Part shown: positions 1-64,000 of the stretch, piece by piece
How positions within the stretch are numbered: position 1 is the stretch's first letter
Layout: the number at the start of each line of letters is the position of its first letter
Source: a virus
Direction: 5' to 3' (one strand)
DNA: 64,000 bases
IMG/VR virus record: IMGVR_UViG_3300025000_000005
Location: 1 to 64,000 of that record
Notes under the pieces: model-generated
Told to the model about the DNA's origin: nothing
The model's database searches: none
What the model saw: only the letters and a program-made list of their open reading frames with translations
Made by a program: the position numbers and the translations under genes

Positions 1-79
1 AGTATTCAACAACGCGGTTTTTCAGGTTATAAAATAAAGTTTTCTTTTTATCTTTATTAATTTAAAAGGAGTTAGACCA

Positions 80-1153
80 ATGGCAAACGGAAACGATCAT
101 TCAAAAACACCTTACGAATTGGCGGGGTGGAATAGCGGAAACGCCAATATCTTGGTCCCGAATATATCGCTTTGGGACCCGACCGGCATGTATGAGCCGG
201 TTGTGGAACATCTTCAACTCAACCCGGACCCGAACGGGTGCGATGTTTACCCGGGAGGGAAGAAAAAATCCGGAAATACCGAAGTCACATTCTTGAGGCT
301 TCAGGGATTCGCCCTCGAAAAACTGGCCAACATGGCCAATATCAAGTGGGACCCCATCAACTCGGCGGTGGTAGAGCATACCCGCCAGCAGTATGTCCGG
401 TACCGGGCAGTCGGCTATATGCATAAGATTGATGGCGAACCCCTGGTTCAGGCCGCGTATGGGGAAATGGACACCGATACGCTTCGGGAGGATCTGACCG
501 CTGAATATATAGGAAAGGTCCGATACGACAAGAAGAAGTCCGAAAAGGAAAAGAACGAGTACGTGGACTATTGCGTGAACCGTGATCTTCGGCAAAAACG
601 CAAGTTCATGATTCCTCTGGCCGAGTCGAACGCCAAAAACAGGGTAATCCGGAAATTGCTCAATATCCAGCACGAATACCATCCGGACGATATCAAAAAA
701 CCGTTCGTGGTCGTATGGTTCCGGATGTCTCTCGATTTCAACGATCCGGAGATTAAAAGAATGGTTGTCCAGGCTAAGTTGGCGGCCACCATCGGTCTTT
801 TTGGCAGCCGGATAGGCCTTTCCGCACTTCCGCAATCACAGCAACGGGCACTCCCTCAGACAGTCGAAGAACCGCCGATCGACATCCCCCGGAATATCAC
901 CCCCCAGGAACAACCGGTTCCTCAGACGGACGATGGCGGTTTCACCCCTCCGTCTGACCGGGATCTTTTCTCGGACTATGACCGAGGTACAAAAAACAGC
1001 ATGCTAACGTCGATGCTGAAAATAAAGGGGTATGTGGAATCGGACGTGCTTAGAACTGGAACCATAGAAAGCCTGAAAGACACCCATGTCATGGCTTTTT
1101 ACGACAAGGTTCGATCGCTACCGCAAAAAGAAAAGGAGGTTGCCCATGCTTAA
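80..1153 (+). CDS. Possible recombination (single-strand annealing-like) protein
   Basis: A 357-residue soluble protein with a good Shine-Dalgarno (AAAAGGAG) before the ATG. Residues 1-260 look like one folded domain with a conserved-looking helix carrying AESNAKNRVIRKLL, of the kind seen in phage annealing or ssDNA-binding proteins. A Pro/Gln-rich linker follows (about 265-310), then an acidic C-terminal segment. It overlaps the start of the SbcD-like gene by 8 bp, so it is probably co-translated with the SbcCD pair, which suggests DNA recombination or end processing. No catalytic motif is visible. The recombination role is inferred mostly from neighbours and it could be another replication-associated protein. 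Confidence 0.55.
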   Translation: MANGNDHSKTPYELAGWNSGNANILVPNISLWDPTGMYEPVVEHLQLNPDPNGCDVYPGGKKKSGNTEVTFLRLQGFALEKLANMANIKWDPINSAVVEHTRQQYVRYRAVGYMHKIDGEPLVQAAYGEMDTDTLREDLTAEYIGKVRYDKKKSEKEKNEYVDYCVNRDLRQKRKFMIPLAESNAKNRVIRKLLNIQHEYHPDDIKKPFVVVWFRMSLDFNDPEIKRMVVQAKLAATIGLFGSRIGLSALPQSQQRALPQTVEEPPIDIPRNITPQEQPVPQTDDGGFTPPSDRDLFSDYDRGTKNSMLTSMLKIKGYVESDVLRTGTIESLKDTHVMAFYDKVRSLPQKEKEVAHA

Positions 1154-2360
1154 AATATTGCATTCCGGGGACTGGCATGTGCGCGAAAAGGACCTCGCCG
1201 AGGTCGAAAAGTGCCTCATGTATTTGGTCGAACGCGCCCGGACCGAAAAGCCGGACCTCATCATCATCGCAGGGGACCTATCCGACAGCGAAGAGATCCG
1301 AATGAAAAGCCTTTCGGCCCAACTCCTTTTCCGTGTCGTGACCGAGCTGTCAACCATCGCGCCGGTATCAATCATTACCGGGACCCCGAGTCATGACGGG
1401 GATGCACCGCTTCTTTTCAGCTTTTTGTATCCGAAGCGAGTCCATGTGTCGGCGGGCCCGGAACAAATCTACCTGATGCACCATGGGCTGAGCCTGGTCG
1501 CTGAGCCCGGTGTGCCAATGGCTGTCATTTCCTGCATGCCGGCCGTCACAAAGCAATTTTTCCAGAGTAGCGACAACTCGGTCGATGGCACCGATGCCGA
1601 GATAGGGCAGGCAATGACACAGATTTTTACCGGGTTCGGCGCCATGGCCTCTTTATACGATGCCCCGCACATCCTGGTAGGGCACTGGAATGTGTCCGGC
1701 GCCTACGTGTCGGATACACAGATTCTTACCGGCCGGGAAATCGAGGTATCGAAGGATCAAGTGGCCATGGCCAATGCGGATCTGGTTTGTTTGGGTCATA
1801 TCCACCTCCGCCAGCAGATTGGGATGAATATCTTCTTCTCCGGGTCGATTTTTAGGAAGGATTTTGGGGAGCTTGACGAGAAGGGGCTGTACTTTCACAC
1901 GATTGGCAATGGCCTTCGAACCTCTGAATTCGTCCAGGTACCGACCCGTAAGCTCGTAAAAGTATCAATTGATACCACGAAATGGAATGAATTCGACCCG
2001 AATCGGCTCAAAACGGTCCGGGAGGATATCAAGGACGCTATCGTCCAGTACGTCATCCGGGTTTACACCGACGATGCGACCCAAATCAACCAGTCCGCGC
2101 TTGAGCGTGACCTTGTGGCCGCCGGCGCGATTAAGGTCGATGTCCAGCTTCACAGAATCCCCAGGGAGACGGTCCGGTGTGAAAGAATCCTCCAGCTCGA
2201 AACCCTGCCGGACAAAATCGACATGCTGGCCGAAACCAAGGGGGATACCGTGCCAGATAGCATCCGGGAAAAGGCACTACTACTCGAAACCGAATCGCCA
2301 GAGAGGGTATTGGAAATCGTGTCGGGCGCCGCCATCGCAATCGTTACCGCCGCTGCATAA
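1146..2360 (+). CDS. sbcD: SbcD/Mre11-like (T4 gp47-like) nuclease subunit
   Basis: A 404-residue calcineurin-like metallophosphoesterase. The start is the ATG at 1146, directly behind AGGAGG; an upstream in-frame ATG lacks such a site. Phosphoesterase motifs run in order: GDWH (D9, H11), GDLSD (D44, D47), GTPSHD (H83, D84) in place of the usual GNHD, then GHW and GHIH near residues 197 and 224. These are the metal ligands of Mre11/SbcD exonucleases. The family works with an SbcC/Rad50 ATPase to process DNA ends; phage T4 uses gp46/gp47 for recombination-dependent replication. The partner ATPase follows 27 bp downstream. The missing Asn in the GNHD box is the only oddity. Confidence 0.88.
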   Translation: MLKILHSGDWHVREKDLAEVEKCLMYLVERARTEKPDLIIIAGDLSDSEEIRMKSLSAQLLFRVVTELSTIAPVSIITGTPSHDGDAPLLFSFLYPKRVHVSAGPEQIYLMHHGLSLVAEPGVPMAVISCMPAVTKQFFQSSDNSVDGTDAEIGQAMTQIFTGFGAMASLYDAPHILVGHWNVSGAYVSDTQILTGREIEVSKDQVAMANADLVCLGHIHLRQQIGMNIFFSGSIFRKDFGELDEKGLYFHTIGNGLRTSEFVQVPTRKLVKVSIDTTKWNEFDPNRLKTVREDIKDAIVQYVIRVYTDDATQINQSALERDLVAAGAIKVDVQLHRIPRETVRCERILQLETLPDKIDMLAETKGDTVPDSIREKALLLETESPERVLEIVSGAAIAIVTAAA

Positions 2361-2387
2361 ATAAAAAAAACGAAAGGGGAGTGAATC

Positions 2388-5087
2388 ATGGAAATCGAAT
2401 CGTTAAAACTACGTGGTGCCATCGGCATTATGAGAGGCATGGGGCTTGAGGAGGTATCTCTCGACTTTTCCGGATTGTCCGGCCTGGTCGCCTTCTCCGG
2501 GCCATGCGGGCGGGGAAAAACGACAATACTTGAAAACATGCAGCCATACCGGACACTGGTCAGCCGGAAACAGAAGCTCCAGGATCATTTTTACCTGCGA
2601 GACTCCTTTAGGGAATTGTCCTTCCGAATGGCCGGAGACCATTACCGGTCATTGATCCGGATCGATGCGAAGTCCGGCCGAAGCGAGGGGTTCTTGTATC
2701 GGAATCACGCTACCGAGTCGATGGTGAATGGCAAGCTTGGGGAATACGACAAGGCCGTTACCGACCTATTCGGTACCGATGAACTGTTTTTCAACTCGGT
2801 CTTTTGCGCTCAGAACTCGGCAAAGTTATCCGATATGAAAACCAGTGCGTTAAAATCGCTCATGAGTGAATTCCTTCGGCTCGATCGGTATATCAGGGAT
2901 GAAAAGACGTCATCACAGTGCGAGTCGATTATCAATGGTCGAATCATGAGGCTCGATCAGGATATCGAGATCGCCGGTAAAACGATTTCAGCAATCCTGG
3001 TCACTCCGGAAACCGTTGCGGCGATGGAGTCGGGTATCCATACCGACGAAGCGGAAATCGTTGCAACCCGCGATAGCATCACAGTTACAGAAAGATGTAT
3101 CGCCGATCAGGAGCAAAAAGCCATCGGCCGGGAGCGAATCATTAAGGAAATTGAAAGAATCCATGCCGACATCAAAACGGCCGAGGATGAGATTGAGGGA
3201 TACCGATCTCAGATGGATATCGAGACCCTGGCGGCCATTGCCAATGCGAAACAGGGTATTGAGTCGGACATGGCGGCCATACGCGCCGATATCGGGAAAT
3301 ATACGACTGAAAAGGAATCCGAACTGGCGACTATCCGCGTAAGTGCCCAGGCGGCGCTGGCGGCCATAAAAGAGGTTTCCGCCCTCCTTCTTCAAGAGGA
3401 GGAAATAAAGAAAGCTGTAAATGAAGAAAAAAAGGTCATAGAAGAGCGGGACAAAATGACCATGGCCATGGCCGAGAAGACCCAAAAGCGGTCCGTGCTC
3501 GTTGATCAGCGGACCGAAAAGCAGAGTCGGATAGAAGCGCACCGGCTTGAATGGGAAAAGGCCAAGGCCAAACATGACGATATCGTCCGAAATGGCAACG
3601 AGCTGGTTAAAAAATGCGTCAGGGACCTGGACCAACTGCAAAAGGACCTTTCGGCGGCCGATTCGGATACTCGGTTAGGGAAACTTCAGACCGAGAGAAG
3701 CTTTTCGGTACAGCAAACGGTAGCGCTTGAAAAAAGAAGCCCGAATTGCACAGATGATTCGTGCCTATTTATCCGGAATGCCGTCCTCGCAAAAGGGGAT
3801 ATTTCCCGACTTGATATCGAAATAGCCCAAAGAAAAAAAGAGCTGGCAGAGGTCCGGGCGGAAATCGTGACGAGGATCACCACCCGTGAGCAGGAAAAGC
3901 TTGAATTTGAAGATGATGTCAAGCGATACAATACGCTCAAAGCAGATGCCTGCGCTGAAAATATTTCAAAAGTCAGGGAATTATCGAAGGCCTTTGACAC
4001 TATCCAGGCCGAAATAACAGGTGTCATATCCGAAATAGCAAATATCAACAAACGCCTCTCCCAAATCCCGGCCGAACTGGCAACCCTCCATGCCCTATCA
4101 CAACGCGCCTATGAAATCCGTGGCGCCAAGGAAAAGTTGTCCACCTACACGGCCGAGAAAGCCGATCTCGTTGAAAAGGGCATGACGATTTCGGCCCGGT
4201 GGGATTCCATGATTAGCGGAAAGCAGGCCATTTTAAGCCAAAAAATGGAGCAACTCCTGTCCATCGAAACGGATCTCGCCGTCTTGCAGGATATCAAGGA
4301 CCGCTGGAACCGGATGATTGCCGGCAAAGAAGAGCAGGTATCTACGCTCCGGCGCCAGGGCATGGAGTTGTCGTTGAGTATCGAAACAAACCCGACAGAC
4401 GAAATTGACCGGCTGGTTGCCGAGGTCGCCACACTAAAGAATAACCTGAGAGTCATTGAATCCGGTATCGCGGAAAAGAAAGCGGCCCACATCAAGGCCC
4501 GCGAAGATCTGGCAACCAAGGCACGAATGCAGGCTGAATTGAACGCCAAACAGGCCGAGCGTAACGCAATGGCGAGGGAAGCGTCCGAGTGGGCCTACAT
4601 CAAAAACGCATGCGGGAAAGATGGTCTCAGAGCGCTTGAAATCGATTCAGTGGCACCGGCAATCGCTTCCTATGCGAACAACCTGCTTCATTCAGCTTTC
4701 GGCACCCAGGAGAGCTTAGAAATCCAAACCCAGGACGAAACTGGGAAGGAAGTGCTCGATATCATCGTGCATACCGCGGACGGGAATCGGGTCCCCATCG
4801 AAATGTTCTCCGGTGGGCAAAAGGTATGGTTGTTGAAGGCTGCCCGGTTGGCCCTGACGATGATCAGTAAGGAAAGATCCGGCAGGGCGATTCTGACGTG
4901 CCTTGCCGATGAAGAGGATGGCAGTTTAGACGCCGAAAGCGCCAAGATGTTCATTTCCTTGTATCGGACCTTCGCTCAGCAGGGCGGATTCAACACGAAT
5001 TTTTTTATCTCACATAAACCAGAATGTGTTGCCATGGCCGATTCGCAAGTGGTTTTCAACAGTAACGGCATAACGATTCGGAATTGA
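2388..5087 (+). CDS. sbcC: SbcC/Rad50-like (T4 gp46-like) ATPase subunit
   Basis: An 899-residue SMC-type ATPase preceded by a GGGGAG ribosome site. The N-terminal Walker A is GPCGRGKT (about residues 36-43). A long Glu/Lys/Ala-rich coiled coil spans roughly residues 170-720 and is broken near the middle by a two-cysteine hook, C454 and C459, spaced CX4C instead of the usual CXXC. The C-terminal lobe has the signature FSGGQKVWLLKAARLAL and a Walker B ending LADEEDGSLD, followed by an ISHK D-loop/H-motif region. It would pair with the SbcD-like nuclease in front of it for end resection during phage replication. Confidence 0.9.
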   Translation: MEIESLKLRGAIGIMRGMGLEEVSLDFSGLSGLVAFSGPCGRGKTTILENMQPYRTLVSRKQKLQDHFYLRDSFRELSFRMAGDHYRSLIRIDAKSGRSEGFLYRNHATESMVNGKLGEYDKAVTDLFGTDELFFNSVFCAQNSAKLSDMKTSALKSLMSEFLRLDRYIRDEKTSSQCESIINGRIMRLDQDIEIAGKTISAILVTPETVAAMESGIHTDEAEIVATRDSITVTERCIADQEQKAIGRERIIKEIERIHADIKTAEDEIEGYRSQMDIETLAAIANAKQGIESDMAAIRADIGKYTTEKESELATIRVSAQAALAAIKEVSALLLQEEEIKKAVNEEKKVIEERDKMTMAMAEKTQKRSVLVDQRTEKQSRIEAHRLEWEKAKAKHDDIVRNGNELVKKCVRDLDQLQKDLSAADSDTRLGKLQTERSFSVQQTVALEKRSPNCTDDSCLFIRNAVLAKGDISRLDIEIAQRKKELAEVRAEIVTRITTREQEKLEFEDDVKRYNTLKADACAENISKVRELSKAFDTIQAEITGVISEIANINKRLSQIPAELATLHALSQRAYEIRGAKEKLSTYTAEKADLVEKGMTISARWDSMISGKQAILSQKMEQLLSIETDLAVLQDIKDRWNRMIAGKEEQVSTLRRQGMELSLSIETNPTDEIDRLVAEVATLKNNLRVIESGIAEKKAAHIKAREDLATKARMQAELNAKQAERNAMAREASEWAYIKNACGKDGLRALEIDSVAPAIASYANNLLHSAFGTQESLEIQTQDETGKEVLDIIVHTADGNRVPIEMFSGGQKVWLLKAARLALTMISKERSGRAILTCLADEEDGSLDAESAKMFISLYRTFAQQGGFNTNFFISHKPECVAMADSQVVFNSNGITIRN

Positions 5088-5144
5088 TATCGCGGCGTGG
5101 CGCATAGCTCCACCGGTATACGTGCGGTCGCCGGGAATAAAGTA

Positions 5145-5234
5145 ACCCATCCCTGCGCCGCGCCTCGATCCATGTCCATCGGGATGGGTGAATGATCGTC
5201 AATGCTCCCCGGCACGTCTGCAAACGTGCCGGGG
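5145..5234 (+). other. Two strong inverted repeats in an intergenic region
   Basis: The 168-bp gap after sbcC holds two perfect inverted repeats. One has 9-bp arms (ACCCATCCC at 5145-5153 and GGGATGGGT at 5181-5189). The other has 11-bp arms (5207-5217 and 5224-5234) around the 6-base loop CTGCAA. Neither is followed by a T-run on either strand, so a standard terminator is not supported. They could fold as a leader structure for the following gene or belong to a small RNA. No reading frame is convincing here. Confidence 0.5.
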
Positions 5235-5255
5235 GGAAACCAAAAGGGGGTTCAA

Positions 5256-5603
5256 ATGTATAAAATCGTTTCGGATGTATTTGCTGAGACTTTATCAAAA
5301 GAGGTGAATGAGGAAATTGACAAAGGCTTTTTTCCGATAGGTGGCGTTTGCTGCGACGGAAATGGAAGCGATTGCCGCACTTTATACCAGGCAATGATAT
5401 CCAAACAGGAGAAACAGCAGGATGAAACGGAATATCAAGACCATGAATTTTGCGAATCAATCCGTTGCGCCTCGTTTAAAAACGAAAAATGCAACTGGTT
5501 CGAGCCCTTCCTTGATGACTGTGGTTGCCACAAATCAGCAAAAAGGTTCCATAAATGGTTGAACGAAAACGGGTTCAAGATCGTAAGAAAGGTTAAAAAA
5601 TGA
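5256..5603 (+). CDS. Small protein with DUF1737-like N-terminus
   Basis: A 115-residue protein. The ATG at 5256 follows AAGGGGG; a longer upstream reading lacks a site and runs through a hairpin. The first 35 residues (MYKIVSD..., then VNEEIDKGFFPIGGV) resemble the DUF1737 fold, a small alpha/beta domain common in phages. The rest is rich in cysteine (CESIRC, CGCH) and may bind metal. It overlaps the next gene by 3 bases (ATGA). Function unknown. Confidence 0.7.
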   Translation: MYKIVSDVFAETLSKEVNEEIDKGFFPIGGVCCDGNGSDCRTLYQAMISKQEKQQDETEYQDHEFCESIRCASFKNEKCNWFEPFLDDCGCHKSAKRFHKWLNENGFKIVRKVKK

Positions 5604-5821
5604 AAGCACCAAAAGAAAAAAAGCGGCAAACCGCAACATGGTTCATCTACCTCGATACGGAATGCCCGAAATGCCGTTGCGACGTGGACCTTTTAGAAGC
5701 GCCAGGATTTTGGGACAACGCGAAATTTCAGGTAGGTGAAAACGGTACGAAAGGCACCCGTGGCGTCTCTGTCGTATGCCCTGCTTGTGGCCATGGGTTT
5801 GATGTTGATTTTATTTGTTAA
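5600..5821 (+). CDS. Small zinc-ribbon-like protein
   Basis: A 73-residue protein whose ATG overlaps the stop of the previous gene (ATGA), so translation is probably coupled. It has two CXXC pairs, CPKC near residues 22-25 and CPAC near 60-63, arranged as a zinc ribbon. Small zinc ribbons in phage early regions often contact nucleic acid or host polymerase, but nothing more specific is visible. Confidence 0.65.
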   Translation: MKAPKEKKRQTATWFIYLDTECPKCRCDVDLLEAPGFWDNAKFQVGENGTKGTRGVSVVCPACGHGFDVDFIC

Positions 5822-5831
5822 AGGAGGATTC

Positions 5832-6287
5832 GTGAACAACTTCGAAGCAAGGATTATTTCGGATGGCAATGGCGTTTGTCTGTTTATGGAAAGGAGTGGG
5901 CAACTATACCGGACGCTATCTTTCGAAAAACCAGAGGTGGAAATACCGGCCATCATGGCGGCGTTACAAGAACATTGCCCAAACGAACAGAGAATTTTAA
6001 CCTGCGTTTACTGCGGAATGCATTACCCACCGGGCACCCCGTCTCACGGCGCCCAGGTGCTCACGGATCATATTCGGGTTTGCGAGAAGCACCCGATGCG
6101 GAAATTGGAGGAAGATCGCCAAAAGCTTATCATGGCATTGGCCGGGTTGGTCGGATCAATCGATTCCGAGGAGTTGAAAGCGATGCGTACCGCTACCGAA
6201 ATTGTTCCCTTACCTGCTGACGATAGGTCGGCCGCCCTGAACGCAATCGATACACTAATCGATCTTTTACCGACAATCCAACAATAA
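5832..6287 (+). CDS. Hypothetical protein with a C2HC-type finger
   Basis: A 151-residue protein starting at GTG 5832, which sits 5 bases behind AAAGGAGG. Extending upstream would run back through the zinc-ribbon gene and add a spurious hydrophobic stretch. A CVYC...H...C...H pattern near residues 57-90 looks like a single zinc finger. The C-terminal half is helical and acidic. It lies in the tight early operon. Function not recognised. Confidence 0.7.
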   Translation: MNNFEARIISDGNGVCLFMERSGQLYRTLSFEKPEVEIPAIMAALQEHCPNEQRILTCVYCGMHYPPGTPSHGAQVLTDHIRVCEKHPMRKLEEDRQKLIMALAGLVGSIDSEELKAMRTATEIVPLPADDRSAALNAIDTLIDLLPTIQQ

Positions 6288-6304
6288 TAAGGAGACCACT
6301 GTAA

Positions 6305-7111
6305 ATGCTCTATCCACACTCAATCGATGCCCGTGACCTACCCGACCTATGGTTCCAGGCAGTTCATGACATCCTTGACCACGGTCGCCGGTTCACCGTT
6401 GACCGAGGATCCTACGCCGGACAAACCCGACTTGAATACGATTTCTTTACCGGGCACATCAGCTTCCCCGGCACTCTGCCCCTGCTTCCGGACATCCCGC
6501 CAGCATGCGGACTACCGAACCCGGTTGAGCACGATTATATTTATGGCGGCCCGGGGTACGAAAGATCCTATCTCGAATACCTCATGACGGACCGCAAGGC
6601 GAAGGGTGAATCCTACACTTACGGCGAACGGCTGACAGCGGCGCCGTTTGATGCGATCATTGCCCGGTATCCTGCACTTGACGGCCGTGCCGACATTTAC
6701 ATCCAGGACGATGATATTTGGCACAACCCGAAAATAGTCCATTGGAGGGCAGGAAACCCGTTCATCAATCAGATAGAGCTTGCCATTCACACGTACCGGG
6801 AACACGGGCACCGGAACAATCAGATGGTGCTCCAGGTCGCACAGCCAACAGACATGACGCTCAAGGACCCGCCCTGCCTGAGATCGATTGATACCCGGAT
6901 TCAGGACGATGCGCTTCATTTCATCGTCTATTTCCGGTCATGGGACCTTTGGGGGGGGCTTCCTGCGAATCTGGCCGGGATTCAGATTCTCAAGGAATAC
7001 ATGGCGTCCGAAATCGGCGTTGCTGACGGGGAAATGATCGTTGAAAGCAAGGGGCTGCACCTGTATGGGTATGCTGAGGATTTGGCTCGGATTCGGTGCA
7101 TGATGGGTTGA
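6305..7111 (+). CDS. Thymidylate synthase homologue (archaeal/methanogen-type)
   Basis: A 268-residue protein. The C-terminal half carries thymidylate synthase hallmarks: a Cys in DPPCLR as candidate nucleophile, RSWDLWGGLPANLAG matching the R-S-x-D...G-x-P-x-N nucleotide and folate region, and LHLYGYAEDL resembling the DLHIY strand. The N-terminal half is unlike bacterial ThyA and fits the shorter archaeal-type enzymes. It probably makes dTMP or modifies a pyrimidine nucleotide; a dCMP/dUMP hydroxymethylase cannot be excluded. It fits the dUTPase encoded at 26.1 kb. The codons for the WGG motif contain a run of eight G. Confidence 0.7.
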   Translation: MLYPHSIDARDLPDLWFQAVHDILDHGRRFTVDRGSYAGQTRLEYDFFTGHISFPGTLPLLPDIPPACGLPNPVEHDYIYGGPGYERSYLEYLMTDRKAKGESYTYGERLTAAPFDAIIARYPALDGRADIYIQDDDIWHNPKIVHWRAGNPFINQIELAIHTYREHGHRNNQMVLQVAQPTDMTLKDPPCLRSIDTRIQDDALHFIVYFRSWDLWGGLPANLAGIQILKEYMASEIGVADGEMIVESKGLHLYGYAEDLARIRCMMG

Positions 7112-7138
7112 ATTTATACCGGATTGAATGAGGTCTCT

Positions 7139-7540
7139 ATGGATAAAACAAACCATAAAAAAGTTTATGGTGCTGGTTATTATGCAGGGGTAAAAGACGC
7201 CAGCAATAATTCGAAAAAGATCTGCGGTTCAAACAGGGGATACAGAAACGCTACAAATGCGATGTTGTGTTGGAAGCCACATAGTTCAGAAGTAAAGGTG
7301 ATTCCATGGCCTGATCGCGACGGAAAAAGCGACAAGTATCCTATGTCAGGGCTTGCGGCGTATTCTCACATAAGGCAAATGGATTTTGAGCAAAGGAAGA
7401 CGATTATTTTTATAGAAGCAATGCATTTGATCGTCAGGGACTGGTGCGACCCCGCTTCGGTCCATTTGGCATTACTCGAACTCGAAGAATATAGGGATGG
7501 TTGTTCATCCGACATGCCATGGATGAACAATTGGATATAA
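7139..7540 (+). CDS. Hypothetical protein
   Basis: A 133-residue protein, probably starting at ATG 7139 behind GAGG; an alternative start lies at 7124. The N-terminus is basic (MDKTNHKKVYGAGYYAG), and the C-terminal half is helical with an acidic stretch LALLELEEYRDG. No motif is recognised. It follows the thymidylate synthase homologue by 27 bases. Confidence 0.55.
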   Translation: MDKTNHKKVYGAGYYAGVKDASNNSKKICGSNRGYRNATNAMLCWKPHSSEVKVIPWPDRDGKSDKYPMSGLAAYSHIRQMDFEQRKTIIFIEAMHLIVRDWCDPASVHLALLELEEYRDGCSSDMPWMNNWI

Positions 7541-7713
7541 TCGGCCACGTTCCGCGCCCACCGGAACCCGAAACCCCCTGATAACAAATGCGTCCGACGG
7601 TGCGAGCCTAAGAGCGGAATAACGCAAGGCAACAGAATGGGACGGCAGGTTGGTCAAATGGGCGCATAACCGATTTTAAAAGCGGTCCACAGAAAAAAAA
7701 GGATGGAGAAACC
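7541..7713. other. Intergenic region without a convincing gene
   Basis: A 173-bp gap. It contains a short inverted repeat (GTTCCG...CGGAAC) and an AAAAAAAAGGATGGAG ribosome-site region for the next gene. A stretch around 7665-7690 mimics an anticodon arm but no acceptor or T-arm pairs with it, so I do not call a tRNA. Confidence 0.4.
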
Positions 7714-7977
7714 ATGAAACAACCAGGAATGAGAGCAGGCGCAATACTGAGCGCTGATGCAGCCACGGTCCAGCTTTTGGGCTATGGCACATACGACGGC
7801 GATTTAGAGCACCCAGAAATGGGTATCCCAAACCCACACATCACGCTGGACGATGGGAGCGTAGTGTGGGGTTGCGAGTGCTGGTGGGGTCCCGAAGAAA
7901 AAATAAAGGCTATCATCGGAAACCGAAAGGTTGAAATCGTCACAATGGCGGATTCACGATCCTCGAACCCGTCATAA
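7714..7977 (+). CDS. Hypothetical protein
   Basis: An 87-residue protein behind AAGGATGGAG. The sequence is Gly/Asp/Trp-rich in the middle (GMGIPNP..., VWGCECWWGPEE), which suggests a small beta-rich fold. It ends 6 bp inside the convergent ImmA-like gene. No family is recognised. Confidence 0.6.
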   Translation: MKQPGMRAGAILSADAATVQLLGYGTYDGDLEHPEMGIPNPHITLDDGSVVWGCECWWGPEEKIKAIIGNRKVEIVTMADSRSSNPS

Positions 7978-8562
7978 GCCAGCAAGCCCAAGCGTTGCGC
8001 TCCGTCGATACTCGCTCATCCGGACCGTGGAGTGCAACGCAAACCGCCTTAACGTCTCCACCTGGACCTCATGCGATGTGCCATACCCGTGGGCAAGGCC
8101 AACGAACATCCTGGTCGTGTCGAATGTCAATGTTTCCTCGCTCATAATTTCATAATGAAACAGCACACGGGACGGCACCCAGAACAACAGTGCCATCATT
8201 TGGGCCTCACAATCGCACTTGACGATCGACGTCGATGTATAATTTTGCCGAATCGACATTAAATCGGTATGCCCGAGCATGATATGGGAGAACTCGTGAG
8301 CAACGACAAGATCTAAAATAGGCCTATTCAGTGCTGGATTGTAAACGATCACGTACTTACTGCCGACCTTGAAACTGCATCCATACGGCTCATTGGCATT
8401 CGGAATAATGGAGATCCGCCTGTCCTTATGATTTGCTACGTACGCCTCAAATTCGGCAAGGCGCCACGCCCGGGAATTAAACCCATCGATTCTTGATTCG
8501 AAATCACTCACAAGACCAGGAAGGCGTCCGGATACTGACGTCAGTTCGTTGACCGATACCAT
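7972..8562 (-). CDS. immA: ImmA/IrrE-type metallopeptidase
   Basis: A 196-residue protein with the zinc-peptidase motif HEFSH in VVAHEFSHIMLGHTD (about residues 88-102) and a downstream acidic helix. ImmA proteins cleave a partner repressor after DNA damage and so trigger induction of the element, as in ICEBs1. The partner here is the HTH gene immediately upstream, whose stop overlaps this start by 22 bp. This arrangement supports control of the lysogenic (plasmid) state by proteolysis rather than by RecA-driven self-cleavage. Confidence 0.8.
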   Translation of the reverse strand: MVSVNELTSVSGRLPGLVSDFESRIDGFNSRAWRLAEFEAYVANHKDRRISIIPNANEPYGCSFKVGSKYVIVYNPALNRPILDLVVAHEFSHIMLGHTDLMSIRQNYTSTSIVKCDCEAQMMALLFWVPSRVLFHYEIMSEETLTFDTTRMFVGLAHGYGTSHEVQVETLRRFALHSTVRMSEYRRSATLGLAGL

Positions 8563-9140
8563 TGCCTTTTTACCCTCTCTTCAGCATCGGAAATATCCGA
8601 TTCAAGCTGCGTTTTGATGGCGGCAAAATGCTCACATGCCTGTTCATAGAGACCTGTTAGTGATATTTCTCCAGCATAATATTTTCGGATAAAGGGCGGG
8701 AGGCTGTCCGCCGACATTTTTAAAATCTCATCACCTGCATGCATCAGCATGCCGGACATACCGTATTTCTCGGAAACGATTCTGATAACCTCGACGGCTA
8801 TTTTCTTCTTATCGTGTAGACGCAACAGGGAAAGATACCCCGGGAACGGCTCGGAGCCTTTCTTTTTGCCGATATCCCGGCCCATTGCCACCATCTCTTC
8901 GATCGAGTACCCGAAAAAATCAGCGATAGCCTCCTGGAGGGGCGGCGACATGGCTTTCTTAAAACTCTTTTTGGCGGCTGAAAGCCACTGAGGGGTTTTC
9001 CCGGTTGCTTTTGCCACCTTGGTCATGGTGCCATGGCCGCTGTCGTTAACCAGACGAACGAATGCCTTCATAAAATTTCGATAATTCTTGCTGTCCTTTG
9101 AACTGCGACTGAGCGATATTTTTGGCGTTTCACCGTTCAT
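8541..9140 (-). CDS. HTH repressor of the lysogeny switch
   Basis: A 199-residue protein. An N-terminal helix-turn-helix of the XRE/lambda type is visible at about residues 38-65 (MTKVAKATGKTPQWLSAAKK). The rest is helical with no Ser/Lys LexA-type peptidase domain, so it should depend on the ImmA-like protease for removal. It is divergent from the Cro-like gene at 9319, with the shared control region between them. Confidence 0.72.
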   Translation of the reverse strand: MNGETPKISLSRSSKDSKNYRNFMKAFVRLVNDSGHGTMTKVAKATGKTPQWLSAAKKSFKKAMSPPLQEAIADFFGYSIEEMVAMGRDIGKKKGSEPFPGYLSLLRLHDKKKIAVEVIRIVSEKYGMSGMLMHAGDEILKMSADSLPPFIRKYYAGEISLTGLYEQACEHFAAIKTQLESDISDAEERVKRQWYRSTN

Positions 9141-9318
9141 TTTTTTCCGAAATACACGATCAGATTTAGCCTTGTCAAGGCATCGGTAAAAATTAATCTA
9201 AAAGTTTAACTTTCCCCTTGACAACTTAATCTTTTGGTTGATAGTTAATCCGAAAAATACTAGTTCGGAGTGACATCGACCACGAGTATTGGCTGATAAC
9301 TTCAAGGGGGTACCAGAA
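9141..9318. promoter_or_regulatory. Divergent switch region with repeated TTAATC sites
   Basis: A 178-bp region between the repressor and the Cro-like gene. Rightward: TTGACA at 9218-9223 with GATAGT at 9240-9245 (spacing 16). Leftward: TTGACA (complement of 9173-9178) with TGTATT (complement of 9151-9156, spacing 16). TTAATC occurs at 9193, 9226 and 9245; the last two flank the rightward promoter, which suits operator half-sites. This is a pattern read only; no protected sites are known. Confidence 0.55.
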
Positions 9319-9714
9319 ATGGAATTGTCAAAACTGTCCGAGCTGGTAGGATGCAGTTACCAGCACCTTCATGCGGTTCAATCTCGGAAAAAGGGACTCT
9401 CAAAAGAGTTGGCAGAGTCCCTGGAAAAGGCTACAGGAATCGTTGCGGCCGCATGGATGTGGCCTGAACGGCATCCGGTCAACCCATGGACGGGAAAACC
9501 GAACGTGGAAGGGGAGGTGCCGCCCAAGGAAGAAACGCCGGATCAGCCGACACTCGAAGGGGAATGCCTTGACGACTACCCGGCCGTTATTGCATTTCAT
9601 CAGGCGCTTCGGGATGGAAAATCGATTGAAGAAGCCGAAAGGCTTTTGGACGTGGCTATTGGGGAGTTAAAGCAAACGCTCACAAGATGGAGGGGAGAAA
9701 AGGAAAATGTATGA
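9319..9714 (+). CDS. Cro-like HTH protein
   Basis: A 131-residue protein. The start chosen is ATG 9319, 7 bases behind AAGGGGG; a TTG 30 bases upstream is in frame but weaker. The first 55 residues form a compact HTH (LSELVGCSYQHLHAVQSRKK) with a following ATGI helix, as in Cro/CII-type regulators. The middle is Pro/Glu-rich and the C-terminus helical. Being divergent from the repressor, it is the likely first gene of the lytic or copy-up programme. It overlaps the next gene by 8 bp. Confidence 0.65.
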   Translation: MELSKLSELVGCSYQHLHAVQSRKKGLSKELAESLEKATGIVAAAWMWPERHPVNPWTGKPNVEGEVPPKEETPDQPTLEGECLDDYPAVIAFHQALRDGKSIEEAERLLDVAIGELKQTLTRWRGEKENV

Positions 9715-9973
9715 TTTTTTCATGGAGTATGCTCCGGATGCCTTAAAAGAGGTTGAAAATGTCGTGGCTGATGGGCGGATGGATGTTGAGGATATAGCAG
9801 AAAGTTTTTCTGTGATGCCTGGCATCCCGCAAATTATTGCGGATGCCATAAGGGAAGCGGTTTTGGTTTCGGCCCAAAACGGAATGAAGCGACGGACCGG
9901 AGGGGCATACCCGATTGACGTGCTCGATTTCGGGACTGATGGTGAGCCCGAACTCTGTAAACTTTTCAGGTAA
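9707..9973 (+). CDS. Small acidic hypothetical protein
   Basis: An 88-residue acidic protein translated from an ATG overlapping the Cro-like gene. It is mostly helical (EYAPDALKEVENVV...MDVEDIAESF) with no recognised motif. Close coupling to the switch gene suggests a regulatory or early function. Confidence 0.6.
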   Translation: MYDFFMEYAPDALKEVENVVADGRMDVEDIAESFSVMPGIPQIIADAIREAVLVSAQNGMKRRTGGAYPIDVLDFGTDGEPELCKLFR

Positions 9974-9975
9974 AA

Positions 9976-10197
9976 ATGAAGATCGGAATCAGAAAGCCGT
10001 CCCTGAATAAACGAATCTCCGCGAGGCTATCCGTGAAGCGGTTTTTGCGGCATAGCCTTGGGTTGAAAGCGCCCAGGGGGTGGGGTTGGATCACGAACCC
10101 GAGGAGAGCGCTTTACAACCGGATCTATTACCGGACAACGGTTGGCGTTGGCCTTCTCGGCGCCGTGGTTTATGCCCTTATCGGCTGGCTTTTTTAG
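9976..10197 (+). CDS. Small basic single-pass membrane protein
   Basis: A 73-residue protein, two bases after the previous stop. The first 50 residues are very basic (many Arg/Lys), and the last 22 (TTVGVGLLGAVVYALIGWLF) form one transmembrane helix. The charge pattern predicts the N-terminus in the cytoplasm. No family is recognised. Confidence 0.6.
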   Translation: MKIGIRKPSLNKRISARLSVKRFLRHSLGLKAPRGWGWITNPRRALYNRIYYRTTVGVGLLGAVVYALIGWLF

Positions 10198-10208
10198 GGA
10201 CCGTGCAT

Positions 10209-10252
10209 AAAGAAAAAAAGTTCTATTGATAGAAAGATAGATTTTTTTCTTT
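10209..10252 (+). promoter_or_regulatory. A/T-only extended inverted repeat upstream of the ASCH gene
   Basis: Outer 11-bp arms (AAAGAAAAAAA at 10209-10219 and its complement at 10242-10252) enclose inner arms TTCTAT and ATAGAA. It lies just before the AAAGGA site of the next gene. It could be an operator or a leader hairpin; it also follows a coding end, so a weak terminator for the upstream genes is possible. Confidence 0.4.
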
Positions 10253-10268
10253 AAATAAAGGATTGTCT

Positions 10269-10934
10269 ATGCGTAACATGTCGTTCGCAATGACCACTGA
10301 GCAGATCCGGCTCGGTTGTAAAGACGTGACCCGGCGCTTCGGTTGGTGGTTTTTGAAGCCTGGGGATTTGGTTTCTCCAGTAAAAAAGGGAATGGGCCTC
10401 AAAAAAGGCGAGACGGTCAAGAAAATCAGAGGCCCCATCCGGATTGTAAGCGTCCGGTCCGAACAGCTTATCTCTATTAATGACGTTGATGTTTTAAGGG
10501 AGGGGTTTGCCGTCTGGACTCCGGCCCAATACGTCGAAATGATGTGCAAGCATTACCGGTGCGATCCAAGTGAACCGGTCAACCGGATCGAGTTTACCTA
10601 TACCGATTCACCGCACACTAACAAGGCGTTTATCTCAACGAATGAATCAGCCGCCCGAGCCGCCGAATTCTGCAAATGCCATCCGGGGTGGCAACGCATT
10701 TGCGATATCGATGATTCATTTAATCTATATTTGTCGTTTGAGGAGATCCCAAAAGAAGAAAGGAAGTTTTGGAAACACGCTCATGGCGAATACGCCGCCG
10801 ATGCATGGGCGGAATTCGGTGTTGGCAAATGCAGGTTTCCGACCGGTTATATCTCCGGTACCGGCCTTTTTTATTCACACAACCACCACATACCGAAATT
10901 CCACAACTCAATGATGGTCATTAAAACGGGGTGA
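10269..10934 (+). CDS. ASCH-domain protein
   Basis: A 221-residue protein starting at ATG 10269 behind AAAGGA. The first 120 residues read as an ASCH (PUA-like) domain: MSFAMTTEQI, the K-D-V-T-R-R element, FLKPGD and GLKKGE. ASCH domains bind RNA or modified nucleic acid and are common in phages. The C-terminal half (HPGWQRICDIDDS...) carries an acidic tract and unrecognised sequence. It precedes the DUF5131 gene by 3 bases, a frequent pairing in phage genomes. Confidence 0.7.
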   Translation: MRNMSFAMTTEQIRLGCKDVTRRFGWWFLKPGDLVSPVKKGMGLKKGETVKKIRGPIRIVSVRSEQLISINDVDVLREGFAVWTPAQYVEMMCKHYRCDPSEPVNRIEFTYTDSPHTNKAFISTNESAARAAEFCKCHPGWQRICDIDDSFNLYLSFEEIPKEERKFWKHAHGEYAADAWAEFGVGKCRFPTGYISGTGLFYSHNHHIPKFHNSMMVIKTG

Positions 10935-10937
10935 GTC

Positions 10938-11765
10938 ATGTCAACAAGCAAGATAGAATGGCTGGCAGATAAAAGCGGTAAGCCCGGAGTCACCTGGAAT
11001 CCAATATCGGGATGTTCCCCTATAAGCCACGGCTGCCAAAACTGCTACGCGGCCCGTATGGCGAAGCGTCTTGCCGGCCGATGCGGTTACCCGGCAGATG
11101 ATCCGTTCCGGGTGACACTGCATCAGGATAAAATGAACGAACCGTTGCTATGGAAAAAGCCGAAGCGAATCTTTGTTTGCTCCATGGGGGACCTCTTCCA
11201 TGACAATGTGGCTGACAGCGCCCTCGACCAGATATTCCAGACCATATTCACGTCGATGCGACACACATTCATAGTGCTCACGAAACGGCCCGAGAGGATG
11301 CTTGACTATTTCAACCATTTTTTATGGGGGAAGATTCCGGATAATCTATGGGTCGGCGTAACGGCAGAGAATCAGGAATGGGCCGATAAGCGGATACCGA
11401 TTCTGATGGAGGTCCAGGCTAAGGTCCGTTTCGTTTCGGTGGAACCCATGCTCGGGCCGGTGGATTTAACGCCGTGGTTACCGCATTTCCTCGATTTTTC
11501 GTACACGACCGATCCGCCGCGGCTTGATTGGGTTATTGTCGGCGGGGAAAATGGGCATAGAGCAAGGCCGATGAACCTTGAATGGGTGAGGCTATTACGC
11601 GATCAGTGCGTTCAAGCCGGAACCCCGTTCTTCTTTAAAGGGTGGGGGGAATGGATGCCCGGAGACGAAAAGGACCGGGTCGATCACTTCAAGGTCGGGA
11701 AAAAGAGATCCGGTCGGATGCTCGACGGAAAAGAGTGGAATGAATACCCGGAAGGAGGCTCATGA
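10938..11765 (+). CDS. DUF5131 (phage Gp37/Gp68) family protein
   Basis: A 275-residue protein with typical family sequence: TWNPISGCSPISHGCQNCYA near the N-terminus (three Cys, radical-SAM-like spacing), FVCSMGDLFH, FIVLTKRPERM, FVSVEPMLGPVDL, and the C-terminal VIVGGENGHRARPM and FFFKGWGEW. The family is widespread in phages; it resembles the SPL/radical SAM fold but its substrate is not established to my knowledge. The last 4 bases overlap the next start. Confidence 0.85.
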   Translation: MSTSKIEWLADKSGKPGVTWNPISGCSPISHGCQNCYAARMAKRLAGRCGYPADDPFRVTLHQDKMNEPLLWKKPKRIFVCSMGDLFHDNVADSALDQIFQTIFTSMRHTFIVLTKRPERMLDYFNHFLWGKIPDNLWVGVTAENQEWADKRIPILMEVQAKVRFVSVEPMLGPVDLTPWLPHFLDFSYTTDPPRLDWVIVGGENGHRARPMNLEWVRLLRDQCVQAGTPFFFKGWGEWMPGDEKDRVDHFKVGKKRSGRMLDGKEWNEYPEGGS

Positions 11766-12142
11766 AAAGGCTAAAAGTATATGATTTCAAAAATGTAAAC
11801 GATTTTGTCCATGATATAGACGTTGAGTTCGAGGATATGCAGGGGGCTTGCCTTGAGCTGGTGGCTGAGATTGAAAAGCTAAAAAAAGATGTGAGCTACC
11901 TGCTGACCAGGGCGGCCAAGGCTGGCGGTATCGGTTTCGGTGGTGATCGTGATTATGGAGAATCGAGCAACGCCTTGGTCCATTTCGCGTTTACCGGGAA
12001 AACACCGACTGCTTGGCCGTATGACGAAAGCGATTATAAAGCATGCGTATTGGCTGTTAAAAAGCTCCCGAAACATCGAAAATCCGAGGCTGTCTTTAAA
12101 AATTTAGAAATTGCAAAGGCGAAATATGAGTCAAGACGGTAA
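11762..12142 (+). CDS. Hypothetical protein
   Basis: A 126-residue protein whose ATG overlaps the stop of the DUF5131 gene (ATGA). An N-terminal acidic helix (about residues 12-50, with EIEKLKKDVSYLL) is followed by a Gly-rich and a basic helical part. No recognised family. Confidence 0.65.
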   Translation: MKRLKVYDFKNVNDFVHDIDVEFEDMQGACLELVAEIEKLKKDVSYLLTRAAKAGGIGFGGDRDYGESSNALVHFAFTGKTPTAWPYDESDYKACVLAVKKLPKHRKSEAVFKNLEIAKAKYESRR

Positions 12143-12332
12143 TGGCGAATGCTGGACGTGCAAGCATTCATTCGTAAAAATACCCATCAATCCAAATCCT
12201 GGCGACTCTTGCGATTTCTGCCGTCGCTTCGGGATTTGGATTCCCTATACGCCTGGAGTCAGGCGCCCTCCGAAGGAATGCAGCTCGTGGTTGCCATATG
12301 CGCCGGAAGAAAAGGCACAGCAAGCTGCATGA
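12126..12332 (+). CDS. Small zinc-finger-like protein
   Basis: A 68-residue protein. ATG 12126 follows AAAGGCG; a start 15 bases upstream is possible. It has CWTC, CDFC and a later Cys in a treble-cleft-like order and many prolines. It overlaps the previous gene by 17 bases and the next tiny gene by 4. Confidence 0.55.
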   Translation: MSQDGNGECWTCKHSFVKIPINPNPGDSCDFCRRFGIWIPYTPGVRRPPKECSSWLPYAPEEKAQQAA

Positions 12333-12448
12333 CCGAAAAGTTTCTTGATATCCTACCTATAATCATCATGGCCGAATCATTTCTGGCCGCTATCCCTTTG
12401 CTTATAGCCCACCGGTGGGGGAGCGCCTCCTATTGGATAGCTGCCTGA
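12329..12448 (+). CDS. Tiny membrane protein
   Basis: A 39-residue frame that begins at the ATGA overlap with the preceding stop. It is a single hydrophobic segment (LDILPIIIMAESFLAAIPLL) followed by a short Trp-containing tail. The coupling and membrane-like composition favour a real gene; size keeps confidence moderate. It is the last rightward gene before the CRISPR array, 29 bp away. Confidence 0.5.
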   Translation: MTEKFLDILPIIIMAESFLAAIPLLIAHRWGSASYWIAA

Positions 12449-12477
12449 CTTCTGAATTTCGCGGTTGTTTTCGGAAT

Positions 12478-13097
12478 GTCTCATGAACTAACCCCACGAG
12501 CAGGGACTTGAAAGCCATCAGTAATTTCCTCCATCACGTCAATCCACTCAGTCTCATGTACAAACCCCACGAGCAGGGATTGAAAGCCTTTCCCCTTGTC
12601 CTTTATCGTTTCCGGTAACAAGTCTCATGAACAAACCCCATGAGCAGGGGATTGAAAGCACCTGGAATATTTCCGGAATAATTTGTTTGAGCCGGTCTCA
12701 GAAACGACTCCTCTGAGCAGGATACTGAAACTTGACCCATCATAAAACATCAAACAACGACAACACAAGTCTCAGAAACGACTCCTCTGAGCAGGATACT
12801 GAAACCGGATACCGGTGGGCAACTTTACAAAACGAGAAGTTGTCTCAGAAACGACTCCTCTGAGCAGGATACTGAAACGGGCGGAAACCAAAAGAGATAG
12901 TTGAAGCAGTTAAGGTCTCAGAAACGACTCCTCTGAGCAGGATACTGAAACGCCGGACAAAAAAAACAATCCGCACTTGCCCCAAAAGTCTCAGAAACGA
13001 CTCCTCTGAGCAGGATACTGAAACAGAATCTACCTTGAAAAAAATTGCGCCGCCGATGGGGTCTCAGAAACGACTCCTCTGAGCAGGATACTGAAAC
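12478..13097 (-). CRISPR. CRISPR array, nine repeats in two families
   Basis: Nine repeats of 37-38 bases separate eight spacers of 34-37 bases. Repeats start at 12478, 12551, 12622, 12695, 12769, 12842, 12915, 12988 and 13061. The last six are identical, beginning GTCTCAGAAACGACTCC and ending GATACTGAAAC on the plus strand. The first three form a second family (GTCTCATG...CC, ending TTGAAAGC). Each contains a 6-bp stem: CTCAGA/TCTGAG in the main family, CTCATG/CATGAG in the third repeat. In the first two repeats one stem position is A-C on plus but G-U on minus. Read on minus, the stem lies at the 3' end of the repeat next to the spacer, as in type V crRNAs, and the variable repeats become leader-distal. 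Minus-strand transcription is therefore preferred. Confidence 0.97.
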
Positions 13098-13251
13098 AGT
13101 ATACCTAAAAACCGTTTAAAAAGCAACACATTATCCATGGTTTTTCGAGAGGTCGGCATCCCGGAACCCACCATACCGCCGACCTCTCAAATAGAGCCCA
13201 CCATTTTTAAACAAAATTCAAAAATAACAACGGCATAAACTTTTCGAGCGC
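13098..13251 (-). promoter_or_regulatory. CRISPR leader candidate with a strong hairpin
   Basis: A 154-bp A/T-rich stretch between the effector stop and the first repeat. It has a perfect 11-bp inverted repeat, GAGAGGTCGGC at 13147-13157 and its complement at 13178-13188, with a 20-base loop. No T-run follows on either strand, so it is not a simple terminator. No anti-repeat was seen, so a tracrRNA is not supported. It could carry the array promoter or be a processing or integration element. Confidence 0.5.
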
Positions 13252-15051
13252 TCACGGGGTTTCCGGCGGAACATCACCGCTCGAATCGAGGTAGGCGGTC
13301 AAAAGATTCTTGGACGCCGCCCAATCCTGATCGTAGACCTTCCCGCACTTGCTGCACTGGACCATGATGTTCGTTTTCCGGCCCGGCTTGATAGTCCCGC
13401 CGCAAAACGGGCATGTTTTTGTGATATTCTTCGAGTCTAACTTGACGTGTTCCTTCCCGGCAGAGCGCATGGCCCGTATGGTTTCCGTCCTAAAAGTCGA
13501 AACGGAAGCGAGATCGCTCATTCTCCTGATATGGTCGTCATTGTCCGCGCCCTCCTCGGCTTTCTTCTTCCCCTTCGTTTTTCGGAGGTCAAAATCCTCC
13601 TGGATGACGACATCATATTCTTTTGAAAGTTTGAGCGCAATCTTCCGGTATTCGCACAATCGCCGGCCGCGGATACGGTCCGACAAATTAGCATGCCATT
13701 GCCATAAATGCTTGTCCTGTTTGCGCCACGCCTCAATTTTGTTAAACGCCTCTTCGTCTCCATGGAATCGAAACTCGGGCGGGTCCCCTTCGCGCCGGAA
13801 TCCTCTGCCACTCCACTGAATCGCTACCGATGCCAGTTGAGCCTCAGATTTCCAGCTCATCATCATTTTTGTCCTCTCCGATAGCCACGGCGGAACGATA
13901 TCGGCGTTTGCCTTTTTCCACTCATTGAACCATGCAACGGTTTCATTGAAATTTTTCTTCCGGATGCCTTGAAGCGATGCCGCCTTTTCGTTCGAGACGG
14001 TATATTCACTTCCCAGCAGGATCTCTTCTTCGACTCCCCGGCTGTCAAGCATATAGGCTATGCGTGTCGCCAGACCCTTGGCCCTCCATCCTATATTTAT
14101 GGCGACACAATGCCCGGTCCTTTCAAGCGGGACCGAACAATCTTCCCGGACGGTGACAGTTAAGGACCACACGAATTTATCGGCCAGCTTCGAAACATGT
14201 ATTGAAACAGACTTGATTTCGGCTGATTCCGGGATTGGTCTATGCATGACGATGGGTATTTCAAGCCAAATGGGAACGGTCTTTTTTTCTCCGGAACCTA
14301 TCCGGATTCGCGCTTTGGTCCTTTTCAACCGCCCTCGCTCTCCCCTGGACGGGTGAGTCCAAGCATCGGCTGGCAATCGGTCGATCTGAAAATAGTTGTT
14401 GGACCCAAGAAAAGCCTGAGTGATGTTCATGCCGCCTTGTATTTGGCATGTCCACCGGCCAACCCGCTCAAATCGGTGGAATTGAAGCTCGGGTCTTTTT
14501 TGGCCATCCTCTACTTGCGTCTTCATGATTGCCATTCGAGCCGTTTCGAATGAATCCATTACAGCCAGATAGTTGCCCCAATAAAGGCCGTTTTGGGCAT
14601 ATTCTTGACGAATGGCCACGTTCTTATCGTATCGCTCACCATCCAACTCGTGGAGCTGAGGCTTAACCGTGTCCTTCACGAATGCCCATATCTCTTTCTT
14701 TTCGGCTATCAGGGGTTTCTTTTGCGCCTTCAGTTCGACAATCTCGGCCTTGAGGTCGGAAGGCGTGCCTTTGATGCCGTCCTGGCGCCCCTTCTTGATC
14801 TCGGTTCGTATCTCTTCTGTCCTCACCTTGATATCCTCTATTTGCTTCCTCAGAACCGGCAACCGGGCATCGGCACCATCTCGAATAGCCCAGTATTTTT
14901 CCGTAAAAACCTTGTCGGCTTCCACGAGCGCATTCCAGAAACGGTTTTGAAGGCGAAGCTGCTCCATGGCGACCTCGCTTTCGACAGCCGTTTTTAGCGG
15001 GGATCCAAATTTGTAGACTCGGGCACTTTTGTCGGACTTTGACCTTTTCAT
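13252..15051 (-). CDS. cas12: Cas12m-like type V CRISPR effector with altered RuvC site
   Basis: A 599-residue protein translated from ATG 15051 behind AAGGAG. The N-terminal third is helical and charged (coiled stretch about 65-125). A LYWGNY motif (156-161) and FHRFERVGRW (191-200) resemble compact Cas12m (V-M, formerly V-U1) proteins as I remember them. The RuvC core follows: strand CVAINIGWR (315-323) where N319 stands in the position of the first catalytic Asp, VVIQEDFD with E485, then a zinc finger C547/C550/C566/C569, then YDQDWAASKN with D576. N319 is AAT, one base from GAT. Characterised Cas12m proteins bind target DNA and silence without cutting; N319 would make that likely here. 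The repeat-spacer array lies 154 bp downstream. A TnpB-like or other Cas12 subtype remains possible, but the adjacent array and size favour a CRISPR effector. Confidence 0.87.
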   Translation of the reverse strand: MKRSKSDKSARVYKFGSPLKTAVESEVAMEQLRLQNRFWNALVEADKVFTEKYWAIRDGADARLPVLRKQIEDIKVRTEEIRTEIKKGRQDGIKGTPSDLKAEIVELKAQKKPLIAEKKEIWAFVKDTVKPQLHELDGERYDKNVAIRQEYAQNGLYWGNYLAVMDSFETARMAIMKTQVEDGQKRPELQFHRFERVGRWTCQIQGGMNITQAFLGSNNYFQIDRLPADAWTHPSRGERGRLKRTKARIRIGSGEKKTVPIWLEIPIVMHRPIPESAEIKSVSIHVSKLADKFVWSLTVTVREDCSVPLERTGHCVAINIGWRAKGLATRIAYMLDSRGVEEEILLGSEYTVSNEKAASLQGIRKKNFNETVAWFNEWKKANADIVPPWLSERTKMMMSWKSEAQLASVAIQWSGRGFRREGDPPEFRFHGDEEAFNKIEAWRKQDKHLWQWHANLSDRIRGRRLCEYRKIALKLSKEYDVVIQEDFDLRKTKGKKKAEEGADNDDHIRRMSDLASVSTFRTETIRAMRSAGKEHVKLDSKNITKTCPFCGGTIKPGRKTNIMVQCSKCGKVYDQDWAASKNLLTAYLDSSGDVPPETP

Positions 15052-15060
15052 GCATTCTCC

Positions 15061-15591
15061 TTATTTTTTCTTGAACGTGGTCGACATCTGGAACAAATCA
15101 TCGGTGGAATAGGAATACATAGCTGCCAGATACAAATCGAAATCGTCTTGCGTGTATTCGGTTTCGAGTTGCTTCCGGACCGTGGCATGAAACAGCTTCA
15201 CGGCGTCCGGTTTCAATCCGACGATTTTCATCCCTTTTAGGATAGGCCCATCGAGCAGGTAAAACGTGATCGCGTTTTTCACCTGACCGTTTTCGGGTTC
15301 CATGTAGTCGTCTATCCGTGCCTGGTCCACAACCCGTGCGTTAAAGCTGCAATCGATCCGCCCGAACGGTTTCGGGAAATCGAAGATCCAGATGGCTATA
15401 GGAACCGGAGTTGAGGATTCAAGGTATCCGTACCACTGGAAGGATTTTTTGAACATCTGCCGCTCAGGGCGGGCAAGTTGGGGGAACTGAATCAGGCAGG
15501 TGAGCCCGCCGCCCCAAAGCTCCAGCGTAATTCCCTCGACTATCGGGACCGGACCGGGAAAGATTTCGCCTACTCTAAATGTGGTCAGCAT
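15061..15591 (-). CDS. Hypothetical protein upstream of cas12
   Basis: A 176-residue protein. The start is ATG 15591, preceded by AAAGGAG; a longer reading would run through most of the upstream gene. The N-terminal half is beta-rich with aromatic clusters (LELWGGGLTCLIQFPQ, FQWYGYLES), and the C-terminal half is helical. It ends 9 bases before the cas12 start, so it is co-translated with it. No known accessory Cas family is recognised. It could be an unrelated phage protein or a partner of the effector. Confidence 0.65.
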   Translation of the reverse strand: MLTTFRVGEIFPGPVPIVEGITLELWGGGLTCLIQFPQLARPERQMFKKSFQWYGYLESSTPVPIAIWIFDFPKPFGRIDCSFNARVVDQARIDDYMEPENGQVKNAITFYLLDGPILKGMKIVGLKPDAVKLFHATVRKQLETEYTQDDFDLYLAAMYSYSTDDLFQMSTTFKKK

Positions 15592-16048
15592 TATCGGTCT
15601 CCTTTCTGTCGCAACGCGCAACCATCTGCTCGTCAATTCCCTTCGAGTATGATGGCTTTTTCCCCGGGGAGCGATACCGGACCATCTCAAGATCATCTTG
15701 AGCTATTACCCACCGGCCGTCTTCATCCATTTTAGCCGGGAGGTCCTTGTTGCTTATTAAGGCATTGACTCGTCGCCGTGCCACTCCAAGCGCTTTGGCC
15801 GCCGCCGCCGTACCGATCGTTTTGATGGTGATGATATGGCCAAGTCCGAGTTCTGAAAATCTGAAAAAGAACTTTTCCGGCCATACCGTGGTTCCGGAAA
15901 ACATCCGGACCACTTCAGAGGAAGGGACCTCATCGGGGATATCCACAATGATATATGTGCTGGTTCGACCGTCAGTGCCCGGTTTTGCCAGTGGGTTTTG
16001 AAGCGTTGGCGCACCCCCGCAAACGACTTTGATTTTTAGTGACTTCAT
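15575..16048 (-). CDS. Excisionase/MerR-type HTH protein
   Basis: A 157-residue protein starting at ATG 16048, which overlaps the upstream stop (ATGA). The C-terminal region has a helix-turn-helix of the excisionase/MerR kind (GTAAAAKALGVARRRVNALI, about residues 80-99) with a winged tail KMDEDGRWVIAQDDLE. The N-terminal 70 residues are unrecognised. It overlaps the next gene by 17 bp. In this operon it may regulate transcription or assist recombination. Confidence 0.65.
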   Translation of the reverse strand: MKSLKIKVVCGGAPTLQNPLAKPGTDGRTSTYIIVDIPDEVPSSEVVRMFSGTTVWPEKFFFRFSELGLGHIITIKTIGTAAAAKALGVARRRVNALISNKDLPAKMDEDGRWVIAQDDLEMVRYRSPGKKPSYSKGIDEQMVARCDRKETDNADHI

Positions 16049-17247
16049 TTCGCCTCCCCGTCCGCTATCGCCGTGCATGCCCAAATCCTGCCTGACAGCT
16101 CCGGCGAAAAAGGAACCCGCCAGCCGATCGCCCCCGCGCCGCCCGTCCGGATATTGTTACGACTCCACATATCGCCGTCCGCCCCGTTGTTTTGGACATA
16201 CCAAATCCATTCCGGACCGATGACAAACCAATCACCGCCGCCATAGATGGTTCCCCTATCGGAAACACGGCCGCCTTCCGGGAAAATCGGTCCATCAGGA
16301 TACTCTCCGGATTTTTTGATCTCTTCGCTGATGGCACTGCGTTCTTTCTCAGCGGCTTTCTTTTGCTCACGTTCGGAAATTCGCAATCTCACCGGCGCCG
16401 ACTCCTCATCCGTGGCCGCCCTGCACCTGGCTGAAAAATAATATCCCTGATCATCTCCAACGCCGAACGAAAGGCCATCCTCCCTGAAATATTTTTTCGT
16501 GCAGGAAACTACATAGACGAATTCGGGATAATCTGGATATCGCTCAGGGGAGTTTTTCAGCACTTGCCCGACATGGTATTCTTCATATCCATATCCGGAA
16601 CCGCCGCCGATCCGGTAGGGCGCTTCCGCTTCCAGTTTTTCCGCCTGAACTTTGGCCGCGGAACAATCAACATGCTCAAGAAACTTCTCCCCGCCCTGGT
16701 ACCGGTAATGCGCTTCTTGCCCCGGGTCGATCCTGCTTTCGAACTTTGAACAATAACCGGTCCGTTCGGCGATCCAGCTTTTCCCGAAACTGGACTTTTG
16801 GGCCTTTGCCTCTTTGGCCTTTTGCGAAGCGGCCCTGGCATCTGCAACGGCAACCAGCATGCGGTTGTGCAGGTCCGCGTGATCCTCGACACCAAGTTCC
16901 TTCAGCTTGGAGACACCTTTTTCGTAGACATACCCCTCTGCGACCTTCGATTCGACAAACCCGAGCCACCGTTCAAGCTCTTTTCGGTTCGAGGCGCCCG
17001 CTGTTCCGGAAATCGACTTGATCCAGTTCTTTAAAACTGTCGTGAAGGATTTGGCCTTATCCAGGGGGACCACGAACAGCTTACGGTTTTCCCTGGCTTT
17101 GCCGTCCCAGTATCCGCCGAGTCGCTTTATCCGGCCGGCAAGATCCTCATCGTATCGGCCTTCGATAAGAATGTCGGATCCAAAAAGCTTGGTCGTGTAC
17201 CCGGTCGGGAGTTCGACTTTTTCTTCCCTATATATCCACATTGCCAT
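16045..17247 (-). CDS. Hypothetical protein
   Basis: A 400-residue protein behind AAAGGGAG. The first 75 residues look like a small alpha/beta domain that recurs at the N-terminus of phage and plasmid proteins (LFGSDILIEGRYDEDLAGRI, then KLFVVPLDKAKSF). A helical Ala/Lys-rich linker follows (about 130-150). The C-terminal part is Gly/Trp/Tyr-rich and beta-like, with several Cys in the middle. No enzyme motif is seen. Confidence 0.6.
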   Translation of the reverse strand: MAMWIYREEKVELPTGYTTKLFGSDILIEGRYDEDLAGRIKRLGGYWDGKARENRKLFVVPLDKAKSFTTVLKNWIKSISGTAGASNRKELERWLGFVESKVAEGYVYEKGVSKLKELGVEDHADLHNRMLVAVADARAASQKAKEAKAQKSSFGKSWIAERTGYCSKFESRIDPGQEAHYRYQGGEKFLEHVDCSAAKVQAEKLEAEAPYRIGGGSGYGYEEYHVGQVLKNSPERYPDYPEFVYVVSCTKKYFREDGLSFGVGDDQGYYFSARCRAATDEESAPVRLRISEREQKKAAEKERSAISEEIKKSGEYPDGPIFPEGGRVSDRGTIYGGGDWFVIGPEWIWYVQNNGADGDMWSRNNIRTGGAGAIGWRVPFSPELSGRIWACTAIADGEAK

Positions 17248-17258
17248 GATGCTCCCTT

Positions 17259-17295
17259 TCTGGCCGAATCTTAAAATTCTGGCCGAATCTTAAAA
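17259..17295. repeat. 19-bp tandem duplication
   Basis: TCTGGCCGAATCTTAAAA occurs at 17259-17276 and again at 17278-17295, period 19. The second copy spans the stop codon of the 17290-17652 gene, so the duplication copied that gene's last codons into the intergenic space. Confidence 0.8.
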
Positions 17296-17652
17296 ATTAT
17301 CGATGTAAAATTTCTTGATAGCCTCGCCAACCGCCTGCGAGGAGAACTCCCCGCCTTCGCCGCCGAGGTGCGTGATCCATACGCCGGTTCCTTCCGGGGA
17401 TCTCGACAAAAGGAATTCCCCGATCAGGATCTTTGGATTCCGAAGCAGCAAGGCCATGTTCGGCGCTTCGGAGATCAGGCGTGCATTCGCCATCATTTCG
17501 TTTTGGGATATGGCGCGACGGACCCAATACCCATCGGTTTGGGCTATCCGGACCATTTGGCCGCCTACGCCCGCGCGGATCGAGACTGAGTTCGTAACCT
17601 TATCCATGTCTGTCAGCCATGGGCCGGGGGTGTGGTCGTTTAATATGGTCAT
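17290..17652 (-). CDS. Phage-type hypothetical protein (HTPGPW family)
   Basis: A 120-residue protein of a common phage type: HTPGPW near the N-terminus and MMANARLISEAPNMALLL in the middle, a pattern repeated in many prophage proteins of unknown function. It starts at an ATGA overlap with the upstream gene. No role is known. Confidence 0.68.
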   Translation of the reverse strand: MTILNDHTPGPWLTDMDKVTNSVSIRAGVGGQMVRIAQTDGYWVRRAISQNEMMANARLISEAPNMALLLRNPKILIGEFLLSRSPEGTGVWITHLGGEGGEFSSQAVGEAIKKFYIDNF

Positions 17653-17963
17653 GGCATATCCCCGTCTATCCCCAAAATATCCCCAAGCATTGCGTGTATC
17701 GTTTCCTTAACTTTTTTGATCGCTGCCTTTTCCGCACTTTTAAACGGGCAGGCGCTTGAGCATAACTCATAGTCTTCAATTCCGAGCTGCTCGGAATCCA
17801 GTGTGTATTTCCCTTCAAGGCCCGGATAATTTTTTTCGATGGAGATCAAAAAACTATTACACTGCCACACCCACCGGCTTTGATGATCACTCTTTCTCTT
17901 ACTACGACCGTAAACCGTTTGATCCTCCCATTTCATCTCCCCGCTTCCGAATTCTTTTTTCAT
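17649..17963 (-). CDS. Hypothetical protein
   Basis: A 104-residue protein beginning at ATG 17963 behind GGAGG, one base after the upstream stop. It has a charged, Trp-containing N-terminus and two Cys (CSSAC) before a Lys-rich helix. No family recognised. Confidence 0.6.
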   Translation of the reverse strand: MKKEFGSGEMKWEDQTVYGRSKRKSDHQSRWVWQCNSFLISIEKNYPGLEGKYTLDSEQLGIEDYELCSSACPFKSAEKAAIKKVKETIHAMLGDILGIDGDMP

Positions 17964-17964
17964 T

Positions 17965-18168
17965 TTAATCCTCCACGATTTCAACTTCGTCTTTGAAAAA
18001 ATAATAACACCGGCATGCTTCTATCTTTTTGCCGAATATGATCGTCTGCGTTTTTCCGGGGAGAGTCACCATATAATCGTATTTATAGTAATCGCTTGGC
18101 AGTACATCCCCTGTTTCTCCAGCGCGGAACCTATCCATCGGATCGGTATATAGTATCTTCCCCTTCAT
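17965..18168 (-). CDS. Hypothetical protein
   Basis: A 67-residue protein. ATG 18168 is preferred because it lies 5 bases after the stop of a tiny membrane gene; the longer reading would overlap that gene in another frame. It is Tyr-rich (DYYKYDYMVTLPGK) and probably a small beta fold. Function unknown. Confidence 0.55.
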   Translation of the reverse strand: MKGKILYTDPMDRFRAGETGDVLPSDYYKYDYMVTLPGKTQTIIFGKKIEACRCYYFFKDEVEIVED

Positions 18169-18173
18169 CGAAC

Positions 18174-18305
18174 CTAATCCTTTATACAAACCATGATCAA
18201 GAGCGCACATGTGAGCCCAAAGCCTGTCGCCACGCCTTCAAGATGCATCACGTATGCGCCAAGTCCGCAAATCCCGATTACCCCCAACCCTTTGCCGATG
18301 CTCAT
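18174..18305 (-). CDS. Tiny membrane protein (43 residues)
   Basis: A short frame behind GAGGAGGG, with its ATG overlapping the stop of the upstream gene (ATGA). It is Gly-rich and hydrophobic over most of its length (GVIGICGLGAYVM, then GFGLTCALLIMVCI), predicting one or two membrane passes. Ribosome site and overlaps on the 5' side support a real gene. Confidence 0.6.
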   Translation of the reverse strand: MSIGKGLGVIGICGLGAYVMHLEGVATGFGLTCALLIMVCIKD

Positions 18306-18523
18306 TGTCCCTCCTCGACATGCGATATTTCGAGCCACTCCCCGTCCATGAGCTGTGCGGCCGCATCCTGTGCTGAGTGAATATCGTCCGGGTCGATGTC
18401 GTATTGGTCTAACCCGTAAGCACTAACATAATCGAATAAATCAAACTCTCTCCCGGCCTCGACGTAAAATTTAAATCCTGAAAAATCAGGCGTTTTCGTT
18501 TTTGTGATTTCTAATTTTTTCAT
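18302..18523 (-). CDS. Small acidic hypothetical protein
   Basis: A 73-residue, strongly acidic protein (YDIDPDDIHSAQDA, ISHVEEGQ). The net negative charge recalls DNA-mimic proteins, but that is only a composition argument. It sits in the tight minus-strand operon upstream of cas12. Confidence 0.6.
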   Translation of the reverse strand: MKKLEITKTKTPDFSGFKFYVEAGREFDLFDYVSAYGLDQYDIDPDDIHSAQDAAAQLMDGEWLEISHVEEGQ

Positions 18524-18534
18524 GATCCAGTCCT

Positions 18535-18711
18535 TTATTTAGTTGCCGTGTAGGTATTCGGTGCGAAAATCGGGTCACGCCGGATAGCAGCATGCTCGTT
18601 TATCCACCCAACGACATTCATGAGTTCCGGTAAAGATCCGCACCCTTTTGGGCATGAAGTTTTCCCGCAGTTTTTAGACTGGCACGCTTGGGGATACTGC
18701 CTTGTTTCCAT
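18535..18711 (-). CDS. Small Cys-rich protein (58 residues)
   Basis: A short frame behind GGAGG, starting METRQYPQACQSKNCG. Four Cys in the first 25 residues (CQSKNC, CPKGC) suggest a small metal-binding fold. A helical segment ELMNVVGWINEH follows. It lies between the genes at 18302 and 18754 in the same direction and fills an otherwise unexplained gap. Confidence 0.55.
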   Translation of the reverse strand: METRQYPQACQSKNCGKTSCPKGCGSLPELMNVVGWINEHAAIRRDPIFAPNTYTATK

Positions 18712-18753
18712 GGTCTCAATCCTCCATTATTTCCAGCCGGAAGCCGGTCGGGT

Positions 18754-19032
18754 TTATCGGCGTTTTTTTTCGAAACCCCATTTCCCAAACCCAATTTCCA
18801 CCATTCCGGGTTGAATATCCTCCCCGGACATTTTCCCCCACTCTGTGCCATCCTCACCGACAACGCTTCGGCCGGAGCCTATCTCCACCGGCGACAACCC
18901 GTGACGGTTGCAGATTTCCTGCATTGCGGCTTGAACCCTATCCACTCTCCCGGAATCGTTGGTATGATCGTATGTAATGGCATCGATTATTTCCCCGTTC
19001 TCATTTATCGCTACAACCTGGTATTTTATCAT
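18754..19032 (-). CDS. Hypothetical protein, first gene of the cas12 operon
   Basis: A 92-residue protein behind GGGGGATTGAGAC. It begins MIKYQVVAINENGEIID, a small beta-strand start, and has a helical middle and a basic C-terminal tail. It is the promoter-proximal gene of the minus-strand operon running to cas12. No family recognised. Confidence 0.6.
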   Translation of the reverse strand: MIKYQVVAINENGEIIDAITYDHTNDSGRVDRVQAAMQEICNRHGLSPVEIGSGRSVVGEDGTEWGKMSGEDIQPGMVEIGFGKWGFEKKRR

Positions 19033-19265
19033 GTCTCAATCCCCCGTTTTTTGGTTTTTGGTTTTTCCCTCACCTTTTTCTCGACACTATTCCAACCCTG
19101 GTATAGTTGTCAAGAAAAAAATAAAGAAATGAAGAAATAAATTTAAAAAGCTGGCAACAATCCTTTTTAAATACATTTATTTCTTGCACTCGAAAAAGAT
19201 TTTATTATATGATGGCTAATCATCTGGCAAATAGCGTCCGGATCAACTCAAAGATTCATGCTTAA
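19033..19265. other. Divergent intergenic region, A/T-rich
   Basis: This 233-bp stretch separates the leftward cas12 operon from the rightward recombinase-replication block. It contains the TTGACA of the leftward promoter (below) and, rightward, TTGCAC at 19184 with TATATG at 19206 (spacing 16) as a weak candidate promoter. The middle is A/T-rich (19115-19180). It may also hold the site used by the adjacent recombinase, but no clear inverted repeat core was found. Confidence 0.4.
19084..19113 (-). promoter_or_regulatory. Candidate promoter of the cas12 operon
   Basis: On the minus strand a perfect TTGACA (complement of 19108-19113) is followed after 18 bases by TAGTGT (complement of 19084-19089), a weak -10. 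It lies about 50 bp upstream of the first gene. No other consensus promoter is obvious before the eleven co-directional genes. Confidence 0.4.
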
Positions 19266-19277
19266 GTGATTAAAATT

Positions 19278-19541
19278 ATGAATAACCCAAACTGTAAAGC
19301 GGAAAAGGCGGGCCACAACACACCAATAATAGGCGCCGTCATCAGCTTTCCGGTTAAAACCGAATCCGCCACCCATAATAGCGACTCGCCAACTTTACGG
19401 GAAAAGATAGCGAGCCGAAAACGCGCAAAATATGGATATATTCTAATAGGTTGCGAATCAAAACAGGCCATACCGGTATCTTTAAGGGTCGGTCTGTCGC
19501 CAACTTTTAACGATTTTTCAATGTTTCTTGGCGAGGGGTGA
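19278..19541 (+). CDS. Doubtful hypothetical protein
   Basis: An open frame of 87 residues from ATG 19278 (a GTG 12 bases upstream is in frame). It has no clear ribosome site and ends 3 bases before the recombinase. Codon use is plausible but the sequence has no motif. It might instead be leader sequence or a recombination site region. Confidence 0.35.
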   Translation: MNNPNCKAEKAGHNTPIIGAVISFPVKTESATHNSDSPTLREKIASRKRAKYGYILIGCESKQAIPVSLRVGLSPTFNDFSMFLGEG

Positions 19542-19544
19542 AAA

Positions 19545-20150
19545 ATGAAAAACGGATCTCAGCTTGCTCTCAACAGGCCACAAAAAGGGGATATAATCTC
19601 CGTTTCACCGGTCCGGAGCTTAAGGGATATTTCCCATATCAAGAAGAACCTCTGGCGGCACCCCCGGAATTATGCCCTGTTCGTGGTCGGGATCAATACC
19701 AGCTTCCGAGCGTCCGAACTGGTATCGATCCGGGTCGGGGACGTGAAGCACCTCCGGCCTATGGATTCGTTCAAGCTCAGGGAGAAAAAAACCGGCAAGG
19801 TGCGGGAAATCCATTTTAACCAAGCGTGCGTTCTTGCCGTCCGCAAGCTGCTCTCATCCAGGAAATATTCGGATGATGATTTTCTATTCCGTAGCGAAAG
19901 GACCGGAGGCGCCCTGACCGTATCGGCAGTCCACAGGTTGGTCAAGTCCTGGTGCCGGGATCTTAACCTGCTCGGCAATTTTGGCAGCCACACTCTCCGA
20001 AAAACGTGGGGGTATCATCAGCACTCGACCTACGGAGTGAGTCTGGCAAGCTTGATGAAATGTTTCGGTCATAGCGATTCGGCAATAACGCTACGGTATC
20101 TCTGCATTTCGGATGCCGACCTACAAAGGGTCTACTCGAATGAATTGTGA
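19545..20150 (+). CDS. Minimal tyrosine recombinase
   Basis: A 201-residue protein behind GAGGGGTG. Catalytic-domain residues are present in order: R55 in FRASEL, the beta-hairpin Lys near KKTGK, H149 and R152 in HTLRKT, H176 in FGHSDS, and Y185 in TLRYL. At 201 residues it is little more than a catalytic domain; there is no arm-binding or full core-binding domain. Such short recombinases occur on plasmids. Located directly before parA, it most likely resolves plasmid multimers, although a role in integration is possible. Confidence 0.85.
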   Translation: MKNGSQLALNRPQKGDIISVSPVRSLRDISHIKKNLWRHPRNYALFVVGINTSFRASELVSIRVGDVKHLRPMDSFKLREKKTGKVREIHFNQACVLAVRKLLSSRKYSDDDFLFRSERTGGALTVSAVHRLVKSWCRDLNLLGNFGSHTLRKTWGYHQHSTYGVSLASLMKCFGHSDSAITLRYLCISDADLQRVYSNEL

Positions 20151-20159
20151 GGTGTCCGG

Positions 20160-20828
20160 ATGATCATCAGTTTTGTAAACCAGAAGGGCGGAGTCGGGAA
20201 AACCACCATGGCAATAAATATCGCCCATGCGCTATCGACCCGCAACAAGGTGCTGCTGATCGATACCGACCCGCAGGGGAGTGTCGGCCGATGGCAGGGG
20301 ATATCGGGCGCCAGTTATTTTGACGTACTCCATCACCCAAAAGTCATTCACCAAAAAATTGAGGCGCTTTCGGCAGGCTACACTCATACCGTGATCGATG
20401 CCCCTCCAGGCATCAGCGAATTAACCCTTTCGTGCCTGCTGAGTTCCGACATGGCGATCATACCGATTACGCCCAGCCCACTCGACATTTGGGCGAGTGA
20501 CGACATTTTGCCGCTTGCCAGTGAGGCAAAAACGTACCGGCCTGGCTTGGCGATAAAAATCCTCATTACAAAAAAACAGCCCAATACGGTTGTCGGTAGA
20601 GAGGTGCGGCAGGCATTAGAATATTACCGCATGGAAATTTTTAAAACGGAAATAGGCCACAGGATTGCGTATGTCAACGCCATGATAAATGGAGAGACCG
20701 TCCTGTCTCACGCACCTATGAGCGCACCCGCCCGGGAAATAAGCGCCCTTTTACGCGAAATTTTAACTAATAAGGAGAAAAAACAAAATGGTAAAATCAT
20801 TAAAGGACATGCCCGCCGTAGTAAATAA
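20160..20828 (+). CDS. parA: ParA-type partition ATPase
   Basis: A 222-residue protein with the deviant Walker A KGGVGKTT at residues 9-16, IDTDPQGS, VIDAPPG and a downstream PLDIWASDD region, all typical of type Ib ParA proteins, which lack an N-terminal HTH. It would move or position plasmid copies together with a small centromere-binding protein. That partner is probably the tandem ribbon-helix-helix protein whose start overlaps this gene by 41 bp. Confidence 0.93.
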   Translation: MIISFVNQKGGVGKTTMAINIAHALSTRNKVLLIDTDPQGSVGRWQGISGASYFDVLHHPKVIHQKIEALSAGYTHTVIDAPPGISELTLSCLLSSDMAIIPITPSPLDIWASDDILPLASEAKTYRPGLAIKILITKKQPNTVVGREVRQALEYYRMEIFKTEIGHRIAYVNAMINGETVLSHAPMSAPAREISALLREILTNKEKKQNGKIIKGHARRSK

Positions 20829-21282
20829 GCCGGAAGCACGGCAAAAACGTTCTAAAAAAGACGCCAAAGGCATACCAGGAACCGTATTTATGAATGCGAA
20901 AATCAATTCAAGCCTGAAAAAGGAGATAAAAAAGCATTGCACGCTGAGGAGAATAACCATTCGATATTTTGTCGAAGAGACGATTCGTGAATACCTTCAC
21001 GCGGGGTTGCTGTCACGCAAACAGAGCATATCGTCCAAAATTACGGGGGATATGTCCATTAGACTCGCCGAACTGGCGGCGGAGCGAAGTGGTGGTGTCG
21101 TGCACATGCTCAGGCCCAAAAGCAAAAGAGCCGGTCGACTCAACGTAGAGGTGAGCATCGACGCGCAATGTAAAATGAAGCTGCTTTGCGTAAGCACAGG
21201 GGCGACTATTCAATATTTTTTAGAGGAGGCTATTACCTGGAAACTGAAAAAGGAATCGAATGAGAAGGAGGGGGGGGGGTAG
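20788..21282 (+). CDS. Tandem ribbon-helix-helix protein, candidate ParB analogue
   Basis: A 164-residue basic protein behind AAGGAG. Two copies of a ribbon-helix-helix unit are visible: VFMNAKINSSLKKEIK with YFVEETIREYL (about 32-72) and LNVEVSIDAQCKMKL with YFLEEAITWKL (about 115-155). RHH proteins pair as dimers; two units in one chain would make a monomeric DNA-binding module. Type Ib ParA systems use RHH centromere proteins such as ParG. The C-terminal Gly codons lie in a run of ten G that also forms part of the next gene's ribosome site. Confidence 0.7.
   Translation: MVKSLKDMPAVVNKPEARQKRSKKDAKGIPGTVFMNAKINSSLKKEIKKHCTLRRITIRYFVEETIREYLHAGLLSRKQSISSKITGDMSIRLAELAAERSGGVVHMLRPKSKRAGRLNVEVSIDAQCKMKLLCVSTGATIQYFLEEAITWKLKKESNEKEGGG
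21270..21279 (+). repeat. G10 homopolymer between the RHH gene and rep
   Basis: Ten consecutive G end the RHH gene (stop TAG at 21280) and lie 6 bases before the rep start. Slippage here would alter the RHH C-terminus and the strength and spacing of the rep ribosome site at once. Confidence 0.85.
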
Positions 21283-21284
21283 CC

Positions 21285-22370
21285 GTGAAGATGCCAGCAG
21301 ACGGAACCCGACCAAAAGAGCGCCAGTCAAAACCCGCAAAGGTAATAGATATCAAGAGATTGCCAAAAACAAAAAAAGAGATCAAGCAGTTGGCCTTGTT
21401 CCCTTTTTTCACAACCGATGATGTAAAATATTCGAACACTGTGCACCTGTATGATGCCATACCGAAGTACGTCCGGAGTAAGCTGGAAAGGTCCGGACCT
21501 TCAATGCCGACAATGGTCCGCGATTTCGTGTTCAGGGGTGTGATGTACCATTCCGTTATTATCCCGGCAAGAGTCTTGGGCGATGACGGGAAAACATATT
21601 ATGAAGTTTTCCCTGGAGATAGGGAGGAATTCGTAGAAGACGCCCTGAGAAAAATGGCAACGACTTCCGATTCGGGGCGCACGCTGAACGGTCTTGCAAG
21701 CGTCGTCTTTACGCTCAGCGAACTCCAGAAAGAGTTAAAAAGCACCGGCCACGATTTTAATATCGATGACATAAAAGAGGCTTTATACGTCTGCAACAGG
21801 ACGCACATATCTTTGAGCGCTCAAGGCCAAGGCGTTGTCGCCTCGACCATGTTTCCGTCGCTTCAACTGCATTCCAAAGAGGAGTGGGAAGAGTCCGGCA
21901 GAGAGACGTGCTGCTTTGTCAGATTTAATCCTCTTGTGAGCTTGTCCATAAGGGATCGCTCATTCCGACAATACGATTACCTGACATGCATGAGCTACCG
22001 ATGGTCATTATCCAGGTACATCCACAAGCGCCTCTCCCACACGTTTTTACAGGCGAGTATCTCCAATTCATATACCATAAAGCTCTTGACGCTTCTGAGG
22101 GATTCTGGGACCACGCTATATAAAAGCCTGTCCGATAATATCAGAGAGGTCAAAAAAGCCCTCGAAGAAATGAAAGGTAAAGATGTCGTCAGGGAATACA
22201 CCATCACCCCGATAATAAATGATAAACGGAAAATAATGGATGCCGATATTGATATCAGGGTGACGCTTTCTTTCGTTGGTGACATGAAACGCGCAAACGC
22301 TCTTTCGAGGGATATAACATTAATACAGGAATGCTCGGTTGGGGACGATGAGGGTGACGGAGAAAATTAA
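21285..22370 (+). CDS. Plasmid replication initiator
   Basis: A 361-residue protein starting at GTG 21285 (or ATG 21291). The sequence matches the Rep type I recall from Legionella/Coxiella-like plasmids: LALFPFFTTDD, LYDAIPKYV, FVFRGVMYHSVIIPARV, then FPGDREEFVEDALRKMA and LKSTGHDFNIDDIKEALYVC. Helical segments after residue 240 probably form the DNA-binding winged helices. The iteron array begins within 10 bp of its stop, as expected for an initiator that binds repeats and controls its own copy number. Confidence 0.8.
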   Translation: MKMPADGTRPKERQSKPAKVIDIKRLPKTKKEIKQLALFPFFTTDDVKYSNTVHLYDAIPKYVRSKLERSGPSMPTMVRDFVFRGVMYHSVIIPARVLGDDGKTYYEVFPGDREEFVEDALRKMATTSDSGRTLNGLASVVFTLSELQKELKSTGHDFNIDDIKEALYVCNRTHISLSAQGQGVVASTMFPSLQLHSKEEWEESGRETCCFVRFNPLVSLSIRDRSFRQYDYLTCMSYRWSLSRYIHKRLSHTFLQASISNSYTIKLLTLLRDSGTTLYKSLSDNIREVKKALEEMKGKDVVREYTITPIINDKRKIMDADIDIRVTLSFVGDMKRANALSRDITLIQECSVGDDEGDGEN

Positions 22371-22379
22371 AGGGCATTA

Positions 22380-22599
22380 TGGTTTTCGTTCGAAGATCAT
22401 GGTGGTTTTCGTTCGAAATGGGGTTTTTTTATTATGGTTTTCGTTCGAAGTCGGGGCTTTTCATTATGGTTTTCGTTCGAAGTCATTATGGTTTTCGTTC
22501 GAAGTGAGGCGCTTTCATTATGGTTTTCGTTCGAAGTGGGAAGGTTTTATTATGGTTTTCGTTCGAAGTGGTATGCCTCATAGTGGTTTTCGTTCGAAG
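22380..22599 (+). repeat. Iteron array, likely plasmid replication origin
   Basis: Eight direct copies of TGGTTTTCGTTCGAA(G), mostly preceded by ATTA, start at 22380, 22403, 22435, 22467, 22489, 22521, 22553 and 22584. Distances are 23, 32, 32, 22, 32, 32 and 31 bp, i.e. two or three helical turns, so all sites face the same side of the helix. Only the second copy lacks the final G. The A/T-rich stretch after 22600 could be the melting region. No DnaA box was seen nearby. Confidence 0.92.
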
Positions 22600-22683
22600 T
22601 CGAAAATATAAAAACTGTTTAGATTCGCCACATTAGCGCGTTTTTCCTCCCCCTATCCTTTAACCCTTATTTATAAAAAGAAA

Positions 22684-22703
22684 GGGGCACCCGAAGGCAC
22701 CCC
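22684..22703 (-). terminator. Rho-independent terminator of the late region
   Basis: On the minus strand, an 8-bp stem GGGGTGCC/GGTGCCCC (two G-U pairs in RNA) closes a TTCG tetraloop and is followed by TTTCTTTTT. It lies 30 bp after the last leftward late gene and facing the iterons, so it protects the origin from late transcription. Confidence 0.85.
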
Positions 22704-22732
22704 AAATTTTAACCCAAAAAAGAACCGATCCC

Positions 22733-23410
22733 TCACTCATCCTCGATCAGCAAACACCCGCAAATCTTCAACGCTACGGACCGTAGCGAATCCATCTGAT
22801 TATCGCTCAATTCAACCGGCCTGCTATAGGCAATCCCGACGAAGGCAAGGGGCTCACTCGATTCGAACTTGAACACGCTTACCAGATAGAGGGCTGCCAC
22901 CTGAGCGTCTTTCAAAATCTGATACCCACTCGTATCGGTCCCCTTTATCGCATCGGCGTCCGGAATCTGCATTTCGTTATCCTTTTGCAGTCTTTCGTAC
23001 CAATTTGCGAACAGCCCCAGGGGGAGGCTCTGCCAGTTCGGCGAACACAGAGAAACCCCAGGTTCGGCAAACTCATGGGTCATAGAGATTTTCTTGAATG
23101 AATTGCCGGTGATCGCATTATGATCCCCGTTATGGCGCTGAAAAACAAAGGCCCTTTTTGCTGATAAGGAAAAAACAATGTGTGCCAACGCATCGTTGAT
23201 CACAACATCCTGCTTTATCGACAGCGATAATTTTTTTTCTGAGCCGATACCAATCCGATGAATTATCTTTTCGATATGTTCCTTGAGCACCTTTTTCATC
23301 AAAAAAAGCTGCCCGACAATGGTGACAGCGATCAACCCCGCCGCGAAAGGGTTGATGCCCAAAAAAGATCCGATAAAATCAGCCAGTGCTGAAACCGTTT
23401 CCATTTCCAT
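22733..23410 (-). CDS. Membrane-anchored GAF-like protein
   Basis: A 225-residue protein. ATG 23410 is chosen over an in-frame TTG upstream. A transmembrane helix lies at about residues 18-40 (INPFAAGLIAVTIVGQLFLM). A short linker leads to a domain of about 150 residues with GAF-like features (FQRHNGDHN, VAALYLVSVFKFESSEPLAFVGIAYSR). GAF domains sense small molecules. It is the last gene of the late operon. A role in lysis timing or superinfection control is only a guess. Confidence 0.55.
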   Translation of the reverse strand: MEMETVSALADFIGSFLGINPFAAGLIAVTIVGQLFLMKKVLKEHIEKIIHRIGIGSEKKLSLSIKQDVVINDALAHIVFSLSAKRAFVFQRHNGDHNAITGNSFKKISMTHEFAEPGVSLCSPNWQSLPLGLFANWYERLQKDNEMQIPDADAIKGTDTSGYQILKDAQVAALYLVSVFKFESSEPLAFVGIAYSRPVELSDNQMDSLRSVALKICGCLLIEDE

Positions 23411-23412
23411 GG

Positions 23413-24450
23413 TTAAAACAGGGGACCCCAAAGAGAAAACGAATCTGAATTGAATGCGGCGGCGGCCCGGCCGTATTCACGCTCAATTTTTTTCTGTTCA
23501 TCCACCTTTTTGACCAAAAGGGATTGCCGTTCCTGCCCCGGGAGCGGGTATCTCGACAGGTCGGTCATCCCGGCCGTTTCGAAAAAGCCTTTGATCTTGA
23601 AAAAATCCTCCTCGGATGCCATGCCTATAAGCGCATCCGCGATATCGGCGGGGACCACTACCGGCATTTTACCTGCGCACTCGGCCACAAGCGCCTTCCT
23701 GCCGTCGATCATCGCCTCAAGGGCTTCTAATTTAGCCTTGGCATTCCCGATTTCTATTTGCAGGGCACCCGCCTTTTCAACCATGGCCGCTTCAAAGATC
23801 TCAGCTTCCTCAAGGCGCCGCTCAAGCTCTGCCGCATAAAACTGACTGGATGCCGCCCACCCCTGGACTATTTTCTCGGCGCCGGCGTCATCCACCCCGA
23901 GAATAGAGCAAACGCTTTCGAGGATCATGTCTTTTGATTCGGCCGATTCGAGGATGTATCCGCGGTTTTCAGAGAACCCCGGGTCGATCACATAATCAAA
24001 GCCCTCGAAAGAGGATAACCGGGTCGCCCCATGCTTACCTCCGTCCCTTCCGCCCATGGCCCAGGAGAAGCCGCCTACTCGATTCTGGTTCAGCCCCGCG
24101 ACGATCTTTCCCGGCGCGTTTTCCAGCAGCATTTCTTGCGTATGGGACACATTCCCGGCCGCATCGATTTCAAAGGATGTGGTAACATTGCTGGGGATGT
24201 TTTCAAGAACAAGAGAAGACCCGTCCGGAGTGACAATCTTTTCGACTTCCCCTATCCGGACCTTCCCGGCTAATTGCCGGCGTCCATGGCCGAAGTACCC
24301 AAGCTTCTCCCGCATCCTGATCCCCTCTCGTGTCTCAGGGGAATAGCAAACCTCGCGGGCGTTCTCCAGAATGTAGGCCCGGTGATGCCCCGTGTATTTC
24401 CGCCCCTCCCGAAATAGATTGAACCCGCACTTGATAACATTTTCGGCCAT
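23413..24450 (-). CDS. Prohead protease/scaffold-like protein
   Basis: A 345-residue protein behind AGGAGG, just downstream of the portal. The N-terminal 190 residues resemble a head-maturation protease: a His in YFGHGRRQ, MREKLGYFGHG, a Ser in GGFSWAMGG and FDYVIDPGFSENRG. The C-terminal part is a long Ala/Glu/Lys helix (about 210-270), as expected for a scaffold. Position and layout fit a protease-scaffold fusion that organises and then clears the procapsid core. The catalytic Ser is inferred. Confidence 0.65.
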   Translation of the reverse strand: MAENVIKCGFNLFREGRKYTGHHRAYILENAREVCYSPETREGIRMREKLGYFGHGRRQLAGKVRIGEVEKIVTPDGSSLVLENIPSNVTTSFEIDAAGNVSHTQEMLLENAPGKIVAGLNQNRVGGFSWAMGGRDGGKHGATRLSSFEGFDYVIDPGFSENRGYILESAESKDMILESVCSILGVDDAGAEKIVQGWAASSQFYAAELERRLEEAEIFEAAMVEKAGALQIEIGNAKAKLEALEAMIDGRKALVAECAGKMPVVVPADIADALIGMASEEDFFKIKGFFETAGMTDLSRYPLPGQERQSLLVKKVDEQKKIEREYGRAAAAFNSDSFSLWGPLF

Positions 24451-24459
24451 GACATCCTC

Positions 24460-26103
24460 CTAATCGTAAATTTGATCCATCGCTTTTTTGATAATTTCCT
24501 CAATCCGGGCGGATTCTGAGACCTCTGCATCCTGTTCGGCCGATTCGGGCTGAACCGGCTTTATTAATTTGGGGAATATCCCCTTGAATTTTTCCTCATC
24601 CACTCTCAATATGTCGGTCCATAGGTAATTATTGAGCGCGTTCCAGTCGACTTTTGAAAATTCCGGGTCTACGATCTGCGCCAGTGTCGCGGTAAGGGTC
24701 GCATAATTGAGCCTGCTCTCCTGGTTTTCCTGCTCTTCGCGTTCCATGGCGGTCGAAACCGAGTTAAAGACGATTCGCCATGGACGTTGCCCTGGCAAAA
24801 AGTACTTCCCGTGCTTCATCGCAACGTGAATGCAAAAAAGCTCTTCCAGGCCGTTACGAATCGCGTGGCGTAGCGCATTGGATTTGATCGCGGCAATGAG
24901 GCTTAGCCGAAGGTAACCGCCCTCCCCGAGGCCTCCGGAGAGCATGTCGCCAAAACCGATCAGGCTTGGGTCCACGCCGAGTGAACTTGAAAGACGTTTG
25001 ACATGGAACATGACGTCCTCAAGCCCCTCAATATTCGGGGACCCTTCCACCGTAGATATGTCAAGCCGCCCCTTGTCGCCAAATATCGGAAGCAGGTGAT
25101 TTATGACAGTCTGAAAAAAGCCTTTCGAAAGAACCTGATTCGCATGGTCCTCATTGGCACGCTTCAATTGCCTTGCGACCGTGTTCAGGTATTCCGCCGC
25201 TTTCGTCGGGGATAATTTCCCGGTATTGACCCCCACTATCCGCTCAAGCCTGGCAGCGTTCCTGCGACTCATATTGAGGGACACAATTGCGTTTAATAGA
25301 TCAAACCATGGGCCATACGATGTATCGAGGAGGCTCGTTCCGTAATTCTGTGACTCGACAATTTCCTCGCGGTATAAATCATCGTCAGCAATGTCGAAAA
25401 CGTCCTGGTCGAACCGGATAGGCTCAATCGCGCCCTGGACATGCCATTGCGGAATTTTAAAGGATACGATTTTCCATGGCTCCATCACGATCAACTGCCC
25501 GTCTCTCGCAACGTTCTGGTACGCATGCGTGTAGCCGGCCAACTGGCCGCCATGCTGGTATTCTTTGATAAATCGGGGATGGGTATAGTAATCGCTTCGA
25601 ATATGCTCAATGCCGCGGCCTTGCTTTCCATAGGGGCGGACATACCAAACGCCGTAGACCGCGGCATTGTAGGCCCATTCCTGGCAATTCTGGTTGATGA
25701 TTTCCTTAAATGTATTTCTTAAATCTTCGGTTATCGGGTCATCCGAATCGCTGGTTGATTCGATAGAAACGATCTCGCTTGTTCCGGCCTTGGCCGAAAG
25801 GGCCTGCTCGACATGGAGTTGTAACGCGCTATGGATAGTAGGGTCCTGGCGCATCGTTGCGAACACGGCATAGGCGGATAATCGATCACTCGGTATGGCA
25901 ATGCCAAGCTGCTCATCCTCGACACTGACGACAGAATCAGCTTCCGGAACCGGAGATACCGACCACGGGGAGGCGGAGATTGACCCCTGGCTTTCTACGG
26001 CGACAATATCCCTGCTGTTTTCGTTTCGGTTCTTGTCGAACCCGGGGAAGATTTTCTTCCAGATTGATTTCGAGCCGTCAATCAGATCGCCGATCGTAGC
26101 CAT
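24460..26103 (-). CDS. Portal protein
   Basis: A 547-residue protein resembling T4 gp20-like portals: an N-terminal low-complexity arm, a conserved middle with YGPWFDLLNAIVSLNMSRRN, VLSKGFFQTVINHLL, LSSSLGVDPSLIGFGDML, and RPWRIVFNSVSTAMEREEQENQ, then an acidic C-terminus. Portals form the dodecameric ring at the head vertex through which DNA enters and leaves. The protease/scaffold gene follows 9 bases later. Confidence 0.82.
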   Translation of the reverse strand: MATIGDLIDGSKSIWKKIFPGFDKNRNENSRDIVAVESQGSISASPWSVSPVPEADSVVSVEDEQLGIAIPSDRLSAYAVFATMRQDPTIHSALQLHVEQALSAKAGTSEIVSIESTSDSDDPITEDLRNTFKEIINQNCQEWAYNAAVYGVWYVRPYGKQGRGIEHIRSDYYTHPRFIKEYQHGGQLAGYTHAYQNVARDGQLIVMEPWKIVSFKIPQWHVQGAIEPIRFDQDVFDIADDDLYREEIVESQNYGTSLLDTSYGPWFDLLNAIVSLNMSRRNAARLERIVGVNTGKLSPTKAAEYLNTVARQLKRANEDHANQVLSKGFFQTVINHLLPIFGDKGRLDISTVEGSPNIEGLEDVMFHVKRLSSSLGVDPSLIGFGDMLSGGLGEGGYLRLSLIAAIKSNALRHAIRNGLEELFCIHVAMKHGKYFLPGQRPWRIVFNSVSTAMEREEQENQESRLNYATLTATLAQIVDPEFSKVDWNALNNYLWTDILRVDEEKFKGIFPKLIKPVQPESAEQDAEVSESARIEEIIKKAMDQIYD

Positions 26104-26114
26104 GGCAAAGCCCT

Positions 26115-26678
26115 TTATTTATCAAAACTGCCCATTCCTGTATGACCGAATCCGCCCGTTCCGCGTTCGGTACGGGATAGATCGCCTACCTGATTAAAAA
26201 CTCCACGGTAAAACGGGGTGATAACGCCCTGCGCGATTGGGTCACCGACTGATATCTTGACCCCGTGGGTGCCGATATTATCCATGACAACATGGACCGG
26301 GCCGCGGTAATCAGGATCGATCGTCCCCTGAAGGACCCTGAGCATGGTTTTCGAACTCATTCCTGATCTTGGGCGGATTTCCATCTGCTTGTCCGGTGGG
26401 AGTGCTATTGCAAACTTGAGCGGTATCTTAACCGGCGTCCCTGGTCTGACGATTACCTCGACGGCGGCGAACAGATCACAGCCGGCCGCAACCGGAGTCG
26501 CATAAACCGGAATCGTAGCGTTTTCCGACAACAGTTTGATAGCGATGTTGGCAGTTGGGGTAAGCATCGGCATATCGGCAGGCTTGACACGCATTAATGA
26601 GGAGATGAAGGTGCGTGCGTTCTCCACGATAATCAGCACGCGCTTTGCGGTAAGAATCATGGACTTAAAGCTGATCAC
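26115..26678 (-). CDS. dut: dUTPase
   Basis: A 187-residue protein with all five trimeric dUTPase motifs: AGCDLFA, RPRSGMS, GTIDPDYRGPVHVV, GDPIAQGV and the C-terminal RTERGTGGFGHTG. The start read here is GTG 26678, which overlaps the previous stop and has GGAGG in front; this gives about 45 extra residues before the usual domain start. The enzyme hydrolyses dUTP to dUMP, limiting uracil in DNA and feeding thymidylate synthesis. Confidence 0.93.
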   Translation of the reverse strand: MISFKSMILTAKRVLIIVENARTFISSLMRVKPADMPMLTPTANIAIKLLSENATIPVYATPVAAGCDLFAAVEVIVRPGTPVKIPLKFAIALPPDKQMEIRPRSGMSSKTMLRVLQGTIDPDYRGPVHVVMDNIGTHGVKISVGDPIAQGVITPFYRGVFNQVGDLSRTERGTGGFGHTGMGSFDK

Positions 26679-27085
26679 ATCGCCTCCATTTCATCGTCAT
26701 GGGAAATAAAGAGAATCCCCTCGCCCGTTTCCGCATCATGGAGTTGATGCTCCGGTTCAAAAATATTGGTCGAATCGAACCGGGCACTCTCGTAAAAGAA
26801 TGCTGCCGCAAGGTTGAATTCTGGCGATCCATAGCCAAGAGCATCTACCCAATCCTGGTCCACATCGGTTCCGAAAACGAAATCTCCACTGTCAACGAAC
26901 ATTTTCTTTAAGAGCCACCAGTATGGGCCATAAGCCCTGTAGCGTACCGGCTTTTTCAGCAGGAAGAACCGGACCCCGCCCATCAGGCTTTTGATCCACG
27001 CATCGGACGCTTCCTTCCCCGGGCGATTATCCGTCCCGAGGTCGATTATTTTCTGCAACTCCTCTTTGGGCGCTTTTTCGATCAT
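26675..27085 (-). CDS. Hypothetical protein
   Basis: A 136-residue protein from ATG 27085 behind GGAG. It has an N-terminal helix (APKEELQKIIDLG), an aromatic, basic middle (RYRAYGPYWWLLKKMF) and an acidic C-terminus. It overlaps the dUTPase start. No family recognised. Confidence 0.6.
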   Translation of the reverse strand: MIEKAPKEELQKIIDLGTDNRPGKEASDAWIKSLMGGVRFFLLKKPVRYRAYGPYWWLLKKMFVDSGDFVFGTDVDQDWVDALGYGSPEFNLAAAFFYESARFDSTNIFEPEHQLHDAETGEGILFISHDDEMEAM

Positions 27086-27143
27086 TGGCTTTCTCCTTTT
27101 TTTACCTATTAACAGAAAAAATGAAAAAAACAAATCTTTAAAG

Positions 27144-27156
27144 CTTTAAATCTTTA
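27144..27156 (-). repeat. Recurrent motif CTTTAAATCTTTA, copy 1
   Basis: A 13-base A/T-rich motif that recurs at 38147-38159 and 60238-60250, each at a gene boundary. Here it overlaps the stop codon of the giant helicase gene. On the minus strand it reads TAAAGATTTAAAG. It may be a phage regulatory element. Confidence 0.5.
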
Positions 27157-30100
27157 CGACATTATGGCGAAAATATCCTTCAAGTCGGTTTTCGAGTCGA
27201 TATACCAGTAGGCGCCGTTACTAAGTTCGCCAGCGCTCCCGGCGAAGAACTGAGCCCCATACCGAGCTTTCAGAATTTCCTTCGTGCGGTATAGCACTCC
27301 TTGCTTGGCGTTTCTATCCAAAAAAAACCACTTAGAGAATGCCGCAACCGCGATATTCTTGTATTTGCCTTGAAGTGTCACGTCCCGAGAGTTGATCTTC
27401 ACCGTAATACCGAGCTGCGCGAAAGCGTTTTTAACCTCTTCCGGAATCTCTTTGTAATTTGGGTGCTGCTTTATCGCTTCAGCGGCTTTTCGGTCCGCTT
27501 CGGCTTTTTCTTTTGCCATCTGGTCAAGAAGCGTGTCAAGCTGTTCGCGTCTGCACTTGTTGGCAATGGTCTCTATATCGCTTCTGTTATCCCCCAGGGC
27601 GGACGCCGCCACGGTAAGGTCGTTTTGGAATCCGTATCCGCCAAGGATGCTATGGATTTCGGACGGGCTGGCCTGGTTGACTTTATCCCCAAGCTTATCA
27701 TCAAGAAAATCGTTCACAAATTTCGCGTAAAATTCACGAATCTGTGTTTCGGTTGCCACCGTCCCGTACTGCATGACGGTTACCTTCCAGTCGGATCCAA
27801 AAACGGTGGCCACGATCCCGGTAACGGTAGAATCCACATAGTCATAAGCCGTCTTCATCTTGGCCGCCTCAAGATACGCCTCGCTCAGATTCTTTCGATA
27901 CGTTTCGTTTGTCGGTTCAGGAAAAACGATATCAGCCTTATTTTCTATATAATAATTGTCCTGAAATGCGAAACCGTCGCCTTTCCGAACGAAAAATTTT
28001 CCATAGATCTTGATATCGGCTATGTTTTCGAAAAATGTCTGTTTATCAATATCAGCACTGCCGACCAGATCAATATACCGGATCTCCTCGGACAGGAGCT
28101 TTTTGAGGGCCAACTCCTTTTCAGAGTACGAAACCTTGATCGCATCGTCCGGGAAATCAGTTAGCAGGATTACCGTTTTGCTCGACCCGTTGATCCTGAT
28201 ATATTCGGTCTCAATGAGACGATCAGATCCCATAATTACATCATACGTGAAAGCCTTTTGTGGTGACTGGAATGCGTCCGTAAGCTTGAAAATCACCATG
28301 CCGCGGCCGGTGCGCCGTTCATAGACATCGCCAGCAGCATAAACCTTTCCTGAAAGGGAGCATATCGCCTTTTCGGGATGATCCAAAACCGAGGCATCAA
28401 AAGGAAGTTCCCCTTTTTTGCCTTTGGCCGTCAGCACATTCATGGATTGCTGCTTCTGCGCTTCGAGATGGACACGTTCCCGCTCAAAAGCTGCATCCAG
28501 GTCATCAAGATCGGCCTTGGCTTTTACGAGGGACTTTTTACCATCATTTATTCGCTTGGCCAGTTTTTTCTTTTCCGGATCCTCGTCATCCATGGCGAGG
28601 CCTTTTTTCTTAAGCCGCTCAATCGTTTCGGTCAGGTTCTCAACTTTGGTGGTTAAATCCTGTTTCCGCTTAACCTTCGCCTCCCCGAGCCCGGAGAGCG
28701 CCTCGGTAACATTCCCAAGAAGTTGGAGCATATTGACAAGCCGCTTTCTCTCCCGTTCATCCCGTTCCGTATTTTTCTGAGCGAGTTTTTCAAGGCGCCG
28801 CTTCTTCGCCTCTTCCGGATTGTCGGCCAGCAAATCCAACATGTCATCGTCCGAAACAACATTCCCGTTGTCCGCCTCAATGTCGGTGCCGGTCAGGAGG
28901 TCCCGTATCCAGCTCGCCTTTCGCTTGAGGAGGTCCAGCCGGTAAAAGTCGAACGAATTTTTCCCGAGGTAATAATAAATTTTGACGCTACTCGACGTGT
29001 TTCCCTGGCGGACACCGCGGCCGTTTCTCTGTTGAATCGATGCAGGTGTCCAGGGAAGCGTCAGGTGGTGAATCGCCGTGGTGCCCTTTTGCAGGTTTAC
29101 ACCGACCTCCGCCTTCTTATTTGCAATGACAAGCTTTATTTTCCCGGAATTGTAGTTGTCGGAGATCTTTTGCAATTTGGTCCCGGACGCTTCGTCCGCG
29201 TTGATAATCGCAATGACGTCACGCGATAGCGGCACGTGGTGGGACAAGATCCGTTTCAGCTTCCCGTGCTGTGATTTTTCTTCCGTGAAAACGACCTGCT
29301 TGCCATTAGCCTCAAGGTGGGCGCGGACATTTTCAACGAGTTTCGCGTATTTCGGAGGCAGGGGGTGAGATACGTCATTTTCATCGATACCAACGACTGC
29401 GAGCTTTGAAATTACATGCGCCTCAAGCTCTTCGAAAGTTGTGAGGCAATAAGTATCGCCTTTTGTTTCAAGCTTGTTAACGACATCGACATCGACATCG
29501 ACATCAATCGTTTTTCCTTCTTCGTCTTTCGCCTTGCGGGAAACCGTTTTAGGGAGTCCGGAAACTATCTTGTCGACCTTTTCCTTATCGGCCAGCTTGA
29601 AATAAAACGTCATGGTATGGGTATAGAGGTCCATGTCCGTGGTAACGCGGTCCATGTTTCTGATTATGGAAAACATGCTGATTTTTGATCCGGGTTTGGA
29701 CGCTTCCTTCGCATCCTCCCTGAGATCCGCATAAACGTCCCCCTGCACTTCTGAAAGATCAACCTCTTCATTCGCCTCATCGCTTCCGGGGAGTTCAAGA
29801 CCTACATCATCCGCTGTTCGATAGAGCACGTATTTATGGAAAAGGTTCCGGAGACCATCAAGTTTTTTAAACCCGACAAGGCCATCCTTGGTTTTGATTT
29901 CACCGGAAACCATCACCTTGTCAACGGATTCTATCTTTCCGAAAGCTCTAACAAAATCATCAACGGTATAGACTCCGAACCGTTCGAATTCCTCCATCGG
30001 CGCGACGAGCGATAGTACATTGTAGATTTCAAGGGGGGAGTTGGTAACCGGGGTCGCCGAAAGGGGATACACGCCCTTCCCGCCGAATCTTTCTTTCATG

Positions 30101-33100
30101 TACGCGGATTTGAGCTGCATATCAATTGCCCTCTGAGCGCTTTTAACAACCGAAAGGTAGGCAACGTCGCTGGTTTTCTCCCCAGATTTGAACGAATTCT
30201 TGTACTCGTGGGCCTCATCTATGATCACATTGGTAAAACCCATATCCTCAAAATAGGGAAGCTCACCCTTTTTGCGCGTTCCCTCATCCGAATACTTGGC
30301 TTCCGCCCGAAGTCCGGCCTTATCGTCATCATAGGTTTTCTTTTTTGATCCGCCGTCATCCTCAGCCACACCGTTTGCGCTTAAGGACTTAGCCATCTTG
30401 TCGCTGATCAAAGAGCGGTCCGACATCTTCTTGGCATACCTCGCTTTCGTGTCCGGCCGCATCGGTATTGACCCGAATTTCGTGCTTGTCATCACCACAA
30501 GGGACTTGTTTGTGTTAGGTATTTCCCACATCTTGGCCCATATGTCATCAGGGTCTTTTTTGGTTATAAGGAGAGTTTGCTTCTCAACCTCGTTCGTGAA
30601 TTTGTTGATTTTAGGGTTTCCAAACTCATCCTGGACAATTTCCTGCCGAGGCTTCCCGTTTTTGTCCAGCCTTGCCTCTATGCCAACGAAAAGTACGTCA
30701 TCAATGTCGGTCACGAACTTATTTGTCTCATGATACCAGTTATTCAGGACCGCATCCGGAACGACTATACACGTCTTTTTAGTCCGCCCCATCTGTTTGT
30801 TGTAGAGGTGCAGGGCAATGGCCGAAAGGGTTTTCCCCAAGCCGACATCATCCGCCAGAATCCCGCCGCCCTCTTCTGAGAGCCTACGAATTGCCGAATA
30901 TTGGTACCCGTGGGGTTTAATTCGGTCAGAGAAACCCTCTATATGCAAGGGCGAATCATCGTATTCGTGGGGGATGAAAGCATTGAATTTGCGGTTATAA
31001 ACGGCCGCGACCTGCGCCATGTCCGGATGCTGCTGCATCCAGGCATTGAAGTTTTCAGTCGTTGCCTTTATCGCTTGCGTGTATGCCTCTCTTCGTTCTT
31101 GTGCGCCTTCTCCAGTCGGTGCGACATTATCCCCATTGAGAAACTTTAAGAACTGATTTTTGAATCCGGGCCCCTCGATACCGATCCATTTGCCGAACGG
31201 GTTGTCAAAATCCTCAACGAACTTGTTTGCGGTTATCGTTTCACCTGTTACCGAATCCTCCTTCTCAACCTCTGCATCAGCCCCGAAGCTGGCATGCGGG
31301 TATCCGTTGGCCCTCAAAAACTCCACCAGGTATTTTTTAGGAAACCACTTTTCCTGCAATCCCAGATCGATATCTTCAGGTGGAGTCAGCTTTAATTTCG
31401 ACTGAATGGTGTCGATTTGCTGCTGCCACTTTTCCTTGAGGCGGGAATCCTCCTCATCGGCCATCACTTGCGTTAGCTCGACCATCTTGGGGTACACATC
31501 GCCGGAGGCATACCGTCCCATAGGCATGATCATGCCGCTCGGCGCAATGGCAATACCATCGGCAGATGCCAGATCCCCCAGGTTCTCTATCGCCATTTTT
31601 CCGGTATAGATCTTCTTTACATCCTCAAGTTCAATATTTTGCATGCCTTCCCGGACATAAAGGTGCTCAACAATCGATTGGATATTCGTGGAGTCGAAGG
31701 CCGTTCGATCCTCGGATAGCGTCCCAGCCAGCAGATCGGAAAAAACGCCTTTCTGATCGACCGAACTCAAAAACATCCCGAATGCGCGGGAGCTTTCACC
31801 GGTCAAGACGAGCCACTTACACCCTTTTGGATGCCCGTAGCGCTCGATCTCTGCCGCCACCATGCTTTGCAAGCGGTCTCTTTCCATGTCGTCAGAACTG
31901 GTTCTCAGCCTGCCTATGAGTCCGCCGATAACGGTCCCCCGGAAGGCCTGCTCCCTAAACTTGTCATCGGTCTGGCTCATGGAAAATAAAACGGCATCGG
32001 TATGGAGGCTCGACAAGAGTTCCGGCCATGTCTTGTAAATGGCGAAGGCCTGCTCAGCCGTTAACTGCAATGCTCCATCCGGGCTCGAAAGAATCGCTTT
32101 CAGGTCGTCAAGTGTCGCGGCGCCATATTTTTTCGCATCAAGCGCCATTCCGGAATCTGCCTGGATGGTTGCGACCCACCTCCCCCCGATGAATTCACAC
32201 TGCCGACCATTAATGATTCGGTGATCGCCCTCAACATAGGTTGGCGGATCCGCCGGCGCGACGTCCAGCATGTCCCAATCGATTCTTGAGTCGAACCTGA
32301 CCGCTATTTTCTGCTTCAGCGCGGCCGGGTCGATATCCCCGTCAACTACCTCCCGGCTCCATCGGTCGCCGTCGATTTTCGGGACGTAGGTCCCATGGAT
32401 AAACTGCCGCCCCTCGCCCTGCCAGTACGACCCGTTTACGAATTCACCCCAAACCACTTTTGCATCTTGCAAGGTCTTGAAATCTATATTGTCTATCTTT
32501 TCAATCAGATCGGATGGATGCTTTTTAAAAACGATAATATCGACAACCGTGTCCGTTCCCTGAGCCCGGAATGTCTTTGATGGCAATTTATGAGCGCCCA
32601 GGAACTCGGCCTTTTTCGAAACGGCTATCCTGAATTGGTTCCATCGATCCGATTTATTGGTCAGGATATTCGTGGGGACTACCAGGCACGCCAAACCGCC
32701 AGGGCGGGTCTTGTCCAATGCGCGGAGGATGAAATACCGCTCGATTCGTTTCTCGTTTTTATAGGCCGGGTCGTCATGGATCGATTTGCCGCGGGCATCC
32801 CCGAAAGGAACGTTCCCTATTACCGAATCAAAATGATTATCATCGGTTTTCCCTACGAGAGACTCGAAACTTCCGGTCCTTATCGAATCTTCAGGGTTAA
32901 AAAGCTGCGCTATTTTGGATCCAACCGGATCTATGTCCGTACCAGTCACAACCAGGCCGGCCGGTTTTGTGGACGGGAAAACGCCCGCACCCGTGCAAGG
33001 GTCCAAAATATTCCCGGCCGTAATGCCATACCCCTTCAAAATGTCCCACATTCCCTCGGCTACCGGAGTCGGCGTGTAATATTCGAACTGTGAGTTTTCG

Positions 33101-33396
33101 GTAAGCCCGCCGCGGCCGGAATACTGCTTCAGAACGGCCGCGTCTTCATCCGACAGGTCGGCCGGGTCATGGACACGATCGAGGATGTCTCGCGCCATGG
33201 CGTTCAGGTTTTCTCTGGCTTTGATACCACGGACCTTGAGCCCATAATCAGACGTGTCGGGCTTTGAATCGGATGGAATACCCAGAATGGCCTTGAATGC
33301 CTGCGCCAGTTCATCGAATGTTTTTGCGCTTAAAATAGCGGAATTGCCTGGGAGTGCTTTTTCGAGGACCATATCGAATAATTGTTGCTGTGGCAT
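27154..33396 (-). CDS. DarB-like giant methylase-helicase (antirestriction)
   Basis: A 2080-residue protein. An N-terminal N6-adenine methylase domain has DPCTGAGVF (about 132-140) and IGNVPFGD (about 193-199, where NVPF stands for NPPY). A superfamily 2 helicase follows: DDVGLGKT near 850, DEAHEYKN near 1060, LSATPVTNSPLEIYNVL, and QQRNGRGVRQGN near 1457. A charged coiled region and unrecognised C-terminal domains complete it. This domain order is that of the N12-class methylase-helicases (COG4646) and P1 DarB, which travels with phage DNA and shields it from type I restriction in cis. Its position among head genes fits packaging into the virion. Confidence 0.82.
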   Translation of the reverse strand: MPQQQLFDMVLEKALPGNSAILSAKTFDELAQAFKAILGIPSDSKPDTSDYGLKVRGIKARENLNAMARDILDRVHDPADLSDEDAAVLKQYSGRGGLTENSQFEYYTPTPVAEGMWDILKGYGITAGNILDPCTGAGVFPSTKPAGLVVTGTDIDPVGSKIAQLFNPEDSIRTGSFESLVGKTDDNHFDSVIGNVPFGDARGKSIHDDPAYKNEKRIERYFILRALDKTRPGGLACLVVPTNILTNKSDRWNQFRIAVSKKAEFLGAHKLPSKTFRAQGTDTVVDIIVFKKHPSDLIEKIDNIDFKTLQDAKVVWGEFVNGSYWQGEGRQFIHGTYVPKIDGDRWSREVVDGDIDPAALKQKIAVRFDSRIDWDMLDVAPADPPTYVEGDHRIINGRQCEFIGGRWVATIQADSGMALDAKKYGAATLDDLKAILSSPDGALQLTAEQAFAIYKTWPELLSSLHTDAVLFSMSQTDDKFREQAFRGTVIGGLIGRLRTSSDDMERDRLQSMVAAEIERYGHPKGCKWLVLTGESSRAFGMFLSSVDQKGVFSDLLAGTLSEDRTAFDSTNIQSIVEHLYVREGMQNIELEDVKKIYTGKMAIENLGDLASADGIAIAPSGMIMPMGRYASGDVYPKMVELTQVMADEEDSRLKEKWQQQIDTIQSKLKLTPPEDIDLGLQEKWFPKKYLVEFLRANGYPHASFGADAEVEKEDSVTGETITANKFVEDFDNPFGKWIGIEGPGFKNQFLKFLNGDNVAPTGEGAQERREAYTQAIKATTENFNAWMQQHPDMAQVAAVYNRKFNAFIPHEYDDSPLHIEGFSDRIKPHGYQYSAIRRLSEEGGGILADDVGLGKTLSAIALHLYNKQMGRTKKTCIVVPDAVLNNWYHETNKFVTDIDDVLFVGIEARLDKNGKPRQEIVQDEFGNPKINKFTNEVEKQTLLITKKDPDDIWAKMWEIPNTNKSLVVMTSTKFGSIPMRPDTKARYAKKMSDRSLISDKMAKSLSANGVAEDDGGSKKKTYDDDKAGLRAEAKYSDEGTRKKGELPYFEDMGFTNVIIDEAHEYKNSFKSGEKTSDVAYLSVVKSAQRAIDMQLKSAYMKERFGGKGVYPLSATPVTNSPLEIYNVLSLVAPMEEFERFGVYTVDDFVRAFGKIESVDKVMVSGEIKTKDGLVGFKKLDGLRNLFHKYVLYRTADDVGLELPGSDEANEEVDLSEVQGDVYADLREDAKEASKPGSKISMFSIIRNMDRVTTDMDLYTHTMTFYFKLADKEKVDKIVSGLPKTVSRKAKDEEGKTIDVDVDVDVVNKLETKGDTYCLTTFEELEAHVISKLAVVGIDENDVSHPLPPKYAKLVENVRAHLEANGKQVVFTEEKSQHGKLKRILSHHVPLSRDVIAIINADEASGTKLQKISDNYNSGKIKLVIANKKAEVGVNLQKGTTAIHHLTLPWTPASIQQRNGRGVRQGNTSSSVKIYYYLGKNSFDFYRLDLLKRKASWIRDLLTGTDIEADNGNVVSDDDMLDLLADNPEEAKKRRLEKLAQKNTERDERERKRLVNMLQLLGNVTEALSGLGEAKVKRKQDLTTKVENLTETIERLKKKGLAMDDEDPEKKKLAKRINDGKKSLVKAKADLDDLDAAFERERVHLEAQKQQSMNVLTAKGKKGELPFDASVLDHPEKAICSLSGKVYAAGDVYERRTGRGMVIFKLTDAFQSPQKAFTYDVIMGSDRLIETEYIRINGSSKTVILLTDFPDDAIKVSYSEKELALKKLLSEEIRYIDLVGSADIDKQTFFENIADIKIYGKFFVRKGDGFAFQDNYYIENKADIVFPEPTNETYRKNLSEAYLEAAKMKTAYDYVDSTVTGIVATVFGSDWKVTVMQYGTVATETQIREFYAKFVNDFLDDKLGDKVNQASPSEIHSILGGYGFQNDLTVAASALGDNRSDIETIANKCRREQLDTLLDQMAKEKAEADRKAAEAIKQHPNYKEIPEEVKNAFAQLGITVKINSRDVTLQGKYKNIAVAAFSKWFFLDRNAKQGVLYRTKEILKARYGAQFFAGSAGELSNGAYWYIDSKTDLKDIFAIMS

Positions 33397-33428
33397 TTTG
33401 CCTCGCGTGGTATGAAGGGGTTTAAAAA

Positions 33429-33452
33429 ATGCCGCCCGTGGTTGGGCGGCAT
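33429..33452 (-). terminator. Rho-independent terminator
   Basis: On the minus strand, ATGCCGCCC pairs perfectly with GGGCGGCAT over 9 bp around AACCAC, followed by a run of T (complement of 33424-33429). It lies between the small exported protein and the DarB-like gene, which therefore needs its own promoter or read-through. Confidence 0.85.
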
Positions 33453-33481
33453 CTATAATTTTATTGGAAAATCTTTAGCTT

Positions 33482-33805
33482 TTAATACGAAAACACGACC
33501 GCGGGAGAATCCTTGTTTGGTTTAAACCGGCAATCCCTAACCGCATCGTCAGGCCATTCCATGTTCCCGGAACCGGAATGGCTTGCGACAATTTCGGCGG
33601 AAGGTGCCGCCTCATCAGCATCCGATTCTACCAAACACCATTTTGAAGTTACAGGATCGAAAACAAAGACTGCCGGGAAAGCAGAATCTCCGGATAAAGA
33701 AACGACTGTGTCGTTCCGGTCCCCCAAAAATCCGGGCGGTGCGCCCAAAAACATAACGAAAAATGCCAGAAAAACGCCGATCAGAAATAAGCTCTTTCTT
33801 TTCAC
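33482..33805 (-). CDS. Small exported or membrane-anchored protein
   Basis: A 107-residue protein starting at GTG 33805 behind GGAGGGG. It has a signal or anchor helix (SLFLIGVFLAFFVMFLG, residues 5-21) and then a short acidic extracytoplasmic part. It is coupled to the papain-like hydrolase gene by a 4-base overlap. A spanin-like role in lysis is possible but not shown. Confidence 0.6.
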   Translation of the reverse strand: MKRKSLFLIGVFLAFFVMFLGAPPGFLGDRNDTVVSLSGDSAFPAVFVFDPVTSKWCLVESDADEAAPSAEIVASHSGSGNMEWPDDAVRDCRFKPNKDSPAVVFSY

Positions 33806-34383
33806 GACCCCTCCTTTGAACAGGTAAAAGTGTTATTGATTCCCTTCCACGTACCTTCAAACGCTATTCGATAAATCGCTGTTCGGTCCCGGGCATAATC
33901 CTCCAGCATCGCTGGCGTTGTGCCTCTCCAAAAACACACCCTGCTCTGAATCTTCTCACAAAAAGCAACTACTTCAGAACATATCGCCCGAGACCCGATC
34001 CCTATTTTGGATAACCACGGGAAAATAATTGAAGAAAGCCCTAATAGTATCAGTCTGGCTACCGGGTAATGGTCCCCGTCGAACATTTCTTTCGTTTCTT
34101 TGTATGCGGCATCAAAGCTGAGATCCCCGCCGACCGGCTCAACAATCATCACCTTCGCCCCTATATAGTCGTCTATGCCTGCCCGATATTCGCGGGTTTT
34201 CAGCCTGGCCGCAAAAGTATCCCCGAATGGGGTAACGATAATTTCCGCATGCCCATATTCAGCGCGGCTATCGGGTTCCCGGATCTTCTGGCCCGCGATA
34301 ATAACCTTTGCCAGCAGTGAGCTTTTCCAGTCGGTACCGCCCACTCCGGATGTCAGAAGGAAACTGCCCGGTTTAAGTTCCAT
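33802..34383 (-). CDS. YiiX-like permuted NlpC/P60 hydrolase
   Basis: A 193-residue protein. GHAEIIV (His near residue 45) precedes ICSEVVAFC (Cys near 134), the His-before-Cys order of permuted NlpC/P60 papain-like enzymes such as YiiX. A hydrophobic stretch (LILLGLSSIIFPWL) lies between them. Members cut amide or thioester bonds. In a phage it could act on peptidoglycan or lipids. The coupled small exported gene suggests a lysis module. Confidence 0.65.
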   Translation of the reverse strand: MELKPGSFLLTSGVGGTDWKSSLLAKVIIAGQKIREPDSRAEYGHAEIIVTPFGDTFAARLKTREYRAGIDDYIGAKVMIVEPVGGDLSFDAAYKETKEMFDGDHYPVARLILLGLSSIIFPWLSKIGIGSRAICSEVVAFCEKIQSRVCFWRGTTPAMLEDYARDRTAIYRIAFEGTWKGINNTFTCSKEGS

Positions 34384-34485
34384 CGAGTGCAGAGCCTTTC
34401 AATAAAGATTAATTTAAAAATTTATATCATTAAAACTTTATTTGTGTGAAAAAATCAAGCCCAAAATGAGCGGGAATAAAAACAC

Positions 34486-34521
34486 CATGCCAATTTGCCT
34501 GTAAGTGATAGAATTGGCATG
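34486..34521 (-). terminator. Hairpin terminator after the 114-residue fibre-associated gene
   Basis: Perfect 10-bp arms CATGCCAATT and AATTGGCATG enclose 16 bases. On the minus strand GTGTTTTTATT follows, giving a plausible intrinsic terminator 24 bp after the gene at 34545. The rest of the 34384-34544 gap is A/T-rich (34400-34445) and may hold the promoter for the hydrolase genes. Confidence 0.75.
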
Positions 34522-34544
34522 GCGCTCAAATTGGATCGTGGCAT

Positions 34545-34889
34545 TTATGCAGGGTCACTCAGACCGAAAGTCGCCGCGGTAAGCCGGTATATTCCAGCCG
34601 CGCCGTAGACCTCCGCCGTAACATCGTCTCGCGCGATGAGCGCACCACCGGTTAATGCGTTATAGTACCCCACATAATTCACAGTCGCACCCGCCTCAAT
34701 GGCGAACTCCAATGCAGGATCACAATCGCCTGCCACCGACCCGTCAGCAGGCGTCCCCAAAGTAATAGCCTGCCTGGTCGCCAGTTCGGTTCCGGCCGCG
34801 GCAGGGTCCCCATTGCAGGGCGCACAGTGCGTAATCCCGGTTGCTGCAAGCATATTGTTTTTTCCGGTTGCAGTAAATCCCATAGCCAT
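34545..34889 (-). CDS. Fibre-associated small protein, paralogue 1
   Basis: A 114-residue protein behind GAGGTGAT. It is closely related to the 113-residue protein at 52399; both begin M-x-M-G-F-T, contain CxPCNGDP and end with an almost identical 40-residue segment (GYYNALTGGALIARDDV...). It resembles small phage decoration or fibre-cap proteins with a beta-sandwich look. It follows the LamG fibre gene, so it may cap or chaperone it. Confidence 0.7.
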   Translation of the reverse strand: MAMGFTATGKNNMLAATGITHCAPCNGDPAAAGTELATRQAITLGTPADGSVAGDCDPALEFAIEAGATVNYVGYYNALTGGALIARDDVTAEVYGAAGIYRLTAATFGLSDPA

Positions 34890-34915
34890 AATATCACCTC
34901 TTAATTATTAGAATG

Positions 34916-37192
34916 TTATTCCGTAGGAGGCACAATAGCCGCCCGTTTTATTGTCATGACGCCGACCGTCACAGTACTGACGTTCCCTTCACCGTCTATT
35001 ATCTCCGCCTCATGGTGGTATTGCCCGGGAATTAATTCCGTGTCATCAGGCGACAGAGCGATTGATATAACCAAAACCCCGCTATCGTTTGACAGTGTGA
35101 TCCCGCCATCGGCATCCGAGCTTTTAGAAATCACCGGGGACGCTTTAACCGTCAATGCCGCCTGCCACCTCGCCGTAGTGGTTTCGGCATCCAGGTTTTC
35201 GGGAACGGTGATTCGTATTATCTTCGAATCCCCTTGATACATCTCGAAATTTTGGTTTTTTGCTGTCACAGCTATCCCTCCAATTATGGCTATTATCCGA
35301 TCGATGTTGCCAGCAATGTCTACCACCCTATCAATGTTGCCAGTCAAATTGACAATTTGGAGAGCCGTGCCCCATACAGCAGATGTCCCGACCGAAACGA
35401 TATGCCCAACGCCCGAAACACTTGATTGTGCGATCCGTATTGTTTCAGCAACGGCAAGTGCCTGCCCGGTCGCAGTGACGGCAGTCGGTCCGGCGCGGAT
35501 CGGTGTCCCGGAGGATGAGACCGAGGCCGTGGCCGATATAACCGTGTGACCTGATCCGGATGAAGATTGCTCTCCATCCGATTCGACGCTCCCAACAGCG
35601 GTCACATCGGTAGTGGATACGGCAATTTTAAGGCCAAATGTATCCATCACCGATATGGCCGATGCCCCGGTCAGGGCTTCTACGACTTTCAGCCCGTTTG
35701 ACGCGATGTCGCCTACTATGCACAAAATTGACGTCGAGCCACCGAGGATCGCCGTTCCATTGGTGTCTATGGCACCGCTTGCTAATATCTCAGTAGTGCC
35801 ACCATCTACTTTCGACCCCGTTGAGGATAAGGCTCCTACACATTGGACCGATGTTGAGCCGATTCGGATCGATATTCCGGACGACGCGATGGCCCCTGCC
35901 GCGACAATAGTGGTCGATCCTTCGGCAAAAGAATCCTCTTCGATTTTGACGCCAGTTGATTCAACGACACCGATTCCAGATATTGCGCTTTCTGCAACCG
36001 CTATTTTTGCTCCGGTTCCTGAACATGCACTGACAGATTCGACATTTACTTGCCCTACAGATAGCTTTTCGGCAGTGGCGGAGACGGACGCAATGCCAGA
36101 ACTATTAGTATCGTTTACGGATAGTTTTAGTGAATCAGATAATATCGACCCGGTTGATGTAATGGATGTGCTTGATAGTCCTATCTTATCCCCGGAGCCC
36201 GTGACGCCGCCCGTGCCGGAAATGTCCGTGTCGCATTCTGATATTTTTAGTGTTTCCGCAACCGTTAATCCTATTGCGGAAATGTCCGTGCCTGATTCCC
36301 CTGCCTTTGATGCTGTTGCGGAAATCTGCCCGACTGCTGATATCGACGTTTCATCGCTGGAGTGCTTATCTCCAGAGGTAATTAATTCGCCAACGGCCTG
36401 AATGGATGTCTGGCCTTCAGCCGTCTCCCCGCCCCCAGCGCTCGGGAAGAAATAAACCGGCACTGAGCGGGGTTGAACATCGGCATATGGCTGTGAAAAA
36501 TCGGCGGCTATGATATTAGAGGATAGCGCTGAAGGAAAAACTTTGACATAATCTAAGAGGCCTGAAGCATAACCGCCAAAAGCGTTACCAAGATAAAAAG
36601 ATGCAGCGGCGGATTGGCCCGTGGTAAGTCCACCTGTATACGGTGTCGGATCTTGCACGCCGTCTTTATACAGCCGCCACGTTGTGCCATCTCCGGTTAC
36701 AGCAATAGTAAACCAAACGCCCTCGTTCGACCATGTTAAATTATTCCACCTATACCCACCGTTACAGTATACGTCGATTGTTCGGGTGGCATATTGGGTG
36801 TTGTGGGTACAAAACAACCAAGGTGACCCATCGGAAAGAGCGTCAGCCCACTGGAAAAGTCCTTTATCGCCGGACACAGCAGCGGTCGTTTTCCATCGCA
36901 TGATGACGGTTACACCGGCAAGAGTTTTCCCGGATACATCCGCCTTGGCATAATCGTTTGAACCATCGAAATATACGTTTTCGTTTGATCTGATGGGACC
37001 AACAAGGGAAAAGTTGATTAGTTGAGACCCATAATTATGGATTGACGCATTATCGGATGTCTCCCAACACGGAGACAGAACAAGAGGCGGCACAACGCCT
37101 ATCTTTTCATAGTAATCACGTCCGGCATTACGTACAGCCTCATTTGGTCCCCACTGGCGGGGTTTATTTTTTGGAAACGCTTTGATTATCAT
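34916..37192 (-). CDS. LamG-type tail fibre with 20-residue repeats
   Basis: A 758-residue protein. Residues 60-235 form a concanavalin/LamG-like lectin domain (VYFDGSNDYAKADV, WFTIAVTGDGTTWRLYKDG, LDYVKVFPSALSS). Residues 258-600 are Ser/Thr/Gly/Val repeats with Lys at 276, 296, 316, 336, 356, 376, 396 and 416, i.e. a strict 20-residue period. NLTGNIDRVVDIAGNIDR (about 615-632) follows, and the end is an Ig-like domain (YQGDSKIIRITV... to TIKR) similar to baseplate upper proteins. It is probably a receptor-binding fibre or adhesin. The same repeat occurs in the 507-residue protein at 52780. Confidence 0.8.
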   Translation of the reverse strand: MIIKAFPKNKPRQWGPNEAVRNAGRDYYEKIGVVPPLVLSPCWETSDNASIHNYGSQLINFSLVGPIRSNENVYFDGSNDYAKADVSGKTLAGVTVIMRWKTTAAVSGDKGLFQWADALSDGSPWLFCTHNTQYATRTIDVYCNGGYRWNNLTWSNEGVWFTIAVTGDGTTWRLYKDGVQDPTPYTGGLTTGQSAAASFYLGNAFGGYASGLLDYVKVFPSALSSNIIAADFSQPYADVQPRSVPVYFFPSAGGGETAEGQTSIQAVGELITSGDKHSSDETSISAVGQISATASKAGESGTDISAIGLTVAETLKISECDTDISGTGGVTGSGDKIGLSSTSITSTGSILSDSLKLSVNDTNSSGIASVSATAEKLSVGQVNVESVSACSGTGAKIAVAESAISGIGVVESTGVKIEEDSFAEGSTTIVAAGAIASSGISIRIGSTSVQCVGALSSTGSKVDGGTTEILASGAIDTNGTAILGGSTSILCIVGDIASNGLKVVEALTGASAISVMDTFGLKIAVSTTDVTAVGSVESDGEQSSSGSGHTVISATASVSSSGTPIRAGPTAVTATGQALAVAETIRIAQSSVSGVGHIVSVGTSAVWGTALQIVNLTGNIDRVVDIAGNIDRIIAIIGGIAVTAKNQNFEMYQGDSKIIRITVPENLDAETTTARWQAALTVKASPVISKSSDADGGITLSNDSGVLVISIALSPDDTELIPGQYHHEAEIIDGEGNVSTVTVGVMTIKRAAIVPPTE

Positions 37193-37581
37193 TAGCTATC
37201 CGTTATCTTCAGCCCTTCCCATGAGCCGGAGAGGGTTATATCTTGAGCAGCAGAATTGCCATTGTAAACGCCTATTTCAGCGTAATTAAATTTCTCAAGC
37301 CGAACCGTGATTATTTTCGTTGTGCTCACGGTATAAGCAACGCTGTTCAAGTCAATAGCCTGATCACTGTCAGTTGTTCCGCCATCGGCGCTCACCCGGC
37401 ATTTGATAGTTGCGTTACCGTCAGCAGCATTGCCGAACGCTATTGATAGCTGGATGTTCACATAATCAAAAAACGCACCTGCACCCGCGCTGATAGGAGC
37501 CCATCCGGTGACGGTTTTAGCTGGCGTACTGTCATCAAAAGTAAGCGAGTTTCCGCTTGTATGATCAAGAGTAAATGCCAT
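37192..37581 (-). CDS. Small structural protein, beta-rich
   Basis: A 129-residue protein of low charge and beta-strand composition (NSLTFDDSTPAKTVTGW, LSGSWEGLKITDS). Its stop overlaps the fibre start (TAATG). It looks like a head-decoration or fibre-base protein; no family is certain. Confidence 0.6.
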   Translation of the reverse strand: MAFTLDHTSGNSLTFDDSTPAKTVTGWAPISAGAGAFFDYVNIQLSIAFGNAADGNATIKCRVSADGGTTDSDQAIDLNSVAYTVSTTKIITVRLEKFNYAEIGVYNGNSAAQDITLSGSWEGLKITDS

Positions 37582-37904
37582 TATAGATTCCCCTCCACAT
37601 GACTGACGACATCGGCAATGATCTCGTCGATTGACTGCTTGCCAGTTTTTGCCAGCACCGATGTCATATTGATGATGAAAAGCGAAACAATTTCTTGCGC
37701 CTTTCTGAGTAATTCAGCTTTCATCAGCGGATACCAATCAGATGAATCAGCCACCTCACGTTTACCGGAAAAGGAATCAGACCAAAGAACTTGCCCGGTT
37801 CCTGACTCTTCATTGTAATCGTCTGTTGCGATCTGGACGGAAGCAGAAAACGTGATCGTTCCGTTTGAGTATGACCAGTTAGGGCTCACTATTTTTATTT
37901 GCAT
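37581..37904 (-). CDS. Hypothetical structural-region protein
   Basis: A 107-residue protein with an N-terminal beta region (IKIVSPNWSYSNGTITFSASV) and a helical C-terminal half (LLRKAQEIVSLFIINM). It is coupled to its downstream neighbour by overlapping stop and start. Function unknown. Confidence 0.6.
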   Translation of the reverse strand: MQIKIVSPNWSYSNGTITFSASVQIATDDYNEESGTGQVLWSDSFSGKREVADSSDWYPLMKAELLRKAQEIVSLFIINMTSVLAKTGKQSIDEIIADVVSHVEGNL

Positions 37905-38113
37905 TTCATCTCTCCTATCTTCAATTCTCTATCCAAAAGATTCTCCAGCGCTTCCCACGCTTTTTTATTCTCTTTCACCGCCCGATTCGCAATCCGTCCA
38001 GCCCGGTGAAAGAACGACATCACCATGGCCGTTTCGTCAATCGTCTTGACGAGATTTAGGATTTCATATTTTTTGGAGATGTCCAAGCTTTTGCCACACT
38101 CCCAAATTTTCAA
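37895..38113 (-). CDS. Small helical hypothetical protein
   Basis: An open frame of 72 residues from a TTG at 38113; ATG 38026 would give 43 residues. The sequence is helical and basic (FFHRAGRIANRAVKENKKAWEALENLL). No strong ribosome site is seen for the TTG, so the start is unsure. It overlaps the next gene by 10 bp. Confidence 0.45.
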   Translation of the reverse strand: MKIWECGKSLDISKKYEILNLVKTIDETAMVMSFFHRAGRIANRAVKENKKAWEALENLLDRELKIGEMKCK

Positions 38114-38146
38114 AGAACGGTTGTATAAAACTTTTTTTATTTATTA

Positions 38147-38159
38147 CTTTAAATCTTTA
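38147..38159 (-). repeat. Recurrent motif CTTTAAATCTTTA, copy 2
   Basis: Identical to the 27144 copy, between the 553-residue gene and the small helical gene downstream, surrounded by further A/T-rich sequence (38128-38160). Candidate regulatory element. Confidence 0.5.
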
Positions 38160-38184
38160 TGCGAAGGCAAGCGGAAATGCCGCT

Positions 38185-39846
38185 TTAAATGCCTGGCTTT
38201 ATTTCTTCCGGAATCTCGGCATCCTGCATCTTTCGCCATTCGTCCGCAACAAGGCTTGATAATCCATCGGGAATATCGGCTATGTCGTTGAATTTCCAAA
38301 CATCCCCCATTTTGTCTAACCGCCATGCCCATTCGGCGGCCTGAACCTTTGAGGCAATTCCCCTGCCGACAGCCCTACCTGTTGGAAGATGGGTTACCGA
38401 CCACTGAGATCCCCTACCATCCTCCTTATGCACTGCGAAAAGCTCACCATATCGCCACCCCGACACGGTTCTTTTCCCGCCGCCATCGGGATTAGCATCC
38501 CAAGCGGTTGAATACTCATGCTTTTTAAGCTTTATGTTTTTAAAAAAAGCTTCCAGGATCGGGCGGTTTTCGGATCGTTGCTTTTTTACTCGCTCATCAT
38601 GCTCAACCGTTGCGGCAAGCTCTTTGCGTTCAGCCTCTTCTTTTTCGGCCTTGGCCTTTAATTCGCGCTTAAACGGATCGAGAATATTTTTTTTGATTTC
38701 GGGAATCAGATTATCGAGTGCAAAAAAACGGCCATCACGAATATACCGGCCGATATCACCGAGATATCCTTTGGCCGCCGTATATCTCCCGTGTAAAACC
38801 CTGTTTTTTTGCGGGTCAACATAAGGGACATCGTGCATGGTATTGATAATCCCGGCGTATTTCTCGGCGGCTGCATAAAGATGAGCAGGCGCAATTTTTT
38901 TGAACACGGGAATGTTTTTGGAACTTCCGGATACTATGGCATCAACAATCGCATTTACCATTGCCGCATCGGGGGTGACCCCACTGCCGATATCATAGCT
39001 CGGCACAGTCGCGATATCGACCTTATCGTTTTCATCCCACAAGGATGCTCTTCGGATAACATAGCCATAATACCCGACCCCACGGGAAAGAATCAGCGCA
39101 TTATATATTCCGGGCTTTATTTCCATTCGCCCCAGCTCAATGAAATTTTCCTTTTGCGCCCTTTCCGATAATCGATTTTCTGCGCGTTCTCGAAGGTCTT
39201 TTTTACCATCCTCCGTTTCGAACCATTCTATATCCTCTCGCAAACGGTCCTTTCTTTCACGGTCAAGTTTTGATCTCTTAGGCCATAGAGATTGCAGTTC
39301 GGACTTGAAGCCATCAACTATTTTTACGGACTCGGTATAGATTTCCAGCTTAGTCGGTTTTGGTGGGTCTGGAAGCTCTGGCATCGTCTCCAACTTATAG
39401 TCCAAAAGCCCTGCACCGATAAAAGCGCGTTTTATATCATCCACGCTCCCGGCATTTCGGATATCATCACGCCAATAATAACCGGCAGACTCGGCAACCA
39501 ACTGCATAGGCCCATCATCAACCGGAATATCCTCCGGCAGAAACCCCTCAACGAGATCAAAACTTAAAATCAAGTCCGGATTTGCCATCAAAAGCGCATT
39601 GTAAATGTCGGCCGGCGGTGAATTTTGAAGACTTACCGGTTTTCCGGTCATTCCTATAGCCCCAGCCGAGAAGAGCGCCTCAAGGCATCGCATGGCGCCC
39701 ACGCTCCCCATGTCATCAACCGTAACAGGCGCCGGAACGTCCCACTGCGTTTCTTCGGTCCGGATAACGGCGTACCCGGCCGTAGTGGCCACGAAAAACC
39801 GGTATTCACTTTCGGGGTAAATAATATCGTCTTCTAAAAATTGCAT
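38185..39846 (-). CDS. Large hypothetical protein of the antirestriction block
   Basis: A 553-residue protein from ATG 39846, 1 base after the upstream stop; the longer frame upstream has no ribosome site and overlaps the protease gene. The N-terminal part is a mixed fold (YRFFVATTAGYAVIRTEE), the middle contains charged coils (SELQSLWPKRSKLDRERKDR...), and the C-terminal part has YGELFAVHKEDGRGSQWSVTHL. No catalytic motif was recognised. Its neighbours suggest a polyvalent protein injected with the DNA. Confidence 0.6.
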   Translation of the reverse strand: MQFLEDDIIYPESEYRFFVATTAGYAVIRTEETQWDVPAPVTVDDMGSVGAMRCLEALFSAGAIGMTGKPVSLQNSPPADIYNALLMANPDLILSFDLVEGFLPEDIPVDDGPMQLVAESAGYYWRDDIRNAGSVDDIKRAFIGAGLLDYKLETMPELPDPPKPTKLEIYTESVKIVDGFKSELQSLWPKRSKLDRERKDRLREDIEWFETEDGKKDLRERAENRLSERAQKENFIELGRMEIKPGIYNALILSRGVGYYGYVIRRASLWDENDKVDIATVPSYDIGSGVTPDAAMVNAIVDAIVSGSSKNIPVFKKIAPAHLYAAAEKYAGIINTMHDVPYVDPQKNRVLHGRYTAAKGYLGDIGRYIRDGRFFALDNLIPEIKKNILDPFKRELKAKAEKEEAERKELAATVEHDERVKKQRSENRPILEAFFKNIKLKKHEYSTAWDANPDGGGKRTVSGWRYGELFAVHKEDGRGSQWSVTHLPTGRAVGRGIASKVQAAEWAWRLDKMGDVWKFNDIADIPDGLSSLVADEWRKMQDAEIPEEIKPGI

Positions 39847-39847
39847 A

Positions 39848-41668
39848 TTACGCCGCATTCGCCTCCGCACGGGGAAGAAGGGTTGTGTCAATTTCGGGAA
39901 CTCCGCCCTTTTGGGCTTTGTCGATAAAATGATCCTGCAACATTGAGCGCTCTTCGATGTATTGGCGAATGCCATGCGCCCACTGAATAGCGGTATCTCT
40001 ACCATACTGATTATACGAAAAAACAAGCATATACAGCCCCATGCGTAATTCTTTTTGGGACGTGAAAAGCGTTACGAAAGCCCCGTCAAGTATCACCTGA
40101 AACCGGTTATCAGCCCCGAGGCTCGGCTTTGATTTCCAGGAAGATACGGCAATGATGGTTCCAGCTATCTTCTGCTCAATATCAGCACTCTTTTTCTCAA
40201 GCACGGAATAAAAGGCCTCGCTCAATTTCGCCTTTTGTTTTTCATTCTCGATCATCGATTCCTGCTTTGCCAGGACCTCTTTTTCGACGGTCCCAAGTGG
40301 AGCCTTCATGATTCCGAGTATGAGCTGAAAAAGCTCAGAGTCTTTCTCGTAAAGGAAAGCCATTCCGTCCGCGGTCGCAAACTGCTGCATGCCCATGCTG
40401 CACACCTCGGTAACGCCAGAGGAATACCGCTTCCCAACATAGGGATGGAAGAAGTCATCTTCAAAGGCGACCTCTCCACCACGGTAAGCCTTATTGCCGG
40501 TAAGCCGACTCAATTTTACCGGAGGCGCCATCCTCCCGCCCGTCCTTTTATCGAGATATTGATTCGTTGCCGACTTAACCCTGGCATTATTTTCAAGTAT
40601 GTGGCCCATTTCGTGAAATAGTGTCGTTTTCGAAAAGTTCCCGTCCAGGTAGATGGTCCCGGTATCCGAGTTGGCGCATGCCCTGCGATGCCCCTTCGTG
40701 ACGATATTCACTTTCGGTGCCCGGCCGCCGACCAGCCTATAGAACTCGGCCATGTCTTTTTTTAGGGTCTCGACCGGATATCTGATCTTTTTCAGCCTTG
40801 CCTTTGAGCTGGCCGTAATTTCCTGGCTATTCGCCCATGCTTCGGCCTGATCGGCTGTCACGGGAGATGCTGAAAGCACGGTCGCCATTACGGCATCCTT
40901 AAATTCTGCCTTTTCGGCGTCGCTTTTTTCTTTCAGGGCTACAAGGCGCTCTTCCAGCGGCGCCACCTTTTCACGCACCGAAGCGTTAATTCCGGCTTGA
41001 AGGTCATAAAGCTTTTCGAGGAAGGCCTCCATTTTTGGTTTCAGATCCCTCGTTTCCGCCTCTCTCCACGCCCTCAACTCTCTAAGCTTTTCTGTATAAT
41101 TTTCAGATCCAATAGTGATACCAACCGAACGTTCCAAATCGCTGACCTTTTTTCTGTAATCAATCTCGATCGATGTCAACTTGGTGTTCACCTGCTCATA
41201 ATCCGAGTTTTCCCTCAACGCATCAGCCGTCTTGTTGAGCGCCTCTTGGTGCTTGGCGTAAATCTCCTTAATTTCGATAGAAACGGATTCCATTTCCGCC
41301 CGACTTTTTGACTGCAAAATCTTATCGGCACCTTCAATGATTTTCCCTGATTCAAGAAAATGGTCAAAAGTTAATGAGCCCATAGACGCCTTCGGACTCA
41401 ATTCCGATATTTCCCTCAAAACATCTTCACGCTCAACCCCGACAGCTCGATAGGAATTCCCGCCGCGATTGCCTATCGGAATAAGTAGTTCCCACCGTTC
41501 AAGGGGATCATCTGTCGCGCGGGCTTTTTCGAGATGGTCCAATATTGATTTGCCCTCGTTGTAGTGGCTCACCCATGAATCATAGCCGATACCGATATAA
41601 GAGCTAAATACGAGTGCCAATGACTCAAAGGACTGCGCTTCTCTCACCCTGTCGGCAACCGTCACCAT
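39848..41668 (-). CDS. Phage polyvalent protein with HEMGH metallopeptidase domain
   Basis: A 606-residue protein. Residues 100-260 form a long charged coiled coil. A zincin domain follows with GTIYLDGN, LFHEMGHILE (HExxH), and TEVCSMGMQ, whose Glu may be the third zinc ligand. Such peptidase domains occur in phage proteins injected with DNA or attached to the capsid. It lies between the DarA-like and hypothetical large genes. The substrate is unknown. Confidence 0.65.
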   Translation of the reverse strand: MVTVADRVREAQSFESLALVFSSYIGIGYDSWVSHYNEGKSILDHLEKARATDDPLERWELLIPIGNRGGNSYRAVGVEREDVLREISELSPKASMGSLTFDHFLESGKIIEGADKILQSKSRAEMESVSIEIKEIYAKHQEALNKTADALRENSDYEQVNTKLTSIEIDYRKKVSDLERSVGITIGSENYTEKLRELRAWREAETRDLKPKMEAFLEKLYDLQAGINASVREKVAPLEERLVALKEKSDAEKAEFKDAVMATVLSASPVTADQAEAWANSQEITASSKARLKKIRYPVETLKKDMAEFYRLVGGRAPKVNIVTKGHRRACANSDTGTIYLDGNFSKTTLFHEMGHILENNARVKSATNQYLDKRTGGRMAPPVKLSRLTGNKAYRGGEVAFEDDFFHPYVGKRYSSGVTEVCSMGMQQFATADGMAFLYEKDSELFQLILGIMKAPLGTVEKEVLAKQESMIENEKQKAKLSEAFYSVLEKKSADIEQKIAGTIIAVSSWKSKPSLGADNRFQVILDGAFVTLFTSQKELRMGLYMLVFSYNQYGRDTAIQWAHGIRQYIEERSMLQDHFIDKAQKGGVPEIDTTLLPRAEANAA

Positions 41669-41669
41669 A

Positions 41670-41999
41670 TTAAAGGCCCTCTATACGCTTTTCGATATAC
41701 CGGATAGTGGGCGGCTTCACAGGCTCAACATCCTTGATCTCATCCACAATTTCCTTCAGGATGCTCAAAAATCGAATCGGTGTTTCATCGTCAAATTTCC
41801 CGGAGATAAGATCCTTCAACTTCTGGTTTTCATCCCCGGCTCCGGTGTCCAGCTTCTCATCAAGCTGCTTTAAAAGCTCTCCGATCTCGCGCCGAACCGC
41901 GTTTTTCTCTTTAAAACTGAGCGTCCCGGCTTCCAGCTCGCTCAGTTTTGCGCCGATCTGCTTCCGGATCTGGTTTCTTTCCTTGAATGATAAGGCCAT
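41670..41999 (-). CDS. Small coiled protein with an internal repeat
   Basis: A 109-residue charged helical protein. A segment of about 24 residues occurs twice (LSFKERNQIRKQIGAKLSEL and LSFKEKNAVRREIGELLKQL). It probably forms a helical hairpin. It lies between DarA-like and peptidase genes and may link or chaperone them. Confidence 0.6.
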   Translation of the reverse strand: MALSFKERNQIRKQIGAKLSELEAGTLSFKEKNAVRREIGELLKQLDEKLDTGAGDENQKLKDLISGKFDDETPIRFLSILKEIVDEIKDVEPVKPPTIRYIEKRIEGL

Positions 42000-42013
42000 G
42001 GTGCGATTCTCCT

Positions 42014-44725
42014 TTAAGCCGCGGCTTTCTTGGTCAGTGCGGTTGCGTAAGCGTCAACTTTTTCCATCAGGTCGGCGTATTGATCTTCCGGAAGGTCAAA
42101 GACTTGTTCAATCACATCGGCAAGGGCGCCCGGTGTCAAGTGATCGTATTTCCCGGAAAGGACGTCATTGGCCACGGTTACCGCCGCGAGTTCTTGCGGT
42201 TCGACAGACGGGGAGGGTTCGGGTTCGTTCTGGTCGGGTACCGGGGTTGGTTCCGGTTCTATTACCGGTTCGGGTTCTGGCTCGTTTTGCTCGGCAGGCG
42301 GGACGATTGGTTCCGGTTCAGGCGCGGGCTCTGGCTCAGGCACAGAAGCGGACTTTTCTTGAAGGTATTGAGCATAATCCATGCCGGTTTTGGTTAATGA
42401 TTTCTCGGTCAAAAAGGCGCCGTCATCAGTCGTAAAAAAACGCTCACCGTCGCGCATAACTACCTTGCGGCCAGCGCTGATTTCCGACTCGACCTTTCCC
42501 TTTATGGTCATGACAACGCCATCAAATCTTCGTTGAGAGTTGAGGTTGACCAGGGTCTTCTCTTTTCGCATCGGGTCCATGCCGTCTGTAAATCCGTTCA
42601 CGTTTTCGAATTCCTTTCGAGCCTCATCTGCACGCGACTTCCCTTCCGCATCTCGCACCGCCTGCTCTTTCCTCGACTTACTATTGGCAGTATCGACCTC
42701 TATCATCCTGTCTATCTGATCGACGGGAATAAGTTCAGTAAACCCAAGCTCCATCCAGCTCGACTTTACACCGTAAGCCCACTTCCCGCCGTCAAACTCG
42801 AAAGACGAAATCGTCCTGGTACCATCGGGGTATGCCTCCCACGAAAACCCTATGTCGTATTTTTGCTCGGGCTTTTGCGGTTCTTCGACGCTCTTATTGG
42901 GAGGTTCTTCCCCCTCGACCCAACCCTTATCAAACCCCTGACTCAAAAGATTCTTAGAGAACGTGTTCGCCCAGCTTCTTTCCGGCCGGCCAACCTTGGT
43001 GCGCCGGACCTCCCCAAGCGGACCGCGATAGGCAATACCGCTCAACCGAAGGCGCCCGGTATCAGCGCTGGTCGTAAAAACCATTTCCGAGTCGGTCACA
43101 AGGTCGCCGTTCATTTCAATGTATTGCGTAAAATAAATCACCCGTTGTCCGTCCGGGCCTTCATCACGCGCTTCTATGACAAGATCAGTATAAGATCCGC
43201 TCTTGACCTTCCGGTGGAAATCCCCATCCATTACCGAGGCTTCATACCCGAGGCTATAGAGAAGCTTCGCGGCGCGTTGGGCGGGCATACCATCGGTTTG
43301 ATCTGCTGGCGGCAAGACGGGAACGATAGGGGCTTTCCCCTCTTCTTTTGGCATTGTTTCATCGGCCTTTTTCTCCTCGGCAGGCAACGCGGCCATGATG
43401 GATTCCTTCACAGCCTCAACCGTCACATTCAGCGACCCACCAGGAGTGTGCGGATCTCCATTTACCTGAACCACGCCGCCGCCAGAAACATGCAACCGAA
43501 GCTCGGTGCCATTAATGGTAAGGGTCGTCTTTTCCCACTCGCCAAGCCTGTTTTTATCTGGTTCCCATGTGCCCAGGACTCCCCCGAGATCTTTCACAAC
43601 GGCATCGATGTTGGCCTTGCCTTCAGAGATACGGCTTTCAACTGGCAAGGGGTCAGGCTTCGTAACCTCAGTCGATGCCGCCGTTTCATCTTCGGCCGGA
43701 CCTTCATCGGCAGGCAATGGATCTGTCAGCACGATTCTGTTTTCAGCCTTCAATTGGTCCACATATTTATCCCATTCGGCCTGTGTGATCTCGCCCTTGT
43801 CCAGCAACTCGGCCATAATCCCGGCCTGTTCAAGGTCCTGGAGGCGTAACCCCGGGACGCGCTCTGCCCCCAATGCTACTCGGCGATTGTATTCTGACAC
43901 CTTGCTGTCACTGGCGGCCTGCTCATCCCTCCTAATTTTCAAAGCGTCAATCTCAGCCCGCAAATCGGCATTGCTCTGTTTTACTTTTTCCAGCCTCGCC
44001 GAAGCGTCTTTGATATCCGCATCAACACTACCGGACCGTTCGGTAAGCGCCGATACCTCATCCAAAATGGATAGCCGTTGAGCCTCAAGGGCATCAATAT
44101 TTTGCGTCACCTCTGCCAATTCCGCCTTTTGCGCCGCAACGTCCCCTTGGCCTTTCTGAAACGCCTCGGAATTCTTAGCCGCGAGTTGCATCAGCCGGAT
44201 ACATGTCTGCTCCAAAGAGACGTCCTTCCCGGATTCAGGGGAAACGACATGCGTGATATCCTTTTTGTTCAGCTTCCAGGCAAAGGCAACGATGGTATCG
44301 TCCGGCAAGATCTTCTTGTCGTTTCCGCCCGGGGCATGGAAGAGGATGCTGATCACCTGCCCGTCTGACAGCGGTATCTGGACCGTAACCGTTGCGAACA
44401 AACCGGACTTTCGAGGCGTACCGATAACAGGCGCCGCCGCAACAATCCCGGATTCGCCATGCTTATTGAGGGATTTCACCAGGGCAAGCATTTTCGCCTC
44501 GGTATTGGCAAACCGCTTTACCCGGACCGACTCGACTATGATATCCTCACCGGCATTCCATGCATCATCAATATCGGAAAAGGACGCCGATTCGCACAAC
44601 AGGCGGGCATCCTCCGGATCAGCCGACAACCCGTAATAGATGGTATTCATCTCCTGGTCCGAATACCCTTTTGCAAAGAAATCGACTCCGGTCAGTATAC
44701 GGACACCATCATGTAGGGGATTCAT
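42014..44725 (-). CDS. DarA-like defence-against-restriction protein
   Basis: A 903-residue protein from ATG 44725, adjacent to the upstream stop. The first 200 residues match what I recall as the DarA N-terminal domain: YYGLSADPEDARLLCES, AWNAGEDIIVESVRVKRF, PLSDGQVISILFHAPG and AFAWKLNKKDITHVVSPE. A coiled coil spans about 215-285. Further domains carry DFHRKVKSGSYTDL... and a Pro/Glu-rich stretch (PEPEPAPEPEP, about 820-870). In P1, DarA and DarB are carried in the head and protect injected DNA. The DarB-like gene lies downstream at 27.2 kb. Confidence 0.65.
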   Translation of the reverse strand: MNPLHDGVRILTGVDFFAKGYSDQEMNTIYYGLSADPEDARLLCESASFSDIDDAWNAGEDIIVESVRVKRFANTEAKMLALVKSLNKHGESGIVAAAPVIGTPRKSGLFATVTVQIPLSDGQVISILFHAPGGNDKKILPDDTIVAFAWKLNKKDITHVVSPESGKDVSLEQTCIRLMQLAAKNSEAFQKGQGDVAAQKAELAEVTQNIDALEAQRLSILDEVSALTERSGSVDADIKDASARLEKVKQSNADLRAEIDALKIRRDEQAASDSKVSEYNRRVALGAERVPGLRLQDLEQAGIMAELLDKGEITQAEWDKYVDQLKAENRIVLTDPLPADEGPAEDETAASTEVTKPDPLPVESRISEGKANIDAVVKDLGGVLGTWEPDKNRLGEWEKTTLTINGTELRLHVSGGGVVQVNGDPHTPGGSLNVTVEAVKESIMAALPAEEKKADETMPKEEGKAPIVPVLPPADQTDGMPAQRAAKLLYSLGYEASVMDGDFHRKVKSGSYTDLVIEARDEGPDGQRVIYFTQYIEMNGDLVTDSEMVFTTSADTGRLRLSGIAYRGPLGEVRRTKVGRPERSWANTFSKNLLSQGFDKGWVEGEEPPNKSVEEPQKPEQKYDIGFSWEAYPDGTRTISSFEFDGGKWAYGVKSSWMELGFTELIPVDQIDRMIEVDTANSKSRKEQAVRDAEGKSRADEARKEFENVNGFTDGMDPMRKEKTLVNLNSQRRFDGVVMTIKGKVESEISAGRKVVMRDGERFFTTDDGAFLTEKSLTKTGMDYAQYLQEKSASVPEPEPAPEPEPIVPPAEQNEPEPEPVIEPEPTPVPDQNEPEPSPSVEPQELAAVTVANDVLSGKYDHLTPGALADVIEQVFDLPEDQYADLMEKVDAYATALTKKAAA

Positions 44726-44726
44726 A

Positions 44727-45329
44727 TTATGCAGCCTCCTGTAATTCGGACAGCTCGGCCCGAAGGGTTTCATTCGTTTTGTTCTCCACCTCAAGCTCGG
44801 CCATGATCCCGGAATAATCGGACATTTTTACGTCAACCGTTCCCTTGATTTCGGCCAGAGCGACCTTAATCTCCTCGGTTTCCACCGTAACGGTCTCAAG
44901 CTCGGCCTTTTTATCCGCAAGCTGCTTTTTTGTGCTGGTTGAAACGGCCGGCGTCCCGCCCTGCTCTTTTTTGAGCGCCCGCTTCCGCCGCTGCTTAAGG
45001 TAGGTCGATTCGTTCTTTTTCAAATACCCGGCAATTTCCCCAATCGCCTTCGCAAGCTCACCAGCTTCGGATATGTCGGCATGCTTGATCGGCACCACCT
45101 TGCTGTTGATCCTCGCCTGGAAGATCGACCCGTTCCCCTTGATTTTAAGCACCAGCTTTTGGCCCGACTCAAAAGTGATGGTCGCCGTTTTTACGGAAAA
45201 TCCATCTTCTCGCTTCGGCATGTTCGGGGCATCGACTTTGGCAATCACCTGCCCGTGCTTTTGGGTCAGAGCGTCCGTGATGGGGGATAGCCCCTTCTCG
45301 TTGAAATTCGTGAAATTAATTTTGTCCAT
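44727..45329 (-). CDS. DarA-associated small protein
   Basis: A 200-residue protein behind GGAGTAATC. The N-terminal 110 residues (MDKINFTNFNEKGLSPITDA, KTATITFESGQKLVLKIKG) are of a type seen next to DarA-like genes in prophages. The C-terminal half is a coiled coil (KKQLADKKAELETV...). It is tightly coupled to the DarA-like gene. It may be a packaging or assembly partner of the antirestriction proteins. Confidence 0.6.
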   Translation of the reverse strand: MDKINFTNFNEKGLSPITDALTQKHGQVIAKVDAPNMPKREDGFSVKTATITFESGQKLVLKIKGNGSIFQARINSKVVPIKHADISEAGELAKAIGEIAGYLKKNESTYLKQRRKRALKKEQGGTPAVSTSTKKQLADKKAELETVTVETEEIKVALAEIKGTVDVKMSDYSGIMAELEVENKTNETLRAELSELQEAA

Positions 45330-45355
45330 AGAGATTACTCCATTAATTGAATCGT

Positions 45356-47446
45356 TTATTGGACCCTATAACTCCCGGAAACGCTTATGACCGAAGTGTC
45401 TAACAGATGCGCATCCGTAATCTGAGCGCTTGATCCATCAGTGGCTCCAGTATACACCTTAACCGAGGTTGAGCTGTACAGCGCTAAAGCGTAAAGTCCC
45501 TGGTTCATCGCTCCAGACGCCAATGCAGTAGCCCTGATAGCACACGGGAAGCTCAGCGCGTTATGAACCGTGTAGGGAAGTCCTTCGATCAAAACGTAAC
45601 CTGTTTCACTACCTTTACTTGTCAAGGTAATATTAATCCCGAAATGGACAATGTTGCCGACCCGCGTATACCGGCCAACTTGGTTGCTGTAAGTGATGCC
45701 AGTTGAGCTTCCGCCGATGGTTATCGTTGGTGTCCATGTGCCCTCCAGATACCAATCGAGCACCGTTGTTCCGGCGTTGTCTTCATTCCCCAGGATCGAC
45801 CCGTTAAGGATTTTAGTGGTGCAGTTTGACACATTGCCAGATTGGACAAATTTCCCGGAAATTGTGGCAGTATTGATCAGATCAGTGGTACATGTCTGAA
45901 CTAAATTGCCCACAATGGTCGCGGCAGTAATCGTCCCTGAAAGGTTGATACCGGCCGAACCGGTTCCGGTAGCACCAGATATTTTGTTTCCGGAAACGAC
46001 CACTCGGTTGGCGCTCGCTATCCTAATATCTGCCATGTCGTCCACCGTGGCAGATCCACCGAACGAATTACCGACAATCGAGGCATCCAGCGCGCTACTG
46101 CTGCCAGATAGCGAAACAACATCGTTCGGGATATTTACAAACTCATTGTCAGACACCGAGACGGTCCCGAGGCCCGTCCCCCCGTAGATTCCGTAATCCG
46201 TTTGACCAATAATATTCCCCATGATTTTTACGAGCATGCTTTGATTCGAGGAGTTATTTGCGTAGATCGCATAATCAGTATTCGGTGTATTAACTCCATC
46301 CAAAAACAAGCCGGGGCCTATGGTCAGTGCGGAGATTTTTGTATCGTTCGATTCATTGATTCTGATTAAGTAATCTTTGGCCCAACTGACGTAGCCGTTC
46401 ATTATGGTCAGGCCGTCGCATGCGAGTACACTGATACAACTTTCAGCTATTGTCGCGCCTCCAATAGAAAAATTACTCACCTGGCAAGTGAACGGAGCTT
46501 GGTATGTTGCCCCGTCCGAGTTTAGTGTCCGTGTGAAATACAGCAACCCGGCACCAGCTATGGCAGCTCCGGTATATCCGGAGCATGACAAAACGAAATC
46601 GGATAACTGATTAAGCTGCCCACCAGCGACTTGAATGCCCTTAAGATACCTACTAACAGATACGTTTTTGAGAGTAAAACCAGCAACCTGTCTCAAATAA
46701 ATTCCAATCCCTGTCGATACGGTACCGGCATTTGTAACGCTCAGATCGGAAATCCCGCAATTATAAAGGAACTCGTTCCCGGAGCTTGGAGAAGGCGGGT
46801 AGAAATAAATACAATTCGCAGAATTCGAAGTATTTGTAATCGTCGTAACGCTTCGACCCGCCCCTCTCAATTTTTGATTTGCCTTGGTCAATGTAAGCGC
46901 TGTTACAAGATAATTCCCCTCCGGAAGGAAATTATCGTTTTTCCCGACCGCCAGCATCGCCATAATGGCCGCTGTGCTGTCGGACGTTCCGGTTTTGTCC
47001 GCGCCGAACCACAGCGCGTTTATTGCTCTCGGAGCGTATGTCCTCCACCAAGCACCACCAGAGCCGGTTGGAAGAGCGCTGGGAGCGGCGGTGATCCCTT
47101 TTTGCGTATCAGCGGTAACATTCGCTACGCATGGGGTACTATCCCACTCGAAGTCTCCCTCGTACCCATCGCCTGCCGATGTGCGGCCTGCAACATGAAC
47201 GATCGTACCATCCGCCGGGAGGGGTAGCGCAATAAGCTCGGCAAGGGTGGCAACCGTGTCCAGCTTGCTGTTAACCGCCGCCTTTATTGCATTTGCGTCC
47301 TCCTCCGAGAATTTCTCCGTATCAAGGAGTGGCGGAATCCAGTCGTTCGCAATTTTGTCGGCCCAAACAATATCAGATGCCGAAGATGTAGACACAGATC
47401 CAACCAACATCGAAAACAAACAAAAAATCCAGAGTATTTTTTTCAC
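45356..47446 (-). CDS. Tailspike-like beta-helix protein with a signal peptide
   Basis: A 696-residue protein from GTG 47446 behind GAGG. It begins with a Sec signal peptide (KKILWIFCLFSMLVGS, cleavage expected after SSA). Residues 60-150 look like a tailspike head-binding region (LPADGTIVHVAGRTSAGDGY, WWRTYAPRAINALWFGADKTGTSDSTAAI). A right-handed beta-helix follows (short repeated strands with GNxI/GNxV) and a C-terminal sandwich. Phage tailspikes often degrade surface polysaccharide. A signal peptide is not expected on a virion part; the product may be exported from the host instead. Confidence 0.72.
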   Translation of the reverse strand: MKKILWIFCLFSMLVGSVSTSSASDIVWADKIANDWIPPLLDTEKFSEEDANAIKAAVNSKLDTVATLAELIALPLPADGTIVHVAGRTSAGDGYEGDFEWDSTPCVANVTADTQKGITAAPSALPTGSGGAWWRTYAPRAINALWFGADKTGTSDSTAAIMAMLAVGKNDNFLPEGNYLVTALTLTKANQKLRGAGRSVTTITNTSNSANCIYFYPPSPSSGNEFLYNCGISDLSVTNAGTVSTGIGIYLRQVAGFTLKNVSVSRYLKGIQVAGGQLNQLSDFVLSCSGYTGAAIAGAGLLYFTRTLNSDGATYQAPFTCQVSNFSIGGATIAESCISVLACDGLTIMNGYVSWAKDYLIRINESNDTKISALTIGPGLFLDGVNTPNTDYAIYANNSSNQSMLVKIMGNIIGQTDYGIYGGTGLGTVSVSDNEFVNIPNDVVSLSGSSSALDASIVGNSFGGSATVDDMADIRIASANRVVVSGNKISGATGTGSAGINLSGTITAATIVGNLVQTCTTDLINTATISGKFVQSGNVSNCTTKILNGSILGNEDNAGTTVLDWYLEGTWTPTITIGGSSTGITYSNQVGRYTRVGNIVHFGINITLTSKGSETGYVLIEGLPYTVHNALSFPCAIRATALASGAMNQGLYALALYSSTSVKVYTGATDGSSAQITDAHLLDTSVISVSGSYRVQ

Positions 47447-47499
47447 AGTGTCATTCCTCTCTCTTATAGCCTTCGGCCGAACAACCGACCCCATCTTCA

Positions 47500-47922
47500 T
47501 CAATTTAGCCTGTACGCCAGTATGGTTTCGGCCTTGCCTTCTCCAATAATTCCGAATTGCTCCAACGTTTGCAGTGCCTCGACTGTCGCCGGGTCCTTCA
47601 AATCCACCTCTTTATCCTTGACCGATTCGAGTCGCCGCGTGATGGTTCTGAGAATCTTTTTCTGGTCGGCCGTCAAGTCGGCATTCTCCTCAAAATTGTC
47701 GAAAGCAACCTCCTCTTCCAGCGTAAAGAGCGTCCGCAATTTCCAATGGCTGATAAACACGGATACAGGTTCCGGTTCTGTGTAATCGTCAAGGGGCAGC
47801 GCGCCTGAATATTCGGCGACGATAAAATTACCATGCGGGGTCGCATTTCTGAATTTCGAGACATCGTCAGGGTAGGCCACGATGCCGTTATTTATTACTA
47901 TCGGGAATTGTACTATTCTCAT
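47500..47922 (-). CDS. Hypothetical tail-region protein
   Basis: A 140-residue protein behind GGAG. It starts with a beta strand region (MRIVQFPIVINNGIVAYPDD) and continues as an acidic helix (EEEVAFDNFEENADLTADQK). Located among fibre genes, it may be an assembly chaperone. No family is certain. Confidence 0.6.
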   Translation of the reverse strand: MRIVQFPIVINNGIVAYPDDVSKFRNATPHGNFIVAEYSGALPLDDYTEPEPVSVFISHWKLRTLFTLEEEVAFDNFEENADLTADQKKILRTITRRLESVKDKEVDLKDPATVEALQTLEQFGIIGEGKAETILAYRLN

Positions 47923-47935
47923 TTATATCTCCAAT

Positions 47936-48808
47936 TTATGCCGACGCTTCCGGCAACCCAAGTATGTCGGCAATGTCGTTTAACCACCTGTCGAAGTCTA
48001 CTCGTTCGAAATATCTCGGTCCATATGGGGTTGAGACCGCTGAATCCGCGAACCCAACGCTTGTGGCAACATAGCTGTCCCATAGAATGCAGCATGCATA
48101 TTGATTATATACGCCGAACCCATTCCCGTCCGTGCTACCATAAAACAGAATTTCGCCTACTCCACCGCCACGATAAACAGACACCAGGAACGCCGCTCCG
48201 GTATAGAGGGGTCCCGTCCTAATCATCGTCATGCCGTCAGCCGTACGATAACCAGGGTGATGTGGAGTTATGCCACCGAGAGTAATCCCGACAGGACCCG
48301 ATACGATTGACCCGTCTGATGACGAAATGACATAGCTGTCGTTATCGTCGCAAATCGTGAAATCTCCAGATCCGTGCGCCGCTCTCTCGATAAAACCGCC
48401 CTGATCTCCGCGGGATAGATTGACATCCGCCTGGAAAGAACCGATGGATGTAATGGTTCCGGTTAGGTCGTCAAGCTTTGCGACATAAACCCTATCAGGA
48501 GTTGCCCCTGTATCGATGGCAAACACCCACAACGCCTCGTCTACGTTGTCATACCAGATGAGCCCTCCCCATTTGTCACATGCCGCATTGACATAGGTGC
48601 ATGCCCTGGTCCAAACCACGTTTCCAGCCGAGTCATAACGCTCTACCGAACCTGTTCCATTTGTCGGCAGGCGAATCATACTGCCGTCATTCGCTATGGT
48701 CGGGAGCCAATTCGCATAGGTTAACGCATCTGCCCCACAATAAAATTTTCTATGAATGGTCATTGGAGGTCTTAGGCCACCGACCTCGCCTTCAAATCCT
48801 CTAATCAT
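47936..48808 (-). CDS. Beta-propeller-like tail protein
   Basis: A 290-residue protein behind GGAGGT. The sequence is rich in Gly, Asp and Trp/Tyr strands (SVERYDSAGNVVWTRA, WGGLIWYDNVDEALWVFAID, YVISSSDGSIVSG), spaced like propeller blades. Probably a virion surface or fibre protein. The C-terminal helix (DRWLNDIADILGLP) may attach it. Confidence 0.6.
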   Translation of the reverse strand: MIRGFEGEVGGLRPPMTIHRKFYCGADALTYANWLPTIANDGSMIRLPTNGTGSVERYDSAGNVVWTRACTYVNAACDKWGGLIWYDNVDEALWVFAIDTGATPDRVYVAKLDDLTGTITSIGSFQADVNLSRGDQGGFIERAAHGSGDFTICDDNDSYVISSSDGSIVSGPVGITLGGITPHHPGYRTADGMTMIRTGPLYTGAAFLVSVYRGGGVGEILFYGSTDGNGFGVYNQYACCILWDSYVATSVGFADSAVSTPYGPRYFERVDFDRWLNDIADILGLPEASA

Positions 48809-49131
48809 GATACCTCCAAGCCCATTAACGCGAACGCTATCATGTCGGCAGCACCGGATTTTACGCGAATGGTTTGGCCCGCACTCAGCGTAACGCTGAT
48901 CTGTTGAGGTGCGCCTCCGACACGGTTGAGACCGTAGGCCACCAGGGGGAGATTACCCGATACGCCGGTAACGCCAGTGAGATAAACCCCGTATGGGTGG
49001 TATTCGCTATCAATGTTGCAGACATTTATTACAGCGGCCGGCACCGAGGTATTAGCGGGGCATTCGTACAGCTCTACCTCGTCGGTCGAATCCGGGATCA
49101 ACCCGGCAATGGCTTTATATGTGTCCGTCAT
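48805..49131 (-). CDS. Small structural protein
   Basis: A 108-residue, beta-rich protein (VELYECPANTSVPAAVINVC, ISVTLSAGQTIRVKSGAADM). The second half resembles short phage proteins that trimerise on fibres. It overlaps the propeller-like gene by 4 bases. Confidence 0.6.
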   Translation of the reverse strand: MTDTYKAIAGLIPDSTDEVELYECPANTSVPAAVINVCNIDSEYHPYGVYLTGVTGVSGNLPLVAYGLNRVGGAPQQISVTLSAGQTIRVKSGAADMIAFALMGLEVS

Positions 49132-49142
49132 GCTTTGGCCCC

Positions 49143-49808
49143 CTATATCATTATTGCGTAGTGATATGCGCGTGTTGCTATAGCCGTTACGTCATGGATT
49201 GATGCCGTTACAACCAACTCGCTAATTGTGAATGTGAGGTTTTCGGCCTGCCCAATGGCCGTCATTACATCGACCCATTTCTCCATGGTTGTGGACCCGG
49301 CACCAGGGGGGATAAAATCCGCCTCATCAGCGAAGGATATCCCGTAAAGGACTTCCCCGACATCCGGATCTTGTGCAAAAATACCGAATTCTGACAGCCG
49401 AAACCCAGTGAAGACGTCCCTGTTAGAGAATCGGAACCGTATTCTTGCGACCCCTCCGCCTGGGGCATAGAGTGACGATATAGGGGCGTAATATTTTAAA
49501 TCAAATAATTCGGTCAGACTGTCATAGGTTGGTGTCCCGGCAAACAGATCCCACTTAATATCCGTTTCATCCGGTTCCGGCAGCTCCGAAGTATGCGCCA
49601 CGGTGCATACCAGCGTCTCTGCGCCAGAATCCACGTCAACGACATCGCCAACCGCATAATCGACACCCGCCGCCCATACAGCCCCGTTATCGATAGGCAG
49701 TTTTCCGGCTCCAAGGCCGACCCTCGTGTATTCGAGAGTGGTCCCGGTTTGTGCCTTCGCCAGTAGGTCAGCCCCGAGGGATGTTAATCTTATGCCAGGG
49801 AATTGCAT
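49143..49808 (-). CDS. Tail-collar fibre N-terminal protein
   Basis: A 221-residue protein with the typical collar-fibre start (IRLTSLGADLLAKAQTGTTL, then YTRVGLGAGKLP). This domain links fibres to the baseplate in many myoviruses. The remainder (VARIRFRFSNRDVFTGFRLSEFGIFAQDP) is also family-like. No long distal domain is present, so other proteins downstream must form the fibre tip. Confidence 0.78.
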   Translation of the reverse strand: MQFPGIRLTSLGADLLAKAQTGTTLEYTRVGLGAGKLPIDNGAVWAAGVDYAVGDVVDVDSGAETLVCTVAHTSELPEPDETDIKWDLFAGTPTYDSLTELFDLKYYAPISSLYAPGGGVARIRFRFSNRDVFTGFRLSEFGIFAQDPDVGEVLYGISFADEADFIPPGAGSTTMEKWVDVMTAIGQAENLTFTISELVVTASIHDVTAIATRAYHYAIMI

Positions 49809-49820
49809 ATTTGCACCATG

Positions 49821-50504
49821 TTAAAACGTAAATGGAAGTGTGTAAGGGAACCCACCATCGAGAACGCCAATTTCAATGACGTCACCGTCCCGGACGAAGG
49901 ACACAAAGTTAATCGGTAAATCGACCTCTGAAAAAATCTTCACCCCGTCAAAAACGATATGCGCGGGCCTCACGCGCAACATCTCATCCCAAACCTGAGT
50001 TACGAAATTTTCTATTGTAATGCCAAGGGTTGAGAGTGTGGATAGACCTATATCTACGGACCCGTGGCAAGTCAGAAAATAGTCCTCGATATTTTTACCG
50101 ACTAACGATAGTTGGGTTTGACCAACGAACTCTGTGCCATAAGGCGTATCCCTCGGAGCATATAGCGGCGTCCATGTCACTCCAGTAGTCCAGAATTTTC
50201 GGAGCAACGTCGATTCGATCATGAGCTGAGTATCTTTGAACTCTATGGCAATTCTGCGCCACTCAATAGCGATCCGCTTATCTTCTGCACCTGACAGGTT
50301 GTCGTCTGCGCACAGGTCTTTTAGATCCCGCAATCGCCTTAACAGCACTTCATCAGATGCCGTATAGATAGATTTTGCATTATCCGAATCGGCAACATGG
50401 GGGTCGACCTCTTCTTCCCAAATGGCCTCTATGGATTCGGCGAGATCGACCCATCTGGCTATCTGCTGCTTCGCATATGTAAGCCTTTCCGACAGCCACC
50501 CCAT
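49821..50504 (-). CDS. Baseplate protein I-like (unmodified copy)
   Basis: A 227-residue protein beginning MGWLSERLTYAKQQI. It follows baseplate J and gp25-like genes, where P2-type phages encode protein I. The first 213 residues are closely similar to the 507-residue protein at 52780, which has a repeat region inserted before the shared ending (PYTLPFTF here, TYTFPFTF there). The start overlaps the J stop. Confidence 0.68.
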   Translation of the reverse strand: MGWLSERLTYAKQQIARWVDLAESIEAIWEEEVDPHVADSDNAKSIYTASDEVLLRRLRDLKDLCADDNLSGAEDKRIAIEWRRIAIEFKDTQLMIESTLLRKFWTTGVTWTPLYAPRDTPYGTEFVGQTQLSLVGKNIEDYFLTCHGSVDIGLSTLSTLGITIENFVTQVWDEMLRVRPAHIVFDGVKIFSEVDLPINFVSFVRDGDVIEIGVLDGGFPYTLPFTF

Positions 50505-51913
50505 CAGTACGATACCTCCAGGGTGATGTGGTCGGTATCTGTGGCGTAAAACTCGTTTAAAACGCCTGTCGGATCTCCGGATTTCGTAACTGTGAAATAC
50601 TCTCCGGTATCTGAAAAGAGATTAAGCGCCTGTACGATCGCATAGCATTCGTGAAGGATGAACTCTTTGCCGAGAGAGGCAGAAGTGGCGCCATAATTTG
50701 CAAGGAGAGCGGTCCGTATCGCAAAATTTACCGCATCTATATTCCGGGCCCTGGAGACTTTCCCGGAAACGGTTATGGTGTAAAGGGTTACGACCGGATC
50801 AACCCACTCGAAGGTCCGATTCAGCCGCGGTTCAGCCTCAAGGGCGGCGATGACATCGACTTCGACTGTAGACATGTCTTCCGCATAAGCTGATATAAAG
50901 ATCTTGTTGACGAAATCAAGGCTACTAACACCGCCATTGGCGAGTGTCGCTTCCTGCTCACCCCATGCCCGAGCCCAGAAGACGTTTGGGAAGCGTTTTT
51001 TTATGAAAAACTCGTAATCCTCTTTCCATACGAGCCGGCCATTATAGATCGGCCAGTACTGCAAATTCCGCCGAATCGACTCATAGCCCTCCATGTCGGT
51101 CCCGCCGATAACCGGCGTCACTGTCGTTACCTTGACATTGGCAGGCTCACCAGCAGAATCAAGGACCTCGCCAACGATGCTTAAGGACTGCCCTGAGTTA
51201 AGCGTGGTCTCCCCGTTGGTAATGGACAGGATAATTTTTATCGTGCTGCCAAGCGGCGGAATGAGCCCAAAAACACCGTTTCCAAATCTGATGCCGGTCT
51301 GAGCCGTATGCGCGTAAAACTCGTCGTAAACATGAGCCGTTGCGCTCACGTTTTGAAACCGAGAAGAAAAGGTCCACGGCTCGAACCCAGCACCTTCTCC
51401 AAGATCCACCTGGACCGAAATGCCACATATTTTATCCGACAATTCCTGATCGAACAGAATCTCATAAAAGGCCATTTCTTCAGTAACGGGATAATCCGTT
51501 TCGGTAATCTCCAACTGCTTCAATTCGGCTGTTTCGGTGTCGCCAGGGGCAATTTCTATTGTCGGCACCAGGATATAATCTTCCTGCGTATCTGAGAAAA
51601 AGGGTTGGTTTGCGAGAAGAACTACATTGGCAGTGCCGTTATTTTTGATATTTGCGGTCCCGACAGACGGGGCGGCCTTCGTCGGGATGTAATTTTCATC
51701 CTCAACGTGGGCAAGAATGCTCGATCTGCTAACAGCGGTTGAGCGAAAGTATTCCTGAAAAGATCTCTCTATTCGGTAAAGCGCCTGCCTGAGCGCCCAT
51801 GAAACGAAAATAGCCAAATGCTGAACGAACTGCGAGTCTTTAAGCTGAGTCCATGACGCCTTGGCGCCCAAGATCTCTTTAAATTTCTCTATCGCCTCTT
51901 CTTTGCTGATCAT
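50504..51913 (-). CDS. Baseplate J/gp6-like wedge protein
   Basis: A 469-residue protein with baseplate J hallmarks: an N-terminal region (RIERSFQEYFRSTAV, AHVEDENYIPTKAAPSVGTA), and a central GGTDMEGYESIRRN...NGRLVWKEDYEFF segment. Wedge proteins of this type ring the hub in contractile tails. It is coupled to the gp25-like gene upstream and the gpI-like gene downstream by overlapping codons. Confidence 0.85.
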   Translation of the reverse strand: MISKEEAIEKFKEILGAKASWTQLKDSQFVQHLAIFVSWALRQALYRIERSFQEYFRSTAVSRSSILAHVEDENYIPTKAAPSVGTANIKNNGTANVVLLANQPFFSDTQEDYILVPTIEIAPGDTETAELKQLEITETDYPVTEEMAFYEILFDQELSDKICGISVQVDLGEGAGFEPWTFSSRFQNVSATAHVYDEFYAHTAQTGIRFGNGVFGLIPPLGSTIKIILSITNGETTLNSGQSLSIVGEVLDSAGEPANVKVTTVTPVIGGTDMEGYESIRRNLQYWPIYNGRLVWKEDYEFFIKKRFPNVFWARAWGEQEATLANGGVSSLDFVNKIFISAYAEDMSTVEVDVIAALEAEPRLNRTFEWVDPVVTLYTITVSGKVSRARNIDAVNFAIRTALLANYGATSASLGKEFILHECYAIVQALNLFSDTGEYFTVTKSGDPTGVLNEFYATDTDHITLEVSY

Positions 51914-52260
51914 ACATACACCCGCATGTCAAAAATTCCATTAGCATGTTCGATAGTTATGTGCATCATGTCTATTTCGGAAAATTCTGCATAAACCCTT
52001 CCAACAACGAGGTCTTCAATGTCCTGAATTATTTTTTTCCGGATTGCCATACTGGCGATAATGCTCAGATTCGGGCTTGTCGGATCGTGTTTGTAAATGT
52101 TAAGCGGATGCCCCCAGGATGGATGATCCGCCACTGTGCCGGTGGGAGTGTTTAGCCACTCAAGGATGCGCTGATTCATGGCATCGCTATCATCATGGGT
52201 TTTGATCCCCTCTGATGGAGATAGGCCTATCTCCCAGTTATATTCACGGATGACGCTCAT
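51910..52260 (-). CDS. gp25-like baseplate protein
   Basis: A 116-residue protein with gp25/W features (HPSWGHPLNIYKHDP, IRKKIIQDIEDLVVGRV) that form the core wedge with J-type proteins. A strong candidate promoter lies just upstream. The first eight residues are almost identical to a decayed copy at 54412. Confidence 0.82.
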   Translation of the reverse strand: MSVIREYNWEIGLSPSEGIKTHDDSDAMNQRILEWLNTPTGTVADHPSWGHPLNIYKHDPTSPNLSIIASMAIRKKIIQDIEDLVVGRVYAEFSEIDMMHITIEHANGIFDMRVYV

Positions 52261-52289
52261 GGGTAGCCTTTAAAGATTTATTGCTTTAT

Positions 52290-52328
52290 AACTTTATTTC
52301 TTTATACATGCGGGCACGAAAAATGCAA
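52290..52328 (-). promoter_or_regulatory. Candidate promoter of the baseplate operon (copy 1)
   Basis: On the minus strand TTGCAT (complement of 52323-52328) and TATAAA (complement of 52301-52306) are 16 bp apart, upstream of the gp25-like gene. The 39-bp block is identical to 54449-54487. Confidence 0.55.
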
Positions 52329-52349
52329 CAGGAAAAATATAAGGAGACA

Positions 52350-52389
52350 AAGGCCATGCAGATTCTTGCCAATGAATCAGCATGGCCTT
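52350..52389 (-). terminator. Hairpin after the 113-residue fibre-associated gene
   Basis: Perfect 10-bp arms AAGGCCATGC and GCATGGCCTT enclose 20 bases. A moderately T-rich tail (TGTCTCCTTATATTTTT on minus) follows. It parallels the hairpin after the paralogue at 34545. Confidence 0.6.
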
Positions 52390-52398
52390 GACGGATCA

Positions 52399-52740
52399 TC
52401 ACGGATCGCTCAAAGAGAAAGTCGCCGCGGTAAGCCGGTATATCCCGGCCGCGCCGTAGACCTCCGCCGTAACATCGTCTCGCGCGATGAGCGCACCACC
52501 GGTTAATGCGTTATAGTACCCAATATGGTTGACGGTCTGCCCAGCCGCGATGCTGAATTCCAAGGCTGGATCGCAATCGCCAACTCTCGACCCGCCTGAC
52601 GCCGCCGCAAGCGTGATTGCTTGACGCGCCGCAAGCTCGGTACCTCCGGTTGACGGGTCCCCGTTGCAAGGAACGCAATGGGTTATGCCGACCGCCGTTA
52701 ACATATTGTTCTTACCAGTTACCGTAAAGCCCATCGTCAT
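52399..52740 (-). CDS. Fibre-associated small protein, paralogue 2
   Basis: A 113-residue protein behind GAGGTGAC. It is a close paralogue of the one at 34545, sharing the M-x-M-G-F-T start, the CxPCNGDP motif and an almost identical C-terminal 40 residues; the middle has diverged (AAASGGSRVGD against GTPADGSVAGD). It follows a repeat-bearing gene, as its paralogue does. Confidence 0.7.
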   Translation of the reverse strand: MTMGFTVTGKNNMLTAVGITHCVPCNGDPSTGGTELAARQAITLAAASGGSRVGDCDPALEFSIAAGQTVNHIGYYNALTGGALIARDDVTAEVYGAAGIYRLTAATFSLSDP

Positions 52741-52779
52741 TTTGTCACCTCGTAATTAAAATGTTATTGGTTTTTCTAT

Positions 52780-54303
52780 CTAAAACGTAAAGGGGAAGGT
52801 GTATGTGAACCCTTCAAAGAACGGTTCCCCGGCAGCCGTCACAGACCCGGCAGCAACCACGGCCGTGGCCGCGCCCGCCACCTTCACGCCACTCGACGCT
52901 GTGGTGCCTATGCTCGATACGGCTGTTGGTGTGCTCTGCACCTTGGTCCCGTCCGTCACAACGGACGCGGCAGCGGTTACACCGGTGACAGCCCATGCGA
53001 CCTTCACTCCACTCGACGTGATACTGCCGATGCCAGAGATGGCCGTTAATACACCCAGGGCTTTTGCCCCAACCGTCGCAACGGACCCGGCCGCGGTCAC
53101 GGCCGTGGTCGCTGCCGCAACCTTTGTCCAACTCGACGTGATACCACCTAAGCCAGAGACGGCTGTCGATGCGCTTCGAACCTTTGTCCAGGACGTTGAC
53201 ACGACTCCATCTGCGGTCACGGCAGTGGTAGCGCCCGCCACTTTTACCCCGATCGACACGATGGTGCCGATGTCAGAGACGATTGTTGCGGCGCTCGGTG
53301 TTTTTGATCCGGTCGCAACCACGGACCCGGCAGAGACCACGGCCGTGGCCGCGCCCGCTACTTTCAGGTATGTCGTGTCTATTACCGATATAGCAGATAC
53401 GGCTGCAACGCTCCCAACCACTTTCGCCCATGCCGAAGACAGGTTTCCTATAGCCGATACCTGCGATACACCGCTTCCAACCTCAAATTTAACGCCGGTT
53501 GATTCAACGATGCCGCTTGCGGATATCACACTTAATGCCAGTGCTGTTTTTGCCCCAGGCCCGGAAATAATACCCGTTGCGCCAATTGCTGTTTGATCCG
53601 ATGAGAGCTTTTCGCCAAGGCATGAAACTATTCCTACGCCGACAACTATAGATTCGGGGAGAAGGCCGATTTCGATAATATCCCCGTCACGGACGAATGA
53701 GACGAAGTTGATCGGCAGATCCACCTCAGACGAAATGGTAACCCCGTCAAAAACGATATGCGCGGGCCGAACACGCGATATTTCTTCCCCCACCTGCGTA
53801 ACAAAATCCTCTATCGTTACGCCCATTTCCGCAAGTGTCGAAAGACCTATATCTACGGACCCGTGGCAAGTCAGAAAATAGTCCGAAACGTTACCGCCAA
53901 CGGATTCAAGCTGATTTTTGCCAATGAACTCCGCCCCGTAAGGCCTGCCTTTAGGCGCATATAGTGGGGTCCATGCAACCCCCGCTGTCCAGAATTTTCG
54001 GAGAAGCGTCGAATCGATCATATATCGAGCGTCTTTGAACTCAATAGCAATTCTGCGCCACTCAATAGCGATCCGTTTATCCTCGGCGCCAGAGAGGTTA
54101 TCCTCGGCGCACAGGTCCCGCAACTCGGTCAACCTTAGAGCGAGAACCTCATCCGAAGCGGTATAGATCGACTTCGAGTTATCGGCAGCATCAAGATAGG
54201 GGTCAACCTCCTCTTCCCAAATCGCCTCCAAAGATTCTGCTATATCTACCCACTTGACAATCTGCTGTTTGGCGTACGTGAGCCTGTCGGAGAGCCACCC
54301 CAT
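52780..54303 (-). CDS. Baseplate I-like protein with inserted 20-residue repeats
   Basis: A 507-residue protein. Residues 1-213 match the 227-residue protein at 49821. Residues about 214-495 are Ala/Thr/Val/Ser/Gly repeats of 20 residues (KVxxAxTAVxxxGxVxxxxx), after which the chain ends with the shared TYTFPFTF. The insertion sits just before the C-terminal strand, so the repeat arm probably protrudes from the baseplate. It is the altered copy in a duplicated baseplate block; its J and gp25 partners are reduced to scars upstream. Likely a display arm or adhesin. Confidence 0.75.
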   Translation of the reverse strand: MGWLSDRLTYAKQQIVKWVDIAESLEAIWEEEVDPYLDAADNSKSIYTASDEVLALRLTELRDLCAEDNLSGAEDKRIAIEWRRIAIEFKDARYMIDSTLLRKFWTAGVAWTPLYAPKGRPYGAEFIGKNQLESVGGNVSDYFLTCHGSVDIGLSTLAEMGVTIEDFVTQVGEEISRVRPAHIVFDGVTISSEVDLPINFVSFVRDGDIIEIGLLPESIVVGVGIVSCLGEKLSSDQTAIGATGIISGPGAKTALALSVISASGIVESTGVKFEVGSGVSQVSAIGNLSSAWAKVVGSVAAVSAISVIDTTYLKVAGAATAVVSAGSVVATGSKTPSAATIVSDIGTIVSIGVKVAGATTAVTADGVVSTSWTKVRSASTAVSGLGGITSSWTKVAAATTAVTAAGSVATVGAKALGVLTAISGIGSITSSGVKVAWAVTGVTAAASVVTDGTKVQSTPTAVSSIGTTASSGVKVAGAATAVVAAGSVTAAGEPFFEGFTYTFPFTF

Positions 54304-54328
54304 CAGTACGAAGCCCCCAGGGTGATGT
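54303..54328 (-). pseudogene. Scar of a second baseplate J gene (3' end)
   Basis: About 26 bases match the end of the J gene at 50504: the same TGATG stop-start overlap and codons for ITL-x-x-SY before the stop. Everything upstream of the last codons is missing or unrecognisable. Confidence 0.65.
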
Positions 54329-54388
54329 GACTATGATAGGCTTGGTTGTTCGGCCCCGAAAGGATGCACCAGTTCATCGCGTCACCAT

Positions 54389-54412
54389 ATTGTATTCACG
54401 AATCGCGCTCAT
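54389..54412 (-). pseudogene. Scar of a second gp25-like gene (5' end)
   Basis: ATG 54412 opens MSAIREYN, against MSVIREYN in the intact gene at 52260, then runs into a stop after four more codons. The copy lost nearly all its length. About 60 bp of unassigned sequence separates it from the J scar. Confidence 0.65.
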
Positions 54413-54448
54413 AGGGGGCAGCCTTTATAGGTTTATTTATTTCTTTAA

Positions 54449-54487
54449 AACTTTATTTCTTTATACATGCGGGCACGAAAAATGCAA
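54449..54487 (-). promoter_or_regulatory. Candidate promoter (duplicated copy 2)
   Basis: Identical 39-bp block to 52290-52328, with TTGCAT and TATAAA 16 bp apart on the minus strand. It now drives the scars and the repeat-bearing I-like gene. Confidence 0.55.
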
Positions 54488-54512
54488 GCGGTTTTGGTAT
54501 GAACGGATATTG

Positions 54513-54980
54513 TTACGGTTTTTGGCTCGGCAGGGTTTCTATGTCGGCGGCGATCATTACCGCGACAGTTTCGGCCTTTAAAATTCTCAGGCCAACAAGC
54601 TCATCAGCGCCGCCCGGAAGCAATATGAGGTCATAAAGTGGGGATAAAAAATTCCCGTAAACATTGTCCGTGAAAAGGGCATCGTCCGTGGTGGCAAATC
54701 CTTTGGCGAGGGTCTTATCGAGGCTATAACCGGCAGCATAAAAGCCCTTGCCGATATCGACAACGGCACGAAGGAGGCACTTCACATCGTGGAGACGGTC
54801 GCAATTGTTAAGCGTTTCGATCATATGCTCAAGGTCTATGTGCTCTAAAAGCGACGTCAGGGTCTTTGGATTTGGAACGGCAGCCCGTGGCGGTCGCCCG
54901 GGTATCCGAAAGGGAAGAATGTCCTCATGGATATAGCACATCAGGGCCGAAAACAGCACCCACGCGAATAGGGTTTTCAT
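54513..54980 (-). CDS. Exported protein, tandem paralogue A
   Basis: A 155-residue protein with an N-terminal signal/anchor (MKTLFAWVLFSALMCYI). The middle (DIGKGFYAAGYSLDKTLAKG, NVYGNFLSPLYDLIL) is related to the neighbouring gene at 54977 (EISKGFSAAGYDFDLTVAEG, KVYGDMFLPVHALM). The ATG overlaps the upstream stop. Function unknown; an envelope role such as superinfection exclusion is a guess. Confidence 0.65.
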   Translation of the reverse strand: MKTLFAWVLFSALMCYIHEDILPFRIPGRPPRAAVPNPKTLTSLLEHIDLEHMIETLNNCDRLHDVKCLLRAVVDIGKGFYAAGYSLDKTLAKGFATTDDALFTDNVYGNFLSPLYDLILLPGGADELVGLRILKAETVAVMIAADIETLPSQKP

Positions 54981-55453
54981 CTGTTTGATGCCCTCCGCCT
55001 GGATTCTTCTGCCTTGATGTCGGAATTTGTTTTTTGGATCACGGCGATGGTCCCGTAGCTTAGAACGCCGTCTTTTTTTAATGCGGCCACGCCCTCTTTT
55101 GTCGCCATAAGTGCGTGAACGGGCAAAAACATGTCCCCGTAAACCTTGTTCATGTAGATCATATTTTCTACGGATGACATCCCTTCTGCGACCGTTAGAT
55201 CGAAGTCGTAGCCAGCGGCCGAGAACCCCTTAGAAATTTCACGCAAAAACCTTACCATCCCATCAACCGATTGATTGCTTACCGCTACGATTGCCTCAAG
55301 CCTTTCGAAATCGATATTGTGGAAGATCTCCATGACTGCACGCTTGTCGTTGTGCGGTACCGGCTTAGGCTCTCCCCACGAGAAGGCGGACGATGAACAA
55401 ACAAAAATTGCAAGAAAACACAATACGGCGACGGAATGGCGGGCGATTTTCAT
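54977..55453 (-). CDS. Exported protein, tandem paralogue B
   Basis: A 158-residue protein behind AAGGATATGAG with a clear signal peptide (HSVAVLCFLAIFVCSSSAFS, probable cleavage after SSA). The mature part is helical and shares its core with the next gene. The C-terminus is basic (EESRRRASNR). It follows the tail lysozyme gene. Function unknown. Confidence 0.68.
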   Translation of the reverse strand: MKIARHSVAVLCFLAIFVCSSSAFSWGEPKPVPHNDKRAVMEIFHNIDFERLEAIVAVSNQSVDGMVRFLREISKGFSAAGYDFDLTVAEGMSSVENMIYMNKVYGDMFLPVHALMATKEGVAALKKDGVLSYGTIAVIQKTNSDIKAEESRRRASNR

Positions 55454-55523
55454 TTCTCATATCCTTTCTTTTCGGTTTTTCGGAAGAGACGATGAGGCAA
55501 TTTATCAAGTGGAAAAAGAAAAG

Positions 55524-57920
55524 TCAAATCCTGTCATAGGCCATCAAAGTGAGGGTCGAATCGTCATATTCGGTTGGGATGTTGAACGGGTCTCTATAAT
55601 TCTTGTCCTTTTTTGCCGCAAGCTCCCGGCGAGGCCCGGCCGCCGATTGAGCTGACTGCTGACCTTTGGACGCGGCACGGGCATTCCCGGTGGAAGCGGT
55701 TCCTCCCTGAGGCGCCTCCTGGATCTCTTTCACTGCCGGCATGGGGGATACTGGTTTGATTGCGCCAACGGTTTTGGCCTGGTCGCCGGTACTTTCGGAC
55801 ACGACGCCGCCAACTGCCACTGTGCCTGCAGAAACCGCCATTGGACCTGTCACGGTTGCTTCCACCTTGGCTATTTCTTCTTTTCTGTCGGATAAAATCT
55901 GCCCTGCCAGTGCTTTGCGGTATCTCCTTTTGGAACCGTCAGGGTCATGAGGTACTTCATACTTATCCGAAACGATTTCTGCGGATGAGGCCGCGGTTTT
56001 TGCCCGTTCCAGATGGCGCCCGGCCTTTTGATAATATTCCCCGTTGCGGAGTTCATGGTCAATGAATTTGAGCTGCTCTTCCCTGCTCGATTCGCGGATA
56101 TCTTTTCCCGCCCACTCCTTAAAGGCTTCCTGCCTTGGTTTATGCCACTGCGCAAGCCCGTAAGCACGGTAAACCCCATTTTCGTCCTTATCGCCCTCTG
56201 CCTTGTGGTTACCACTGCTTTCGGCCTGAATATTTGCCGAAATGCCAGCAGCCTGCTCTTTCGTCCAGCCCATCTTTTCAAAGAATTCCGCATCAGAAGT
56301 AGCGGTTTTCCCACCCTTGGCAACCGGCATATTCTCCCCGCCAATGATGCCCTCCTTCATCAAATCACGGGCGAGAAGCAGACCGTCAATGGCAACCGAG
56401 GCAACGGTACCGACAATGGGAACGATGCTCACAAGCCCGGATGTCAGCTCGCCGGCCGCACCAACATAATCCCCGTCGATAGCCCGGTCGATAGCGAAGG
56501 CTGCACCCATGGCTGCGCCAACACCGGGAAGTTTTTTAAGGGCTGATTTTCCGGCTGCTTTTTCGATCGTCTTTGCACTGCCCTTCGCACCGCCCTTTCC
56601 CAACATCTCCATGCCGCTTTTGCCAAAATTCTTGGCACCCTGGACGATGGCACTTTCACCAATAGCCTTGGAAACGCTCTTCACGGCAGGATTTTGAGCT
56701 ATAGAGGAAACCACCTTCGCGCCTACACCACCGGCAACTGCTGCCGCCGTCTTGACACCGGGGAGATTCCCGACAAAATCACCAGCAGTCTTGACCGCCG
56801 TTTTGCCCGCATCAAGGGCTTTGCCAATAAAGCCACTTTTGGCCGCCACCTTGGTGCCTGTTTTTAGGCCCGTCTCGGCGACTTCTTCGGCGACTTTTTT
56901 TCCGAAAAACTTCCCGGTGAGCTTCCTGACCTTGTTCAGTAACCACCCGCCCGCTACCGCTTCAACTATGCCCGGGCCTGAAGATCCGGCCGCGGCACCC
57001 CCACGGGATGCAGACAGAAGCGCATAACTCCGCCTGGCATCGGCTTTATCAGCCTTTTCGATAGCCTCAATAACCCTCTCTATCGCCTCGGTCGTTTTCT
57101 CGGCCTGCTCATGGTCCCGGACGTCTTTCAGGATGCTTTTTTTGCCTGGCTGAACAGCAGCTTTTAAGAAGCGACCCTGATCATCGCGCTTATCGTCTTT
57201 GGGCTTCTCGGCCTTTTTGCCACCAAAAGCCCCTGCAATTTTATCGAACCCGGCCTTAAGGAACCGGTTGTCTTTCGTTGTTCCGGCAGCATCGGCAAGC
57301 TCCTTCGCCGCGGCCCAAAACGGTCCGCCCGCGGCCATACCGGCTGCATCGGTCGCTGAGGTTGGGGCACCGCCAGCGATAAAGTCCTTTGCTCTGGAGA
57401 TAATCCCGCCCGCTTTGGCCACGGCTTTCCCGATCGCACCAGCGAGCCAAGTGTTTTGCTTTTTCACCCTGCGCTGATTCAGGAGGTCCGCGCTTTTGGA
57501 TTGCTGGATAGCAGGTGTCGTTCCGCTTTGGGAAACCGGCCTATTCCCGGCCGCCCGCCGTTCCGCTGCCACGGTCCCGGTTTTTTCGGAGGGGATGGCT
57601 TTCGTGAACCGGCCGCTTGAATCCCGTAGTCGTTGGGTTCCCGTTCCCGGCATTACGGATCGCACCTTTTCGGCACGGCCGGCAACGGGAATATTCCCTG
57701 GCAAAAAAGAATTTCCGCCATACGGCTTTCTATACGCCCCAGGCACCGGACCGGCCGGAAGGTAAGCCACCCGTCCGGTGCCAATCCGCGTTATCGGTTT
57801 GACCGGATATTTCCGGGTCGCCGACGCCATAGCCTTTTCGAATTTGGCAAGGACCGCCGTATTCCGCTCAATCTTCTTGAGAATGGCGATGGTTTGGGGG
57901 CTATCGTTCATGATGTCCAT
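55524..57920 (-). CDS. Tail protein with lysozyme-like domain
   Basis: A 798-residue protein. The first 250 residues are basic, low-complexity and Pro/Arg-rich. Ala/Gly-rich hydrophobic segments lie at about 440-530 (VGAAMGAAFAIDRAIDGDYV, LVSIVPIVGTVASVAIDGLL). A tail-lysozyme domain (Phage_lysozyme2 type) follows: WTKEQAAGISANIQAESSGN with Glu as likely catalyst, AYGLAQWHKPRQEAF, LKFIDHELRNGEYY. A variable tail ends it. It probably acts as hub or short tape measure with peptidoglycan hydrolase activity at the tail tip. No long coiled tape domain is present, so another tape-measure gene may lie elsewhere. Confidence 0.75.
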   Translation of the reverse strand: MDIMNDSPQTIAILKKIERNTAVLAKFEKAMASATRKYPVKPITRIGTGRVAYLPAGPVPGAYRKPYGGNSFLPGNIPVAGRAEKVRSVMPGTGTQRLRDSSGRFTKAIPSEKTGTVAAERRAAGNRPVSQSGTTPAIQQSKSADLLNQRRVKKQNTWLAGAIGKAVAKAGGIISRAKDFIAGGAPTSATDAAGMAAGGPFWAAAKELADAAGTTKDNRFLKAGFDKIAGAFGGKKAEKPKDDKRDDQGRFLKAAVQPGKKSILKDVRDHEQAEKTTEAIERVIEAIEKADKADARRSYALLSASRGGAAAGSSGPGIVEAVAGGWLLNKVRKLTGKFFGKKVAEEVAETGLKTGTKVAAKSGFIGKALDAGKTAVKTAGDFVGNLPGVKTAAAVAGGVGAKVVSSIAQNPAVKSVSKAIGESAIVQGAKNFGKSGMEMLGKGGAKGSAKTIEKAAGKSALKKLPGVGAAMGAAFAIDRAIDGDYVGAAGELTSGLVSIVPIVGTVASVAIDGLLLARDLMKEGIIGGENMPVAKGGKTATSDAEFFEKMGWTKEQAAGISANIQAESSGNHKAEGDKDENGVYRAYGLAQWHKPRQEAFKEWAGKDIRESSREEQLKFIDHELRNGEYYQKAGRHLERAKTAASSAEIVSDKYEVPHDPDGSKRRYRKALAGQILSDRKEEIAKVEATVTGPMAVSAGTVAVGGVVSESTGDQAKTVGAIKPVSPMPAVKEIQEAPQGGTASTGNARAASKGQQSAQSAAGPRRELAAKKDKNYRDPFNIPTEYDDSTLTLMAYDRI

Positions 57921-58249
57921 GTAGAATCAAAGTTATGCCTGTTCTTGTATTCGGCCTGCTTCCCGGGGTTCCACTGGTTGACAGGCCTCAGATACCCGAC
58001 CACCCGGCTATAGACCTCGCATGGCTGAAAATTATGAAGTTTTTCGTCTTTTTCAAAGCACGCTTCGCATTTTATCCAAACCAGATCGCCCTTGCCATAA
58101 ACCGCGCCGCCTGAAACAGAAAGCAGGCCGGATTCATCAACAGCGGCGAGCACAGTTGTATTTTTCCCGCAATCATGACACTCGCCCTCCCATCCGATCT
58201 CATTCGTTTCATTGTCCGAAAAGAGTCGATCTAAATCTTCTTTCGTCAT
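57908..58249 (-). CDS. NrdD C-terminal-like small zinc protein
   Basis: A 113-residue protein from ATG 58249. It has CHDC and CEAC pairs and a C-terminal segment PCEVYSRVVGYLRPVNQWNPGK with a following basic stretch, resembling the zinc-binding end of anaerobic ribonucleotide reductases. It lacks the catalytic barrel and I do not see the glycyl-radical motif, so it is not an enzyme by itself. It sits in a tail-gene operon. A regulatory or structural role is possible. Confidence 0.6.
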   Translation of the reverse strand: MTKEDLDRLFSDNETNEIGWEGECHDCGKNTTVLAAVDESGLLSVSGGAVYGKGDLVWIKCEACFEKDEKLHNFQPCEVYSRVVGYLRPVNQWNPGKQAEYKNRHNFDSTWTS

Positions 58250-58381
58250 TTTTTCTTCTTTGCCTTCTCTATTGCTGAGTGCAGGTTCACAGCGATGCTT
58301 TTCGGGCTTTTCAGGACCCCGTGCATCTGCTGACCAGCGAACCTGCACAAATTATTTATGATATTGTGCCATGACTTCGAA

Positions 58382-59158
58382 TCATAGTTGCGGTATGAAC
58401 TCGCTATTCCGAAACGTGACCCGAACTCGGGTCGTAACCTCCTTGTCGTCAGGGCAGGCAAGTTTTGGGGAAACGAAATAGACCCGGCCATCCTCATAGA
58501 CGGATTCAAGGCCATGCTCCATTTCTTCCACCATAGCCCCCACAATGGCAATCAGCTTTTCGAGGGACTTAACCCCCATTTTTTGGATCCACAATTCGAC
58601 AGGGCTATCCTCCCCGGGCGCAGGGGCAACGCCGTCCTCAAAGGAAATCTGAGAAAGAAGGGTTTGCAGCTTCATTTTGATGCCTTGCTGTCTTGCCTCT
58701 GCCGATCCTGCCGGCAATAGTCCAAACGCTATCCGCTCAAGCTCAAGCGTCTCTATTGACCGGCCAGATATCGGTTTCACGACGAGCTTTTTACCGTCGA
58801 ATTCGGCCTTCCTGAATGCGGCGCCTTTGATTGCATGGTAGCTGTCGAGCAAGGTCTTAAGATCGAATGTGTGCCGATGCTCTTTGCCGCATTGGCACTG
58901 GTAAGTAACGGAATACCGGTGATCATCCTCGGTGCAAACGAAATACCATAGCAATGCGAAGCGCCGGTCATCGGCCGTCCAGTCGCGGGAATCAAGAAAA
59001 AAATCCTTGTTCTGAATCCGGTTTAGAAATGCGGTTGTCGCCGCTTCCTCCCTGGAGGGATCAAGTGCACTAAAATCAAGCGCATCTTCAACAGTCGCTT
59101 CCCGGAGAACGATTTCCTTTGTGGGGTCGCTCGGCAGTGTAAAAGGCGGAATTAACAT
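58382..59158 (-). CDS. Baseplate hub assembly-like protein (T4 gp26-like)
   Basis: A 258-residue protein behind AAGGAGAG. It has a CQCGKEH zinc-like element in VTYQCQCGKEHRHTFDLK, then a helical region and a C-terminal beta region. This pattern recalls hub/assembly chaperones of T4-like baseplates (gp26 group). The role is inferred from sequence type and its position between tube and lysozyme genes. Confidence 0.55.
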   Translation of the reverse strand: MLIPPFTLPSDPTKEIVLREATVEDALDFSALDPSREEAATTAFLNRIQNKDFFLDSRDWTADDRRFALLWYFVCTEDDHRYSVTYQCQCGKEHRHTFDLKTLLDSYHAIKGAAFRKAEFDGKKLVVKPISGRSIETLELERIAFGLLPAGSAEARQQGIKMKLQTLLSQISFEDGVAPAPGEDSPVELWIQKMGVKSLEKLIAIVGAMVEEMEHGLESVYEDGRVYFVSPKLACPDDKEVTTRVRVTFRNSEFIPQL

Positions 59159-59169
59159 GGTTCTCTCCT

Positions 59170-59667
59170 TTATGATCTGAATTGAATGAATACGATGGGG
59201 AACTCCAAAAGCCCCTCACCGTCACGGGATTCGGTAACATCGCCCATTTGGGTCGGAATAACCTCCCACTTATCGGTTTCGACCTCACCGTTCCCAGTAG
59301 ATATTATTGAAAATCTTTTAATCTCGATCTTGTATTTGTCAGGCAGGTTGACGGTGCCATCGGCGTTCACCATCTTTTTGATCTGCGATTCGAACCATTT
59401 GGAAACTCTTTGGTCCTCGTGGTCCCGCATTACCATTGATATAGTTACCGGCTGGACACCGACAGGATAGGTCAGGACTTTAAGCCCAACCTTTATAGGC
59501 TCAACATCAATCTCGTCGGGCCCATAGGATATCTCTTTAATCAGCAGGTCAAAATCATCCTGCGGATAGCCCTTGACCTCGATCCGGAATTGGTACGGAT
59601 GCCTGAACGGGGTTTCCACTAACCGCTTGACGATTTTCGTTTTGATGGAGTTGTAGTCGGTTGCCAA
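59170..59667 (-). CDS. Tail tube/tail-terminator-like protein
   Basis: A 165-residue protein from TTG 59667 behind AGGGGTG. Mostly beta (FRIEVKGYPQDDFDLLIKEI, VGVQPVTISMVMRDHEDQRV, KYKIEIKRFSIIS), with the look of gp19-type tail tube folds. It lies in the tail block between the neck-like and hub-like genes. Confidence 0.65.
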   Translation of the reverse strand: MATDYNSIKTKIVKRLVETPFRHPYQFRIEVKGYPQDDFDLLIKEISYGPDEIDVEPIKVGLKVLTYPVGVQPVTISMVMRDHEDQRVSKWFESQIKKMVNADGTVNLPDKYKIEIKRFSIISTGNGEVETDKWEVIPTQMGDVTESRDGEGLLEFPIVFIQFRS

Positions 59668-59676
59668 GAAGCACCC

Positions 59677-60213
59677 CTAAGCGACGGTGCTCATGGGGAT
59701 AATCGCCATGGCATCGTCCATTTCGATTTCAACAGCGCTGATATCCGCCTTAAGCACATCGTCGGACGGTAATTCACGCTGCATGCCGGTTGCCATGGCA
59801 ATGTTTCGTTCTCGGATCGTGTTCCGGTGGGTGAGGCATGCCGCGAAATGTTTCGTTATGAGGCCGATACTTTCATGCGGGAGATCGTCATCTACCTCAA
59901 GCGCTCTAAAATCTACGAGATATGAGACATCGACAGGATAGACATAGGTTCCGGACAATTCGATTTCGGTCGCCGTGACATTGTAATCGGTCCACCGCCC
60001 TCTCGCGTCCGAGGTCGACGCTACTACCAAAAAATCTGCCGGTTTTGCAATGGAGGTTTCAGGCGTCTCGATCTTGACGGACCGGATCGCGCCGGCATGA
60101 TCCTGAAATACTCCCATTGAATCTTTGATCATCTGTTCGAGCTTCGCGGAATCACTGTAATAGAGCGTGTCGAACCGGGCGGATACCTGCGCTATGATTT
60201 CAAGGGGTGTCAT
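59677..60213 (-). CDS. Neck/head-tail connector-like protein
   Basis: A 178-residue protein behind GGAGAGAG. Acidic helical ends flank a beta middle (TEIELSGTYVYPVDVSYLV). The type resembles phage gp6/neck proteins that join the portal to the tail. Position between tube genes makes the exact role uncertain. Confidence 0.5.
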   Translation of the reverse strand: MTPLEIIAQVSARFDTLYYSDSAKLEQMIKDSMGVFQDHAGAIRSVKIETPETSIAKPADFLVVASTSDARGRWTDYNVTATEIELSGTYVYPVDVSYLVDFRALEVDDDLPHESIGLITKHFAACLTHRNTIRERNIAMATGMQRELPSDDVLKADISAVEIEMDDAMAIIPMSTVA

Positions 60214-60237
60214 TCTCTCTCCTTTAAAACTTCAAAA

Positions 60238-60250
60238 CTTTAAATCTTTA
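60238..60250 (-). repeat. Recurrent motif CTTTAAATCTTTA, copy 3
   Basis: Third copy, just downstream of the tube gene at 60258 and upstream of the 60213 start. It lies where an internal late promoter might be expected. Confidence 0.5.
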
Positions 60251-60257
60251 CGTTGGG

Positions 60258-60749
60258 TTAAAAATAAGACACCCAGTTCACGTAAAGAGTTCCGGATACC
60301 TTCAGCGGGGCATTATCTTCCGTTGAATTTTCAACCGGCTCTGAAGCAAACCAGCAAAAATCCATCAGTAGGGACGTGTAATCGTTCGGGTTCGGTTGAG
60401 CTTCGGAGAGAAGCTTCAGCGTGACTTGACGATACGATTTTTCCTTTACCCAGGTCCGCAAATCCCTCAGAACATGGCCCTGAACCGTCTCGATAAAGGT
60501 GATCGGCAGCTCGTGGGCATTCGTGATTTTGCCCTGCTGCTTCACCTGGATACCATGCGGACCAGTAATCTCAACCATCTCGCGCTTAATCGCGGGCCAC
60601 TGTGCGGTCTGAACCAGAAATTTAAGGTCGTTGAACCCCTGAATCGTCATCTGGAAGTCGTCTGCTTTGGCTTTTTCACCGAGGCCAACAAATCCCGCAA
60701 AAGCGCTTTTGATCAGTGGCACGTTCGCCGTTCCCGTAAATAGAGCCAT
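60258..60749 (-). CDS. Tail tube-like protein
   Basis: A 163-residue protein behind GGAGAAAT. It has typical tube sequence: ADDFQMTIQGFNDLKFLVQT, HELPITFIETVQGHVLRDLR, and YRQVTLKLLSEAQPNP. Tube proteins stack as hexamers inside the sheath. It follows the sheath and cap-like genes in the same operon. Confidence 0.72.
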   Translation of the reverse strand: MALFTGTANVPLIKSAFAGFVGLGEKAKADDFQMTIQGFNDLKFLVQTAQWPAIKREMVEITGPHGIQVKQQGKITNAHELPITFIETVQGHVLRDLRTWVKEKSYRQVTLKLLSEAQPNPNDYTSLLMDFCWFASEPVENSTEDNAPLKVSGTLYVNWVSYF

Positions 60750-60761
60750 GTTATTTCTCCA

Positions 60762-61361
60762 TCACCACGTATGCGTGGCGTCAATGGTTGCTAAGTTGAT
60801 CATTTCTTTGGTTTCGACCTGGAGATTCACATCCGCCCAAACCATGTACCCATCGGCCGTTTTGGGGCGGCCCATGGGCACGGTAAGGCCGGTGATTACG
60901 CAATTGGGGTAATAGGCCATGTATCCGATTTGGATCGCTACGGACTTTGGCGTGCCGCCGAATGGTGAATAATCATCCGTTGCGGGCACCAGCATCCGCT
61001 CAAGCGCTCGTATCGGTTCCATGACCTCTTTTCTGGCATCCGACAGCGCATAAAAAACAAGCGGCATGGTAAAAACGGTCGGGCGATTACCCTCCCAAAC
61101 TTGCGCGCTGTTTAACTGGCTCTTGCTGGTAACGCCGGTCCCGAGTTGCGCGAGTCCAGCCATTTTTTCAAAATACCCGCCGATGGAATCCTGCTCAAAC
61201 GGACTATTCCAGTTGACCTGAAAATCCCGAGAGATTTCCTCACCGTATACAGCGCAAACGCTGACGTTTTCCTGCCAGATCCACGCTTTTAGATGGGGGC
61301 TTACGGCCTGGTCATGATTCCCCAGATCCGAAAACCCCTCCGGTCTTTTGAACTTGCCCAT
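60762..61361 (-). CDS. Tail tube cap/initiator-like protein (T4 gp48/gp54 group)
   Basis: A 199-residue protein. The middle carries QVWEGNRPTVFTMPLVFYALSDA and VMEPIRALERMLVPA, and the C-terminal part has NCVITGLTVPMGRPK. These resemble tube-initiator/cap proteins of contractile tails. The fit is moderate; a second tube protein is an alternative. Confidence 0.55.
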   Translation of the reverse strand: MGKFKRPEGFSDLGNHDQAVSPHLKAWIWQENVSVCAVYGEEISRDFQVNWNSPFEQDSIGGYFEKMAGLAQLGTGVTSKSQLNSAQVWEGNRPTVFTMPLVFYALSDARKEVMEPIRALERMLVPATDDYSPFGGTPKSVAIQIGYMAYYPNCVITGLTVPMGRPKTADGYMVWADVNLQVETKEMINLATIDATHTW

Positions 61362-61368
61362 TCGCTTC

Positions 61369-62061
61369 CTATTTCATTCCATGTTGCTTGCGGATTCGCA
61401 TAGATTTGGCGCGGTTTCTTCTGGCGCCAGCCGTGTTGGCCCGCCGCCTCGCCGCCTTCAAGGCCGCTTTTTGAGCCGGACTCATGCGGTACTTCTTGAC
61501 CCGTTTGCGTTTAAACGTGACGGCGCCGTTTCGAATCACCTTTTTGACCGATTCGAACACGATATCTTCCTCGCCGCTGGCCGTTGCAAACCGGCTGACG
61601 ATCTCGTCATTGTCCATTTCGAGGGAATCCAGCTTGTCGGCGATGAACCGGCCGAGCTTTTTACCCTGCTCGTCATCTTCCTCGTCAAAAAAAGAGGAGA
61701 CGTTCGCCGCCGACCCGCCGAGCTGTACCAGGGCATTGCCTACTGCCGACAAGAGGTCATTGTAATCGTCCTCTTCGTCATCAGAGACTTCCCCGTCGCC
61801 GTCCAGGTCGATCATGCCAACGACAATGGCGTCCAGGTCTGCATAGGTGAATTCCTTGTTCTCGACCCATGCCATGGCAGAAGCCATGCCCATCGCTCTG
61901 ATCTGCTGGTTTGAAAAAGACGTCAGGCTCTCTTCGTCTTCTTCCGCCGCCTCAAAAATTCCGACCGGTTCCTTTTTCTCAGGAACCTGCTTGTCGTAAT
62001 TAAACGTTTTGTCGAAAATGGTGTTTGCGCCGAAGTACTGGAACGCGAAGGGAATGCTCAT
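61369..62061 (-). CDS. Tail-region protein with an EF-hand-like loop
   Basis: A 230-residue protein behind GAGGTGAC. One loop, DLDGDGEVSDDE (about residues 84-95), matches an EF-hand calcium loop with D, D, D, a branched residue and E in the right places. A very acidic stretch surrounds it, and the last 60 residues are strongly basic (MSPAQKAALKAARRRANTAG). It lies between sheath and tube-cap genes. Calcium binding and a virion-stability role are inferred. Confidence 0.65.
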   Translation of the reverse strand: MSIPFAFQYFGANTIFDKTFNYDKQVPEKKEPVGIFEAAEEDEESLTSFSNQQIRAMGMASAMAWVENKEFTYADLDAIVVGMIDLDGDGEVSDDEEDDYNDLLSAVGNALVQLGGSAANVSSFFDEEDDEQGKKLGRFIADKLDSLEMDNDEIVSRFATASGEEDIVFESVKKVIRNGAVTFKRKRVKKYRMSPAQKAALKAARRRANTAGARRNRAKSMRIRKQHGMK

Positions 62062-62103
62062 ACTGTCACCTCATTTTTAAAAAAGGGTTAAAACCCAAAA
62101 ATC

Positions 62104-63672
62104 TTATTTGATAAGTTTCGGCTGACCCGCAATACGCCGAGCCGCGCCGGTCGGGCATATTTCCCAGAGCACCAACCAGAGATCAATTTCTTGCTGAGTG
62201 ACGGTCAGGATGTAAGGCTCAATCCCATAAGCCGGGTCCCGCGGGGGGACAAGTCCGCCCGACATTACGAGATCGTCAAGAATCTCTTTCGTCTGCCGGT
62301 AAAGGCTTTCGTAGGTGATCCCGTCCGGCTCGAATTTCGCGGCCGAGGCGGCCTGAACGAACCGATGATCAATGTAGTTCAAGATCCGGTTGACCCACCC
62401 GAAACGCTCATAGTTCTCTTTGTAATAGACCGCCAAATCGTCATCGCACACGGCGCCGCCGCTTGAGGAAACTATTACCGGGTTGATTCTGGCGGTGTAG
62501 AGAGCGTCCCTATCCAGAACATCGTCGGCATAGAGCGGTTTGATCCCGGTCCGTTTCAGCTTGGCGCGTTTCTCGCCTGCCGCGGCATAATGGATGCCGG
62601 GGACCTCGCCGGAATAAATGGCATTTCCCCTCGCATGGGCAGCCGCCATCTCTCCGGAGACACCCCACACTGTTTGCCCGCCGTAGAATCGGTCCGAAGC
62701 GGAAAAAGGCGCATGGTAACATCTGGCCTGCCGGCTATCGATACTGGTCGTTGCGATCCAGGTGATCGCGGCATCGTGTTTTATGGCCGGCGAAGCGTCG
62801 AAAAGAAACGTGTTGTGCCTCAACTCAGCAATGGCCGCGCAATTTGCGAGGACATCGGTGTCAAGGCTTCCGGCCGCAAACATGAGATCGGCAGCAAACG
62901 ACTCGTTTCTGAACAGGTCCCATGCCGCTATAAATTCCTCGGATGTTGGCGTCCCGCCATTGGTTCCACCGGTGAAAGTCGTCGCTACGGCGAGCCCTGT
63001 CGTTGCGGCTGTCGAAAACTGAGCAAACGTGAACGTATCGTTAAAGTCGCACCGGTACCGGCTCGAATTGTTTTCGAGAACGGTTTCGATAAAGGCCGGA
63101 AGCCCCATGTCATCAACATCGGTTGCGGCCAGGCCCACCGTATAGGTTTCGGTGGCGGCCGGGTCCGTTTCGCCGTTTTCGTCCAGATCGGTAAAGGTAA
63201 TTTTGAACCGCTCGGTCGTCGCGTCAATGTCCGACACGACAACTTTTCGGTTGGTAGACGGGTCCCCATCGATGACCCAGATGGACAAAACGATTCCGGT
63301 CCCGGCTTCTACCGGTACAACCGGATAGGCATTGCCGTCCTTCACCAGCACGCCCTCATCATCCATGGTGATGGACGGGTACTCAGCAGTGCTGTCGACA
63401 ACCCTAACGACATTGACATAATCGCAATCCCGCAAGGCGTCAGCAACGTGCCGAAGGCCCTCCATTTTGGCGCCGCCCACCTTTTTGGAAAACGGTTTCC
63501 CGAGGATTTCCTGCCAATCCGAATAAAGCACCTTCAGAACCGTGTTTGGCTGACCTCGCGGCGCCTCAACAACAGTTGCGCCAACGGACACGAGCCCGCC
63601 TCCAGTGGTTTCGGTCGCATCGATCGGCGCCAGAACGGTTATTTCGGCGGCATTCGTAATGGTATTCTTCAT
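62104..63672 (-). CDS. Contractile tail sheath protein
   Basis: A 522-residue protein with sheath features: an N-terminal core (GLVSVGATVVEAPRGQPN, LRHVADALRDCDYVNVVRVV), a variable middle and a C-terminal core (GWVNRILNYIDHRFVQAASA, DDLVMSGGLVPPRDPAYGIE). Sheaths surround the tail tube and contract on infection, which identifies the particle as a myovirus type. The start overlaps the upstream gene's stop (TAATG). Confidence 0.85.
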   Translation of the reverse strand: MKNTITNAAEITVLAPIDATETTGGGLVSVGATVVEAPRGQPNTVLKVLYSDWQEILGKPFSKKVGGAKMEGLRHVADALRDCDYVNVVRVVDSTAEYPSITMDDEGVLVKDGNAYPVVPVEAGTGIVLSIWVIDGDPSTNRKVVVSDIDATTERFKITFTDLDENGETDPAATETYTVGLAATDVDDMGLPAFIETVLENNSSRYRCDFNDTFTFAQFSTAATTGLAVATTFTGGTNGGTPTSEEFIAAWDLFRNESFAADLMFAAGSLDTDVLANCAAIAELRHNTFLFDASPAIKHDAAITWIATTSIDSRQARCYHAPFSASDRFYGGQTVWGVSGEMAAAHARGNAIYSGEVPGIHYAAAGEKRAKLKRTGIKPLYADDVLDRDALYTARINPVIVSSSGGAVCDDDLAVYYKENYERFGWVNRILNYIDHRFVQAASAAKFEPDGITYESLYRQTKEILDDLVMSGGLVPPRDPAYGIEPYILTVTQQEIDLWLVLWEICPTGAARRIAGQPKLIK

Positions 63673-64000
63673 TATTCAGCCCCTCCATAGACAAGCCCGT
63701 AGGCCGCCTGTTTTGCTTTTAGGTGGTGTGTCGCCTCGATTCTGAACTCGCGGCCGTCCGGAACGATTACCGTCCAGGTATCCTCCATGTCGGTAACCTT
63801 GCTGGTCTGGCACGCGCCAAAAAACTCTTCTTTGCTCATGGGAACCATGGTTTCTGGGGTTACGGCAGGATCGGCAACGGGCTCCTCTACCGGTTCTTCC
63901 CATGCAGGCCCAATCTTGATCACGGGCCGCCGTTTCCGGATATGCTCAGCCAATGCCTCAACGTGCGATTGCGGGATTTCAAATGCTTTTGGTTCGAAAA
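63672..64000 (-). CDS. Partial gene at the window edge
   Basis: The frame is open to the right edge of the window; the upstream codons read EPKAFEIPQSHVEALAEHI, which is better protein sequence than the short version starting at TTG 63953. It contains a Pro/Glu-rich linker (WEEPVEEPVADPAVTPETM) and a small C-terminal domain (VPDGREFRIEATHHLKAKQA). It is coupled to the sheath gene. The 5' end lies outside the window; no family recognised. Confidence 0.6.
   Translation of the reverse strand, partial: FEPKAFEIPQSHVEALAEHIRKRRPVIKIGPAWEEPVEEPVADPAVTPETMVPMSKEEFFGACQTSKVTDMEDTWTVIVPDGREFRIEATHHLKAKQAAYGLVYGGAE

What the first reader, a model, noticed from the sequence alone, without database searches (positions are those of the whole stretch)
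12478..13097. Two repeat families with covarying stems in one array
The first three repeats and the last six differ at many bases, yet both keep a 6-bp hairpin (CTCATG/CATGAG and CTCAGA/TCTGAG). Paired changes at two stem positions show selection for structure, not random decay. In the first two repeats the altered pair is A-C on plus but G-U on minus. This both fixes the likely transcribed strand and suggests the array was assembled from two sources or holds two crRNA types.
Basis: seen in the sequence. Interest (0 to 1): 0.75.

Follow-up and report, generated by a model that had tools for sequence, protein, structure and literature searches.

The report
Phage Cas12m CRISPR array with evolving repeats
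A tailed bacterial virus carries its own small CRISPR system (Cas12m) whose two kinds of repeat look different but fold into the same guide-RNA shape, so they are old and new versions of one repeat rather than two separate systems.

Summary
Window 12478-13097 holds nine repeats, three divergent "A" units and six identical "B" units. The stems CTCATG/CATGAG and CTCAGA/TCTGAG differ by two fully compensated base pairs. The window is part of a 90.8-kb tailed-phage record. The gene beside the array (13252-15051, minus) encodes Cas12m, the type V-M effector. Read on the minus strand, both repeat types fit the published Cas12m crRNA: a pseudoknot. A second helix (S1: CCC/GGG in A, UCC/GGA in B) was missed and also covaries. 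Across 20 V-M repeats the nine pairs are 98% formed, six with double changes. A conserved leader element places the leader at the B end, so A is the old end. A leaderless three-repeat array elsewhere in the record carries A/B intermediates, and the nearest Cas12m relative has A-like repeats. Two sources or two crRNA types are therefore not needed. This is a new, divergent phage member of a known kind. Its targets are unknown.

The parts
12478..12515 (-). Repeat 9 of the crRNA strand (A type, 38 nt), oldest end; S2 CUCGUG/CAUGAG with a G·U pair
12551..12587 (-). Repeat 8 (A type, 37 nt); S2 with a G·U pair
12622..12659 (-). Repeat 7 (A type, 38 nt): GCTTTCAATCCCCTGCTCATGGGGTTTGTTCATGAGAC; S1 CCC/GGG, S2 CUCAUG/CAUGAG
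12695..12731 (-). Repeat 6 (B type, 37 nt): GTTTCAGTATCCTGCTCAGAGGAGTCGTTTCTGAGAC; S1 UCC/GGA, S2 CUCAGA/UCUGAG
12769..12805 (-). Repeat 5 (B type)
12842..12878 (-). Repeat 4 (B type)
12915..12951 (-). Repeat 3 (B type)
12988..13024 (-). Repeat 2 (B type)
13061..13097 (-). Repeat 1 (B type), leader-proximal
13098..13126 (-). Possible weak array promoter TTGCTT-17-TATACT abutting repeat 1 (inference; the promoter scan did not report it)
   Evidence: sequence; scan
13145..13149 (-). Conserved leader element CTCGA (consensus YTCG[AC]nAAa), starting 88-91 nt upstream of the 3' end of the first repeat in 11/11 V-M loci
13144..13191 (.). 14-bp inverted repeat in the leader, ending in the conserved element on the minus strand
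13252..15051 (-). cas12m, 599 aa, type V-M effector; RuvC residues N319-E485-D576, with the RuvC-I aspartate replaced by Asn

Best explanation
This is a phage-encoded type V-M CRISPR-Cas locus: cas12m followed, on the same (minus) strand, by a leader and a nine-repeat array. Transcription runs leftwards from the leader between 13098 and 13252, so B units are leader-proximal and recent and A units are leader-distal and old. Each repeat forms one crRNA scaffold, a pseudoknot of S1 (CCC/GGG in A, UCC/GGA in B) and S2 (CUCAUG/CAUGAG in A, CUCAGA/UCUGAG in B) ending in AC next to the guide. The single Cas12m would load guides from both types and bind target DNA without cutting it, blocking transcription or replication of competing elements. 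A and B are successive versions of one repeat lineage kept functional by compensatory changes. Shown: gene identity, array anatomy, covariation, strand, leader position, intermediates. Inferred: loading of both types by Cas12m, no cutting, and the role in competition.
For: Cas12m: PADLOC Cas12u1 (V-U1, now V-M) E 4.5e-109; PDB Cas12m 23vw E 1.3e-76 over 572 residues. Architecture: PMC10442227 gives G(-23)·A(-2), C(-22)..C(-17) paired with G(-8)..G(-3), and C(-1). The minus reading fits with one extra loop base; the plus reading does not. Covariation. Strand: 28 G·U against 1 A·C, and array downstream of cas12m on the same strand in the relatives examined. Leader element in 11/11 loci, against a maximum of 4/11 in 2000 shuffles. 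Intermediates at record 70961-71140: repeat a2_2 differs from B at 5 core positions, 4 of them two compensated S2 pairs. The nearest Cas12m relative (L061, 34% identity, tree support 84/92) has the repeat closest to A3 (27/30), whereas B's best outside match is 24/30. RuvC-I Asn.
Against: No convincing protospacer, so no PAM and no target. No RNA data. The A-to-B step is abrupt within array 1. The + strand of A ends in ATTGAAAGC, a motif used elsewhere to call the opposite strand (PMC4869251). No Cas1 in the record, so how the B end grew is unexplained. An N-E-D RuvC combination is not among the eight tested variants in PMC11013384, so loss of cutting is only inferred. Relatives found through a repeat pattern were selected for T opposite R at one S2 pair, which biases that pair; own, L010, L012, L013 and L015 were found without the pattern.
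Confidence: 0.87

Rival explanations
1. The array was assembled by recombination from two sources: an older A array and a B array acquired from another V-M element sharing the effector.
For: The A-to-B switch is abrupt and the six B copies are identical. Repeats in a second mini-array mix A and B traits.
Against: The mixed repeat a2_2 keeps each helix whole (S1 B-like, S2 A-like) although the helix arms interleave, so one crossover cannot make it. No outside viral contig carries B, and the nearest outside repeats are A-like.
Confidence: 0.12
2. Two crRNA types serve two effectors, for example A for a host Cas protein and B for the phage Cas12m.
For: A3 and B differ at 9 of 30 core positions, and phage mini-arrays using host Cas proteins are known (PMC11656645).
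Against: A has every Cas12m crRNA element and resembles the repeat beside the nearest Cas12m. Only one Cas12m is encoded in the record.
Confidence: 0.05
3. A units are dead relics with no function; only B units make working guides.
For: Leader-distal repeats often decay (PMC4869251), and the A copies differ from one another.
Against: Both helices and the AC end are intact in all three A units. Their period and spacer lengths are normal.
Confidence: 0.2
4. The array is transcribed on the plus strand.
For: A ends in ATTGAAAGC on plus, a known orientation motif.
Against: 28:1 G·U to A·C on the minus reading, leader element position, cas12m orientation and the published Cas12m crRNA.
Confidence: 0.03

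Closest known systems
Type V-M (former V-U1) CRISPR-Cas12m, e.g. Cas12m2 (PMC10442227) and GoCas12m/MsCas12m (PMC11013384)
   Same: Effector homology over its whole length, single-effector locus, array downstream, pseudoknot crRNA ending in AC, substituted RuvC site
   Different: About 21-34% identity to the relatives compared here; N-E-D RuvC residues; two repeat versions in one array; carried by a tailed phage rather than a plasmid; a second leaderless mini-array
Cas12m locus of virus Rctr197k (KX853510)
   Same: Phage-borne cas12m with its array directly downstream, homogeneous repeats near the gene and divergent ones far from it
   Different: Different repeat sequence; Cas12m about 28% identical; RuvC-I Asp retained
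Desulfosudis oleivorans MAG Cas12m locus (L061)
   Same: Closest effector found; repeats nearly identical to A type (27/30 to A3)
   Different: 34% protein identity; RuvC-I Asp retained; no B-type repeat seen
Viral CRISPR mini-arrays and single repeat units (PMC11656645, PMC6858448)
   Same: The three-repeat orphan array at record 70961-71140 is small, virus-borne and away from any cas gene
   Different: Its repeats match the phage's own system rather than a known host array

Membership tests
Type V-M CRISPR-Cas (Cas12m) | Cas12m-family effector | tested here: met
   PADLOC Cas12u1 E 4.5e-109 over residues 10-586; PDB Cas12m E 1.3e-76
Type V-M CRISPR-Cas (Cas12m) | Adjacent CRISPR array | tested here: met
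   Nine repeats 154 bp downstream of cas12m, same strand
Type V-M CRISPR-Cas (Cas12m) | Repeat forms the Cas12m pseudoknot scaffold | tested here: met
   Fits the geometry in PMC10442227; covariation
Type V-M CRISPR-Cas (Cas12m) | No tracrRNA | tested here: inconclusive
   Repeat search of the record found only the two arrays; not a test of RNA
Type V-M CRISPR-Cas (Cas12m) | RuvC site that does not cut double-stranded DNA | tested here: inconclusive
   RuvC-I Asp replaced by Asn, N-E-D; activity not testable here
Type V-M CRISPR-Cas (Cas12m) | 5' PAM (TTN-like) | tested here: inconclusive
   No reliable protospacer
Type V-M CRISPR-Cas (Cas12m) | Self-processing of pre-crRNA | not testable with these tools
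   Needs RNA experiments
CRISPR array holding two crRNA types for two effectors | Second effector or repeat of another subtype | tested here: not met
   A and B share one architecture; one Cas12m in the record; other effector types were not searched over the whole record

The most novel reading that the evidence does not exclude
V-M systems on phages keep, away from the main array, leaderless guide units that are under separate selection (here the orphan three-repeat array), and the main array carries a fixed leader element used for spacer uptake or guide processing without Cas1-Cas2 of their own.
Probability: 0.15. Interest if true: 0.7.

Novelty: new member of a known kind. Interest (0 to 1): 0.4.

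Why it matters
It gives a natural series of crRNA scaffolds in one genome that differ by compensated pairs, which can test how far Cas12m tolerates scaffold change. It corrects the strand for V-M arrays, where a common orientation motif would mislead. It adds a divergent phage-borne Cas12m with an N-E-D active site and a conserved leader element shared by V-M loci, for which no Cas1 adaptation gene is present in this record.

Tried and rejected
Spacer targets: self-matches are at chance level. Concatenated spacers found nothing convincing in phages or plasmids. Four 20-nt guide scans of viral contigs gave one weak result, a 23-nt match of guide 3 in related marine contigs with only 25 of 36 positions overall. 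Thermodynamic folding is not informative for a pseudoknot. The B pattern and a degenerate A pattern are absent from other viral contigs. No Cas1 in the record. Array 2 guides matching the cas12m operon, as an autoregulatory guide would, were looked for and not found. A search of 291 genomes of the Desulfosudis class found the A-like pattern only in the known one. The genes directly upstream (211 and 400 aa) have no homologue in the other loci compared (some loci may have been missing from that comparison because of a file-reading problem).

Full report
What is there. The window is the first 64 kb of a 90,778-bp virus record with myovirus-type genes: portal, tail sheath, tape measure, baseplate. 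At 12478-13097 lie nine repeats with 34-37-nt spacers. The first three on the plus strand (A) are 38/37/38 nt and differ slightly from one another; the last six (B) are identical.

The neighbour. The gene at 13252-15051 (minus) is a 599-aa Cas12m: PADLOC Cas12u1, E 4.5e-109; Cas12m structure 23vw, E 1.3e-76. Its RuvC residues are N319, E485 and D576. The RuvC-I aspartate is replaced, as in some known Cas12m. PMC11013384 lists D-E-D, H-D-D and N-D-D variants, so N-E-D is a new combination relative to those eight, and probably non-cutting (inference).

Strand and fold. In the Cas12m2 structure (PMC10442227) the repeat ends C(-1), A(-2) pairs non-canonically with G(-23), and C(-22)..C(-17) pairs with G(-8)..G(-3) as a pseudoknot stacked on a short stem. 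The minus-strand repeats of this array fit with one extra loop base: G(-24)·A(-2), CUCAGA(-23..-18) with UCUGAG(-8..-3), and an inner stem UCC/GGA (B) or CCC/GGG (A). The plus reading does not fit.

Comparison. Cas12m loci from plasmids and a phage, genomes and viral contigs gave 54 distinct units. On 20 representatives the nine pairs are 98.3% formed, six pairs have double changes, and the covariation score is 0.535 against 0.130 +/- 0.026 in shuffles, none of 500 reaching it; sliding the partners drops pairing to at most 45.6%. Part of the set was found with a pattern that fixes T opposite R at that pair, so the ratio there is biased, but within-array variants were collected without it. Three of the six S2 pairs are fixed by the unit search itself and say nothing.

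Leader. YTCG[AC]nAAa starts 88-91 nt before the 3' end of the first repeat in all 11 loci tested, including this one (13145-13149), against at most 4 of 11 in 2000 shuffles. It lies on the cas12m side. Hence B is leader-proximal and A leader-distal. Distal divergence is also seen in other V-M arrays such as L010, L015, L064 and L076 and is a general feature of arrays (PMC4869251). The plus strand of A ends in ATTGAAAGC, a motif used to assign direction, which would mis-orient this array.

One lineage, not two. A second array of three repeats lies at record 70961-71140, outside the window, on the other strand, without the leader element. Repeat a2_1 is A-like. Repeat a2_2 has B-like S1 and A-like S2 and differs from B at five core positions, four of which are two compensated S2 pairs. 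Repeat a2_3 is similar but has a broken S2 end. These bridge A and B, and because the helix arms interleave a single crossover cannot produce a2_2. The closest effector found (L061, 34% identity, tree support 84/92) has repeats closest to A3 (27/30), whereas B's best outside match is 24/30. B is therefore most likely the derived form. Two sources remain possible but are not required.

Function. V-M effectors bind DNA without cutting and silence it, and V-M is enriched in plasmids and some prophages (PMC11656645, PMC11013384). The likely role is competition with other mobile elements or control of host genes. No target was found, so this step is inference. No Cas1 was found in the record; how the B end grew is open.

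Verdict. The hairpin is re-read as a pseudoknot helix, and the two-source or two-type reading is not supported. This is a new, divergent phage member of type V-M.

Noticed in passing
record 70961-71140 (L007 6961-7140), outside the window: Second, leaderless three-repeat array with repeats intermediate between A and B, between two convergent genes, one of them a tail protein.
   Followed up: yes
13144-13191 and equivalent leaders in L010, L012, L013, L015, L019, L023, L064, L076, L080, L081: Conserved leader element YTCG[AC]nAAa at a fixed distance from the first repeat in 11/11 V-M loci, in some overlapping the cas12m 3' end; in a few loci it looks like the loop of a hairpin.
   Followed up: partly
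L075 about 450-487; L077 (minus strand); L078 about 827-864 and 2181-2218: Solitary V-M-type repeats far from the array, or in a 96-kb viral record with no Cas12m match; their role is unknown and some may be chance.
   Followed up: partly
12879-12914: The first 23 nt of this guide match related marine viral contigs (L055-L057) exactly, flank AACTT; weak, only 25 of 36 positions overall.
   Followed up: partly
15061-15696 and 16045-17247 (minus): Two proteins of unknown function just upstream of cas12m, on the same strand; the first has a match to a PHROG of unknown function.
   Followed up: partly
10938-11765 (+): DUF5131 protein (E 8e-90, also PADLOC PDC-M41B) near the far end of the array.
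   Followed up: no
27154-33396 (minus): 2080-aa protein matching phage methyltransferase/helicase and DarB-like antirestriction families.
   Followed up: no
19545-20150 (+): Phage integrase-family protein, suggesting a possibly temperate phage.
   Followed up: no
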